From the NCBI GenBank assembly GCA_022592445.1, contig JABYQR010000169.1:1-64000 (forward strand): DNA of 64,000 bases, written 5' to 3'. Below are positions 1-64,000 of the stretch, in pieces. Origin of the DNA: Cytidiella melzeri. Taxonomy: Eukaryota; Basidiomycota; Agaricomycetes; Polyporales; Irpicaceae. Under the pieces are notes generated by a model, which was not told the DNA's origin, ran no database searches, and worked only from the letters and a program-made list of their open reading frames with translations. A program made the position numbers and the translations under genes. How positions within the stretch are numbered: the first letter of the stretch is position 1; each line of letters opens with the position of its first letter.

Positions 1-860
1 AGCAACTGCTCAGCAGGAGATAGGGGGGGAGGGGTCAGTGCCTTGCGCACGTGGGCGGTCATGGTGCGGAGAGGGGAGCGGTTGCGGCGAGTGGCAGGGC
101 GAGGAGCAACGCGGCGAGAAGAGGAGGCTTGGGCTGACATCTTGGGAAGGGCGGAAGCAAATATGGGAGGGAAGTGCGGAAGCAGAGGAAGAGAGGGCGA
201 AAAACTCGAAGTCCAACGACACAATAGCGCGAGGAGCCTCGTGGTCAGAGTTCCCACGGTTCGACTTGCCACGCGAGAACCGGGGACGGTTCGGATTTTA
301 GTTGGGGGGAGAATGATACGCCCGGAAATCGGCTAGGCGCGGAGACCCGGCAGCAGCCCGCCATTTGCGCGGCCCGCGTCATCCTGAGCGGCAAATCCCT
401 CCACTTTCCCAGCGTCACGGGCACGAGGAGTCCACCGAGGTCACGGGGAGTTCACCGAGGGCCCGAGGACTTGACAAGGAGCAGCAACGCGCCGGAAACA
501 TCCGAGGCCGAGGAATCGCACCAAACTCTGGCTCACAGACACGCCCCTTTTGCATCGGAGCATGGGCCGGCCAGCCACCAAGAGTTTCGGACGCGGGTCG
601 GACCAACGGTAGAAGAAACTTGACGCGCGAACCCCGTTTCAGGAAGACTCCTATCACGCCACGCTGTGCAACTCCTGGACGGCGCCTCATCACCTGCTCG
701 CGACGGTTGGCGCCTCTTCAGCGCAAGGGCGCGCGCCGCTACGCCGCGTCGACCAACGCTGTGTCCCGCCGGGCGTCGACTCGCTGGACATTTTGCCTCC
801 GCAGACGGAAGTATTCTGCCACCCCGTTTCCTCGCTCTCGCGTTTGGGTTTAGGACATAG
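1..860. other. Unassigned GC-rich region
   Basis: No recognisable gene. Several overlapping ORFs of 60-160 codons exist on both strands, but they are arginine/proline-rich, have no recognisable motif, and look like products of high GC content. No terminal repeats were seen. Confidence 0.5.
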
Positions 861-890
861 AAGGAAAGGTTTAGGAGAGGGTCTTCAGAG

Positions 891-930
891 TATATAAAAA
901 GGTGTTGTTTGTACTGCGTAGGAGATCAAT
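891..930 (+). promoter_or_regulatory. TATA box followed by AATAAA-like site
   Basis: TATATAAAAA at 891-900 is followed at 928-933 by AATAAA, before an ORF starting at 1050. A TATA box this close to a polyadenylation-like hexamer is typical of the R region of an LTR, but no second LTR copy was found in the window. It could equally be an ordinary promoter. Confidence 0.4.
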
Positions 931-1049
931 AAATCCCCACCCCAGTTTCCAGAGTACACTTTACGCTTTGCGTTCGCGTCGAGGGAGTCTCTTCGCGCCC
1001 ATAGCTGTAGCTTCTTCTGCGTTGTCTCGCTGCGACCTTTCCCACGTTT

Positions 1050-1577
1050 ATGTCCGCGGCATCTACCAACGACAACCCGCCTCGAGTCTGCCGTTACTGT
1101 CCAATTGTTCCCCACCTGCCCGACGGTCGCTGCCCTTACCGCCCGCGCCCGCGCGAGGTTCTACGCCGTTACCCCATCATCCCCGCGCCCACGCCGCCGC
1201 CAGAACCCTCAGCAGCGCCTACGGTCTCCCCTGCGAGATCAACTCCTAAATCACCCTCGCCAGCGCCGTCCGTCGCCTCCGTCGCGGACTCGCTTGAAAA
1301 CTGTTCTTACTGCGATACTCAGAGCGATCATCCAGTTCCCCTACGCACAGGACCTTTCGTCCCACTCGACTGCGATCGCCCGCGCGCGCCGCACCCAGAT
1401 TGCTGGCTATCCCCAGACTTTGAAGGCGAGGATCACGAGTGCGAACTAGTACAGTTCAATCTTACCAGCTCAACCAACGTCGTCGTTGGCCACGCATTCG
1501 CCTGTAATACGCATCGCCGCTCGGGAAGTGTTGTTCTACACTACCGCCCCCGCGCGCAGTCTGTCGAGTCCACTTGA
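1050..1577 (+). CDS. Proline-rich hypothetical protein with zinc-knuckle-like cysteines
   Basis: A 175-codon ORF, the first ATG-initiated long frame after the TATA box at 891. I do not recognise the product. The N-terminus has a cysteine/histidine cluster (CRYC, then H after four residues and C after five more), close to but not matching the CCHC zinc knuckle. Residues about 35-80 are rich in Pro/Ser/Ala, and a second CSYC cluster follows near residue 90. Together with the LTR-like promoter, this could be the gag-like first ORF of an unrecognised retroelement, but no reverse transcriptase follows. Codon use is GC-rich, like the preceding kilobase. It may not be a real gene. Confidence 0.3.
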   Translation: MSAASTNDNPPRVCRYCPIVPHLPDGRCPYRPRPREVLRRYPIIPAPTPPPEPSAAPTVSPARSTPKSPSPAPSVASVADSLENCSYCDTQSDHPVPLRTGPFVPLDCDRPRAPHPDCWLSPDFEGEDHECELVQFNLTSSTNVVVGHAFACNTHRRSGSVVLHYRPRAQSVEST

Positions 1578-1639
1578 CTGCGATCTTACATAGCCTTCCG
1601 CTGCGACTCGCGCGCCATTAGTTTATCTTTCTCTCACGT

Positions 1640-1770
1640 TTCCTTTCGGCTTTTTCATACTGCGTTTGCTTTTTAACTGCGTTATTTTACTGCGTTACTG
1701 CGTTGCGTTTCATCTTCACTGCGTCGAGCTTACTGCGTTCACTTTCACTGCGCCCGCGTTTTACAGCGAC
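1640..1770. repeat. Low-complexity CTGCGTT-rich tract
   Basis: Irregular repeats of ACTGCGTT/TTACTGCG. A similar, weaker tract lies at 16660-16750. Confidence 0.5.
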
Positions 1771-1977
1771 CACTTCATCTTCACCAGCGACCGCGTTTTG
1801 TGTTTGAGATTCATATTGCGTCTACGTTTATCTTCTGCGTCCCTCCGCGCGCCGTTTTCCTACAAGCCGCGACCTTTCACGCGCGCTCTCTTGGAGCCGC
1901 GCTATAACTCTTTCGCTTTCACCGCGCCGACTTGCCCCTTTTACCCGCGATACGCGTGGTAGTTGCCCGTCAAGCTC

Positions 1978-3230
1978 CCTTCATATAAAACTTTATCACA
2001 AAAACCTTGTCGCTCCTATAGCACAGGTAAAACTAGGACTCTTAGGCCACCTCGCATTTACTTTAACACTTCCGCGCTTCCACACCTTTACACTTCTATT
2101 GCCACTTCGTGGTTGGTGGTGTTGTCTTTAAGGTTGTTCTTAGTTTGAAGCGTGACTCAGTGTCTCACCGCGTTCATCCTTTTCTGTCTCATCCTCTCTT
2201 CTGTGTGCAACTCAACACAGATGAACCGCACGACAAATTCCTCACCACTCACATTCCCTGTCAGCCGCTCACTGCACACCAATATCACCTACAACAACAA
2301 ATTTGCTGCTATCTTCTCTGCCATTGGCCTGTTCCGCCAACCACAATTGCTCAATCTGATGAAACCTGATCCGAGCATGATGTGGGAGCAAGCACAATTG
2401 TGTTGTTCTCGAGTTGTATTGTTGTAGAGTACGGTTGGCATGCACAGCGTGTGCCGGAGTCTTGGGGTTGAGGAAGAAGACTACAGAGGGAAAAGGTGCG
2501 TGTTGTTTTGCAAGACAACGTACAGCTGATGGCGATTTGCTATGAGGTCGACAACAGAGTGTGCACTCTTGAAGTGTCCTTCATCAGCCAGTCTTTCGTG
2601 AGGCAGGATGGAGCTGGATAGTTGGAAAATGATTTGCGGGTGTTTCCGGCAGAGTACTGCATCTGTAGAGTATGCGAGTTATGTTCATGACCTAGCAATT
2701 AAGTTACTCTGGCTGCAGAACGTAGTCGTACGTACCCTTGCAATTGGGATAATATATATACATCATCCAGTTTTCCTTCTACGCTACAAATAGCTTGCTT
2801 GATCACAATACAATATCCTGTCATCCCATCTCCTTATACTTTTGACATGCGCCACTCGGATTATCTGTATATTGAGGTCTTTACCTGAGACGTTGTCATC
2901 AGGCTGCAATTAGCTGTCCTCATATTCGCACTCCCTTCGTTCACGTGCACGCAAGCACCCTGTGTACCCAGACCTGGCTTGTACCCACTGTGTCTCAAAA
3001 GTCAAGATGACGAAATCAAGGGGTTGGCGATGTTTTTATTTTATTTTCAGTATTGTTATTTGTCGGCAAAGCCAGGGAGGGTACATGCCGAGGTACTATG
3101 CACACAGTAGAGTATGCGCAACGGGGAGGTTGAAAGTCAAAACGCGCGATACGCGCAGCGAAAGTACACAACTAAGTAAATGATGAGGGTTAGCGATGAA
3201 TCCACTTCCTCGGTGGTTGGTGCAAGAAGC
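1978..3230. other. No gene recognised
   Basis: AT-richer DNA with only short ORFs and no homology I can recognise. Confidence 0.4.
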
Positions 3231-3233
3231 CTT

Positions 3234-3287
3234 CAGACACTTCGTAAAGCAGTCACATCAACCGTGCGACTCATTACGAAGTGTCTG
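3234..3287. repeat. Perfect 14-bp inverted repeat (hairpin)
   Basis: CAGACACTTCGTAA at 3234-3247 is exactly inverted at 3274-3287, with a 26-nt loop. No poly-T follows and no target-site duplication was seen. Confidence 0.8.
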
Positions 3288-3289
3288 AG

Positions 3290-4030
3290 AGCGGCGTTGC
3301 CACAAGCAAAGACAACAGCATTGAGGAAAACGCACTTTACGGTGGGACCCGATGTTATGCAGAGCAGGGAGGAGACGCACCCAAGTTCTTGTGTAATATG
3401 CCGGCATAGTGAACCCATTTGCTGTCCTGCATTGTATCCCTGTTGGCAGTAGAGTTCTCCGCATTGTGAAGAGCTCCTTGGGCCGGCACAAACATGTTCC
3501 AACCCAATCGTCATTCGCGGACTCAGACGATGCAGGATTGTGTCAAGCTGTTCGCCACCATCACCCTTGCTCGGGAATTCTTCCGTCGTCAGTTTGCCTT
3601 CCTTCCAACCGCGGTGCTTCCAGGAGACGCAAGCAGAAATGCACTTACTGGGAGGCTCCGGCTCAGCTTTTCTAGCAGTCAACCCGTCTGGTTCAAACGC
3701 GAATTGTATGACTTTAGGGGCACAATTTAGAGTCCTGCTCATGTCTGAGGTGCGTCAAACCCGCGAGCATGTTGATCACTGACTTACCAGACGTATCGGG
3801 AGCCTATAGCGACCCCTTTGTCCCCGTTCTCATCTCGACGTGCCCCACTTTCTTCAACATCCTCTGACTCTTTGTTTCCCTCCTCACCATCCCTGTCAAT
3901 CTTGTTTTGCTCAACTTCCTCCTCAACTCCTTGCGTTTCCGGAAATGGATCCATTGCAATGTCGGCGAGGGCGACTAGTAGATAGGTAGTGCTGCAAAGA
4001 GCAGCTAAGCGCGGTAAGTCAGGTATATCC
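3290..4030. other. No confident gene
   Basis: A minus-strand ORF (3233-3742, 169 codons) and one rich in Glu/Asp (3784-4101) occupy this stretch. Neither has a recognisable motif. The second ends inside the hairpin at 4035-4170, so both frames there are mirror images of one another. Confidence 0.3.
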
Positions 4031-4034
4031 TCCT

Positions 4035-4170
4035 GCGCCACAAAGCGCAACTCGGTGCTGACAGGCCAGAGCTTACGTCCTCTTTTGATAATGACGCGCA
4101 AAAACGTGCGTCTTGTTCAAAAGAGGACGTAAGTTTTTGCCTGTCAGCACCGAGTTGCGCTTTGTGGCGC
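4035..4170. repeat. Long hairpin with 54-bp arms
   Basis: Arms 4035-4088 and 4117-4170 pair over their length except for a symmetrical 5-nt internal bulge. Arm ends are GCGCCACAAAGCGCAACTCG and its exact inverse. The 28-nt loop contains GACGC...GCGTC, which can pair again. It lies just upstream of the G-alpha fragment. Confidence 0.85.
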
Positions 4171-4417
4171 ATAAGGACATTGCTCCCTCTGTTTTCCTCC
4201 CACCTCTCACCTCCATATGCTTGACCACTCTCACCCCTATATCGTTGCACACATCAATCCTCAATGTCGGCTTTGTACTTGGTCTCGAAATGACAGAACC
4301 GGTGAGTGCATGTTTGTTCCTATTGCTCTATACACGCAGGGGTATTTGTTCGTACAATGCGGCATTTGGTTTTTTTTTATAAGTTCACTTTGACTTCACA
4401 TGTGGCAGATTGACCCC
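4171..4417. other. Unassigned, upstream of G-alpha fragment
   Basis: Contains ATGACAGAACCG followed directly by GTGAGT at about 4289-4306, which could be a short first exon and donor site. Nothing else is recognised. Confidence 0.3.
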
Positions 4418-4848
4418 CTTCACACTTCCCTTCCCCGTCTTCGGCGCTCTTGCTCTTGCCCCCAACCGCCATCCTCTCTCTCTCCCCCCGCTGCTCAGAT
4501 ACCCAGCACATACACAAACATCATGGTAACAACCTCACACACGGTCTCAAGTACCTCAACATTTGCGATTCTGTCGCATCCCCAATTCTCAGCATTGTCC
4601 TTCGTCAAAGTCTCGAGGATGCCGCTCTGATATAGTGTTATATCATTCCGGGCTACGGTCAGCAAGAAGGCCATTCAACTCAGCAATCCTTGGTTGTACA
4701 TTATTACATATATGCATTGTTGTGTCACCTTCATTTTTTCTTCGCATTTGCTGTCGCAGGTTTATCATTCTTTTTGAACCTTTTGGAATTACTGTTCGTG
4801 TAATCATTTTTTCTTTCCTCTCATTCTTATCATCTTGCACTCTCGGTT
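4418..4848 (+). pseudogene. G-protein alpha subunit fragment with internal deletion
   Basis: 4418-4556 matches, with few changes, the reverse strand of 63862-64000. It includes an intron tail ending CTGCTCAG and the exon encoding HKHHGNNLTHGLKYL of the G-alpha helical domain. That exon then joins directly to a stretch encoding a G-alpha-like C-terminus (ILSIVLRQSLEDAALI, then stop at 4633-4635). The following 3' flank to 4848 matches the reverse strand of 61800-61580. The GTPase core found at 62880-63371 is missing. It is therefore an internally deleted, inverted duplicate of the locus at the right end. It ends abruptly where gypsy copy A begins, sharing GGTTGG at the junction. Confidence 0.75.
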
Positions 4849-4869
4849 GGTATTATCCAAGACACCACT

Positions 4870-7800
4870 CACAAAGTCTGGTGTATGGCCGGCTTCACCT
4901 ACTCTACTAAGCTTGCTGCCGAAGCAAGCAAAGCTAAAGCTCAGCGCTCCTTCGAAGACATCATTTCATCAGAGTACCATAGACACGCTAAAGTCTGCTC
5001 TGAGGAAGAGTCTAATCGGCTACCCCAGCATCAGCCCTGGGACCATTCAATTGATCTCAAACCAGACGTTCCTGAGACCATCAAAGTTTACCCTATGCCC
5101 CTGAATGAACAAGCCGAGCTTGACAAGTTCATTCAGGAGAACCTATCCAAAGGTTACATCACGCCTTCCAAGTCTCCAATGGCTTCTCCAGTTTTCTTCA
5201 TCAAAAAGAAGGATAACAAACTCCGACTTATTCAGGACTATTGCAAACTCAACGACATCACTGTGATGAACTGCCACCCTCTACCGCTTGCCACTGACAT
5301 TATTAACAAGCTCAAGGGTGCAAAGATGTTCACCAAATTTGATGTTCATTGGGGATACCACAACATCTGAATCAAAGAAGGAGACAAGTACAAAGCATCA
5401 TTTGTTACCAACCAAGGACTTTTCAAAGCTAAAGTCATGTTCTTCGGTCTCACGAACTCACCCGCTACCTTCCAAGCTCTGATGGACAACATCTTCGCCA
5501 ACCTTGTCGCCGACGGCAAGGTGGCTGTCCATCGAGATGACATCTTGATCTGGAGCAACAACCTGACGGAGCACCGCAAGGTTGTACATGAAGTCCTCGA
5601 GCGACTTCAGCAGCATGATCTCTACCTCCAGCCGGAAATGTGCAAGTTTGAGAAATCTGAGATTGAGTACCTTGGGTTGATCATTTGCGCCAGCGAAGTA
5701 GCTATGGACCCTGTCAAAGTCCAAGCAGTTTCTACGTGACCCACACCCAAGAACCTCAAAGAAGTTAGAGGATTTATTGGGTTTGTCAACTTCTACCGCC
5801 GCTTCATTCAGGACTTCTCAAAGCACGAACGGCCTTTACACAACCTGACTAAGAAGGACGTACTGTTTGTCTGGGGTCCAGCACACCAGACTGCCTTCAC
5901 GTTGCTAAAGAGGGCCTTTCTCACTAAGCCCATCTTGGCAGTCTGGGACCCTGAACTCCCTACACGTCTAGAAGTCGATGCTCCGCGCTATGCAACCGGT
6001 GGAATCATCTCCCAGAAGTCAAAGGAAGATGGATTCTACCATTCTATCGCCTACCAGTCCGCGTCTATGACTGAAGCCGAGCGTAACTACGAAATCTTTG
6101 ATCGGGAAATGTTAGCCATCACCAAAGCTCTCAAAGATTGGCGCCACTACCTTGAGGGGCTCAAGAAACCGTTTGAGATCTGGACAGATCATGCAAACTT
6201 GCAGTACTGGAAAACTGCGCAACACCTCACTCGATGTCAAGCACGTTGGTCATTACTCTTGGCTGACTTCGACTTCGTGTTGGTACACAAGCCCGGTAGT
6301 ACCATGATACACGCTGATCCTCTCTCTCGTCTTCACTCACATGCTGTCACGGATGAAGAAGACAACAAGGATCAAGTGGTACTGAAACCGGAACATTTCC
6401 GCATCCTCGCTACCAGTGCGCTTACCACTGCTTCTCCGCTCGAATCAAAGATCCGAGAATGCACGGAACAAGAAGCAGAAGTCGCACAAGCTCTTGCTAC
6501 CCTTTGAAAGAAGGGTCCTCGCAAACTTGTCAGCGGTTTACTCGAATGGGAAGAGAGTGACGGACTCATCTATTACAAGGGAAAACTCTACATCTAACAA
6601 CAAAGAGCTCCGTCACAAAATCGTCAAATCTTGCCATGACAAACCCGCGGCTGGTCATCCGGCAAACACGGCACCATAGAGTTAGTCTCACAACACCATT
6701 GGTGGCCAAAGATGAATGCCTTCGTAGAGACTTACGTACTAGGCTGTGATTGCTGTCAGTGTTACAAGTCAGCTCCACATCCTAAAGCAGTACTACAGCC
6801 TCAGGAGACTCCAGCTGGACCTTGGGAACACATTGGTGTGGATCTCATCACTCAGCTTTACCCTCTAAGGGATTTGATTCAATCGCGGTCTACGTTGACC
6901 ACTACTCCGATCAAACACATATCATCCCTACTACTACTAGGGTTAACGCTGAGGGGATTGCCGACCTACACGTATTCCAACTTCACGGCATTCCCAAAAA
7001 GGTGTTCTCTGACCGAGGACCCCAGTTTGCAGCACGCTTCATGCGTGCACTCTATCACCGCCTAGGCATAGAAACTGGTTTTACGACTGCCTATCATCTG
7101 CAAGGAAATGGCAAAGTTGAACGGAAAAACCAGGATATTGAACAGTACCTGCGTCTATTCTGTCAACAACGACAAGACGACTGGGTCAATCATCTGCCGG
7201 TGGCTGAGTTTGCACTCAACTCACCAGTACATACAGGTAATTCACAAACACCGTTTGAGGTCATCTACGGATATCGCCCCAATTTCACCATACCAGTCGG
7301 CAAGCGAAGCAATATCCCATCGCTCAATGAGCGCCTTGACAATATGGCTCGAGTACATAAGGAGACGCAAGCAGCTCTTCGTCCAAGCAAAGAAAAGATG
7401 AAGCAACTCTACAAATCTGAGAAGCGCTCTCCACGCGTCTTCCAAGTAGGGGACATGGTCTGGCTGAGTGCTAAAAACGTCAACATTCACCAGGCTACGC
7501 CTAAACTCGGTCCTCGACAGCTCGGCCTGTACAAAGTCATTGAACGCATTGGCAATCTTGACTACAAACTCAATCTACCCAGCTATCTCCGAATCCACCC
7601 CGTCTTCCACATCAACCGTCTAAGTCCCTGGCACGACAACGGCAAAGACGTACCCCCACCTCCTGATCCTATCGTCATAGAAGGAGAAGAACAGTACGTT
7701 GTCAAAAAGGTGCTAGACAGCAGGCTACACGGACGATGGAAGAAACTGCAATTCCTAGTTAAATGGGAAGGGTATTCAGACAGACACAATAGCTGGGAAC

Positions 7801-8036
7801 CGGTTGAGAACCTCGAGAATAGTCAAGAAGCAATTGACAACTTCTACAAAGCAAACCCCGGAGCGCCCCGGGTCATCAAAGCTTCACTCTTCGCGGATCT
7901 ACGCTCGCACTTTCGGGAATTCAATACCCAGACCGACCCCGCTTTCCTTCGCACGATCTATTCATCTACATACGATCTTAGCTGGGATGAAGGCAAACAC
8001 ATTGGTCTGGATATCTCAAGAACATCACACTGACGG
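4870..8036 (+). pseudogene. Gypsy pol remnant: RT, RNase H, integrase, chromodomain
   Basis: RT: MASPVFFIKKKDNKLRLIQD and the active-site region, here HRDD instead of YLDD (about 5530-5545). RNase H: region around 5960-6300, including TDHANLQYWK. Integrase: zinc-binding Cys pair GCDCCQ, then SDRGPQFAARF (about 7003-7040). Chromodomain: KLQFLVKWEGYSDRHNSWEP (about 7740-7805). Breaks: TGA at 5368-5370 (CGA in copy C), TGA at 5737-5739 (TGG in copy B), TGA at 6505-6507 (CGA in copy C), small deletions near 6595 and 6660, and a 9-nt loss near 6970. The last segment, 6822-8033, is one open frame covering integrase core to the C-terminal tail after the chromodomain. Confidence 0.9.
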
Positions 8037-8198
8037 GTAACGTCGAGTCAATGACACCAGAAGGGGAGAAACTTCCTAGCATCCTTCTGACTAGACAGTC
8101 AGGGAAATTCTGCTGAATCCCTGTAGACGGGTAGAAGACCTCTATCACCACAGCACAGTGATGCTTCGCGAGGACGCTCGATTTGAGGAGGGGGGTAA

Positions 8199-8957
8199 TG
8201 TCATGGATGGCCCGACTAGCCCTTAATTTTTGCAATTTACCTCTTGTTTTTATCTATAAAACTCCGGGCTGCAACTCAGTTGCAACCTTATCTGCATAAA
8301 CTCCCTTTTCACGTCTATTAAGCGCACGTATCACGTGGCTTAGATGCTACACACGGTCACATTACTTGCTACTACGTCACACTGGCATGTGACTTAGCTT
8401 AAGTAAGACCACATGGCTACAAGCACATGGCTCAGCCCATAGCTAGGGTTTGATGTCATAGATGACGTCCACATGGACTCCTTTTTGTTCTTTCCTTATT
8501 GTTCTCTTTATGGAAGGATGTGCTCACGGGTGTGGGAATAGAATACAAAAGTTGGTCTCCTTTTAGACAGATTCTCTCACAAGTAGAGTTCTTGGAAAGG
8601 TCTAGACAATAGCTATTGTTCTCCTTTAGGTAGTTCTTTTGTTCTTCGTTCACACGGCTTCTTGCAAAGCCTGCCCTCAACATGGTCTGTGCGCATGTCC
8701 CTGAAGTCTATATAAGCAGCTGCATGTACGCTCCTAGCCCCCATCTCGACCTCTTGGTCTTTACTGGGCTAGGTAAGCCACTCCCTTCTGTACTACATAG
8801 CTAGTAGTACTCAATGCTAACTTGGTGTTTACTGGGCTAGACATCTGAATAAGATTTATAGCTGGTGAGAGTATTATGCTTTACGCCTACCACCACCACT
8901 TTGTCGTCATCCACTTCGTGTCCCTGTCTGCCGCATTGAACCCCTGTCTTTGCGTCA
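8199..8957 (+). repeat. Family 1 LTR (3' LTR of copy A)
   Basis: 759 bp, beginning TGTCATGG after the purine tract GAGGAGGGGGGTAA. The last 40 bp are diverged from other copies but end at CGTCA. It keeps the TATA box, the ATCTCGACCT start-site motif, GTAAG and the duplicated CTTGG...GGCTAG element with one change in the second copy. Confidence 0.9.
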
Positions 8958-9255
8958 CTTACCAAGCCATCTGGTCATGAATATTGACTGTGTTACGGGC
9001 ATTTGCTAATGAACACACCTTTGATAGGCAACTTGATCTGGGATAAAGTGACTTTACTACAATTGAGAAGTTTGATTCCAGGAAAAGGAGCCATATATTG
9101 ATGAAGGTAATCACCAATGGTAGCAAGGGGCTTCATCTATCTTGTCATTAATCTTGTGCAGTGTTCCTTGCTGATTCTAGAAAATTACTTGCTTCAAGAA
9201 TGAAGAGCTGTAGGGTGTCTCATTAGATCAATTGGTAGAACATGTTACATGTGCC

Positions 9256-10090
9256 CTGTTGATGTCTGCACTGCCTCACCCCCATCGGAGCTGCAACAGG
9301 CTGTGTTCTGTTTGTAACACCTGCTTATGGAGCAACTGGTGGTTGTGAAACTGTATGGAAGAATCAAAGGCAGTGCTTTATGCTAATGCAACCACATCCT
9401 GTTGATGTCTGAACTGCTTCAGCCCCATTAGAACTGCCACAGACTATGTTCTGATTTTGATTCCTCCTTAGAGAGCAACTCATGGTTGTGAAACCTTAGG
9501 CAACAATACGAGGCAGTGGTTGCTGCTGATGCAACCATGTCCTGTTGATGTCTGACCTGCATCACCCCTATTGGAACTGCCACAGATTGTGTTCTGATTG
9601 TAACTTCTGCATAGAGAGTAGTGGTTATAAAACCTTGTGAACCAATTGAATGCAGTGCTTGCTGCCAATGCAACCATGCACTGTTGATGTCTGAACTGCC
9701 TCACCCCCATTGAAACTGCCACAGCTGTAACTCCTCCTTGGAACTCAGTGGTTGTGAAACTTTGTGGACCAATTGAATGCAGTGCTGGCTGCTGATGAAA
9801 CCACATCCAGCTGATATCTGTGCTACCTCACCCCCATCAGAGCTGCCACAGGCTGTGTTCTGATTGTAACTCCTACTTATAGAGCAACTGGTGGTTGTGT
9901 AACTGTATGGAAGAATCAAAGGCAGTGCTTTATGCTGATGCAACCACATCCTGTTGATGTCTGACCTGCCTCACCCCCATTGGAACTGCCACAGGCTGTG
10001 TTCTGATTGTAACTCCTGCTTAGAGAGCAATTAACAGTTGTGAAACTTGTGGAACAATCAGATGCAGCACTCACTGCTGATGCAGCCACA
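9256..10090 (+). repeat. Tandem units of about 140 bp, roughly 6 copies
   Basis: Units begin near CTGTTGATGTCTG (about 9260, 9400, 9541, 9682, 9950) or a diverged CAGCTGATATCTG (about 9808). They include CTCACCCCCATTGGAACTGC and GTGGTTGTGAAAC. About three inverted units occur in the right arm (18480-18590, 31770-32045). The repeats are diverged and have no unique spacers, so this is not a CRISPR array. Confidence 0.8.
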
Positions 10091-10350
10091 GGTTTACATT
10101 GTTCAAGAATGTAGGGGTTGAGAATTTGTAGTTAGCTTCCAAAGTACTGGTAATTCTTGCTCAGAGCCAACACTATGTGTAGCATGTCTTGTTATTGTAT
10201 TCCTTGTTCAGAGAGCAAGCAATGTCTGTATATTGCTGCACATCAACCTGGCCAGAATTTGACATCATTTGCCAGCAGGAGTGGAGTTTGAATCTGGGTC
10301 TGGATGACTTTTTTCAGTAGACAGGCCATAACTTGCTCAATTTCACTTCA

Positions 10351-11008
10351 ATTGACAGGATGTTTGTACCAGGATGTTGCCAAATGATAGGGCTATCCAA
10401 TGGTGTATTATATGTACGGATTTGTACCCATATTCAGTTTGTAAAACTTAAAAACTGCATATTGATTGCAAAAGTTATCTGATGCCAAGTTATAAAGGGC
10501 TGATAACAAAGCCAGTGTGATGCTATCAGCTGGATTCATTGTTTTGTTATTGACACTGTTACTGTCTGTATTCTGCCATCAACTTCCCACACTTTGGGGG
10601 ACAAAAAGGTCACATCTGAAAAGGCATCAATGTGCTGGAGCACACTGGAACAATTCTTCTTCATTCTTCAGGAATTGTAATTGACAGAATGTTTGTACCA
10701 GAATGTTGCCGAAATAAAGAGCTATCCAATGGTGTATAATTTGTACAACTCTGCGCCCATATGCAGCCTGTAAAAATTAAAAAGTGCATTCTGGATGCAA
10801 AAGTGATCTAATACAAAGTTATAAAGGGCTCATAACAAAGTCAGTGTGATGCCATCAACTGCATTCATTGCTTTGATATTGAGACTGTTACTCTCTGTAT
10901 TCTCCCATCAACTTCCCACACTTTGGGGGATAAAAAGGTCACATCTGAAAAAGCATCAATGTGCTGCAGCACACTGGAACAATTCTTCTTCATTCTTCAG
11001 GAATTCTA
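10351..11008 (+). repeat. Direct duplication of about 329 bp
   Basis: Unit 1 is 10351-10679 and unit 2 is 10680-11008, both starting ATTGACAG and both ending near CAGGAATT. Only one unit is present in the right arm (17866-18200), so the duplication arose after the arms formed or was lost on the right. Confidence 0.8.
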
Positions 11009-11465
11009 AACCACTGATACACACTCTAAAATCAATAACAACCCCAAGACCACACAACCCACCACAAATTGGCAATAGAAGTGTAAGGGTGCAAGTCCAC
11101 AAAAGTGTGTATAGTTTTTGCAAGGTGCCCCAAGAGTCCAAGCTAACCTTGTGCAACTAAAGGCAACAGGGTAGTAGGGTAAGTGTTTATAAAGCAGCAA
11201 AGCAAAAGGGGGGTTAACTTGATGAAGTGAGCAAAGTGATGCAAGTTGTGGATAGGAAGCTATTGTGCAAATAAGTAGTCATAGTGATGTATGACAAAGC
11301 AAATTTGCAATGAGAGCACAGTAAGAGTCATGAAACACAAAATGCAGTTGCTCATGAAGAGAGAAGGGTTGCTATCACATGCAGTTGCAGTGAAAGTGAA
11401 ACACAGTAAACAAACACAGTACAAACAACACAGTGAAACAAAGAGAGACTGTCAGGAACACAATA
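11009..11465. other. AT-rich spacer inside the inverted repeat
   Basis: Only short ORFs. Nothing recognised. Confidence 0.4.
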
Positions 11466-11781
11466 GGGGCGTTCAGAGTGGACGATTAACGTTGATTCTT
11501 GGGTCTGATTCTGGTTTGATTCTGCAGCGGTGGTCTGGGGTCCTACTCCGTGATTATTTGCGCGATTAACGGGAATCATGCTTAATCGCGCTCCCTTGTT
11601 GTCCCTCCTCTGGAGGAGGGACGACAAGAATCAAGCCTCGATTCTCGCTCCCCTGTACTTACTTGGTACTTACTTATAACAAAATTAGTTACCATGATAA
11701 CAATATATGTATACCCCTCTTCTGAAAACACCTGTCCGCCGCCCCTCTTTGATCCTCACTCCACCACTCGCCGCTATCACC

Positions 11782-13417
11782 ATGGCCAAAAAGAAGTTGA
11801 CCCCGAATTTGACCCTGCACGCACCAACCAGCACGACCGCTGGCGACGAGGCACTAAAAAAAGGAAAGAAAGCCCAGGGAGTTGCCGGAAAAGGCAAGAA
11901 TGGCATAGAGACACCTAACGTCGAAAAGGGCACAGATGCCAAGATTGCTGTTAAGTGGGGTCTCCTATGGTTCTCTAGATGTAGACAGGCACAAACTGAG
12001 AAATCTGACAGCTGGTCGAAGGATACGATGCTCACTGACAAGCTTATCAGCAGCATTCTCGACAACACTGAGATCAAGTCCTGCTTATACTCTTCTGTGG
12101 GTGGGAATGTTTCTACCAGCCGTGGAGGTGGCAAGACAAAGTCCGAGCACCACTGGCAGCTAGCCATCCTTGTCTTTGGAGACCACCCTGACTACGAAAA
12201 GCTCATAACGAGCGCGAAGGCGGATCCGAAACAGAGGTCGGCTTGGGCTACTAAAGTGAAGAACCGGCTGTCTTCGTGAGTGGTAGACTGTACCTTGGCT
12301 TCTGCTTCTTTTTGAACACTGATGTTTCGTGCAGGCTTGAGTCAACCTATGCTATGCACATGGAGTCAATGGGCGAGACGGGCGCAGGGATCAATTGTGA
12401 GGACGAGATAGACATGACCATGGATAACAAATTTGTGAACAAGTGGGGTACGTGACATGATAGTGCTAAGCTCCATCTACATGCTAACATTCAGATTTCT
12501 ACGGTCTACGTGCATGCAGAGAAAATAAAGCAGGAATTCCCGTGGCTCTGGGATATGAAAGAACTTGTCAAGGAGCGGCCTAACCGAGTGCGCAAGGGTC
12601 TCGGAAATGGTGATACCGAAATCGACCTCAACATCATCATGCCTGGTGCGGAACACGATGGACGCGAAGAGAGTACCGGCAATATCACCAGCCAAAGCGC
12701 GAGTTGCTATGACTTTGAAATGAGTTCGTCCGATGAGGAGGAAGAGGAGCAGCATGGCGCAAGCTCGGTGGTGCCATTGAAATGTCGTACCGAGGATGCA
12801 CCTGATGACAGTGATGCGGAAAAAGGTATGTAATCATTCCGACCCAGAATTGACCTTGCTACATGTACTCACATTCTCTAGCTACCAAACCGCAGGTCAA
12901 GTCCACGAAAAGGACTCCGGCTCGCCCCAGCACCTCAGTGGCAACTCCTGCTAAATCTTCTCCTACCGCAGCAAAGAGGTTCAAGGGAGTCGATGCACTC
13001 AACGAGCTTGGTGTGGCGGCAGAGGTTACTGCGCAGAGGCAACTGGAGGTCAAGAAAGCAAAGATCGAGGCTGACAAAGACTTACAGAAGGCTAAGCTCA
13101 AGGCTAAGTTAGCGGCGGTGGAAGCACGAGAGAGGCGAAGGACCCTGGCGATGCAGCATGAACACGAGATGCAGATGATGAAGATGAGGTTGAAGTACGA
13201 GCGCGAGCAGAAGTCTGGCCATGGACCTCCGATGTTTGCCAGTGCACCCGACCAGCTGCAATTCAACACTTCCGGCCCTTCTTCCTTCAGTGTGGATGCA
13301 GGTCCAACGGACCACTTTTCTCGCTCTGACTCCGAGTTCTCTCGTGAAGGATCTAAGTTCCCTGACGGAGTTTCCCACATGTACAACACAAACGGTGCTC
13401 ACGATAGTGGCTTCTAG
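11782..13417 (+). CDS. Spliced gene, SANT/Myb-like N-terminus, coiled C-terminus
   Basis: Four exons fit: 11782-12275, 12335-12447, 12520-12825 and 12882-13417, joined by GT-AG introns of 59-72 nt. They give 482 codons with no stop. The start is the ATG in a good context (ACCATGG). Residues about 55-165 contain spaced tryptophans and the pattern SDSWSKDTMLTDKLISSI with a GGGK...HHWQLAILVF segment. This resembles trihelix/Myb-SANT domains of transposon-associated proteins, an assignment made by pattern only. An acidic stretch (SSSDEEEEEQ) follows near residue 275. Residues about 345-425 are a Lys/Arg/Glu-rich coiled coil. An alternative 3' acceptor at 12494 exists but breaks the frame. This is the only intact multi-exon gene in the window. 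Its role is unknown; it may be a DNA-binding accessory protein of a transposon. Confidence 0.6.
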
Positions 13418-13954
13418 CTGAGGTATACATACTTGTATTTATTGCTCTCAACTGTCTCTCTGGCAGACAGTGCTCAATCGCATGTTTTCTCTTACCGAAC
13501 CACTACCGTTACACAACAGTCAATGCGAGCGCCTCTCTGTCTTTCTCTTTACCTTCACAGTGCTCGCAGACACAAGGTACGTATATTTGTGCCTTTCTCT
13601 CTCCTCTCTCTCCTCTCCTTTTGCAGATCCAAGGATGACAGGAGCAACGCGACATCTTGGAGGCCGAGAGGACTGCACGTTGACAGCGTGAGCAACGAGG
13701 TCGGCGACACAGTGTACCACAAGGTTGGCATGAACGACGAGGACGGCAACGCAGTGGACTGTAGATGGATGCTCAAACAATGAGGACTGCGAGGACAACG
13801 AGGATGGCGAGGACAACGAGGATGGCGAGAACAACGAGGGCGTCAAGACCAACTGATGGTGCGTATACTTGTGCCTCTCTCTCTCCTCTTGCTCCTCTCC
13901 TTTTGCAGATCCAAGGATGGCGGGAGCAACGCGACATATCAGAGATCATACTCG

Positions 13955-14460
13955 GGGTCACGAGCAGCGCCGCCGTCAAGACCGTCACCGTACGACATCC
14001 CACCCGCTTCAGGCCTTATCCGCAACGGCGACAAAGGTTACACACACCTTCAACGAGGCCGCGCTGTTGACCCCACCGCCCCATTCTCCCTCTATGGTCA
14101 CGAGCAGCGTCGCCGTCGAGACCGTCACCGTACGACATCCCACCCGCTCCAGGCCTCATCCGCGACGGCGACGAAGCTTACACACACCTCCAACAAGGCC
14201 GCGCTGTTGACCCCACCGCCCCATTCTCCCTCTATGGTCACGAGCAGCGTCGCCGTCGAGACCGTCACCGTACGACATCCCACCCGCTCCAGGCCTCATC
14301 CGCGACGGCTACGAAGGTTACACATACCTTCAACGAGGCCGTGCTGTTGACCCCACCGCCCCATTCTCCCTCTATGGTCCCGCGCTGTTGACCCCACCGC
14401 CCCATTCTCCCTCTATGGTCACGAGCAGCGTCGCCATCGAGACCGTCACCGTACGACATC
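13955..14460 (+). repeat. Tandem repeat, unit about 139 bp, 3-4 copies
   Basis: Units each contain GACCGTCACCGTACGACATC, at about 13979, 14121, 14260 and 14443. The last unit is rearranged by a short duplication. The repeat is GC-rich and runs directly into the next gene fragment. Confidence 0.8.
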
Positions 14461-14463
14461 CCA

Positions 14464-14851
14464 CCAGACGCAATCTACGTGGACAATGACACTCGTATAC
14501 AGGTCCTTGACAGCATGTCCTGGCTGCCCCGCACAGACAAGGAGCAGTGTGGCGCCTTCATCGTACGTCTGTCTCTCATCCCCAGCTCGTATCTTGCACT
14601 CACACGTCCTTCAGAGGGACGAACGGGTTCTCGTCGTCTGGGCCTACAACCTCGACAACATCATCCCCACCTGCCGCGACTTTGAAGACAAACTCATCAA
14701 GCTTGTATGGGCCCAGCGTGCCGCCCTCTCCTCATTCACCACCGCCTCCCTCCCATACACCGCCTCGGCTGTCCCCTCCAACGTCAACTCTGACGACAAC
14801 AAGACACCTTGCATGGGAGACTTAGAGTTTGGGGTGCACGTTTTCGCAAAG
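14464..14851 (+). pseudogene. Fragment of a chitin-synthase-like GT2 family protein
   Basis: Exon to 14562 (IYVDNDTRIQVLDSM ... CGAFI), GT-AG intron 14563-14614, then RDERVLVVWAYNLDNIIPTC and FEDKLIKLVW up to a donor at 14852. From memory this matches the N-terminal conserved region of uncharacterised basidiomycete glycosyltransferase-2/chitin-synthase-like proteins. No GT2 catalytic motifs follow. The next 230 bp are unrelated, so only one segment of the gene was captured. The junction with the 139-bp tandem repeat lies inside the coding segment. Confidence 0.45.
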
Positions 14852-15080
14852 GTGCGTACAGCTCTTTCTCAAATCTATCACTCCGAACTTGCTCTCCATT
14901 GGTTGCATACATACGTGGCTTAGTCCAACGCAAGATTTGCTCGTCTGTCGAGCCAACGCGTTGCAGCATCAGCGAGCTAATCCGAAATTGGCGTTCACAT
15001 ACTGCTAAGCTTGCCGAGATGAACAGCGAGTCAATTGTGCGTTACAGGACCCTTGCTGACCATGACTTTGGAATCTGCAG

Positions 15081-15655
15081 GCTGCGTCGCTGGGGATGGA
15101 CTCGCACTCGGTCAACGTCACACTACCCGGCCAAGACTCGACGACGGAGAAAAGAATAGACGTACCGATGCGCTTCTTCCAAGGCGGTATGTACACAAAC
15201 CCCAAACCGCCGTGCAGCATACTGAACTCATCTCAGGCTACTATACTCAGCTCATAGTGCTCTACGAACATCTCGGAGTCCGCTTTCGCCAGGCGGATTT
15301 CACGTATTCCTTTGCCACTGTCTCTTCGGCCGTTAGCACACTCCAAAACGCGGACGCGTCCAACAGGAATCTCACGACGTTCATGATATACGACGGAGCG
15401 TCAGGACGGAATGGGCTCAGTGTCCCTGCCTCGTACTTTCCTTCGTCACACGCTGCCTCAAGGACATTATGGGATACGTGCTTCGCCTACGCCGCCTATG
15501 CAATATCCGGCCTTGTCGTTCTACTGTTTTCATTGCGCATGGCATTGCTTTCCCTCCCCGTACGCACAACCAAAGGCTCTATATTACTACTTTGTGCGTC
15601 TCGCGCGTCTGGGCTCAAGAGTCTCCCTGTTACACGTAGAGTAGTATGTGTATAG
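15081..15655 (+). pseudogene. Fragment resembling an FAD/NAD(P)-binding oxidoreductase
   Basis: Exon 15081-15186 (RIDVPMRFFQGG) is joined by a GT-AG intron (15187-15236) to YYTQLIVLYEHLGVRFRQAD and following residues, then a hydrophobic helix near residues 115-140 of the second exon. The segment recalls basidiomycete amine-oxidase-like flavoproteins, but the dinucleotide-binding GxGxxG start is absent. The call is tentative. Introns are retained, so it was copied from DNA, not from mRNA. Confidence 0.35.
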
Positions 15656-15817
15656 TTTTATGTTTTTACCGTCTCTGGCTCCGCCGACGTTTAATAACAT
15701 TGATTTTTTAATAAATAAAAAAAGACCGAATTGAGATAATGAGGGAATTACTTATGTTGTGTTAGAGTGAATTACTAATGTTGTGTTGGAGAATCAGGCA
15801 GAATCAGCACTGTGGGA

Positions 15818-15932
15818 TGGGGTGTTCAGAGTGCACTCTGATTAATAGTCTGATTAAGAAAATTGACGGCAAGAAAAATCACCACTTAATCAGACCCGGA
15901 ATCACTGGTAATCAACCTACTCTGAACTCCCC
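15818..15932. mobile_element. 115-bp MITE-like unit
   Basis: Starts GGGGTGTTCAGAGT and ends with the inverse ACTCTGAACTCCCC. AT-rich interior with GTCTGATTAAG...CTTAATCAGAC as a further inverted pair. Flanks do not form a clear target duplication. Confidence 0.5.
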
Positions 15933-17552
15933 TAATAGAAGAACTACAAAGATAACACAAAACTTGGAGGTCACTTATGCAAGGTGGGACAAACTGTTGA
16001 TGTCTGCTTGTGCTGATACACCTGGAAACCACTGGACATAAAAAGACCCAAATGCGAGCACATTTGCACAGAATAGCAGCAGCCTTTGTCATTCGCAAGA
16101 CTTGAAATGTTTTGCAGTGCATTGTTGGGTGTTGCACATTGCACACTCTCTGTCCCTCACACTCAAGCTCATGCCTGCCAGACTCATACAGCCATTTTCT
16201 CACTTGCTCCCTCGGATTCCTCAGCCCTTTTTCTTTGATAGGAGTGCCTTGCAAGCAGCCTTCCATGAAGACCCTCAATCACAGCACTGCTAAGGATTTG
16301 CTTCCGTGGCACTACTTTTCTTTTCATTGCACAGCCTCACATAGCTTCGTGTCATTGGGCTATGGCTTGATTGGCTGCTTGGAGTTAGCTGCGTCAACAG
16401 CAGTGCCCTATCACCCCTGTAACACATTTCGTGTTTGTCCCTTGTTTCATTGTGTGATTCCCCTTTTCTTGCCTTGCTATCACATGGACTTCATCTTCCT
16501 ATAGCCCCTATCACCTTTGATTTATATACACTGTGTTTCTACTTTGCTTAGCTGAGAATGCGACACCCCCCTCAAGTTTGCCTCTGCTACTTTGCCCCTT
16601 GCATCTTGAGCAACTCCACAGTGCGTATCTCTCACCCTGCATCACTTTCACCTTCATTGCAACCCTTTTTTGTGTTTCTACTGCATTTATTTCACTGCGT
16701 CACTTACTGCACTGCGTTTCTCTTTCACTGCAGCCCCCTTTTACTGCCCCCCCTTCTCCTTTTCAAGGCTACCGCGTCTTATACTGTGCTTACATTGTGT
16801 TCCCATTTGCATTCCTACTATGTTCTCCATTGGTTTTTGTGTTCTCCTTTTTTGATGAGTTAGCTTAGTCCTTTCTCTTGCACTTTACAATACCACTTCC
16901 TCTTCCCCTCTTGTGTTATTGCATTCCAATCACTACCCTTTCCTCATCACTGTGTTGCCTCTAGTGCCATTGCTTTTACACCACTCCCATTTGCAACACT
17001 TTTGTTCTATCACACATCACATCACATCACATCACATTGCATGGTATTGATTTGCATCACATTGCATCACACTTGCTGGCAAAGAGTGTTGCACTGCCAT
17101 TGGAGGTGAGAACACCAAAACCAAGTAAGTCCATGGATCAATGTTTGAAGCACTCATAGCTTGGCCAAAAGCTATTGCCAATGCCTATTGCTGTAGTCGG
17201 AACTTTCCGCAACACCTCTCAGGCAGAGCAATTCCACACAATAGGGTCCATTTGCATGTCTACGCCATTTCCGGTTGTATCACCGTTTCTGTTCCAGAAC
17301 AACTGGCACAATTAGTTGCCTTATGTTGAGGTGAGTGAAGTGCTCATAAAGTGCTAGACCATGTGAAACAGATTGATAAGTTATGCTTCACGAGTGGAGC
17401 AGTAAGTAATCTTGACATTGACTACTGTAGCGTAGATGTACTACAAACAGCGCAAGCATGAATATATGGATTTGTATGAGTGCTACTCCATGTCTAAGTC
17501 TACATCTCTGTCCTTCTTGAGTAAGCAGCAAAGTAAGTTATCATTATCTTAC
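15933..17552. other. No gene recognised
   Basis: Pyrimidine-rich DNA with many overlapping short ORFs lacking motifs. A short CACAT microsatellite lies at about 17011-17037. Confidence 0.4.
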
Positions 17553-17826
17553 CTTTGACATAGATCAAGTCCTGCCCATGATCCTCTTCCTGCCTGTGGT
17601 CCTCTTTCTCTCCCTCATCCTTGCCTAGCTTGTTTGTAGAATAGAACTTTTTCTTGCCTATGTTGTGTAGACCCAGCTCACTATCACAACCAGCCTTGAA
17701 AGACCAAATAGCACTGCTATTGTCCAAGTTGCCGTGGTCTGAGCTGCTGGACATGTTCACATTGTCCAAACCAGGGCTTTGCAACTGACTGCTACCATAC
17801 TCCATGGAGAAACAACTTCCATTCAA
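17553..17826 (-). CDS. Hypothetical single exon with 3' donor
   Basis: Reading from 17826, a 91-codon Ser/Asp/Lys-rich frame begins MNGSCFSMEYGSSQ and ends at a good donor (AAAG then GTAAGATA) at 17552. It contains a charged tract KLGKDEGEKEDHRQEEDH. I do not recognise it. It sits between the cargo region and the right arm, so it may be part of a gene belonging to the long inverted-repeat unit. No second exon was identified. Confidence 0.3.
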
Positions 17827-17854
17827 GAGTTTATCCCACCTGTCAGCTATTAAT

Positions 17855-18598
17855 GTTTTACAATTCCTTAAGAATGAAGAAGAACTGTTCCAGTATGCTC
17901 CAGCACATTAATGCCTTTTCAGATGTGACCTTTTTGTCCCCCAAAGTGTGGGAAGTTGATGGCAGAATACAGACAGTAACAGTGTCAATAACAAAACAAT
18001 GAATCCAGCTGATAGCATCACACTGGCTTTGTTATCAGCCCTTTATAACTTGGCATCAGATAACTTTTGCAATCAATATGCAGTTTTTAAGTTTTACAAA
18101 CTGAATATGGGTACAAATCCGTACATATAATACACCATTGGATAGCCCTATAATTTGGCAACATCCTGGTACAAACATCCTGTCAATTGAAGTGAAATTG
18201 AGCAAGTTATGGCCTGTCTACTGAAAACAGTCATCCAGACCCAGATTCAAACTCCACTCCTGCTGGCAAATGATGTCAAATTCTGGCCAGGTTGATGTGC
18301 AGCAATATACAGACATTGCTTGCTCTCTGAACAAGGAATACAATAACAAGACATGCTACACATAGTGTTGGCTCTGAGCAAGAATTACCAGTACTTTGGA
18401 AGCTAACTACAAATTATCAACCCCTACATCCTTGGACAATGTAAGTTTGTGGCTGCATTAGTAGTGAGTACTGTATCTGATTGTTCCGCAAAGTTTCACA
18501 ACTGTTAGTTGCTCTCTAAGCAGGAGTTACAACCAGAACACAGCCTGTGGCAGTTCCAATGGGGGTGAGGCAGTTCAGAAATCAACAGGACATGGCTT
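17855..18598 (-). repeat. Right arm of long inverted repeat, inner part
   Basis: Inverse of about 9960-10680, including the CACTTTGGGGGACAAAAAGG segment and one tandem unit. Ends at the copia insertion point. Confidence 0.8.
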
Positions 18599-19037
18599 TA
18601 ATGGCTTTTCAGCTCCGGCTCACGGACTAGTAATTACCGGACTCTCTTTTGTTTTCCGTATATGGTCGCTCTATTGTTCTTTCATCACGCGGACACATCT
18701 GTATCACAGATATTCCTTTTTGGGTCGCCTGTGGGCTCTGTCTTATATACCTTCGCCCCCGCTCCTGACACTCCATTGTGCTCTTTCTCTTTCGCACCTG
18801 GAGTGAGTATTCTTCGTTGCCCCTCACATATGCAATATGCTCACAGCCTGTACCTGTAGTTAACTCGCTTCGCTCGTGTGTCTTAGGTACAGTCATTATG
18901 CAATCGTGCTCTTTCTCTTTCGCACCTGGATTAACTCGCTTCGCTCGTGTGTCTTAGGTCCTTACGACGGCAAGTGGGATTACGACTGCGCATCCATCTC
19001 TGCCTCTAGACATGTTGAATTCATTCGACCGGCTTTA
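18599..19037 (+). repeat. Copia 5' LTR
   Basis: 439 bp. TATATA at 18744-18749. Predicted start 18778, 34 nt from the first T. A GTGAGT donor at 18803 and CTTAG acceptor at 18886 suggest an 84-nt intron. The 25 nt before the donor and the 29 nt across the acceptor both recur, fused together, at 18906-18959. Confidence 0.85.
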
Positions 19038-19050
19038 GGTTATGAGCCCC
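19038..19050 (+). promoter_or_regulatory. Copia primer-binding site, initiator tRNA-Met anticodon arm
   Basis: The bases directly after the LTR, GGTTATGAGCCC, are the reverse complement of GGGCTCATAACC, the anticodon stem-loop of initiator tRNA-Met (CAU anticodon). Copia-type elements are known to prime from an internal half of this tRNA. Confidence 0.75.
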
Positions 19051-19167
19051 GCCTGACTCTAATCCACACTCGTCGTTCACCTTATCGCGCCCATCTGCGC
19101 TTCGCTCCGATCAACGTCGACACAAGACTCTAGGTTTTCATATCCACATCCTTAACGTTATATCAAC

Positions 19168-21652
19168 ATGTCGAGCACTACACCTCCCACAGGTGGTTCG
19201 GCATCGTCTGGCCCTGCTGGGTCCACTCCTGCCTCTGCAGGCCTCTCTGCCGCCGGTTCGTTGTTCGTCAAGAACACTTCCAGCAACTCCTCGTTCATCA
19301 AACTCGACTCGCTGCCTAAGCTGACTGGTGCCAACAACTGGAAGGAATGGAACATGCTGTTCATCCAGTTCCTCAAGACGCAAGCCGCGTCTGGCATGGT
19401 CGATCCTTCTCTGGTCAAGCCCGCGTCCACCGACACGGACTACGACGACTGGTGCAAGGCCGATGCCAACGTCACTCTGGTTCTCCTCGCGACCGTCGAT
19501 AGCTCTCTCCACCATCTCTTCGACCTCGAGACCAACTCCGCCGCCGAGATCTACGCTAAGCTTAAGGCCAACTACTCCGCCTCGACCACTCTCTCTGCGT
19601 TCCTCAAGTTCAAGCAATACTTCCTTCACACGATCGACGGCTCACGCCCTCTCGTTGAACAGCTTGAAGAACGTGGTCGTCTCTGGCAGGAAGTTGACGC
19701 CTCCGGCATCCTTGGCAACAAGGAACTGCTCAAGATCTTCGGTCTTCTCTCGGTACTCCCTGACTCCTTCTACAACATCGTCGAGTCCATCCTCACTGTC
19801 ACCGCGCCAAAGGACTTGAAATACGACGACATCTGATCGCGCCTCATTGACGAGGCTAAGCGAAAGGAATCGCCTTCAGTCTCTGCGGTCAAGTTCAACA
19901 AGTCTTCAGCTTCGTCCTCGTCGGGCAAGTCAAAGAAGCAGTGCGGGTTCTGCAAGTACAAGGGTCACACAGAGGACGAGTGTCGTAAGAAGAAGGCTGC
20001 CATTGAGGAGGCAAGGAAAGGGGGAAAAGGAGGAAAGGACAAGGGGAAGAAGGAACCTTCTGGGTCACCATCATCGTCTAACAGTTCTGCTGCTGTACAT
20101 GTAGTCTCCGCTGAGGACTCCACGTCCGAAGCTGCCAACGTCGCGAATATAGATGTTATGTTTTATGCTTCGGGTGAAACACCCTGGATGCTTGACTCAG
20201 GCTGTACGAGACACATCACCAACAACCTCAACGACTTCCATGACTACAAGCCGTTCACTACGCCGTCGTTCGCAACATTGGCTGATGCTTCGAAGACTTC
20301 AATGTCTACGCTTGGGTCTGGGAGCGTACGTGGAACCGTACACGTTGATGGAAAGCAGCTCACAGCGCAGTTCGACAACGTCTTATACTGCCCGGGCATC
20401 GCCTACCGACTCATTTCGATTTCCTGTCTCGACTCCAAAGGATTCTCTACCGTTTTCACTGGCGGTAAAGCACGGATACACAAGAATGATACCACCTATG
20501 GCATAGGTACTCTCAAGGGCGGCCAATACTGGTTGGGACTTCGCGTCTCTTCTTCGTCGGTCGCCTCCTCCACGCACACGCACCCGTCACCCATCGACCT
20601 TGTACACCAACGCTATGGTCACCTGAACTGGGAAGCACTACAGAAGCTACGCTCTGACGACTCCCCGGTGACAGGTCTGACTATTGACGAGAAGACTCCT
20701 CGCTCTGAACACGCATGCGAAGGTTGTCAACTCGGCAAGGCCACACGACGCACATTCCATTCATCCTCGACACCTCGCGCGGACAAACCTTTTGATCTCA
20801 TCCACACTGACTTGGCTGGACCTATGCAGAACTCTTCTGTAAACGGCGGACACCTCTACATGCTCACGTATATCGACGACTGCTCTGACAATGTCTGGAT
20901 TTATTTCCTGAAACACAAAGACGAACAGGAGCAGAAGTTTGAGGAGTTCCGTCAGCTGGTCAAAACTCAGTTCGAGAGGGATATCAAGATTCTTCGCTCT
21001 GACAGGGGCGGTGAATACCAGTCAAAGCGCTTTGTGCAATGACTGAAGGATCTTGGCATTGTCCATCAGCGCACCACCCCGGATACACCACAACAAAACG
21101 GCAAGGCTGAGCGTTTCAACCGCACCATCATGGAGGCTGCGCTCTCTATGCTTTACGCCGCCGGGATGTCCAAAGGATTTTGGGAAGAAGCCGTGAAAAC
21201 CGCTGTGCATGTGCGCAACCGAGCACCCAAACGGTCTCTGGATTGGAGGACACCATTCGAGATTATCACTGGCTCCAAGCCGGATGTTTCATACTTCCGT
21301 GTTTTTGGTTGCCTCGCCTATCACCACATTTACAAGGATCATCGCAGGAAGCTCGATGCTCACGCTCAGCCTCTTGTGCATGTTGGGTATGAAGCGGGTT
21401 CTAAAGGTTACCGCTTATGGGACAAACATACTCATATGATTGTCTCGAGTACTGACGTTGTATTCGATGAACTGATCTTTCCTAACTGTCCTTCACCTCC
21501 TACTCAACCAACTTCGAGCATTCCAACCTCTCCGCCGACCACGTACGATCTTGAACTTTCACTCCCTTTAACGCCCTCTTCGCAGCCGGCTACTACCACG
21601 TCGCAAGTGCCCCCAACTCAACAACCACCTCCTCCTGACGCAACATCCACGT
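19168..21652 (+). pseudogene. Copia gag-protease-integrase, 5' part of polyprotein
   Basis: ATG at 19168. Gag (residues about 1-290) ends with the zinc knuckle CGFCKYKGHTEDEC (about 19948-19990). Protease active site LDSGCTRHIT follows (about 20188-20217). Pre-integrase motif: HQRYGHLNW. Integrase: DLAGPM for the first catalytic Asp, SDRGGEY for the second, then DTPQQNGKAERFNR. Breaks: TGA at 19834-19836 at the end of the capsid-like region, and TGA at 21040-21042 after KRFVQ in the integrase core. The frame is otherwise open to 21652, where gypsy copy B interrupts a Pro/Ser/Thr-rich linker. Codon use is strongly GC-biased. Confidence 0.92.
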
Positions 21653-22409
21653 TGTCATGGATGGCCTGACTAGCCCTTAATTTTCGCAATTTACCTCTTG
21701 TTTTTATCTGTAAAACTCCGGGCTACAACCTAGTTTCAATTCTCTCTGCATAAACTCCTTTGCACGTCTATTAAGCGCCCGTATCACGTGGCTTAGACGC
21801 TCCACACGGTCACATTACTTGCTACTACGTCACACTGGCATGTGACTTAGCTTAAGTAAGCCCACATGGCTCCAGACACATGGCTCAGCCCATAGCTAGG
21901 GTTTGATGTCATAAATGACGTCCACATAGACTCCTTATTGTTCTTTCCCTATTGTTCTCTTTATGGAAGGATGTTCTCACAGGTGTGGGAATGGAATACA
22001 ATAGTTGGTCCCCTTTTAGATAGATTCTCTCACGAGTAGAGTTCTTGGCAAGGTCTAGACAATAGCTATTGTTCTCCTTTAGGTAGTTCTTTTGTTCTTC
22101 GTTCACACGGCTTCTTGCAAAGCCTGCCCTCAACATGGTCTGTGCGCAGGTCCCTGAAGTCTATATAAGCAGCTACATGTACGCTCCTAGCCCCCATCTC
22201 GACCTCTTGGTCTTTACTGGGCTAGGTAAGCAACACCCCTCTTGTACTACATAGCGAGTAGTATCAATACTAACTTGGTCTTTACTGGGCTAGACATCTG
22301 CATAAGGTTTATAGCTGGTGAGAGTATTGAGCTTCACGCCTACCACCACCACTTCGTCGTCATCCACTTCGTGTCCCTGTTTGTCACGTCGAGCCTTGTC
22401 TCCGTGTCA
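21653..22409 (+). repeat. Family 1 5' LTR, copy B
   Basis: Starts TGTCATGG and ends CCGTGTCA. TATATAA at 22162-22168 and predicted start at 22196. The U3 contains ATTGTTC motifs, CACGTGG and TACGTCAC. An antisense 75-codon ORF spans 21909-22136. Confidence 0.97.
22196..22293 (+). promoter_or_regulatory. Predicted start site and 68-nt intron inside the LTR
   Basis: Predicted exon 1 (22196-22225) begins ATCTCGACCT and ends CTTGGTCTTTACTGGGCTAG. The donor GTAAG starts at 22226, a perfect TACTAAC branch site is at 22268-22274, and the acceptor TAG ends at 22293. The last 20 nt of the intron (22274-22293) are identical to the last 20 nt of exon 1. The same layout is kept in all family-1 LTRs of this window. 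Confidence 0.6.
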
Positions 22410-22411
22410 TT

Positions 22412-22421
22412 AGGTCGAGAT
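22412..22421 (+). promoter_or_regulatory. Self-primer binding site, copy B
   Basis: AGGTCGAGAT, two bases inside the LTR edge, is the exact reverse complement of ATCTCGACCT at 22196-22205, the predicted transcript 5' end. This matches the arrangement known for Tf1 of fission yeast. No tRNA 3' end complement is recognised beside the LTR. Confidence 0.7.
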
Positions 22422-22480
22422 CGTTGTGAAAACCCTGGGTCCCCCATTCCCACCGTTTTAAAAAGTTTATTCCTGTTTGA

Positions 22481-23236
22481 CGAGTACGTCTCCGGTCTTC
22501 TCATACCGTTGAGCTACACTTACGTCGTCCGTTTCTACCCCCTGCGCGTTGTCTAGTGCCTAAGGACACACGCCCCCGTTTTTCTAAGAACCTCCCTGCC
22601 ACTGAGCCTCAGCTCAAGAGGTCTCTTCCACCATCTTTCCTCGACGCTCTCGCTGAAAAGCGCAAGAGTGGTCAACCTCATCGTTGGTATGACAAGGACC
22701 TGGTCACTGTCGCGAAGTACGTGTCCAAGAAGCCGCCTGTCAAAGGCATCACCCTCACCGTCCCCTCTTACGAGGAAAACCGACAACTTCGCGCCTCCGC
22801 ACGAGCATACGGAGAACGAGCTGCTGAGGAGCGTGACCGCACCTTAGCTGAGCAACAGACCCACAAGCTCACCTTTGCAGAGCGACTAGCAAAGCTCCCT
22901 GCACCAACCCCCGCCCCCGCTGCACCAAAGCCGGTATTAATCGACTTCAAGAAGTTGTCACCGGTTGATCTCGTAGGCATCTTCAAGCCAAAACTTACCG
23001 CCGTCCGCACTCGCTTGCAAGCTCTCACAGAGCTTGAAGAACTCCTGAACCACGCCAACCCCGACCACCGTCGCGCCCTGCTCCACCTCGTCAACAAGGT
23101 CAATCGTTTCCTCAACCGAGTCGACGATCTTGCACCCATCACAGCAGACCGCGAGTGGCAGCTCCTGACTGGGGTTGCAAAGCAATTGGGAAGGTTTCCT
23201 TCAAGCAGCTTCGTAAAAACTACGATAGAGTTTTAG
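22481..23236 (+). pseudogene. ORF0 upstream of gag, no AUG start, frameshifted
   Basis: The frame is open from 22481. The part resembling copy C begins VPKDTRPRFSKNLPATEP (22556). There is no ATG in this frame; the only ATG in the whole leader, at 22688, is out of frame. The protein is basic at the N-terminus, Pro/Ala-rich near residues 120-130, and helical after LSPVDLVGIF. Relative to copy C, one base is missing near 23166, so the last 23 codons are out of frame. The function is unknown and there is no similarity to Gag. Translation would need a non-AUG start or an upstream exon. TCTAG at 22552-22556 could also serve as an acceptor. Confidence 0.6.
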
Positions 23237-23354
23237 CACAACTTAACGTAGTCAATAGTGATAGCTACTTCGAGTGGATCTAGACACGACCACAGTTTTG
23301 CCACCACGCTACAATTACATACATTTCTTCGATTCGAGCACGGTCACAGACGAC

Positions 23355-24600
23355 ATGGATCCCAACCAGCCCGCCGCCCCTGCTGCCCCAGCTGCCCCAG
23401 TCGCCAACCTGAGCCAGCAAGACGTCCTGAATATGTTAGGCGTCTTGACACAAAAGATGGTAGACCTGACCAACCAGGTGGCTGCACTTGCAGCTGCACA
23501 GACACCAGCGGTGGCCGCTGCCACCCACGCTTCTCGGGAAAGAAGCATAGTTGAGAAACCAGTCTCCTTCAAGGGGAAAACTCGTCGGAAGCCCGGCTCT
23601 TCCGCCACGCGTTCATAGTATGGGCGCAAAATCAAGGAAAAGCGTTCTTCCAGCAAGACGCGCAAGGCCATGTCCGGGTGGACAACAACGGCGCGAGGAT
23701 CTTTGATCCTCATAAACTCATCACAAGCGCCCTGTCCTTCATGCAAGAGGACGCCGCTGATTGGGCTCGCCCTCACATTGAGGAGTTAGCCAATAGCAAA
23801 CCAGCATTTGGAAATGACTGGGACACATTTATCGAGGCTTTTAAAGCCAAATTCGAGCCTATAGATGCTGTCATGGAGGCCAAGACGAAAGTCGCCAACA
23901 TGAAGCAAGGCAACAAGACCTTCGCCGCCCACATCTCCGAGTTTGAGACATGGGCCCCTCGCACTGGCTGGAGCCAGCAGGACCTCTTTGACCGCCTCAA
24001 GTCGAGCTTGAGCACCGAGTACTTGCAACGTGTCTCGTACTTTCAAACCCGCGCCGCTACCTACGACGCCCTCAAGGACCAGTGCAAGGCAGTCGATGCT
24101 CAACTTGCCGACCTCCGCAACAGCACCGGCAAGGTCATGGTGGACAGCTCGTCAGGGCACGGCAAGTCCCATCAGCAGGCGTTCCGCGATCCCAATGCTA
24201 TGGAGATCGATGCCTCCCGTTTCTCCGCCTCGTTTGACTCGCTCTTTGCGGGTCTGGGCAAACAGGAGATCTTCCAGAAATGGAAGAAGGAGATGAGCAA
24301 GCGCTGCTCGGTTTGCGGATCTGAGAGTCACAAGAAGAGGGACTCGAAGCACCCAGACGACCCGGTCTGCAACCACTGCGGTGGCACCGGTCACTGGGGG
24401 GCAGTTTGCCTAAAACGGCTCCAAGGCGTCCCTAAGGGACAAAAGGTTGCCGCTACCTCGTCGACATCGTCGACTACTACTGCAGCCAAGCAAGACGCGT
24501 CCAACGACAAGGATGCTAAAATTGCTGCGCTCAAGGACATGCTTGACATCCAGAAGAAGCAAATGGATGAGATGGCAGCAAAAATTAATGCGGTTTTTTG
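23355..24600 (+). pseudogene. Gypsy family 1 gag, copy B
   Basis: ATG at 23355 in a strong context (GACATGG), the second ATG after the predicted start site. The N-terminus is Ala/Pro-rich, followed by a capsid-like (retrotrans_gag) region around FDPHKLITSALSFMQEDAAD and DRLKSSLSTEYLQRV. Two cysteine clusters lie near the end, CSVCGSESHKK and a canonical CCHC knuckle CNHCGGTGHWGAVC (about 24370-24410). The C-terminus is a short coiled coil ending INAVF. One base is missing near 23580 relative to copy C, so the frame is split. The stop overlaps the pol frame at a run of six T. Confidence 0.92.
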
Positions 24601-27600
24601 AAGCGGACTCGTGACACAGCCGCAGCTGCGAGTCCCCCAGATACCCTGTCCTTGCTTCCTTCGTCGTCCCCGTCTTCTGCCTCGTCGTCTTCGTGTACAA
24701 CGTCTACTCCATGCCCATCGTCTACTATCTCCTCGTGTACTATATCGTCGCTAGATCGGTTATCGTCTCATTTCCGTGTACATGTACTAGTTAAAGGTCT
24801 GAATAGAAGCATTCGCGTTCCTGCTATGATCGATTCAGGAGCTACGGCTTTATTCATCAGTCACCAGTTCGTCAAGAAGCATAAGATTATTCAGCACCCG
24901 CTCGAAAGGGTCATCTCATTGCATAACATTGACGGAACTAAGAATAAAGCTGGCGGATTAACGCACTTCGTTCGCCTTACACTCACAGTCGGAGATCACA
25001 CGGAAAAGGCAGAGTTTCTCGTCACGGACTTAGGTCCAGAAGACGTCATTCTTGGGCTACCATGGCTCAACGCGTAAACCCTACCGTTAACTGGGAAAAA
25101 GGAGAAATGACAATTCCGAGCGGCTCGGAAGAATCTCCTGATGAACCTTTCCAGAAGGTTGACGGTAATTGCAAAGAACGTAGGCAGTGGGTCAAAGCCG
25201 GTATTATCCAAGACACCACTGACGAAGTCTGGTGTATGGCCGGCTTCACCTACTCTACCAAGCTTGCTGCCGAAGCAAACGAAGCTAAAGCTCAGCGCTC
25301 CTTCGAAGACATTGTTCCATCAGAGTATCACCGACATGCTAAAGTCTTCTCTGAGGAAGAGTCTAATCGGCTACCCCAGCATCAGCCCTGGGACCATTCG
25401 ATTGATCTCAAACCAGACGCTCCTGAGACTATCAAATCGAAAGTTTATCCTATGCCCCTGAAGAACAAGCCGAGCTTGACAATTCATCCAGGAGAACCTA
25501 GCAAAAGGTTACATCACGCCTTCTAAGTCTCCATGGCTTCTCCAGTCTTCTTCATCAAAAAGAAGGACAACAAACTCCGACTTATCCAGGACTACAGAAA
25601 ACTCAACGACATCACGTGAAGAACCGCTACCCTCTACCGCTTGCCACCGACATCATCAACAAGCTCAAGGGTGCAAAGATCTTCACCAAATTCGATGTTG
25701 TTGGGGATATCACAATGTCCGCATCAAAGAAGGAGACGAGTACAAAGCGGCTTTCGTTACCAACCGAGGACTCTTCGAACCTAAAGTCATGTTCTTCGGT
25801 CTCACGAACTCACCCGCTACCTTCCAAGCTCTGATGGACAACATCTTCGCCGACCTCGTGGCCGAGGGCAAGGTGGCTGTCTATCTAGATGACATCTTGA
25901 TCTGGAGTAACAACCTGACAGAGCACCGCAAGGTTGTTCATGAAGTCCTCGAGCGACTTCAGCAGCACGATCTGTATCTTCGTCCGGAAAAGTGCGAGTT
26001 TGAGAAATCTGAGATCGAGTACCTTGGATTGATCATTCGCGCCGGCGAAGTAGCTATGGACCCTGTCAAAGTCCAAGCAGTTTCTACGTGGCCCACACCC
26101 AAGAACCTCAAAGAAGTCAGAGGATTCATCGGGTTCGCCAACTTCTACCGCCGCTTCATTCAAGACTTCTCAAAGCACGCACGGCCTCTACACGACCTGA
26201 CTAAGAAGGACGTACCGTTCGTCTGGGGTCCAGCACAAGAGACTGCCTTCACGTTGCTAAAGAAGGCCTTTACCACTAAGCCTATCTTGGCAGTCTGGGA
26301 CCCTGAACTCCCTACACGTCTAGAAGTCGATGCCTCGGGCTATGCGACCGGTGGAATCATCTCCCAGAAATCGAAGGAAGATGGATTCTACCACCCTATC
26401 GCCTACCGGTCCGCATCTATGACTGAAGCAGAACGTAACTACGAAATCTTTGATCGGGAGATGTTAGCCATCACCGAAGCTCTCAAAGATTGGCGCCACT
26501 ACCTTGAGGGCTCAAGGAACCGTTTGAGATCTGGACAGATCAGCAAACTGCAGTACTGGAAGACTGCGCAACACCTCACTCGACGTCAAGCACGTTGGTC
26601 ATTACTTTTGGCTGACTTCGACTTCGTGTTGGTACACAAGCCCGGTAGTACCATGATACATGCTGATCCTCTCTCTCGTCTTCACTCTCACGCTGTCACG
26701 GACGAAGAAGACAACAAGGATCAGGTGGTACTGAAACCGGAACACTTCCGCATCCTCGCCACCAGTGCACTTGCCACTGCTTCTCCGCTCGAATCAAAGA
26801 TCCGAGAATGCACGGAGCAAGAAGCAGAAGTCGCACAAGCTCTCGCTACCCTTCGCAAGAAGGGTCCTCGCAAACTTGTCAGCGGTTTACTCGAATGGGA
26901 AGAGAGTGACGGCTCATCTATTACAAGGGAAAACTCTACATCCCTAACAACAAAGAGCTCCGTCACGAAATCGTCAAATCTTGCCATGACGCACCCGCGG
27001 CTGGTCATCCGGGCAAACATGGCACCATAGAGCTAGTCTCACGACACTATTGGTGGCCAAAGATGAATGCTTTCGTGAGATTACGTACTAGGCTGTGATC
27101 GCTGTCAACGCTATAAGTCAGCTCCGCACCCTAAAGCAGTACTACAACCTCAGGAAACTCCGGCCGGACCTTGGGAACACGTCGGAGTAGATCTCATCAC
27201 TCAGCTACCACCTTCTAAGGGATTTGATTCGATCGCGGTCTACGTCGACCATTACTCCGATCAAACGCACATCATCCCACTACTACTAAGGTTAACGCTG
27301 AGGGGATTGCCGATCTACACTACAAAGAAGTATTCCGACTTCACGGCATTCCCAAGAAGGTGTTCTCTGACCGAGGACCCCAGTTTGCAGCACGCTTCAT
27401 GCGTGCGCTCTATCACCGCCTAGGCATAGAGACTGGTTTTACGACCGCCTATCATCCGCAAGGAAATGGCAAAGTCGAACGCAAAAACCAGGATATTGAA
27501 CAGTATCTGCGTCTATTCTGTCAGCAACGACAAGACGACTGGATCGATCATCTGCCGGCGGCTGAGTTTGCACTCAACTCGAGAGTACATGCGGGTAACT

Positions 27601-28389
27601 CACAAACACCGTTTGAAGTCATCTACGGATATCGCCCCGACTTCACTATACCAGTTGGCAAGCGAAGCAATATCCCTTCACTCGATGACGCCTTGATAAT
27701 ATGGCTCGAGTACGAAAGGAGACCGAAGCAGCTCTTCGTCTAAGCAAAGAAAAGATGAAGCAACTTTACGAGTCTGAGAAGCGTTCTCCACGCGTCTTCC
27801 AAGTAGGGGACATGGTCTGGCTAAACGCTAAGAACGTCCAGATTCACCAGGCTACCCCTAAACTCGGTCCTCGACAACTCGGCCCGTACAAGTCATCGAA
27901 CGCATTGGCGATCTCGATTACAAACTCGATCTACCCAGCTATCTCCGAATCCACCCCGTCTTCCATATCAACCGTCTAAGTCCCTGGCACGACAACGGCA
28001 AAGACGTACCTCCACCTCCTGATCCTATTGTCATAGAAGGAGAAGAACAGTACGTCGTCGAAAAGGTGCTAGACAGCAGGCTACACGGACGTTGGAAGAA
28101 ATTGCAATTCCTTGTCAAATGGGAAGGGTATTCAGACGGACACAATAGCTGGGAACCAGTCGAAAACCTCGAGAATAGTCAAGAAGCAATTGACGACTTC
28201 TACAAAGCAAACCCCGGAGCGCCCCGGGTCATCAAAGCTTCACTCTTCGCGGATCTACGCTCGCACTTTCGGGAATTCAATACCCAGACCGACCCCGCTT
28301 TCCTTCGCACGATCTATCCATCTACATACGATCTTAGCTGGGATGAAGGCAAACACATCGGTCTGGATATCTCAAGAACATCACACTGA
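24594..28389 (+). pseudogene. Gypsy family 1 pol, copy B
   Basis: The pol frame is -1 relative to gag. Protease: MIDSGATALFIS (about 24825-24860). RT active site: VYLDDILIW intact (about 25877-25905). RNase H: LEVDASGYATGG, with TDHAN region damaged near 26540. Integrase: SDRGPQF (about 27363-27383) and YHPQGNGKVERKNQ. Chromodomain: VKWEGYSDGHNSWEP (about 28117-28162). At least ten 1-2 nt deletions relative to copies A and C break the frame (for example near 25066, 25533, 25617, 26513, 26912, 27688 and 27890). Almost no transition-type stop codons are present, unlike the sister copies. Confidence 0.93.
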
Positions 28390-28541
28390 CGGGTAACGTC
28401 GAGTCAACGACACCAGAAGGGGAGAAACTTCCTAGCATCCTTCTGACTAGACAATCGGGGCAATTCTGCTGAATCCCTGTAGACGGGTAGAAGACCTCTA
28501 TCACCACAGCACAGTGATGCTTCGCGAGGACGCTCGATTTT

Positions 28542-28554
28542 AGGAGGGGGGTAA
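28542..28554 (+). promoter_or_regulatory. Polypurine tract, copy B
   Basis: AGGAGGGGGGTAA directly before the 3' LTR; the plus-strand primer site of the element. Confidence 0.85.
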
Positions 28555-29308
28555 TGTCATGGATGGCCTGACTAGCCCTTAATTTTCGCAATTTACCTCT
28601 TGTTTTTATCTGTAAAACTCCGGGCTACAACCTAGTTTCAATTCTCTCTGCATAAACTCCTTTGCACGTCTATTAAGCGCCCGTATCACGTGGCTTAGAC
28701 GCTCCACACGGTCACATTACTTGCTACTACGTCACACTGGCATGTGACTTAGCTTAAGTAAGACCACATGGCTACAGACACATGGCTCAGCCCATAGCTA
28801 GGGTTTGATGTCATAAATGACGTCCACATGGACTCCTTATTGTTCTTTCCCTATTGTTCTCTTTATGGAAGGATGTTCTCACAGGTGTGGGAATGGAATA
28901 CAATAGTTGGTCTCCTTTTAGATAGATTCTCTCACGAGTAGAGTTCTTGGCAAGGTCTAGACAATAGCTATTGTTCTCCTTTAGGTAGTTCTTTTGTTCT
29001 TCGTTCACACGGCTTCTTGCAAAGCCTGCCCTCAACATGGTCTGTGCGCAGGTCCCTGAAGTCTATATAACTGCTACATGTACGCTCCTAGCCCCCATCT
29101 CGACCTCTTGGTCTTTACTGGGCTAGGTAAGCAACCCCCTCTTGTACTACATAGCGAGTAGTACAATACTAACTTGGTCTTTACTGGGCTAGACATCTGC
29201 ATAAGGTTTATAGCTGGTGAGAGTATTGAGCTTCACGCCTACCACCACCACTTCGTCGTCATCCACTTCGTGTCCCTGTTTGTCACGTCGAGCCTTGTCT
29301 CCGTGTCA
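28555..29308 (+). repeat. Family 1 3' LTR, copy B
   Basis: 754 bp, nearly identical to the 5' LTR. Differences include loss of AGC after the TATA box and single-base losses, consistent with the deletion pattern in the coding part. Confidence 0.97.
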
Positions 29309-29313
29309 CACGT

Positions 29314-31325
29314 CGGCTCCTACGCCTTCACGGATACCGCGTCCCTCTACTCCTATTCCGAGTTCGTCCACATCTGCTGAAACAGAGCCTAGCTCCTCAT
29401 CCATGCCACTCTCGCCTTCCAAACGGAAAGGCCCTCCTGTCGTACCTTCTCCCAAACTCGAGCCAAATCCCAATCGTCTTCCGGCCGCTTCTCCACATGA
29501 CTACCTTCCATTCTCCAACCCAGCTCATGCTGGTGTTACACGTCGTTCACAACGCACTGTTGTACCTCGTGATGCAAAGCGTCTCCAGTCTATGTGGGCT
29601 GCTACTGAACAAGAGATCGAGGAGACAACTCGGGCTCGCGGTTACAAGGTCCCCTACAAAGGCAAAGGCAAAGCGAAAGCTGACGCCGGCGCTGTCCTAT
29701 CTGACGAGCAGGTCGTCATGCTGGTAGCGGCAGTTACGCCTCAGGGGGAGCCTCGTACCTATCGGCAGGCTATGGGTTCACCGGATCGAGATGACTGGCG
29801 TGCAGCTATGGAGGCCGAAATCAAAGGTCTCCAGGACACTGGAACATGGAAACTAGTCGATTTGCCCCCTGGTCGCAAGGCGATTAAGAGCAAATGGGTT
29901 TACAAACTCAAACTCGACAAGGACGGTAATGTTGATCGTTATAAGGCACGTCTGGTAGCCAAGGGTTTTGAGCAAGTTCAAGGCATTGATTTCACAGACA
30001 CCTTCGCTCCCGTCGCCTGTCTGGAGTCTTGGCAATACCTCGTCGCTTTGGCTGCTATTCTGGACTGGGAAATTCACCAGATTGACTTCCAACAAGCCTA
30101 TCTGAACGGATCTTTGGACGAGGAGGTTTACATGGAGCAACCTGAAGGGTTTGTACTGGATGAAGGCAAAGTATGCCGCCTTCATAAGGCAATCTATGGC
30201 CTAAAGCAGGCAGGACGCCAATGGTTCCTCACGCTCAAGGCATGCCTCGAAGAACTTGGCTTCGTCTGTTACGACACAGGTGATGTCGCCATTTTCACTC
30301 GTCGACGAGGGGGAGCCCTCCAAATTATTGTTTGCTACGTCGACGATCTCACTATTATGGGGAACAGTCTCACCCTCATCAAGGAGACCAAGGACGCTCT
30401 TCGTCGCCATTTCGATCTCAAAGACATAGGCGAGCTCAAGCACTATCTCGGTATCCGTATCACTCGGGATAGGGGGAGTCGTCTCATCTACCTCGACCAA
30501 GAGGTCTACATAAATTCCGTTCTCAAACGCTTCCAGCATGAGGACTCCAATCCTGCTTCCACACCGCTTCCAACCGGTATCCAGTTGGTACACAATGAAA
30601 ATCCCAAGGAGCAGTGCGACCCAGCACTTATCCACACCTACCGCAGCGTACTTGGCTCACTCATGTACGCCTCCCTTGGAACTCGACCTGACATCTCGTA
30701 CGCCGTTGCGAAGCTCTGTCAATACCAGTCCAACCCCTCGCAGCTGCATCTCCGTGCTGCATATCATGTCCTTCGCTACCTTCGCGGTACATCCAGTCTC
30801 CGACTTTGTCTAGGCCATAATGACGAAGGCGTTGACGATCTTGTCGGTTACACCGATGCCGACTTTGCCGGTGACTTAGACGACTCGCTCTCCACATCTG
30901 GCTGGGTTTATTTCCTAGGCTATGGCGCTGTCTGCTGGTCCTCGCGCAAACAACGTTCTGTGGCGAAGTCTACCTTCGACTCAGAATACTTTGCGGCTCA
31001 CAAAGCTTGCGAGCAACTCAAGTGGTTGAAGATTCTCACTGATCAGATTGAGCAACCTCTTCCCCTACCTGTCATCCTTCATTGCGACAACAAGAGTGCT
31101 GTAGACGCTTCCAAGTCCACCCACGTGAAGCATCGCTCAAAACATACTCGCGTCACTGCGCACGCTGTTCACGAATGCGTCACCGAAGGCCTTGTCGAAT
31201 TGGTTCGAATCCCTGGAGTTGACAACCCCGCTGACATCTTCACCAAGTCTTTACCGGCTGAAGCTCACGTTCGTCACTCTGAGTCCTTAGGGCTCGTCCA
31301 GTTTCACCTCGCTGAGGGGGAGTAA
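29314..31325 (+). pseudogene. Copia RT-RNase H, 3' part of polyprotein
   Basis: Continues the frame from 21652 once one CACGT copy is removed. A Ser/Pro-rich linker is followed by the copia RT domain: IKSKWVYKLKLDKDGNVDRY, VDFQQAYLNG-type motif (IDFQQAYLNGSLDEEVYMEQ), then the active site CYVDDLTI (about 30337-30360). RNase H follows: GYTDADFAGD, SSRKQRSVAKSTFDSEYFA and LHCDNKSA. Stop at 31323-31325. About 670 codons are open with all catalytic residues visible, so this half is intact. It cannot be expressed as a polyprotein because of gypsy copy B and two upstream stops. Confidence 0.95.
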
Positions 31326-31761
31326 TGGCTTTTCAGCTCTGGCTCACGGACTAGTAATTACCGGACTCTCTTTTGTTTTCCGTATATGGTCGCTCTATTG
31401 TTCTTTCATCACGCGGACACATCTGTATCACAGACATTCCTTTTTGGGTCGCCTGTGGGCTCTGTCTTGTATACCTTCGCCCCCGCTCCTGACACTCCAT
31501 TGTGCTCTTTCTCTTTCGCACCTGGAGTGAGTATTCTTCGTTGCCCCTCACATATGCAATATGCTCACAGCCTGTACCTGTAGTTAACTCGCTTCGCTCG
31601 TGTGTCTTAGGTACAGTCATTATGCAATCGTGCTCTTTCTCTTTCGCACCTGGATTAACTCGCTTCGCTCGTGTGTCTTAGGTCCTTACGACGGCAAGTG
31701 GGATTACGACTGCGCATCCATCTCTGCCTCTAGACGTGTTGAATTCATTCGACCGGCTTTA
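31323..31761 (+). repeat. Copia 3' LTR
   Basis: 439 bp, about four substitutions from the 5' LTR. The polypurine tract GAGGGGGAG immediately precedes it and overlaps the end of the RNase H frame. Confidence 0.88.
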
Positions 31762-32345
31762 GACTTCATCAGCAGCAAGCACTGCATTGGATTGTTGCAC
31801 AAAGTTTCACAGCCATTAGTTGCTCTCTAAGGAGGAGTAAAATCAGAACATAGCCTGTGGCAGTTGTAATGGGGCTGAGGCAGTTCAGACACCAACAGGA
31901 CATGGTTGCATCAGCATAGAGCACTGCCTTTGATTCTTCCATACAGTTTCACAACCACCAGTTGCTCTATAAGCAGGAGTTACAGTCAGAACACAGCCTG
32001 TGTCAGCTCTAAATGGGGTGAGGCAGTGCAGACATCAACAGGACACATGTAACATGCTCTACCAATTGATCTTATGAGACACCCCACAGCCCTTCATTCT
32101 TGAAGCAAGTAATTTTCTAGAATCAGCAGTGAGCACTGCACAAGATTAATGACAAGATAGATGAAGCCCCTTGCTACCATTGCCAACTACCTTCATCAAT
32201 GTATGGCTTCTTTTCCTGCAATCAAACTTACCAATTGTAGTACAGTCACTTTATCCTGGATCAAGTTGCCTATCAAAGGTGTCACCAATAGCAAATGCCC
32301 TTACTACCGTCAATATTCATGGCCAGATTACTTGGCAAGGTTCTT
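31762..32345 (-). repeat. Right arm of long inverted repeat, outer part
   Basis: Inverse of about 8958-9560, two tandem units and the outermost unique segment. Contains, on the minus strand, a tRNA D-arm-like stretch, AAGATCAATTGGTAGAGC (about 32053-32070), equivalent to 9225-9242. Confidence 0.8.
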
Positions 32346-32570
32346 ACCAGGAATGTTTACCGAGGTTCTTTTTGGTAACCAAGTCACCAGTTAAATTAAC
32401 TATTTCAGGCTATATCAAATCAGTTTCAAAACACTTGCACTGCACAACACAGCATAAATTTTGCTACATCACTACCATCAACACTGGTAGCATAGCAACT
32501 GATCCAACACATTTTTCAAACCTGTACATTCTCTGATTCTTGTTTCAGCACTGCCCATCAACCAGAAGAT

Positions 32571-32578
32571 ATATAAAG
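32571..32578 (+). promoter_or_regulatory. TATA box
   Basis: ATATATAAAG upstream of the putative secreted-protein gene. Confidence 0.4.
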
Positions 32579-32748
32579 CCCCTTGCCACCAGCCTTGTAT
32601 TGCTCGAGAATCTCATTGCTTCAGTGCTGGTCAGTAAGTAGATTGTTGTTTGCATTGCATTTGCCCTTGGCCTCTGTACTGAAATTTGTTTCACAGCTAC
32701 CATTTTTTCAAACCCTTATCAAATCATTCTTCACCATCTTATACTGTC

Positions 32749-33137
32749 ATGCAATTCTCAACCTCTCTGATATTGCTCACTGCCATTACCACCAGCACAA
32801 TCTTCACAATGAATGTGTCAGCCACTCCGTACGGTACGGCAGTAGAGAATACTACCAGGCAAGTCAAAGCACAGCCAACTTACTTAATCGGCATGACCCT
32901 GACAAAAATCCTGAATTTAGTGAGAGAAAAGAAACAACCAGCACAGGAGCTACTGGTCATCTGATCAACACTGGAGATCCAAACTCAACTAGGGAAGAAG
33001 AATGGCGCATTTACTACGAAAGGGAGAGACAATTGGTGGAAGAATGCAGGAAACAACCCCTGCTGGAAAAAGGTTCGAAGCTTCGTGGGCTAAGCCGCCC
33101 AAAAGTGCCTGAGGTTGTGATAAACCAAAAGAATTGA
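32749..33137 (+). pseudogene. Putative small secreted protein, frameshifted
   Basis: An ATG near 32749 opens a hydrophobic signal-peptide-like start (MQFSTSLILLTAITTSTIF). That frame ends after 71 codons. The frame ending at 33135-33137 reads as a hydrophilic tail with REEEWRIYYERERQLVEE and RGLSRPKVPEVV. Switching frame near 32855 would join signal peptide and tail into one protein of about 125 residues, the size class of fungal small secreted proteins. I do not recognise the family. The frame break, or an unrecognised short intron, remains open. Confidence 0.35.
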
Positions 33138-33149
33138 GTGTGCCATACT

Positions 33150-33425
33150 CTTCCACACTGGTAACTTCTCAGATGTAGGGCACATAGATTGGACACCTGT
33201 TGTGGATGGCCCAACAAAGACATCCCAAAACAATGTGAAGTAACTATTGCCTGTCATAGTTACCTCTGTCCATTCTTCACTGTTTTCAACCTTGACGTTC
33301 ATCAGTATAGTAAACAAGCTATTATACACACAACTATACAAATGGATGTTCCATTTGAATCCCATAGGACCAAAAAGGAAGGTACTGAGTTCAAATTGGG
33401 TTTTTTTTTGTACACCTTTGCTCAA
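33150..33425 (-). pseudogene. Fragment of helicase-associated cysteine peptidase domain
   Basis: The minus-strand frame contains GPMGFKWNIHLYSCVYNSLF, closely parallel to GPMGFVWNGQTYSCAFDSLF at 58040-58110 (minus strand). This is the segment around the putative catalytic Cys of the domain fused to PIF1-like helicases. Only this part is present, without helicase motifs. Confidence 0.6.
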
Positions 33426-33429
33426 TTGT

Positions 33430-34740
33430 TTTGCTTTTTCCCAAGTCCTTTCTGTGTTTATTGCTGAGTTTTTTTATCTTGCACCTCACTGAGATGTTTG
33501 ATTTCAATCGTACCTTCACTGGGTACAGAGTAGTATAATAGACTGCAGAATATGATAAGAATGTTTTAAATAACATTCAACAAAAGCTCACATATTGCAC
33601 GGCTGTTTACTCAATGTGTGTATCAAAACATATTTGCATTTAGGCTGCTATGTTATTGAATCCCACTGCATTGTGTAATTTTTGCATGTCCGTCAAGTAT
33701 TATTTAATAATTAAATGAGTGTTAATGTTCTGGTTACGCAACGATTACACATATTGATTCGTGTAATCCGCTGCATATAAGGGCTCAGAATATGCAAACC
33801 TAGACGCCTAATTTCGGGTTCAACCGGAAGGCAGTGTGTTACATCCAATAAAAATCCGCTTTTGACATGTTGTGTACATCAACGCGTGCCCTCCGTATTC
33901 AGTTACAGTTTATGCAATACCAGTGCCTGTGACGGAGGGCCACCAGCAGCAATTCAGATAACCAACCACTGATTATGCAAAGTTACCTTGTGACACTGTG
34001 ATTCATGACGTCCATTCCGTGTTTCTATTTTATTTTTATTTTTGGTAGAGCCTAAACGGGAAGTAGGCAGTCCGCATTACGGTCCACCATCTCCCAGCTG
34101 GTACAAGGGCTCTATATATTTGAACGGTCGTTTACCTCAGGGGAAATGCTTTCTCGCACGGAATAAAACCCCAGGCCTCAAACAGGGGACATTTGCTCAC
34201 GGCTCATCCAACTCATACCATCCTCCCCACCCGCTTCACCTTTTCATCCGCAATCTGCTTGCGTACGGACTTCCCACAAATTGCTCAGAGCGAGAAGCAC
34301 GAGACGAGTGGCGAGATATCGTCGAAGGCAGAAGCGCGCTGTGGTCTGGAACCCCAAATGACAGGAAAGAGACTATAAGAGGTCATGTTCGCTCCAACAT
34401 TCGTCTCATTTGCCACACGTGAATTCGTCCTTCTTTTCAAATCCAGGGCTTTTGATGTATTTTGAGAGTGAACTTCTCAAGCGTACGTACAAGAATTTTT
34501 CTTTTCTGAACGGAAGGTAATGTCGGTGGACATCTTGGAATGCGTCTGTACTGAATAAGAAAGCTAGTATTGGGAATTACTTCATTGTGGCAGCACAGGA
34601 ATTTTTTGTTCCTTGCCATCAGCAATGTTCTGGTTCTCCTCCATTACTGACAGCCAGGTAAGCTTCACACGCCGCATTCAAGCACATATACATACTCAAT
34701 ACGAGACATATAGGCTAGCATCCTTCCAGTAATTGTCACG
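33430..34740. other. No gene recognised
   Basis: AT-rich DNA with short ORFs (for example 34042-34422, 126 codons, no motif). A small hairpin GATTACAC...GTGTAATC lies near 33745-33770. Confidence 0.4.
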
Positions 34741-34749
34741 AAGTATACA

Positions 34750-35205
34750 GTGACGATTGCAGCCACACTTGTAAGCATCTCCTTCCGTTATGCCTCAGCA
34801 AGTCTCACTCATCTCATATCTCATTTCCCAGGAAGACGGCTCTTGTCTTGTGGGACGGTGCAAAATTTCACATCCCATCCGCCGCTCTCTAGATCCGGGG
34901 TCAGCATATCGTTCGACGGAGACAACGACAACAACAACAACAACAACAACAACGGTTCTCTCTGGACAAGGTACTTACGCCTTTACATTGCTACTCAATT
35001 GCACTGCTTATTTGACCAAAAACACCAGCATCGTCCCTTGTCTTGCCTTACGCGGTGTGGTGAACACAATCGCACATTCAAAATCACTGTGTGCCCAAAT
35101 CCTTCTCCGCCCGTCGACTTCGTCCCTATCCCGCAGACCATCCCCAACTCATACTTTCTCAACAATAGTGAACTCGCAGAACAACAGAGAGACCGATGGA
35201 TGTAG
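34750..35205 (+). CDS. Possible spliced hypothetical gene
   Basis: A 151-codon ORF contains plausible splice sites (acceptor TTCCCAG near 34832; donor GTACTTAC at 34970; acceptor CACCAG near 35028) and a C-terminal segment ending NSYFLNNSELAEQQRDRW. An ACA trinucleotide run codes for Asn in this frame. No family is recognised. It may be non-coding. Confidence 0.2.
   Translation: MTIAATLVSISFRYASASLTHLISHFPGRRLLSCGTVQNFTSHPPLSRSGVSISFDGDNDNNNNNNNNGSLWTRYLRLYIATQLHCLFDQKHQHRPLSCLTRCGEHNRTFKITVCPNPSPPVDFVPIPQTIPNSYFLNNSELAEQQRDRWM
34921..34953 (+). repeat. ACA trinucleotide microsatellite
   Basis: About ten ACA units. Confidence 0.9.
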
Positions 35206-35344
35206 CGCTGCAGAGTACATTATGTACGCACCGCTGAAGTGTACTGCTGTGCTTATATTTCCTTACGCTTCACTGCAGGACAATTCTGCGCACACTCAAC
35301 GTACAGACACATGTAAGCAAATTGGATGGTTAGCATGCAAGAAC

Positions 35345-35452
35345 GTTGTTGAACGGCGCCAAGCGGTGCCAAGCGGTGTTGAGCAGTGCTGAGCAGTGTC
35401 AAACGGTGTTGAGCGGTGTTGAGCGGTGTTGAGCGGTGCCGAACGGTGTCAA
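35345..35452 (+). repeat. Minisatellite of GAGCGGTGTT units
   Basis: About ten imperfect 10-bp units of the form (A/G)A(G/A)CGGTG(T/C)(T/C). Confidence 0.85.
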
Positions 35453-35459
35453 CAACATC

Positions 35460-36417
35460 AGACTCTACAGCCCAAACCTCCAGGCAAGTACTGACATCGG
35501 ACTAAGGTAGGCAAGGAGGGGCAAGGCGGGAACAATAGAATGAGAAGAACGTACACCGACAACCGTGGACAATCATTGGAGTCCTCATCTGCAGACTCAA
35601 ACACGAGTTCCTTTGGGTCCTGCCAGTGGCATCAAATACCACAGCAGTCGTCTCAGCTCATCCTCAATGAGACACTCTCCACAGAGCGCCACAAAGGCGC
35701 AGTGATAATACATAACTAGTCCGTGTATGAGAAGTGTAGTCTGAAATACCAACTGAGGCTTTTTTTTTCCTCCTTGTTCATTGTCCTCGAGGGCTATGCC
35801 CTATGGTAGACAAAGTACATCTGTGCTACTGTTACTTGGGAAAAAGTGTGTCTGAAAAGCAATCTGAAACATGACGTGAGGGGCAGTTTATTACCCAAGA
35901 CGTGTGGCAGAGGGTTTTCAATATTACTGTGGAGTATTTTATGAATCGCGGAAGTGTGATCAAAGTGCGCCTAGTGACTCAAGATGCTCCGCCAACTTGA
36001 CGGTAGAGGCTAGGATCTAAACCTGCTACCCTTGGTTGGTGGACGTTGGTCCCCTGGGCTGTGACCTCTTGCAGTAGCAGGAATCCGGGTTGCGGTCCTC
36101 CACCCCCCGTAAAAACTTCCCCAGCCTCTGAGCTTCAGGTCGCGTGTGAGAACATGAAGGGGAGGGTCTTTTCCGTCTTTGCTTCCGTATCTTTACTTGG
36201 GTAGCCCTCTGTCAATTCTGAGTTCGTGCTGTTACTGATAGGTACTTCTCTTTGGTGGTGTTCCGTTCCCCCCTCTTCGCTGCTAATTCCTTTCGACGTC
36301 TCCTTCTACTGCTCCTCCATTCTTTTTCTTTTTCTTTGCCGGTAACTCCTTCGGAAGGGACAGTATTCCTAGAGCGCGCGTGAAACGACCTGTAGCGTGG
36401 ATGTATTGGAAAAGTGG
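35460..36417. other. LINE 3' flank and unassigned DNA
   Basis: No gene. The G-rich stretch near 36040-36180, read on the minus strand, follows the LINE ORF and probably includes its 3' untranslated region. Confidence 0.35.
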
Positions 36418-37440
36418 TTAGATAGTTCGAGCGTTGCTGAGTAAATTCAGAATGGAGCGGGCTGGGTGCCCCAGTTTGTATGCTAGGGAGTCTCGGTGTC
36501 TCTTGTATGCTGGGCATTGCAAGAGGAAGTTTTCAACTGTTTCTGGGTACATTTTGCAGGCTGGGCACAGTGGAGATGGTGTCTTTCCTATGCGGTGCAG
36601 ATGTCAGCAAAGTGGAGCGTGTCCTGTGCGTAGCTGGAAGACGAGAGCTGCGTGACGTCTAGGTAAAGCTGAAATGAGGTCAGCAAATCGGTCTGAGGGG
36701 AGAGTAGGGTCTATTCTGCTTAGGCTTGGGTAGCGTGGGGATTCGGTCCAGAGTTGTCTCACCGTCTCTTTTACTTCTGCTGCCTTGAGCTGCCTGAGTT
36801 TGGACGCGCTAAGTGGGAGGGCCTTGCAGAGGATGTTGGGTATCTGGGTTGTGTCTGAGGTGTTGCCATGCGCAGCTTCCTTTGCCTTTTTGTCTGCCGC
36901 CTCCCAGCGGATTGTGAGTTTTAGATTTTCTTGCTTTGCCTGTAGCTTCCTGGACATTCAGTGGATCCCGTCGAGTAGGTAGTTGGCTGGTCCAGGTTCT
37001 GCTGACCTTGATGCCAGGATAGCTGCCTTGTTGTCCAGTGCAATGAAGGCTCTTCCCTCTGCCCGTGTTCTGATGGATTGAGCAAGTGTAGGCCTAGTAG
37101 CATCCTGACCAGTTCCGCCTCGTACACTGTGTGTTGGCCTGAGGTCCCTAGGTAGTGCCGTAGTACTTTCTTTGTTGTGCGTCATTTGCCGTTGGTGTAT
37201 AATATTGCGGCCGCGCCTACCCCTCCGTCAATGTCCGAGCCGTCTGAGTATATGTGGTACATAGCTCGTTGCCTCCATGCCTTATCCCTCTTTTCTGCCT
37301 TGTGCTTTTCTCCCTTGATTTCCGTCGTGAAACTTGGCCTCCACTAGGGCGAGAACCGTCCGGGCACAATCTTCTCCACTTTCTTTGGGTCTAGGCTGTA
37401 TCGGTGTATGAGGTTGTGTATCAGGGGAGCTTGTACTAAT
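36418..37440 (-). pseudogene. Non-LTR retrotransposon 3' end: RNase H and zinc knuckle
   Basis: On the minus strand, MYHIYSDGSDIDGGVGAAAI (about 37210-37270) starts a LINE-type RNase H. VYEAELVRMLLGLHLL and RAFIALDNKAAILASRS follow in shifting frames. Then SPRYPSLSRIDPTLPSDRFA and LPRRHAALVFQLRTGHAPL lead to a terminal zinc-binding segment CPACKMYPETVENFLLQCP (stop at 36418-36420). This order is typical of Tad-type fungal LINEs. At least three frameshifts are present. The copy is 5'-truncated near 37440, next to the gypsy family 3 LTR. Confidence 0.8.
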
Positions 37441-37492
37441 TTAAAATAAAAGTACTAGTAGGCTAGTGGATCCATTGAAGAGAACTGCTAGT

Positions 37493-37541
37493 TGTCACAG
37501 ATTTTCAATGTTTCTACAAGACTTGCCTTACCAGGCAACGG
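37493..37541 (+). repeat. Family 3 5' LTR, first 49 bp
   Basis: TGTCACAGATTTTCAATG... to CAACGG, identical to 55605-55653. Continues at 47395 after removal of copy C. Confidence 0.95.
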
Positions 37542-38301
37542 TGTCACGGAGACGGAGCTCAACGCAGCAACTAGGGACACGATGTGGACAACGACGACGA
37601 GGTGGTGGCAGGCGTGTAGCACAATGCTCTCACCAACTATAAACCTTATTCAGGTAGCTAGCCCAGTAAAGACCAAGTTAGTATTGGGTACTACCAGCTA
37701 TGTAGTACAGAGGGGGTTTGCTTACCTAGCCCAGTAAAGACCAAGAGGTCGAGATGGGGGGCTAGGAGCGTACATGTAGCAGTATATATAGACTTCAGGG
37801 ACCTGCGCACAGACCATGTTGAGGGCAGGCTTTTGCAAGAAGCTGTGTGAACAAAGAACAAAAGAACTACCTAAAGGAGAACAATAGCTATTGTCTAGAC
37901 CTTGCCAAGAACTCTACCCGTGAGAGAATCTATCTAAAAGGAGACCAACTATTGTATTCCATTCCCACACCCGTGAGCACATCCTTCCATAAAGAGAACA
38001 ATAAGGAAAGAACAAAAAGGAGTCCATGTGGACGTCATCTATGACATCAAACCCTAGCTATGGGCTGAGCCATGTGCTTGTAGCCATGTGGTCTTACTTA
38101 AGCTAAGTCACATGCCAGTGTGACGTAGTAGCAAGTAATGTGACCGTGTGTAGCATCTAAGCCACGTGATACGTGCGCTTAATAGACGTGAAAAGGGAGT
38201 TTATGCAGATAAGGTTGCAACTGAGTTGCAGCCCGGAGTTTTATAGATAAAAACAAGAGGTAAATTGCAAACATTAAGGGCTAGTCAGGCCATCCATGAC
38301 A
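37542..38301 (-). repeat. Family 1 3' LTR, copy C
   Basis: 760 bp. TATA, start motif, GTAAGC donor and duplicated 20-mer are all conserved on the minus strand. A minus-strand purine tract (38302-38319) precedes it. Confidence 0.97.
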
Positions 38302-38466
38302 TTACCCCCCTCCTAAAATCGAGCGTCCTCGCGAAGAATCACTGTGCTGTGGTGATAGAGGTCTTCTACCCGTCTACAGGGATTCAGCAGAATTGCCCCG
38401 ACTGTCTAGTCAGAAGGATGCTAGGAAGTTTCTCCCCTTCTGGTGTTGTTGACTCGACGTTACCCG

Positions 38467-41400
38467 TCAGTGTGATGTTCTTGAAATATCCAGACCGATG
38501 TGTTTGCCTTCATCCCAGCTAAGATCATATGTAGATGGATAGATCGTGCGAAGGAAAGTAGGGTCGGTCTGGGTATTGAATTCCCGAAAGTGCGAGCGGA
38601 GATCCGCGAAGAGTGAAGCTTTGATGACCCGGGGCGCTCCAGGGTTTGCTTTGTAGAAGTCGTCAATCGCTTCTTGACTATTCTCGAGGTTTTCTACTGG
38701 TTCCCAGCTATTGTGTCCGTCTGAATACCCTTCCCATTTGACAAGGAATTGCAATTTCTTCCAGCGTCCGTGTAGTCTGCTGTCTAGCATCTTTTTGACA
38801 ACGTACTGTTCTTCTCCTTCTATGACAATAGGATCAGGAGGTGGTGGTACGTCTTTGCCGTTGTCGTGCAAGGGACTTAGACGGTTGTCTAGGACCGAGT
38901 TTAGGGGTAGCCTGGTGAATCTGGACGTTCTTAGCGTTTAGCCAGACCATGTCCCCTACTTGGAAGACGCGTGGAGAGCGCTTCTCAGACTCGTAAAGTT
39001 GCTTCATCTTTTCTTTGCTTAGACAAAGAGCTGCTTCGGTCTCTTTGCGTACTCGAGCCATGTTGTCAAGGCGCTCATCAAGCGACGGGATATTGCTTCG
39101 CTTGCCGACTGGTATGGTGAAGTTGGGGCGATATCCGTAGATGACCTCAAACGGTGTTTGTGAATTACCCGCATGTACTTGCGAGTTGAGTGCAAACTCA
39201 GCCGCCGGTAGATGATCGACCCAGTCGTCTTGTCGTTGCTGACAGAATAGATGCAAATACTGTTCAATATCCTGGTTTTTGCGTTCAACTTTGCCATTTC
39301 CTTGCGGATGATAGGCGGTCGTAAAACCAGTCTCTATGCCCAGGCGGTGATAGAGCGCACGCATGAAGCGCGCTGCAAACTGGGGTCCTCGGTCAGAGAA
39401 CACCTTCTTGGGAATGCCGTGAAGTCGGAATACTTCTTTGTAGTGTAGACCGGCAATCCCCTCAGCGTTAACCTTAGTGGTGGTAGGGATGATGTGCGTT
39501 TGATCGGAGTAATGGTAGACGTAGACCGCGATTGAATCAAATCCCTTAGAAGGTGGTAGCTGAGTGATGAGATCTACTCCGACATGTTCCCAAGGTCCGG
39601 CCGGAGTTTCCTGAGGCTGTAGTACTGCTTTAGGGTGTGGAGCTGACTTGTAGCGTTGACAGCAGTCACAGCCTAGTACGTAAGTCTCTATGAAAGCATT
39701 CATCTTTGGCCACCAATAGGTTCGTGAGACTAGCTCTATGGTGCCGTGTTTGCCGGGATGACCAGCCGCGGGTGCGTCATGGCAAGATTTGACAATTTTG
39801 TGATGGAGCTCTTTGTTGTTAGGGATGTAGAGTTTTCCCTTGTAGTAGATGAGTCCGTCACTCTCTTCCCATTCGAGTAAACCGCCAACAAGTTTGCGAG
39901 GACCCTTCTTTCGAAGGGTAGCGAGAGCTTGTGCAACTTCTGCTTCTTGCTCTGTGCATTCTCGGATCTTTGATTCAAGTGGGGAAGCAGTGGCGAGTGC
40001 ACTGGTAGCGAGGATCCGGAAGTGTTCCGGTTTTAGTACCACCTGATCCTTGTTGTCTTCCTCGTCCATGACAGCGTGTGAGTGAAGACGAGATAGGGGA
40101 TCAGCGTGTATCATGGTACCGCCAGGCTTGTGTACCAATATGAAGTCAAAGTCAGCCAAGAGTAGTGACCAACGTGCTTGACGTCGAGTGAGGTGTTGCG
40201 CAGTTTTCCAGTACTGCAGGTTCGCGTGATCTGTCCAGATCTCGAAAGGTTCCTTGAGCCCCTCAAGGTAGTGGCGCCAATCTTTGAGAGCCTCGGTGAT
40301 GGCTAACATCTCCCGATCAAAGATTTCGTAGTTACACTCAGCTTCAGTCATAGATGCGGACCGGTAGGCAATAGGGTGATAGAATCCATCTTCCTTTGAA
40401 TTCTGGGAGATGATTCCACCGGTCGCATAGCCCGAGGCATCAACTTCTAGACGTGTAGGGAGTTCAGGGTCCCAGACTGCCAAGATAGGCTTAGTGGTAA
40501 AGGCCTTCTTTAGCAACGTGAAGGCAGTCTGCTGTGCTGGACCCCAGACGAACGGTACGTCCTTCTTCGTCAGGTCGTGTAGAGGCCGTGCGTGCTTTGA
40601 GAAGTCTTGAATGAAGCGGCGGTAGAAGTTGGCAAACCCAATGAATCCTCTGACTTCTTTGAGGTTCTTGGGTGTGGGCTACGTAGAAACTGCTTGGACT
40701 TTGACAGGGTCCATAGCTACTTCGCCAGCGCGAATGATCAACCCGAGGTACTCGATCTCAAATTTCTCAAACTCGCACTTTTCCGGACGAAGATACAGAT
40801 CGTGTTGCTGAAGTCGCTTGGGGACTTCGTGAACAACCTTGCGGTGCTCTGTCGGGTTGTTACTCCAGATTAAGATGTCATCTAGATAGTCAGCCACCTT
40901 GCCCTCGGCCACGAGGTCGGCGAAGATGTTGTCCATCAGAGCTTGGAAGGTAGCAGGTGAGTTCGTGAGACCGAAGAACATGACTTTAGGTTTGAAAAGT
41001 CCTCGGTTGGTAACGAACGCCGCTTTGTACTCATCTCCTTCTTTGATTCGGACATTGTGATATCCCCAACAAACATCGAATTTGGTGAAGATCTTTGCAC
41101 CCTTGAGCTTGTTGATGATGTCGGTGGCAAGCGGTAGAGGGTAGCGGTTCTTCACAGTGATGTCGTTGAGTTTTCTGTAGTCCTGGATAAGTCGGAGTTT
41201 GTTGTCCTTCTTTTTGATGAAGAAGACTGGAGAAGCCATCGGAGACTTAGAAGGTGTGATGTAACCTTTGGATAGGTTCTCCTGGATGAACTTGTCAAGC
41301 TCGGCTTGTTCATTCAGGGGCATAGGGTGAACTTTCGATTTGATCGTCTCAGGAGCGTCTAGTTTGAGATCAATCGAATGGTCCCAGGGTTGATGCTGGG

Positions 41401-42181
41401 GTAGCCGATTAGACTCTTCCTCAGAGAAGACTTTACCATGTCTGTGATACTCTGATGGAACGATGTCTTCGAAGGAGCGCTGGGCTTTAGCTTTGTTTGC
41501 TTCGGCAGCTAGCTTGGTAGAGTAGGTGAAGCCGGCCATACACCAGACTTCGTCAGTGGTGTCTTGGATAATACCGGCTTTGACCCACTGCCTACGTTCT
41601 TTGCAATTACCGTCAACCTTCTGGAAAGGTTCATCAGGAGATTCTTCCGAGCCGCTCGGAATTGTCATTTCTCCTTTTTCCCAGTTAACGGTAGGGTTTA
41701 CGCGTTTGAGCCATGGTAGCCCAAGAATAACATCTTCTGGACCTAAGTCCGTGACGAGAAACTCTGCCTTTTCTGTGTGGTCTCCAACAGTGAGTGTAAG
41801 GCGAACGAAGTGCGTTAATCCGCCAGCTTTATTCTTAGTTCCGTCAATGTTATGCAATGAGATAACCCTTTCGAGCGGGTGTTGAATAATCTTATGCTTC
41901 TTGACAAACTGGTGGCTGATGAATAAAGCCATAGCTCCTGAATTAATCATAGCAGGAACACGAATGCTTCTATTCAGACCTTTAACTAGTACATGTACAC
42001 GGAAATGAGATGATGACCAATCTAGCAATGATATAGTACATGAGGAGATAGTAGACGACGGGCATGGAGTAGACATTGTACACGGGGAAGACGAGGCAGA
42101 AGACGAGGAGGACAGCAAAGGAGACAGGGACAGGGTATCGGGGGGACTGGCAGCTGCGGCTGTGTCACGAGTCCGCTTCAA
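38467..42181 (-). pseudogene. Gypsy family 1 pol, copy C
   Basis: Begins in the -1 frame at the gag stop. Protease: MINSGAMALFIS, in which Asp of the DSG triad is changed to Asn. The RT region is open for 500 codons with YLDDILIW retained. A TAG at 40679-40681 replaces the Trp codon of STWPTPKN seen in copy B. The frame resumes and is open from 40516 to 38834 (560 codons) through RNase H (TDHANLQYWKTAQHL), the integrase zinc domain (GCDCCQRYK) and SDRGPQFAARF. A deletion of about 100 bp near 38895 removes the end of the integrase before the chromodomain (VKWEGYSDGHNSWEP). This is the best preserved of the three copies. Confidence 0.95.
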
Positions 42182-44198
42182 AAAACCGCATTGATTTTGG
42201 CTGCCATCTCATCCATTTCCTTCTTTTGGATGTCAAGCATGTCCTTGAGTGCCGCAATCTTAGCATCCTTGTCATTGGATGCGTCTTGCTTCGCCGGGGT
42301 AGTGGTCAACGAGGTCGACGAGGTAGCAGCGACTTTTTGTCCCTTAGGGATGCCTTGAAGCCGTTTCAGGCAAACCGCCCCCCAGTGACCGGTACCACCG
42401 CAGTGGTTGCAAACCGGGTCATCAGGGTGCTTCGAGTCCCTCTTCTTGTGGTTCTCGGATCCACAAACCGAGCAGCGCTTGCTCATTTCCTTCTTCCATT
42501 TCTGGAAGATCTCCTGTTTGCCCACACCCGCAAAGAGCGAGTCAAACGAGGTGGAGAAGCGGGATGCGTCAATCTCCATTGCATTGGGATCACGGAACGC
42601 TTGCTGGTGGGACTTGCCATGTCCCGAGGAACTGTCTACCATGACCTTGCCTGTGCTGTTGCGGAGGTCGGCAAGCTGGGCATCGACCGCCTTGCACTGA
42701 TCTTTGAGTGCGTCGTAAGTGGCAGCGCGAGTTTGGAAGTACAAGATGCGTTGCAAGTACTCGGTGCTCAAGCTCGACTTGAGGCGATCGAAGAGGTCCT
42801 GCTGGCTCCAGCCAGTGCGAGGGGCCCATGTCTCAAATTCAGAGATATGGGCGGCAAAGGTCTTATTGCCCTGCTTTGTCATGGATGGCCTGACTAGCCC
42901 TTAATTTTCGCAATTTACCTCTTGTTTTTATCTGTAAAACTCCGGGCTACAACCTAGTTTCAATTCTCTCTGCATAAACTCCTTTGCACGTCTATTAAGC
43001 GCCCGTATCACGTGGCTTAGACGCTCCACACGGTCACATTACTTGCTACTACGTCACACTGGCATGTGACTTAGCTTAAGTAAGACCACATGGCTACAGA
43101 CACATGGCTCAGCCCATAGCTAGGGTTTGACGTCATAGATACCATCCACATGGGCTCCTTATTGTTCTTTCCCTATTGTTCTCTTTATGGAAGGATGTTC
43201 TCACAGGTGTGGGAATGGAATACAATAGTTGGTCTCCTTTTAGATAGATTCTCTCACGGGTAGAGTTCTTGGCAAGGTCTAGACAATAGCTATTGTTCTC
43301 CTTTAGGTAGTTCTTTTGTTCTTCGTTCACACGGCTTCTTGCAAAACCTGCCCTCAACATGGTCTGTGCGCAGGTCCCTGAAGTCTATATATACTGCTAC
43401 ATGTACGCTCCTAGCCCCCCATCTCGACCTCTTGGTCTTTACTGGGCTAGGTAAGCAAACCCCTCTGTACTACATAGCTGGTAGTACCCAATACTAACTT
43501 GGTCTTTACTGGGCTAGATAACTTGTATAAAGTCTGATAGCTGGTGAGAGCATTGTGCTACACGCCTGCCACCACCTCCTCGTCAATATCCACTTCGTGT
43601 CCCTGTCTGTCACGTCGAGCCTTGTCTCCGTGTCATGCTTCATGTTGGCAATCTTTGTTTTTGCCTCCATGACAGCGTCAATAGGATCGAATTTGGCTTT
43701 GAACGCCTCAATGAATGTGTCCCAGCTGTTGCCAAAAGCTGGTTTGCTGTTTGCTAGCTCCTCAATATGAGGGCAAGCCCAGTCAGCGGCGTCGTCTTGC
43801 ATGAACGACAGAGCACCGGTGATGAGTTTGTGAGGATCAAAGATCCTCGCGCCATTGTTGTCCAACCGGACCTGGCCTTGTGCATCTTGCTGGAAGAATG
43901 CTTTTCCTTGATTTTGCACCCAGACTATGAACGCGTGACGGAAGAGCCTGGCTTCCGACGATGTTTTCCCCTTGAAGGAGACCGGCCTTTCAACAATGCT
44001 TCTCTCCCAAGAAGTATGCGTGGCAGCGGCAACCGCTGGCGTCTGTGCGGCGGCAAGTGCAGCCACCTGGTTGGTAAGGTCAACCATTCTCTGTGTCAGG
44101 ATGCCAAACATGTTTAAGATGTCTTGGGCGCTCAGGTTGGCAGCAGGGGCAGCAAGGGCAGCAGGGGCAGCGGTGGCGGTGGGCTGGTTGGGATCCAT
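42178..44198 (-). pseudogene. Gypsy family 1 gag, copy C, interrupted by solo LTR
   Basis: ATG at 44198. Capsid-like region, CSVCGSENHKK and the knuckle CNHCGGTGHWGAVC, then a C-terminal coiled coil. Solo LTR E (42877-43635) with its duplicated AAGCA separates codons for ANMK and QGNKTF. Removing it restores one open frame with no other break, so gag was intact when LTR E inserted. The stop overlaps the pol frame at six T residues. Confidence 0.95.
42877..43635 (+). repeat. Family 1 solo LTR E
   Basis: 759 bp, TGTCATGG...GTGTCA, flanked by TGCTT at 42872-42876 and 43636-43640. A full element must have recombined out after inserting in gag of copy C. Confidence 0.98.
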
Positions 44199-44425
44199 GT
44201 CTTGTGTGATGAGGCGTAAATTTTCTTTGTTGGGCGTCTGGTGGTGCTCAGCGTAGTACTCGCTGTTAACGGCTTCAGAGGAGTCTGCCTGAGTATATCG
44301 ATTTGGACAAGGTTGTCACACTCGTAGAAGAGACCTCCGTAGAAGTGGTCGTTGGTGACGGTATTTGAGTCGAAGAAATGTATACAATTATTACAATACG
44401 TGGTGGGCAAAAACTTGTGGACTGT

Positions 44426-45154
44426 TTAGATCCACTCGAAGTAGCTATCATTATTAACTACGTTAAGCTGTGCAAGAACTTTGCTATAGTTCTTACAAAG
44501 CTGCTTAAACGAAACTTTCCCAATTGCTTTGCAACCCCAGTCTATGAGTTGCCACTTGCGGTCTGCTGTGACAGGTGCGAGCTTGTCAAGTCGGTTGAGG
44601 AAACAATTGACTTTGTTGACGAGATGGAGTAGCGCATGACGGTGGTCAGGGTCTGCGCAGTTGAGAAGTTCTTGGAGCTTGGTGAGAGCTTGTAGGCGGG
44701 TGCGAACCGCGGTAAGTTTCTGCCTGAAGATGCCGACGAGGTCAACCGGTGATAGTTTCTTGAAGTCTATTAACACCGGTTTGGGTGCAGCGGGAGCGGG
44801 AGTGGGCGGGGGAAGCTTGGCTAGCCGCTCAGAGAGAGTCGGCTTGTGGGTCCGCTGCTCAGCTAGAGTGCGAGCACGTTCTTCAGCCACACGTTCTCCG
44901 TATGCTCGGGCAGAAGCGCGAAGTTGTCGATTTTCCTCGTAAGAGGGGACAGTGAGGGTGATGCCTTTGACAGGCGGCTTCTTGGACACGTACTTCGCGA
45001 CGGTGACCAGGTCTTTGTCAGACCAGCAATGAGGTTGACCGCTCTTGCGCTTTTCAGCTAGAGTGTCAAGGAAAGATGGTGGAAGAGACCTCTTGAGCTG
45101 AGGCTCAGTTGCGGGGAGGTTCTTAGAAAAACGGGGGCGCGTGTCTTTAGGCAC
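44426..45154 (-). CDS. ORF0 of gypsy family 1, intact, methionine-free
   Basis: 242 codons counted from GTG at 45154, open to TAG. No Met codon occurs anywhere in the frame. N-terminus PKDTRPRFSKNLPATEP; charged helix around residues 75-100 (AYGERVAEERARTLAEQ); Pro/Ala linker; then LSPVDLVGIFRQKLTAVRTR and a C-terminal segment KAIGKVSFKQLCKNYSKVL, ending FEWI. It does not resemble Gag, protease or Pol. It lies between the self-primer site and gag with about 230 nt before the gag ATG. A non-AUG start or a spliced-in start is required. It aligns to the copy B frame almost throughout. The C-terminal motif also recurs in ORF0 of family 3. Confidence 0.6.
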   Translation of the reverse strand: MPKDTRPRFSKNLPATEPQLKRSLPPSFLDTLAEKRKSGQPHCWSDKDLVTVAKYVSKKPPVKGITLTVPSYEENRQLRASARAYGERVAEERARTLAEQRTHKPTLSERLAKLPPPTPAPAAPKPVLIDFKKLSPVDLVGIFRQKLTAVRTRLQALTKLQELLNCADPDHRHALLHLVNKVNCFLNRLDKLAPVTADRKWQLIDWGCKAIGKVSFKQLCKNYSKVLAQLNVVNNDSYFEWI

Positions 45155-45288
45155 TAAACAACGCGCAGGGGGTAGAAACAGACGACGTAAGTGTAGCTCA
45201 ACGGTATGAGGAGACCGGAGACGTACTCGTCAAACAGGAATAAACTTTTTAAAACGGTGGGAGTGGGGGACCCAGGGTTTACACAACA

Positions 45289-45298
45289 ATCTCGACCT
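45289..45298 (-). promoter_or_regulatory. Self-primer binding site, copy C
   Basis: On the minus strand AGGTCGAGAT, complementary to the start motif ATCTCGACCT of the same LTR family (plus-strand 45505-45514). Confidence 0.7.
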
Positions 45299-45300
45299 AA

Positions 45301-47389
45301 TGTCACGGAGATGGAGCTCAACGCAGCAACTAGGGACACGATGTGGACGACGACGACGAGGTGGTGGCAGGCGTGTAGCACAATGCTCTCACCAACTATA
45401 AACCTTATTCAGGTAGCTAGCCCAGTAAAGACCAAGTTAGTATTGGGTACTACCAGCTATGTAGTACAGAGGGGGTTTGCTTACCTAGCCCAGTAAAGAC
45501 CAAGAGGTCGAGATGGGGGGCTAGGAGCGTACATGTAGCAGTATATATAGACTTCAGGGACCTGCGCACAGACCATGTTGAGGGCAGGCTTTTGCAAGAA
45601 GCCGTGTGAACAAAGAACAAAAGAACTACCTAAAGGAGAACAATAGCTATTGTCTAGACCTTGCCAAGAACTCTACCCGTGAGAGAATCTATCTAAAAGG
45701 AGACCAACTATTGTATTCCATTCCCACACCTGTGAGAACATCCTTCCATAAAGAGAACAATAAGGAAAGAACAATAAGGAGCCCATGTGGACAGTATCTA
45801 TGACGTCAAACCCTAGCTATGGGCTGAGCCATGTGTTTGTAGCCATGTGGTCTTACTTAAGCTAAGTCACATGCCAGTGTGACGTAGTAGCAAGTAATGT
45901 GACCGTGTGGAGTGTCTAAGCCACATGATATGGGCGCTTAATACACGTGAAAAGGGAGTTTATGCTGAGAAGGTTGCAACTGAGCTGCAGCCAAGAGTTT
46001 TACAGATAAAAACAAGAGGTAACACTATGTCAAATACCAGATTTTCCAGCATCAAAAACGGTTGAAAAAAGCGTGAACTATTGCACAACCAGATCTAAGA
46101 TTGGATGAGTCAGAAAATGATGTAAAAATTCAGTTTGTGGGTTCTGGATTTCAACCGTTGAAAAATCATGCAGTAAAGTGTTGTGAGGTGCCAAGTTTAG
46201 TGATCTAATGTTGTCCAGGATTTGTGAGGTAGCAAAATCGTGACTGTCAGCATGATTTTACTTACTTCACAAATTTGTAATGATTTTGAAGTTAGCAAAA
46301 TGCTGCACTGATTCTGCAATAGTGGCAATATTTTGCAAATTGAACAATTGTGGTTCAATGCTACTGCCAAGAGCTCAAAGTTGTACTCGGCTTTTTCTGC
46401 TTTCAAATTCAATGCACTATTCATACCTCAAATCCTATGCAGAGTACAGAGTTTTGCAGCTGACAAATTTGTGAGAAAATGAATCCAGAAATCTTGAATC
46501 TAAAGGCAGCATTTTGCGGTCAAGAAAACCGTTGATCAATGCATCCATGATTGGTATGGTTTTATAGCATGTAAAATCCTCCTTCAAACTGTACATACAG
46601 ACAAAGTAGTCCTTAGTCCCTAGTCTGCAGGAAGTTACGGTCAGTACGGACTACGGCCTAGGACTACAGACTACGGACTACGGACTACGGACTAAGGACT
46701 ACGGACCAAGGGCAAAGGACTAGTTAGTCTGTATGTACATTTAGGAGCAGAATTTACATGCTCCAGAATCTTACTAATGATGCATGCATTTCACCAATGG
46801 TTTTGTCAACTGCAAAATGCTGACTTTGTATTCAGAATTTTGGAAATAATTCCCTCAAATTCTGTCAGCCCCAAAACTCTGCGCTCTGCATAGGATTTAA
46901 GGCATGGATAGTACATCGGATTTGCAAGCAGAAAAAGCCTACTGCAAATTGTGAGCTCTCAGCACTAGCATTGAACCATGTTTGTTTAGCTTGCAAAATC
47001 TTCTCGCCAGAGCAAAATTAGTGCAGAATTTTGCTAACTTGAAAAGAGAAATCACAATTCTGACCTCAGTCATGCGTTGTACAAAGATTTATGTGTATAT
47101 AGAACCCAGCTGAGAGTCACAGTTTTCATACCTCATAAATTGTATACACCAGCAACATTTTTTCAGCTACTAAATCTCGCACCTTACAAGGCTTTACTGC
47201 ATGATTTTTCAACGGTTCAAATCCAGAACCCACAAACTAAATTTTTGCATCATTTTCTGACCCATCCAATCTTAGATCTGGTTGCGCGATAGTTCACGCT
47301 TTTTTCAACTGTTTTATGATGCTGGAAAATCTGGCATTTGACGTAGTGTAAATTGCGAAAATTAAGGGCTAGTCAGGCCATCCATGACA
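45301..47389 (-). repeat. Family 1 5' LTR, copy C, split by MITE
   Basis: 45301-46022 and 47352-47389 rejoin to 760 bp after removing the CACTA MITE and one TAA. Confidence 0.95.
46023..47348. mobile_element. Palindromic CACTA-type MITE
   Basis: 1326 bp, starting CACTATGTCAAAT and ending ATTTGACGTAGTG, flanked by TAA on both sides (46020-46022, 47349-47351). A CACTA terminus with a 3-bp target duplication is diagnostic of the CACTA (EnSpm/CMC) superfamily. The two halves are diverged inverse copies over most of their length, meeting at an internal loop (about 46596-46741). The loop has GTACATACAGAC/GTCTGTATGTAC inverted borders and a CGGACTA tandem repeat. No transposase frame is present, so it would depend on an autonomous element. 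Confidence 0.92.
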
Positions 47390-47394
47390 AACGG

Positions 47395-47996
47395 TATTAT
47401 TGGGAATATTTAAGCGCTTCTCAAGCACTTATCCAGCGCTTATCCTACGTCTATTTAGGCGCTTATCCAGCGCTTATCTGGCGCTTATTCCGGCGCTTAT
47501 TCTCAGTGCCTATCAATTAATGCGCTGATGCGCCTCCTGTCTCTGATGCGCTGATGCGCTCCTTTCCTTATCTGTGTATCACATGATAGAACTCTCTGTA
47601 ACCTTGTGGAACATGCTGGAACTATGATGTCATAGTATAGAACAAGCTAGAACAAGTCTAGCCTTGGAGCTGGGTCATGGGGTCAGGTCATGGGGACAAT
47701 TGCTATTGGTTGATTATTGAAGTGGCACCACTAGGGCATAGGGCATGCTTAGTAAGGTAGATTACTTCGCTTACTCATGTAGGTCTTAGAGGTCTTAGGG
47801 TAGTACCTGGGGTCCTCCCCTTCATGTATATATAGAGGCACTCCTGAGGGCATATCCCCTCAGTGTTATCCACTCTGTTGATCAAGGACTACTCTGTACT
47901 CTCCAGTACTTCGCTCACCACAACTCCTACTCTCTATCTCAATATCTCCCCCTCAAGTTCAACACTTATCTGGTGAGTGTAACCCTAACTGTTACA
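47395..47996 (+). repeat. Family 3 5' LTR, main part
   Basis: Continues from 37541. TATATATA 47827-47834, predicted start 47861. Ends CTGTTACA. Lacks about 60 bp found in the 3' LTR. Confidence 0.95.
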
Positions 47997-48066
47997 TTTG
48001 GATAAGACTGCCCCTACTCCCTCACGTCTCTGGACGTGCTGGAGGTTTCTTTCCCCTTTCTTCTAG
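47973..48066 (+). promoter_or_regulatory. Predicted 5' leader intron spanning LTR end and primer site
   Basis: The donor GTGAGT lies at the end of the LTR. A CCTAAC branch-like sequence is at about 47983-47988, a pyrimidine tract CTTTCCCCTTTCTTCTAG precedes the acceptor, and the intron would be 94 nt. It would remove the self-primer site. Confidence 0.5.
47999..48010 (+). promoter_or_regulatory. Self-primer binding site, family 3
   Basis: TGGATAAGACTG, two bases inside the LTR, is the exact reverse complement of CAGTCTTATCCA at 56182-56193 in the 3' LTR (one mismatch to 47861-47872 in the 5' LTR), the predicted transcript start. Confidence 0.7.
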
Positions 48067-48575
48067 GTCTTGTGCCTGTGCGTGGGCCCCCTTACAAATC
48101 CTCTAGAAATAGAGGTAGCTGGACCATAGGCTCTAAGTAACAGTCGTGTCTAGGCCTTGCCTTGATGCGCACAACTTGAATCACCCTCTCGCCCGACGCT
48201 CCTAGAGCTGATCAGAGCAGGGGTTGGCATTATGCCAACATGATGAAAGTGTGCCTCCCCACGAGCAATAGTGGAGTCTGGTGTCAGACAGCTCGTTATA
48301 AGAGCTAGACAACAGGACTAGAAACCCATGAGTGCCTAGGCACGAAGACGGGTAACTTGTTCTGGCCGGACTTAGGGTCAGTGCAATACTGATCCGCCAA
48401 CCAGTTGCCGCATGGGTGGAACTGTGACGGAGATCCTATTCACCACCGGACCTGGAGAGAGAGTCCAGGCCAACGCCAGCACTACCCCACGCACACACAG
48501 GACCTCTCCTTTATGGAGAGTTGTTTCGCACACCACTGAGCTGACAAGCTCATCACACTTTGTCACACAGTCACC

Positions 48576-49343
48576 ATGCCTCTTTCCCGCTACGTCGCTG
48601 CTAGGTCTGGCTGCAAGGCCCCCTACTCTATCCCCGTCCGCAACAAAGTCACTGGACTTCAAGAACGCCTCTCAGTCTCCAAGGAGACTCTCGACAAGTT
48701 CAAGGATGCTGGCAAGCCTCGCCGGCTCAAATACCCCAATAACAAGCCCCTCATCAAGAGGATCGACCTCAAAGAGCAGGCTTGCACCACCATAGAGCAT
48801 GAGGAGAACCAGGCTCGCATGAGCCAGGTCTCTCACCTCATGTCTCAACTCAGCTTTCTCGATCATATCGAGAAGCAAGAGAAGAAGGAAGCTGAAAAGC
48901 TTTCTCTCCTTCAGCGTATCGAGGAGCGCAACCAACGCGCTTACATTCCCACTCCTAATCCGCTCCCCGCTTCTCTCCACTTCCGTAAAACGAAGTTGAT
49001 GCTTTGTCAACAGGAATTCAAACCAATGGTCACAGCAGCCTGTCAAAGGCTTGAGCCTGTGCTCAAAAAGCTGGACGCCTCCTTCTCGAGTGGTGGGCAA
49101 TTGTCTAACCACCAGCTCAACACTCGTCGGGAGAAAGCTCAGCTGTTGATCGGTTGTGGCTTCAGATCGCAAGGAGAATCACACGGACAAGATGTTGAAC
49201 AGGGAATGGAGGATGTTAAAAAGGACTTAAAAAGTTTAGGCAGGATTAGTTTTGTAGACATACATCGGAGATGGGGTTATATCCTAGAGCTACTAGAAGG
49301 GCTGTTTGATATGAACGCCTTTGTATATGCGGAAATGGAATAA
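48576..49343 (+). CDS. ORF0 of gypsy family 3
   Basis: 255 codons from an ATG in good context (TCACCATGC). Basic N-terminus (MPLSRYVAARSGCKAP), a long charged helix around residues 85-125 (HIEKQEKKEAEKLSLLQRIE), a central helical part, and a C-terminus with KSLGRISFVDIHRRWGYIL. The order basic region, helix, then (I/L)G(K/R)(V/I)SF parallels ORF0 of family 1 at the same position between primer site and gag. The product is not recognised; its overall composition suggests a nucleic-acid-binding or structural protein. The frame is intact although gag and pol of this copy are broken. A 170-nt spacer with in-frame stops separates it from gag. Confidence 0.65.
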   Translation: MPLSRYVAARSGCKAPYSIPVRNKVTGLQERLSVSKETLDKFKDAGKPRRLKYPNNKPLIKRIDLKEQACTTIEHEENQARMSQVSHLMSQLSFLDHIEKQEKKEAEKLSLLQRIEERNQRAYIPTPNPLPASLHFRKTKLMLCQQEFKPMVTAACQRLEPVLKKLDASFSSGGQLSNHQLNTRREKAQLLIGCGFRSQGESHGQDVEQGMEDVKKDLKSLGRISFVDIHRRWGYILELLEGLFDMNAFVYAEME

Positions 49344-49513
49344 AATGTATTGGCTGACAAGCCTCATTTTACTCGGTGACAACTTCCTGAAAAGGATTTA
49401 ATGTGTGAAAACAACTCTGACAAGAGTTCAATGTGTGAAAAGTGGTGATTCTCTTCTTCTTATACTAGAAATAGTATTTCGCTTATCCTTTGCTAACTAA
49501 GAAATTAGAAGCA

Positions 49514-50974
49514 ATGGCCTCTCAATCCAACGCCGGATCCAGCGCTGCCCCCGCTGCTAACCTCACCCATTCTGTTCCTTTTGGCAAGATTACGCCAATT
49601 GTTTATAACCCTTCTGTCGAGAATTTCGAACAGCACATTTTCCACAACCTTACCGTAGCCCAAAGGGCTTTTACTCGCACGGTTGAAGGAGAAGCAACAC
49701 CTGCTATTGCTCATAATATGATGAATCAAATGGTTCTCATTTGGAACAATCAGTTGTCATTGCTGGAGGATAACCTCCAGGAATACGTCGATAAGGTCGT
49801 TCAAGACCTATATTCGCAGTTCACTGCCAACACACAAGTCCAGCGGATGGACACTGACCTCGACATGGTCAAGATGACGATCACAAATGTTGTCAATCAA
49901 ATCAACCAGCTTCCCTTGTCGCAAGGACAAGGAGGATCCTCGCGCCAGCCTAAGATTGGCAAACCCCCGGAGTTCAACGGGACCGATGGCAAGGTCAAGT
50001 TCAACGAGTGGTTGAACAAGATCTCTCTGTGGCTTGTCCACGAGAATGTTGCTACAGACAGGCAATGTATTGCCGTCGCAATGAACCGGCTCTCAGGCGC
50101 GGCGGCTCAATACATGGAGCCGTGGATCAAGAAGCTGACAAAGAGTCAGACAATTGGAACGTGGGAAGAGTTCGAAAACAAGCTCAAGGTACAGTACAGA
50201 CAAAGGGACGACAAGGAAGGTGCTTGAAAGGAGCTCAATGCCTTGTTCAATAACACGGATCTGGCACATAAGAACTTTGTCAAGTACGCGGAACGTTTCC
50301 GTACGCTTGGAAGGCTTTCGGGATACGAGGACGACCTGCTTATTCACAAGCTCAAGCATGTCATCGAGAAGGACATGAGGCTCGTCCTGATTGGAAAAGA
50401 TGAAAATCAAATTCCAACAACTTGGCCTCAGTTCCTCGACCTCTTGCTCGACATCCACAAGAAGGTCTATTTGGAGAAAGCACAAGGCCAGATCTTTGCA
50501 AAGAAGAAGGATACGTCCACACCTATGGAGGTGGATGTAGCAGACAAGAAAAAGAAGAAGAACGACAAGCGGAACAAGGGCAAGGGCAAAGAGGTGAACT
50601 CAACTGAAAAGTTGGAAAAGTTCTGCCACATCCATAAGTCGAAAGGACATAACACGGATGAGTGCAACCTCAACGGCCTGAAAAAGAAGCTCGATGAGAA
50701 GAAGAAGGATGTAAAGAAGGATGGCAGGTCTTTGGTGCTGAAGAAGATTCGGGCAGCAGATGCCGAGGACTCAGGGACGGACAGCAAGGCAGATACCCCT
50801 AAAGCCTCGTCGTCTAAGATGAAAAACGTTAATACCGCGCGCCTAGAGTTGGCGGCTCACATAGAGAAGGTTCCAACTGAAGATGATGAACCTTCGACTC
50901 CTCACCCGTACCCTGACAAGGGTAAAGGGAAAAAGCCGACCAAGGGCAAGGATTTTTTCCGAAGCATCATGTGA
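49514..50974 (+). pseudogene. Gypsy family 3 gag with one stop
   Basis: ATG at 49514. Capsid-like (retrotrans_gag) region around PEFNGTDGKVKFNEWLNKIS and WEEFENKLKVQYRQRD, then TGA at 50225-50227. The same frame continues KELNALFNNTDLAHKNFV to a Lys-rich tail with zinc knuckle CHIHKSKGHNTDEC (C-x2-H-x4-H-x4-C, a common gypsy variant) and ends DFFRSIM. The stop is most simply a CGA to TGA transition. Confidence 0.9.
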
Positions 50975-51684
50975 CTCCCTGCGAACATGAATGTTAAGAC
51001 CAACTATTGTCAAGAGACAAGTTGTCAAGTCAGAACCCCTTGGTGTAGCTACACTCAAGGTCTGATGATGGTCTAGGCCGCGCAGTCGCTGTCAAGCATA
51101 GTGGCAGACAGATGATGGTTCGGTAGAAGGAATATTGGTACGAAGTGGATAGACTGAGGATCTAGCCCCATGTCTAGCGGCTATTTATACATGTTGACCT
51201 AACTACTTTTGGACCAGTCCGAGGTAGTGGTAGCAAATCGGAAAAACAGAAAGGAAGAACGGTACACAGAGAACAGCCACTACTCTGGAAAGCCAATGAG
51301 AGAAAAGACTGTCAAGGTGCGGAAACAAGGAACAATAGAAAGGTGAGACATGAGGCAGAGATCAATAAAGAAGGGGTTGAACCCGAAACAGGGGATAGAC
51401 GGAGTTGGATCCGAAACAGGGGGTAGATGGGTTGGACCCGATGGAGTGGTAACGGAGGTATGGAAAGGCCGAGGGTTGCACCAAGGCAATGGTAACCAAT
51501 CGGAGTTAAGTCCGAGGTTTGAATGGACATAAGGACACAACTGATGACATAATAGTCCATGTTGAACGGAGGTGAGGTGGGTTAGGGGATGATGGAGGAA
51601 GGACAAGTTGGATCGTCGAGGCAATGGTAAAGAAGATAGCTAGTTATCAAGATAGTCGAAGAAGTAAAGAAAAAATAATAGGGT
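50975..51684 (+). other. Gap between family 3 gag and pol
   Basis: About 700 bp with no sustained frame. It may be a decayed start of pol or a true non-coding spacer. A diverged repeat GGGTTGAACCCGAAACAGGG / GGGTTGGACCCGATGG lies at 51370-51450. Confidence 0.4.
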
Positions 51685-54600
51685 GTGAAGACCGTTCGTA
51701 ACAATGAACGCTTAGGCCCTGATACCCTCAATCTTTGTACCGTAGATACTGTCAAAAATGTAGCGCCTTCAAAGAATTCATTTTTTCTACCGGTTACAAT
51801 TTGGGTATATGGAAAGAAAGTGCAGGTCGAAGCTCTGGTAGATTCAGGAGCCACAACCACGTTCATCAGTAAGTCAGTGGTTCAAAGTAACAATCTGGTA
51901 ACAAATCAACTGGCATCACCGTTTAACGTCATCAATGTCGACGGTACTCCCAATAAAGATGGTCAAATCACTCACTCAGTACGTGCATACCTAGAAATAG
52001 GTTTGCACAGAGCAAGACAAGACATGCTCGTTACTGATCTCGGTAGTAAACACATGATTATCGGGATGACCTTCTTACGCTGCCACAATCCGGAGATAGA
52101 TTGGGCAAATGGCGAGTGGAGATTTACCAGATGTCCTGAACTCTGTGCCCCAAGAGCTCGTAAAAACATCACTGTAACTCAAGAAGAGATTGATGAGCTT
52201 GAGTTACCTAAGGGACGTTCGGTGTCAGACAACCTGGACGGAATAGGAAGTGTCGACCCGGACAACCCTCACATCCACTGGATTGACTTAGACGATCCAG
52301 AAGACCAAGAAATAGCAGAAATAATCGCTGAACTTTCTGGAAAGGAAGATGAGGGCTTTGAAGACGGCTTTGACGAACAAGAATCCGTCAATTGGAAGCC
52401 ATTAGTACCAAAATATTTATGGGAATTTGGTGACGTCTTTTCAAAGAAAAAGTCAGAACGCATGCCGTTACGCAAACCATACGATCACGCGATTGAATTT
52501 GAGGAAGGTGCCTCCCTTCCCAAAGCGACTAAACTATACCTGCTGTCTCCAATGGAAAAGAATTCTCTAGATCAATGGATCAAAGAGGAACTCCGAAAAG
52601 GTTACATCCGCAAATCGAAAAGTCCGATTGCAGCACCTGTGTTCTTCGTCAAGAAGAAAGATGGCTCGTTGCGCCTTGTGCAAGACTACCGAAAACTGAA
52701 CGACATCACGGTGAAAAACCGGTACCCCATACCTCGCATCAACGACTTAATCAATTCGTTAAGCAAGGCTAAGGTCTTTTCAAAGATTGATCTTAGATGG
52801 GGATACAATAATGTTCGCATCCAAAAGGGTGACAAATGGAAGACGGCGTTCATCACACACCGTGGTCTTTTCGAAGCCAAGGTGATGTATTTCGGTTTCA
52901 GCAACGCACCAGCGACGTTCCAAGCCATGATGAATGAAATTCTGAGTGATTTGATCTTAGAAGGACATGTCATGGTGTATCTCAACGACATCCTCATCTT
53001 CACGGAAGACAAGAAGGAGAACCGTCGCATCACACAGGAAGTGCTCAAGCGCCTACGCAAGAACGATCTATTTGCCAAACCGGAAAAATGCTTTTTTGAA
53101 AAAGATTGCATTGAGTACCTAGGCATGATCATTTCTCACGGGCATATCGAGATGGATCCAGCCAAACTCACCGGAGTTACTGAGTGGCCGCGACCTGAAA
53201 AGGTTAAGCAAGTCCAAGCCTTCTTAGGCTTTGCCAATTTCTATCGGCGTTTCATCAAGGACTTTGCTAAACATGCAAAACCGCTCACTATTCTGACAAA
53301 GAAGGACCAACCCTGGATCTGGAAAGATGCTCAGGAACAGGCCTTCCAAAGTCTGAAACAGGCTTTTACGTCAGCACCCATTCTGAGTATACCAGATGAC
53401 GAAAACCCTTTCCGTCTGGAAACAGACGCTAGCGACTTTGCTACAGGAGTGGTATTATCACAACTGGATCCAGCTGACAAGCTGTGGCATCCAGTAGCCT
53501 TCTACTCTAAATCACTCAACGTTCATGAATTTAACTATGAGATATACAATAAAGAGTTGTTGGCTATTATCCGCGCCCTGGAAGAGTATTGTCAACATCT
53601 GGAGGGACATCCGATTACCGTAGAAATATGGTCAGATCACCAAAACCTGACATATTTCAGGAAAGCCCAGCAGCTGACTCGGAGACAAGCGCAATGGGCG
53701 TTATACCTCATGCGGTTTAATTTTGTGCTCCGGCACAAACCCGGAAAGACCATGCTTACCACAGATCCTCTGTCCAGGAGGCCAGATATGAAGAGGGGGT
53801 AATTCCAATAACGAGGACAAAATTCTCCTTAAACCCGAGTTTTTTGCCATCTCTGCTATTGAAAACTCTCATGACTCGCCTATCAACGATGATGAAATCC
53901 TAAGACGGGTTAAGAAAGCACTCATGAACGACGAAGTTACCAAGGACTATCAGCAGTTACTTAACTCTGGTCCTAGGGAGTTCAAGAAATCACTAGAGGA
54001 ATAGAATTTTGAGAACGGATTACTCCTATACCGTGGAAAAGTCTACATCCCCAAAGATCAGAAATTAGATCTGAGACGCCAAATCATCCAGATGCATCAC
54101 GATCTACCTTCTGCCGGACATCCTGGCAGATGGAAAACGTACAAACTGATATCGAGAAACTACTGGTGGCCAGGTTTAACCACTGATGTCAAGAAATACG
54201 TGACAGGCTGTGACACATGTCAGCGGATGAAGACTCGTCCGCAACAGCCTTATGGACTACTCATTCCTAATCCGGTTCCGGCCGAACCATGGGATATCAT
54301 GACTGTTGACTTGATTACTCAGTTACCGGAGTCTGATGGCTTCAATGCTATCTGCGTAGTGGTAGACCGCCTTACTAAAAGGGCGCACTTCTTCCCTATC
54401 GTAAACGAGTTCTCAGCAAAAGATCTTGCAGCTCTACTCTATGAGAGAGTCTGGACCCTTCACAGGTTACCTTTGCAAATCATTTCCGACCGAGGTCCAC
54501 AATTCGCAGCAGATTTATTCCAGAAATGGTGTAAAATGCTAGGGATAGAATCTACAATGACTACTGCATATCATCTGCAAACTGACGGTCAAACTAAACG

Positions 54601-55548
54601 GGTTAATCAAATACTCGAACAGTACCTGCGTTGTTACGTTGATCAACTACATGATGACTGGGCTAGATTGCTCAGCTCAGCTGAGTTCGCATACAACAAT
54701 GCAGCGCATGAGGGAACTAAGCACTCGCCTTTCTACCTCGAATACGGCAGACACCCTAGAGCTGGTCCAACGCTCACTAAGCACCTGAAAAGGTCTGACA
54801 TGACGTCATGTGGAACTGCTTGCAAGCTCAAGAGCATGCTAAGGCGGTGTTACAACTTGCAGCTGAACGCATGAAGTGGTACTATGACAAGCACGTCCAG
54901 AAGGCCCCTTCAACAAAGGCGATCAGGTCATGCTAGATCTGAGAGACTACCAAAAATCTGGACATAAGTTGTCAGCCAAGTACTATGGCCCATTCAAGAT
55001 TGCTGAAAAGCTTTCGCCGGTCACATTCAGACTGGAATGGCCCAAACGTTCACCAAGGATACACCCTGTATTCCATGCAAGCAAGTTGGTACCGTACAAT
55101 GAACCTGAATTCGAAGGCCAAAAGCTGGAGATGCCTCTGCCAGATATCATCGATGGAGAAGAAGAATACGAAGTCGAGAAGATTCTCAAGTCAAGACGTA
55201 CAGGTCGTGCCAAAAAGCTTCAGTATTACATACGCTGGAAAGGCTACGGACCGAACGACGACACGTGGGAGCCTGTAGAAAACATCACACACGCTCAAGA
55301 AGCGATCAAGAAATTCTACGACAATCATCCCCGAGCTATTTGCTCAGCTACAATCTACTGTGTATAAAGTCACAAACAACACACCAAGGATCATCCACGA
55401 TCCAATGACGCAACCGAGGAGGGTACGGACTAGACTACCATCAGCCAATGAGGTGATAACCCTGTCAGGGACGTCGGTAGAAGCCGCTAGAGTCACTCGG
55501 AACTGCTTAGGCACCCTCTTGACAATGGTGAAAAAGTGGACTCAATGA
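51685..55548 (+). pseudogene. Gypsy family 3 pol: protease, RT, RNase H, integrase, chromodomain
   Basis: Protease: LVDSGATTTFIS. RT: FFVKKKDGSLRLVQDYRKLN, but the active site reads VYLNDILIF, Asn replacing the first catalytic Asp of YxDD (about 52975-53000). RNase H: LETDASDFATG, SDHQNLTYF. Breaks: frameshift in a G run at 53797, TAG at 54002-54004 replacing Trp, frameshift near 54800, another near 54913 and one near 55335. Integrase: HHCC region ending GCDTCQRMK, VDLITQLPESDGFN, SDRGPQFAADLF. Chromodomain: KLQYYIRWKGYGPNDDTWEP, then a basic tail to 55548. Protein similarity to family 1 is moderate, so it is a separate lineage. Confidence 0.93.
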
Positions 55549-55590
55549 CCAAGGTGTTCGTTCAAAACTCTTTGCACAGAGTTCAAAGCA

Positions 55591-55604
55591 AGAAGGGGAG
55601 GTAA
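55591..55604 (+). promoter_or_regulatory. Polypurine tract, family 3
   Basis: AGAAGGGGAGGTAA directly before the 3' LTR. Confidence 0.85.
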
Positions 55605-56317
55605 TGTCACAGATTTTCAATGTTTCTACAAGACTTGCCTTACCAGGCAACGGTATTATTGGGAATATTTAAGTGCTTGTCAAGCGCTTATCCAGCGCTT
55701 ATCCGACGTCTATTTAGGCGCTTATCCAACGCTTATCTGGCGCTTATCAGGCGCTTATTCTCAGTGCCTATCAATTGATGCGCTGATGCGCTTCCTGTCT
55801 CTGATGCGCTGATGCGCTCCTTTCCTTATCTGTGTATCACATGATAGAACTCTCTGGAACATTGTGGAACATGCTGGAACTATGATGTCATAGTATAGAA
55901 CATTCCATTAGATGATGTCATAGTTCTTAGAACCTTCTGGAAAAGTCTACCCTTGTCTTAGAACAAGCTTGAACAAGTCTAGCCTTGGAGCTGGGTCATG
56001 GGGTCAGGTCATGGGGACAATTGCTATTGGTTGATTATTGAAGTGGCACCACTAGGGCATAGGGCATGCTTAGTAAGTTAGATTACTTTGCTTACTCATG
56101 TAGGTATTAGGGGTCTTAGGGTAGTACCTGGGGTCCTCCCCTTCATGTATATATAGAGGCACTCCTGAGGGCATATCCCCTCAGTCTTATCCACTCTGTT
56201 GAACTAGGACTACTCAGTACCCACCAGTACTTTGCTCACCACACCTCTTACTCTCTATATCTCTACCTCCCCCTCAAGTTAACTACTTATCTGGTGAGTG
56301 TAACCTTAACTGTTACA
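55605..56317 (+). repeat. Family 3 3' LTR
   Basis: 713 bp, TGTCACAG...TGTTACA. TATATATA 56148-56155, predicted start 56182. Contains CGCTTATC repeats in U3. Confidence 0.95.
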
Positions 56318-57107
56318 CCGTCAATGTTGTGTAACGAGATAATCCTTTCAAGAGGGTGTTGGATAATCTTATGCTTTTTGACGAACTGGTGACTGATGAA
56401 CAAAGCCGTGGCTCCTGAGTCAATCATAGCAGGAACACGGATGCTTCTATTGAGACCTTTGACTAGTACATGTACACGGAAATGAGAAGATAACCGATCT
56501 AACGACGTGATAGTACATGAAGAGATAACAGATGACGGGCACGGAGTTGCTATAGTACATGAGGCAGAAGACGAGGTAGACAACAAAGGAGACAAGGACA
56601 GGGTATTGGGGGGACTCGCAGCTGCGGCTGTGTCACGAGTCCTCTTCAAAAAACTGCGTTGATTTTGGCTGCCATTTCATCCATTTGCTTCTTTTGGATG
56701 TCAAGCATGTCCTTGAGAGCAGCGATCTTAGCATCCTTGCCGTTGGACGCGTCTTGCTTGGCTGCAGTAGTAGTCGACGATGTCAACAAGGTAGCAGCAA
56801 CCTTTTGTCCCTTAGGGATGCCTTGGAGCCGTTTCAGGCAAACTGCCCCCCAGTGACCGGTGCCACCGCAGTGGTTGCAGACCAGGTCATCGGGGTGCTT
56901 CGAGTCCCTCTTCTTGTGACACTCAGATCCACAAACTGAGCAGCGCTTGCTCATCTCCTTCTTCCGTTTCTGGAAGATCTCCTGTTTGCCCAGACCCTCA
57001 AAGAGCGAGTCAAACGAGGCGGAGAAACGGGATACGTCAATCTCCATTGCATTGGGATCACGGAATGCTTGCTGGTGGGACTTGCCATGTCCCGAGGAAC
57101 TGTCTAC
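56318..57107 (-). pseudogene. Gypsy family 1 gag-pol fragment D
   Basis: Minus strand: end of gag from DSSSGHGKSHQQAF through CNHCGGTGHWGAVC to INAVF, the six-T gag/pol overlap at 56647-56652, then pol to LERIISLHNIDG, where it meets the family 3 LTR. The cysteine-containing segment is well preserved. The other end stops at about 57107 against unrelated DNA. Confidence 0.92.
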
Positions 57108-57162
57108 TAGCATTAGCAGGGCCGGCAAGCGGCAAGTACGATTCCTGAAGACTGGATAAATT

Positions 57163-57293
57163 TCTCACAATATCATATATATCAATAAATCAGAATTCAA
57201 TATCACGCAGGTTTTACATGTCTCACAATATCATAGATATCAATAAATTAGATGTCATTATTGCGCAGGTATCTTAAACATCACAACATGTAT
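57163..57293. repeat. Two direct repeats of about 60 bp
   Basis: TCTCACAATATCATA(T/G)ATATC begins both units (57163 and about 57221). AT-rich, in the 3' flank of the helicase pseudogene. Confidence 0.7.
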
Positions 57294-60200
57294 AAATTGC
57301 TACAGTACTGGTCCGACCGTGTTTTGCTGTTGCCAACATGTTGCAGTTTACACCGATCATGTTTCCATCATATTCTGTATGTCTACCTATACTTATACCA
57401 TCTTGGAACCACAGATCTCCGTTGTCACCGACTATACGAGATGTATAGTGATTATTTCCATAGTAAATGATGCCACACAGTTTGTAATTGTATCCACTAA
57501 CATTAATAACATGTTGGAACCTGACAGCCAGATCTTCCTCTATACACATTGCAATGAAGGGTGGTGCATCATCAAATTTGTATATATTCTCCATTACGCT
57601 GTGACAGTCACTGCATTTCTTTCTAGACTTTGTTCTCAATAGAGCTGTCATCCATGCAGACGTAGTTTGAGCATTACACGTTACTGCTCGTTTTACTTTA
57701 TCTCTCCATGCAGACTTTGTACATTGCCACATTAGAGAGTTAAAAAAATAAGCTAGAAGATTTTTCGTTTCGACATACAACGCAGTACACAGTTTTGACA
57801 GTATGGCTAACATCAGATTTTAGTAGAAATTCACATAATTCTCTAACATCATTGCCTGTTGTACTGATTGAGAACACACTTGGATCTTTACAATGAAATG
57901 CAAGCTGTATACGGTCTCGAGTTTTATCTATATCATCTGAGTCAAGATCTACACCTTCAAACATGTCACAAAATATTTTCAAATATTCATTTGTTGTTGA
58001 TGTTAATTTACACCATTCTTCTGGCGTATACCTCATAATGCTCAATATAATAGTGAACAGACTATCAAATGCACAGCTATATGTCTGACCATTCCATACA
58101 AAACCCATAGGGCCATTGAGTACAGGTATACGGTCATTGATATTTGTTTTCTGCCGTTTACATGGCCGGGTGGAACTTTCTTGATGTTCAGTTACTTCCT
58201 GTCTACGCTTGTTATGAATACGAACACCTTGTAGCCTACTCAGTTGATTGATCTGTACAGTACCCTGAGCAGGAATATATTGTTTGGCATCAGTATTGAC
58301 TCCCAATGGTTTTTTCTTGCTGGATTCAGGTTTAGATGTAGATTGTTTTGGCAGTCTTTTCTTTTTGTCAAGTACTTGCCATTCTGCTTCTTGGAATGGA
58401 TCATCGATATCATACGTGTTGATTGTATCCCATTGTAATGGACTAGGCATTGTTCTAGGAACATAGTCACTTCCTCTTGCATATCTATATGATGATATTA
58501 GATGGTTCCGTGTTGTACCGCCTACACCCTTGGGTAATTTCTCTTCGAAACGCAATCTTGTAATCTCATCTAGCAATTCTAACACTCAGAACTCCTGTCT
58601 CAAATATCCACACAATCCCCCAGTCATGTGTTTATCTGAGAAATCTTGAGCAATAAGAGTACCCTGATATGTTGAACCTCTTGATAAGCAAGTATATATA
58701 GACTGGTGACTGCAACAATTGTATATGTCAACAACATTGTACTTCCTTGTCCGACCTTGGGATGCATAGTCTGTCATGCCCAAATTTACTATTACTGGCA
58801 CTTGTACGCGGTTTATCGTTCTTCGCACGCCATCAGGAAGCTTACAAATCACGTTTATAGGTTCTGCTGTGACAGGCACCACATCAGGTTCCAATCCATC
58901 TAGTTTGATTGGTATTGGTGGTGAAGTTAGCTTTACAAACAACACATCTAATGTGCTGTGATTTGTGTCTATAGGCTGAGATTTCCACCCAACTACAACA
59001 CCTTCTGCTCCATTAGTCACACCACACTCTGTTGCTTTGTTCTTCTTAATCATAATAGGCATTCCTATACAAATACCTAATTTGCCAGGATGGTTTCCAG
59101 TATTGCTTGGAGGCAATGACCAAAACACAGCTTGATCATGTGGACGAAGGCGGTCAGTATTCTGTGATGGATCTGATTTTGTTTTACGGATCTTTGTCGA
59201 AAGCTTTGTATCATCATTGTTGGAGCTCTACAGAGTAAAAATAACTCAGAGTTTGATGGGCCTCTTGCAAGAATTGTTCTGTGCCTCTGTCATTGAATTT
59301 ATCTCTACTTGCATTTTAAGATGTTATAGTTGACACGTTACAGAACACAGTATTTGACCACTTTGGTCGATTTTTTGAAATACCAGCTATTCTAGTTTGC
59401 AGAAAAGTAATATCTTCATTGGTACAAGACTTGTACCTTACGTTTTCTAGCAAAGTGCGGAATTTTGCATCTTCATCTGGCTGTGAATTTTGTCTCATGT
59501 TGGTGCGTAAGATGACCGCAGTGGTAAACTGATGCCATATTGATTTACCTAAAGCAGCTTGCTGAGCCTTATGAGACTGTGTTGTATGGATAACAGATGT
59601 CATGGATGGCCTGACTAACCCTTAATTTTCGCAATTTACCTCTTGTTTTTATCTATAAAACTCCGGGCTGCAGCTCAGTTGCAACCTTCTTTGCACAAAC
59701 TCCTTTTCACGTCTATTAAGCGCCCTTATCACGTGGCTTAGATGCTCCACATGGTCACATTACTTGCTACTACGTCACACTGGCATGTGACTTAGCTTAA
59801 GTAAGACCACATGGCTACAACGACATGGCTCAGCCCATAGCTAGGGTTTGACGTCATAGATAGCACTCACATGGACTCTTATTGTTCTTTCCCTATTGTT
59901 CTCTTTATGGAAGGATGTTCTCACAGGTGTGGGAATGGAATACAATAGTTGGTCTCCTTTTAGATAGATTCTCTCACAAGTAGAGTTCTTGGCAAGGTCT
60001 AGACAATAGCTATTGTTCTCCTTTAGGTAGTCCTTTTGTTCTTCGTTCACATGGCTTCTTGCAAAGCCTGCCCTCAACATGGTCTGTGCGCAGGTCCCTG
60101 AAGTCTATATAAGTAGCTACATGTACGCTCCTAGCCCCCATCTCGACCTCTTGGTCTTTACTGGGCTAGGTAAGCAAACCCCTCCTGTACTACATAGCTA

Positions 60201-60570
60201 GTAGTACCCAATACAAACTTGGTCTTTACTGGGCTAGATAACTTGTATAAAGTCTGATAGCAGGTGAAAGCACTGTGCTACACGCCTGCCACCACCTCCT
60301 CGTCGATATCCACTTCGTGTCCCTGTCTGTCACGTCGAGCCTTGTCTCCGTGTCAACAGACTGAACAGTACTTGAATAGAGGGCGTTTCCTGTTGATACT
60401 GGGGGAAGCTGTGCAAAGTCTCCCACAAAGATGACATGTTTCCCTCCAAATGGTTCAGTCTCATTGTTCAAGGCCATACACATTTGTCTACTAATATTGT
60501 ATAAGTTTAAACAAACAATCATTTATTGCTATTTCATCCATAAAAATGTAGTAGTATGCACAACAGGTGA
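57274..60570 (-). pseudogene. PIF1-like helicase fused to a cysteine peptidase domain
   Basis: Minus strand, partial at the N-terminal side. Helicase: MDEIAIND (Walker B, about 60540), HVIFVGDFAQLPPV, NMRQNSQ, then TDYASQGRTRKYNVVDI and CLSRG (motif VI, about 58650-58790). C-terminal extension: LRQEF...ELLDEITRLRFEEKLP, then YSCAFDSLFTII with a candidate catalytic Cys, and downstream LCGIIYYGNNHYTSRI with a candidate catalytic His and WFQDG with a candidate Asp. Such a fusion is seen in helicases linked to fungal Helitrons. The Rep (HUH) domain was not found. Breaks: frameshift near 60520, solo LTR F at 59598-60355, stops near 59315, about 59195-59225 and 58586, and a frameshift near 57780. 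The gene is dead here. Confidence 0.75.
59598..60355 (+). repeat. Family 1 solo LTR F
   Basis: 758 bp, flanked by ACAGA at 59593-59597 and 60356-60360. Removing it and one ACAGA joins SSTVQSV to IHTTQSHKAQ of the helicase in frame. Confidence 0.98.
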
Positions 60571-61579
60571 GAGATAGGTATATATTGTGGGTATGTCCAA
60601 CGTGTCTGAGTTGAAGAGACAATTTTGCCTGGAGGTGGTGAATCTGTGGGATGTGCGTTAACGAGTTATGCACGAGACAGTTGAATCCGCTCTACCGCTG
60701 ATGCTACAACACCAGAGGCATACATAAAACAAACAATTAATCCATAGAGTGCAAGGACATGAAGAAAAAAGTGTCGGTGAGTGGGTTTAATCCGTGAAAA
60801 AAAACCAAAAGAGTTCGTTTGACGAGAGAGAGACAGGAGAGGGAGATTATAGCTCGTACAACCTCAGCTGAGGCTTTCTACAAACAATGAGCGAGCGAGA
60901 AATACAATCAAAACAGAAGAGGCACAAGTGACGAGATGCGGGATGTAGGTAGGTGGCGTGGACGGTAAGACAACAACAGGGATCAGTAACAAAGACAGAG
61001 AGGATTACATGGCAGACACAGCAAGCAACGAGGTCCATGGGTATGTTGTTTGTTTTTGTTTTTGGGTCTTGGGGGTGGAGGACTAGCGGGTCGCTTGACC
61101 ATATTTACCTCTTGGAGCCGGTACGGGTGATAACACACAGCGTCGGTGCTTCACCGTTGGGCTCCCAAAACTGGGTCGTTTTGGGTCCGTCAGGCAACAC
61201 AGCACCCGCCTTGCATCACAGCATGACCTTGCAAATCTGCATAAGATATAAAACAGGGGTAACAACAAAGTAGTCAGCACGCTGTATGTAGATCTTGTGA
61301 CAAAAGAAAACAAGAAAAGCCCTGAAAACCTCCTCGCAAAATTGCGCCAAGGTTTTCGGACGTGTATATGGCCTGTGACTTACATTTTTACTAATGAGGG
61401 TACTGGAGATCAGATGGCAACAGTTTGGGATTAGAATTTTTTTTGTGCGAGGATTGGGAGTTGGGGTTTTACATTGCATTGATGCCAGTAATTGGCAGGG
61501 GTGAGGGTAAGGAGGCGGAGGCGGCGTGTCATGAAAAGAGGCAATGAGTTTTTGCATGATCAAACGATTACACCAACCA
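60571..61579. other. No gene recognised
   Basis: Several short ORFs with no motif. Part of the minus-strand sequence next to 61580 may be 3' flank of the G-alpha pseudogene. Confidence 0.4.
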
Positions 61580-61849
61580 AGAGTGCAAGATAATAAGAAT
61601 GAGAGGAAAGAAAAAATGATTACACAAACAGTAATTCCATAAGGTTCAAAAAGAATGATAAACCTGCGACAGCAAATGCGAAGAAGAAATGAAGGTGACA
61701 CAACAATGCATATATGTAATAATGTACGACCAAGGATTGCTGAGTTGCATGGCCTTTGTGCTGACCATAGCCCAGAATGATATAACACTATATCAAAGCG
61801 GCATGCTCGTGACATGGATAGTCCAACAGAGACCGGATTTTTCCAACAA
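61580..61849 (-). pseudogene. 3' end and flank of G-alpha pseudogene
   Basis: Minus strand: the last codons (HAALI, stop near 61795) and a 3' flank that matches 4620-4848 on the plus strand with about 95% identity by eye. It is separated from the rest of the gene by the family 4 LTR. Confidence 0.65.
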
Positions 61850-62525
61850 TGTCACAAGTTTACAGCCTTAGGTGCCTATCTAGATCGCTTATTTTCCGGC
61901 TAGAAGTGTTACCGGACCTAACCCTAACCCGGGTCACGTGACATCCTGCCTTATTTATCAATAGTCCAGACCCAAACCCTAGACTCAATCTGGAGTGGTT
62001 CCAGATCAACCTAGGTTACTGTTCTATTGTTCCACTTCCATTGATAGGGATTCCCCAGGGATTCCCCCAGTTCCTATTGTTCTATTGTTCCTGATTCTAT
62101 TGTTCTATTGTCTATTGTTCTAGTCCTATTGTTCTATGTACCCTGGTCCTTGACAGTTACACAGGTCCTTGACAGTTACTCAGGTCCTTGACAGTTACTC
62201 TGGTCTCTTATTGTTCTATTGTTACTCCAGCCCCACAGTTACTCCAGTCCCTAGTGTGGGAACTGGTGCACAGACCACCCAGCCACAGTATATATAGTAC
62301 CCCTTACCCTCCCTGGTTCTGCATCTTGACCTCTTCGTCATTTGCACTGCCAGGTGAGTTACTCAATGTAACCTAGTATAAGTTTGATATTAACTTCGTC
62401 ATTTGCACTGCCAGTATCCGGCCTCTGAGCCTGCTTGCCTGCTCATCATCGACTTTGACCTTGTTGTTGTCGTTGGAGATCCACTTCCACTTCCACTCCC
62501 CCTCTTCTTTGCCCTTGTTTAGGGT
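61850..62525 (+). repeat. Family 4 LTR, probably solo
   Basis: Starts TGTCACAAG, contains about eight ATTGTTC motifs in U3, TATATATA at 62289-62296, predicted start 62323 (ATCTTGACCT, one change from family 1), donor GTGAGT at 62354, branch ATTAAC, acceptor CCAG at 62414. The 21 nt before the donor (62333-62353) recur as the intron end (62394-62414). The right end and target duplication are not resolved. Confidence 0.65.
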
Positions 62526-63918
62526 TTAGCAGTATAGCAGCAGTCGCTCCGCAACAGCAGTGGTGATGCTTTGGAAGGATATGTCAGTAGAGCAGACCGC
62601 AGCCATTGATATGAGCGGCGGTCGCGGAACATTGGACACCCCAAATCAGAGAACAGACACACTGAATGTATATCTCACACTCCTTCTGATTCACTTTCTG
62701 CGCAAGTCTTGCAAAACGTTTCCTAAAGTAATCACAACCAGCGCAAACATCATTCGCCTCACCGTCAAAGTCCTGTGAAGAGCACACACGAGTCAGTCAC
62801 TCTGTCCCAGGAGCGCATGCCTTTCCACGGCTGCAACGTACAGGGAAGAAGTTCTTGATGTCGGAATGTGGTATTTTTTCTGGAACAGATCGTCCTTATT
62901 GAGGAACAAAATCTGTTGAAGAAGCAAACAGTTCAGTAACCTAATAGTCAGGAATGCACGGAATATAAATACAATCGACGTCTGTTTAAATCACTGTGAA
63001 TGGCATATTGAGTCCCAGATGGTCATTGCGTCTTGCATTTGGTTTTGTAGGTACCAATTAATCAGCTGACGGCAAGACGAGCCGAACAAGTTTGGGCACT
63101 CACCGCATCCTTGTCCTCAATCAGACATTGATCGTACCCGCTCAAGCTGACCAAAATCAGAATACTCGTCACGTCCTGGAAGCAGTGGATCCACTTCCGC
63201 CGCTCACTCTTCTGCCCGCCAACGTCGACCATGAGCATCTCGTTCTCTCGTAAGTTGAAGACCGTCTCTGTGATGCCTATTGTCCGTGCGCGGGTGTGGA
63301 CAATATCTTGCTCAATCGGCACATAGAACTGATCGAACAGTCGGTCAAGATCAACAAAGAAATAGCTCAAGCTATGAAAGAAACAACATCAATATGTACT
63401 TGCCAGCATAGAGGCACAATATGATACATACTTGTCTGGAAGAGCGGCCTTGTTCCCTCGTTCCCAGCACTTTTGCACGCTCAGGTCTTCCCACAACCGC
63501 CGTAGAGGTTCTAGGTACTCCTCTGGGAACGGCTGTCTGTCTCGAATATCCTGCGCCTCTCCATCAACTCGATTTGTTGTAAATGCAGGGTTTTGATGTG
63601 CGCACGGGAGGGGGCTCGAAATAAAGGAACACAATGTTATTCTGTAGCTACGCAAATACAAGGGTTTTTACATTAATTTAGAAAAACGGATAAGCCAAAA
63701 GGAGAACATCAAGACGAGTAATCCGCGTGGAATGACGAAGGCGGGTGGCGGGAACAAACGGAAACAAACAAAAAGGAGGCGGCAAACCTAAAATAACAAC
63801 ATGATGTACTGCAGGTTGTCATCCGAAACTTCCAGATTTATGTTGACCATGGCATCAAGGAGGTACTTGAGACCGTGTGTGAGGTTGTTACCATGATGTT
63901 TGTGTATGTACTGGGTAT
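62526..63918 (-). pseudogene. G-protein alpha subunit pseudogene
   Basis: Minus strand; the 5' part lies beyond the window. Exons: 63918 downward (HKHHGNNLTHGLKYLLDAM), about 63432-63620 (PFPEEYLEPLRRLWEDLSVQ), 63104-63371 (YVPIEQDIVHTRARTIGITE; switch II DVGGQKSERRKWIHCF; SGYDQCLIEDKDA), then NQMQDAMTIWDSICHSQ, ILFLNKDDLF (NKxD motif) and CDYFRKRFARLAQKVNQK. Lesions: the acceptor before NQMQ reads CAA instead of CAG, Trp after HSQ is TGA, one A is missing after DLFQ, and the TCAT-like guanine-binding motif reads ITTAVAE before running into the family 4 LTR. The normal product would be a membrane-associated signalling GTPase. Confidence 0.85.
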
Positions 63919-64000
63919 CTGAGCAGCGGGGGGAGAGAGAGAGGATGGCGGTTGGTGGCAAGAGTAAGAGTGCCGAGGACGGGGAAGGGAAGTGTAAAGG
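63919..64000 (-). other. Intron of G-alpha pseudogene
   Basis: Pyrimidine-rich intron tail ending CTGCTCAG at 63919. Matches 4418-4499 on the plus strand. Confidence 0.7.

Follow-up and report, generated by a model that had tools for sequence, protein, structure and literature searches.

The window, a 64,000-nucleotide stretch of a Cytidiella melzeri contig, contains two copies (B and C) of a high-copy, apparently self-priming chromodomain Ty3/gypsy retrotransposon, the landmarks of which are listed in Table 1. Retrotrans_gag was matched in Pfam searches, and pieces of copies B and C matched RVT_1, RVP_2, RT_RNaseH, Integrase_H2C2, and Chromo; their rve match lies below the rve cut-off. These matches to gag, aspartic protease, RT, RNase H, integrase, and chromodomain identify a Ty3/gypsy chromodomain element. 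Copy B is inserted in sequence that reads as a copia element. Its gag ATG has the context GACATGG, and its gag frame is mutationally broken. Elsewhere in the window, at 13956-14385, there are three tandem copies of a 140-nt-spaced unit that are 93-94% alike.

Table 1. Features of the retrotransposon copies in the window
Feature	Positions	Strand	Basis or remark
Copy B LTR retrotransposon	21653-29308	+	TG...CA LTRs, TSD
Copy B 5' LTR	21653..22409	+	sequence comparison; TATA box at 22162
Copy B 3' LTR	28555..29308	+	sequence comparison
TSD CACGT flanking copy B	21648-21652 and 29309-29313		sequence
Predicted RNA 5' end	22196..22205	+	10 nt complementary to segment just inside LTR, Tf1-like
Putative self-priming primer-binding segment	22412..22421	+	2 nt past LTR end
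AUG-free leader of unspliced RNA	22196..23354	+	copy alignment; one ATG in copy B, at 22689
Candidate intron 1 in R-U5	22226..22293	+	GTAAGC...TACTAAC...CTAG
Predicted intron 2, copy B	22484..22556	+	GTACGT...YAG, 73 nt; 72-74 nt across copies
ORF0 exon, copy B	22557..23283	+	242 codons in intact copies, counting the junction ATG; stop 23281-23283
gag, copy B	23355..24601	+	first conserved AUG of unspliced RNA
Copy C leader	44198..45514	-	RNA-start motif (45514) to first base of gag ATG (44198)
Predicted intron 2, copy C	45154..45226	-	sequence
ORF0 exon, copy C	44426..45153	-	open to its stop

The counts given below come from 91 aligned copies, which are copy C and 90 loci (copy B included) of the genome (49.7 Mb, 731 contigs). 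Thirty of these loci were found in a first genome search, and 60 were picked from the best 144 of 909 ORF0 matches, the only ones among the 909 candidates that were scored. The sample leans to better-scoring and better-preserved copies, and the leader counts exclude none of them.

In copy B, 22196-22205 is the reverse complement of 22412-22421. This complementarity is a perfect 10 nt in 73 of the 91 copies, and in the remaining 18 it is shorter or there is no match of at least 6 nt; in a control region it reached 6 nt at most. The arrangement is apparently that of Tf1/sushi-type self-priming, in which the 5' end of the RNA is complementary to the primer-binding site. The TATA box sits 34 nt above 22196, and from this and the self-priming match the RNA 5' end is placed at approximately 22196. 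An ORF starting at ATG 22177 and spliced across candidate intron 1 was considered on reading the sequence and set aside, since an RNA with this 5' end starts downstream of 22177.

The leader between the predicted RNA start and gag was described in a sequence-only reading of this DNA as depleted of ATG in copies B and C. The depletion is real. There is a single ATG in the leader of copy B and there are two (44637 and 44451) in that of copy C (45514 down to 44199), and none is common to both. The counts of that reading stand, whereas its positions were off by one base in copy B and by one and 14 bases in copy C. Approximately 14 ATGs had been expected from composition, and base composition alone indeed gives 13.8 in copy B. 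The depletion also holds against shuffled sequence: dinucleotide-preserving shuffles contain 7.9 ATGs on average (sd 2.3), while the 91 copies have 0.63 per copy (none in 51, one in 26, two in 11, and three in three). Decay of copies is visible in the 40 leaders with at least one ATG. No ATG between 22177 and 23355 is common to more than six of the 91 copies. The ATGs at the two borders are conserved, 22177, just upstream of the RNA start, in 89 copies and the gag ATG in 87. U3, upstream of the leader, has 11 conserved ATG sites, of which 22177 is the last. Among 1,017 conserved trinucleotide sites of the leader, ATG is the only trinucleotide that is missing altogether.

How widely a variant is carried shows the same trend. 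Variants that create an ATG make up 15 of 383 singletons and 5 of 143 variants with two to four carriers, but 2 of 421 with five or more. Within ORF0, shuffling among synonymous codons gives an expectation of 2.56 ATGs against 0.27 observed (85 copies), which means that the protein sequence does not account for the lack of ATG. Intron 2 has no conserved ATG. In the 87 copies that have the gag ATG, between 32 and 256 nt separate the ORF0 stop from gag, and despite these several-fold length differences the spacer (23284-23354 in copy B) is ATG-free in 84 of 91. The AUG desert and the purging of ATG-creating variants together support the proposal that selection keeps the leader free of AUG as far as gag; the desert suggests that intron-bearing RNA is scanned from its cap to gag. 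The proposal that the stretch serves as a long unstructured leader did not hold up. Its 200-nt windows fold like dinucleotide shuffles (mean z -0.64 in copy B and -0.72 in copy C). Lower structure than in the shuffles is confined to the first two windows (z 0.87 to 1.6 in the two copies), which span the first 300 nt.

Within the leader, ORF0 is open for 267 codons from stop to stop, and its constrained part is 242 codons. An intact-frame filter of that size is passed by 83 of the 90 fetched copies, 79 of which have no internal Met, and the Met-free conserved frame of about 240 codons noticed earlier is thereby borne out. ORF0 of copy B has a frameshift near 23168. Relative to expectation, the ratio of non-synonymous to synonymous variants (N/S) in ORF0 falls from 0.79 for singletons to 0.65 with 2-4 carriers, 0.13 with 5-15, and 0.07 with more than 15. 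In the two other frames it is 2.1-5.6 in the 5-15 and >15 carrier classes. In this dN/dS-type comparison, amino-acid changes are approximately tenfold depleted among widely carried variants, and a ratio falling with carrier number is what selection on active copies, followed by drift once they have inserted, would produce. Transitions were weighted 4:1 in the calculation; the ratio observed in singletons (129:114) implies a lower weight, with which the expected N/S would rise and the reported ratios would drop. The calculation omitted codons with differences at two or more bases and any codon column that could be scored in fewer than 60 copies.

When ORF0 is read straight from codon 21, there is no stop in 85 of the 91 copies, and in 15 of the stop-bearing frames in this set the stops are confined to the first 20 codons, ahead of the real start. 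Among the best 144 of the 909 ORF0 matches, 107 are stop-free and 37 have one or two stops, many of them likewise located before the real start. ORF0 is a conserved coding sequence under purifying selection.

Coding constraint begins abruptly at 22557-22559. Indels and amino-acid-changing variants occur in codons 1-25 of the open frame, while from codon 27 the shared changes are mainly synonymous. By codon position, shared variants number 6/8/3 in 22484-22556, with no third-position excess. From 22559 on, they number 11/5/31, 7/7/45, 12/4/55, and 17/2/52, a strong excess. The boundary is a predicted 3' splice site, YAG/TGCC (the slash marks the exon-intron border), and a donor, A/GTACGT, lies 73 nt upstream. 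The A/GT...AG/TG arrangement is intact in 84 of the 91 copies, with intron lengths of 72-74 nt, and the seven copies without a canonical intron 2 include one that is intron-less. The six donor bases have no variant in three or more copies, whereas other parts of the intron are variable. Joining of the exons brings the A at 22483 to the TG at 22557, giving ATG CCT AAG GAC in copy B. The ATG so formed would have A at -3 in 89 of 91 copies and C, not G, at +4. On the unspliced RNA, there is no conserved AUG for ORF0 in the 91 copies. Removal of intron 2 would create the AUG of ORF0; we regard this as very likely as part of the splicing model set out below, with splicing itself read from its footprints in genomic copies.

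The predicted 22483/22557 junction exists in the genome. It is found at seven places (L091-L097), six exact and one with one mismatch, and the reversed control sequence at none. The search was by pattern with up to two mismatches, which more diverged intron-less copies would escape. L096 is the same copy as L080 of the 91-copy set. In six of the seven loci, the BLAST alignment to copy B breaks exactly at 22483/22557 with contiguous locus coordinates, and in L097 it breaks within two bases of this point, at the mismatch. The 5' LTR is seen from its first base in six loci, while L091 shows only the LTR end. Five loci continue through ORF0 into gag, whereas L091 and L097 are interrupted within ORF0. 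A complete ORF0 of 242 or 243 codons can be read from the junction ATG in five of the seven copies.

The nearest neighbours of each junction copy in the tree are intron-bearing. The distance to intron-bearing relatives is 0.011-0.035 for L093, L094, L095, and L080/L096 and 0.105 for L092; L097 (0.41) and L091 (1.06) are on long branches. Apparently the junction copies come from several separate events, and their independence is firm only for the four that have close intron-bearing relatives. The unspliced exon-intron boundary occurs at 272 places (up to one mismatch), compared with the seven junctions (up to two mismatches). The exact exon end is followed by a base other than G at seven places, six of which are the spliced junctions and one a point change in the donor. 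No acceptor other than that of ORF0 was found behind the exact intron-2 exon end in the genome search. A deletion by microhomology was considered as the origin of the intron-less copies, and on reading the junction sequence does not fit it: deletion between the AGT repeats at the two boundaries would have left one G too many, which leaves splicing and subsequent reverse transcription as the cause that fits.

Another possible intron, candidate intron 1, is located in R-U5; we take its GTAAGC to be a donor and its TACTAAC to be a branch-like motif. It is precisely missing in 12 of the 91 copies, all of which have intron 2, and also in L092, which has neither. Five of the seven intron-2-less copies (L093-L097) keep it, and therefore the two introns are not removed together as a rule. 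Since a direct repeat of approximately 20 nt flanks candidate intron 1, deletion is indistinguishable from splicing here. Subfamilies of the element differ at 22226-22293.

The window also contains a second gypsy family, in which an ORF with an ATG (48576-49343) occupies the position of ORF0. By eye, in 47973-49514, a donor-like GTGAGT is seen at 47973, an acceptor-like CACAG at 48570 before the ATG of this ORF, and a TTAG at 49508 just before the gag ATG at 49514. The family may use alternative acceptors; two spliced junctions were searched for and neither was found. From an assumed start at 47871, the single copy that was read has 23 other ATGs before gag, which indicates that the AUG-free design is not general and that the same position is handled differently within one fungus. 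The C-terminal motif of its ORF is similar to that of ORF0 by eye, and the profile similarity is weak (hhalign probability 12.8).

Relatives of ORF0 are few. A protein database search at E <= 0.001 gave only P0001, a Cytidiella melzeri protein, and a 16-member ORF0 profile at E <= 0.01, run against the top 7,999 word-sharing candidates, gave only P0001 and P0002. P0001 is ORF0 run into the apparent 5' end of another LTR of the same family, and it ends in ...TLVMDGLTSP, which is one frame of the first bases of the LTR; it has the appearance of a piece of retrotransposon that was taken for a host protein in annotation. P0002, encoded on a 2.4-kb contig, aligns with ORF0 over 140 C-terminal columns (hhalign probability 98, E 3e-13, 29% identity). 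The only Met in its 220 residues is at the start, and this suggests that the Met-free design may predate the family of ORF0. ORF0 matched no family in Pfam and nothing in PDB beyond chance-level matches (E 0.75 and 0.96), and a search of a plasmid collection found nothing. AlphaFold, with a five-sequence alignment, predicts a helical protein with low confidence (pLDDT 48.8, pTM 0.27).

We consider it quite probable that the element chooses between Gag and ORF0 by splicing. An RNA that retains intron 2 would have no AUG for approximately 1.16 kb, so that ribosomes scanning it would arrive at the gag AUG and translate Gag (and Pol); this RNA would also be the normal template for reverse transcription. 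Loss of intron 2 would form an AUG from the last exon base, A, and the TG of the next exon, and this AUG would open ORF0, a 242-amino-acid accessory protein. Selection would remove ATGs from ORF0, the intron, and the spacer, since each such ATG would capture ribosomes on their way to gag. The ratio between intron retention and removal would be regulated. The genomic evidence covers the AUG desert, the purging of ATGs from it, the purifying selection that acts on ORF0, the point where coding begins, the splice signals, and the junction copies; from these we infer scanning of the unspliced RNA to gag, translation of ORF0, and regulation of the ratio. A further and rather speculative idea, which we think improbable, gives ORF0 a feedback role: the protein, translated only once splicing has produced its AUG, would regulate the RNA of the element that encodes it. 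If so, ORF0 would restrain further splicing or favour export or packaging of intron-bearing RNA, and intron 2 would be a self-sensing start-codon switch. Retroviral Rev or Rex is a functional parallel for such a role.

Leaky scanning on one RNA is the competitor we take most seriously, although we judge it unlikely. Here intron 2 would be mostly spliced, ORF0 would start at the junction AUG, and ribosomes slipping past it would reach gag, so that splicing would be no switch. An AUG-free ORF0 fits this equally well, Gag may not need unspliced RNA, and the C at +4 of the junction AUG is in its favour. The A at -3 in 89 of 91 copies speaks against it, as many ribosomes should start there, and so does the excess of intron-bearing places over junctions (272 to 7), which indicates that intron-bearing RNA is what usually propagates. 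Moreover, the lack of a conserved ATG in intron 2 is relevant only if intron-bearing RNA is scanned. Leaky scanning may act alongside the choice by splicing, and the odds of the two overlap. The sequence-only reading had ORF0 start at a near-cognate codon of the unspliced RNA, for which the most likely candidate is the in-frame GTG at 22556. This GTG is kept in all 89 scorable copies and constraint begins right after it, but its conservation is predicted equally, and explained, by the AG/TG of the 3' splice site. It has a pyrimidine at -3, and the donor at 22484, although useless to a GTG start, keeps its six bases free of variants found in three or more copies. With seven genomic copies carrying a true junction ATG, we give the near-cognate start very little weight.

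Gag might also be made from another spliced RNA that skips ORF0, with the desert due to some other cause, such as selection on Met codons or composition. The splice-like signals seen by eye in the neighbouring family, before both its ORF0-like frame and its gag, speak for this. The desert, however, spans all frames, the intron, and the spacer and so extends beyond Met codons, and behind the exact intron-2 exon end ORF0's is the only acceptor seen. One leader-skipping junction, from the candidate intron 1 donor to just before gag, was searched for without a true match: the 55 matches are all listed with three mismatches and have ACAACTTGTA or ATGACTTGAA in place of the surroundings of the gag ATG, ACAACTTGTA being U5 sequence of the sampled copies. 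Such an RNA seems highly improbable to us. It is hardly conceivable that the whole pattern arose by chance or from biased composition and that ORF0 is a relic in decay. The leader is rich in C (31% in copy B), and more than a quarter of the best 144 ORF0 matches have at least one stop; the shuffles, the N/S values by frequency class, and the triplet periodicity contradict this explanation, as do the stop-free majority of these matches and the 15 frames with stops only in their first 20 codons. The choice between Gag and ORF0 by splicing is the reading we prefer.

On that reading, the expression route of an ORF upstream of gag can be read from genomic copies alone, as a start-making intron together with an AUG-swept leader. 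This offers a simple test for other elements, namely a search for A/GT...AG/TG before Met-free frames. Note that gene finders that need a genomic ATG would miss such proteins. In the literature searched, outside which most subscription papers lie, there was no retroelement in which the start codon of an accessory ORF is made by splicing.

Several known systems share part of this arrangement. Extra ORFs have been seen before in Ty3/gypsy elements. Ogre, a plant Ty3/gypsy element, has one between the LTR and gag (PMC1142308, PMC6431247), a likeness to ORF0 by position alone. The expression of this extra ORF was left open, and according to the 2005 paper no LTR retroelement was then known to have an intron ahead of gag (PMC1142308). 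An "additional ORF of unknown function" is also on record for fungal gypsy elements, a likeness to ORF0 by description only (PMC2864245). In Tf1/sushi elements, which belong to the Ty3/gypsy superfamily, the RNA begins with nucleotides that pair with the primer-binding site, as is apparently the case here; unlike them, the present element has ORF0 and a leader intron, and the complementarity is 10 nt instead of 11, with the RNA 5' end predicted from sequence (PMC7175516).

Among plant pararetroviruses, rice tungro bacilliform virus (RTBV) and badnaviruses use leaky scanning through AUG-less ORFs, and RTBV makes another protein from a spliced RNA (PMC5902531). Like RTBV, which is also reverse-transcribing, the element has a long upstream ORF without internal AUG (79 of 83 intact ORF0s) and no conserved ATG in any frame. 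The first ORF of RTBV starts at AUU on the same RNA, whereas for ORF0 a standard AUG would be created by splicing of a 73-nt intron (PMC5902531). ORF0 does not present a near-cognate or weak start of the RTBV type on the same RNA, its GTG being in a poor context and at a splice site.

Alternative introns are known in BARE and other retroelements (PMC3735527). Retroelements whose expression is switched by an intron include BARE, copia, and env-class gypsy elements. As in BARE-1, a small alternative intron would change the protein made from a nearly full-length retrotransposon RNA. The 104-nt BARE intron, at the end of gag, makes a stop codon, while the intron described here would make a start codon upstream of gag (PMC3735527). 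The present element, unlike BARE-1 in this comparison, has copies with the spliced junction in the genome. Yeast GCR1 is similar in that its spliced and unspliced RNAs use different start codons (PMC7826247). GCR1, however, is a host gene whose AUGs, located in exon 1 and in the intron, exist beforehand and yield isoforms of a single protein, whereas ORF0 would be a separate protein with an AUG made at the junction (PMC7826247).
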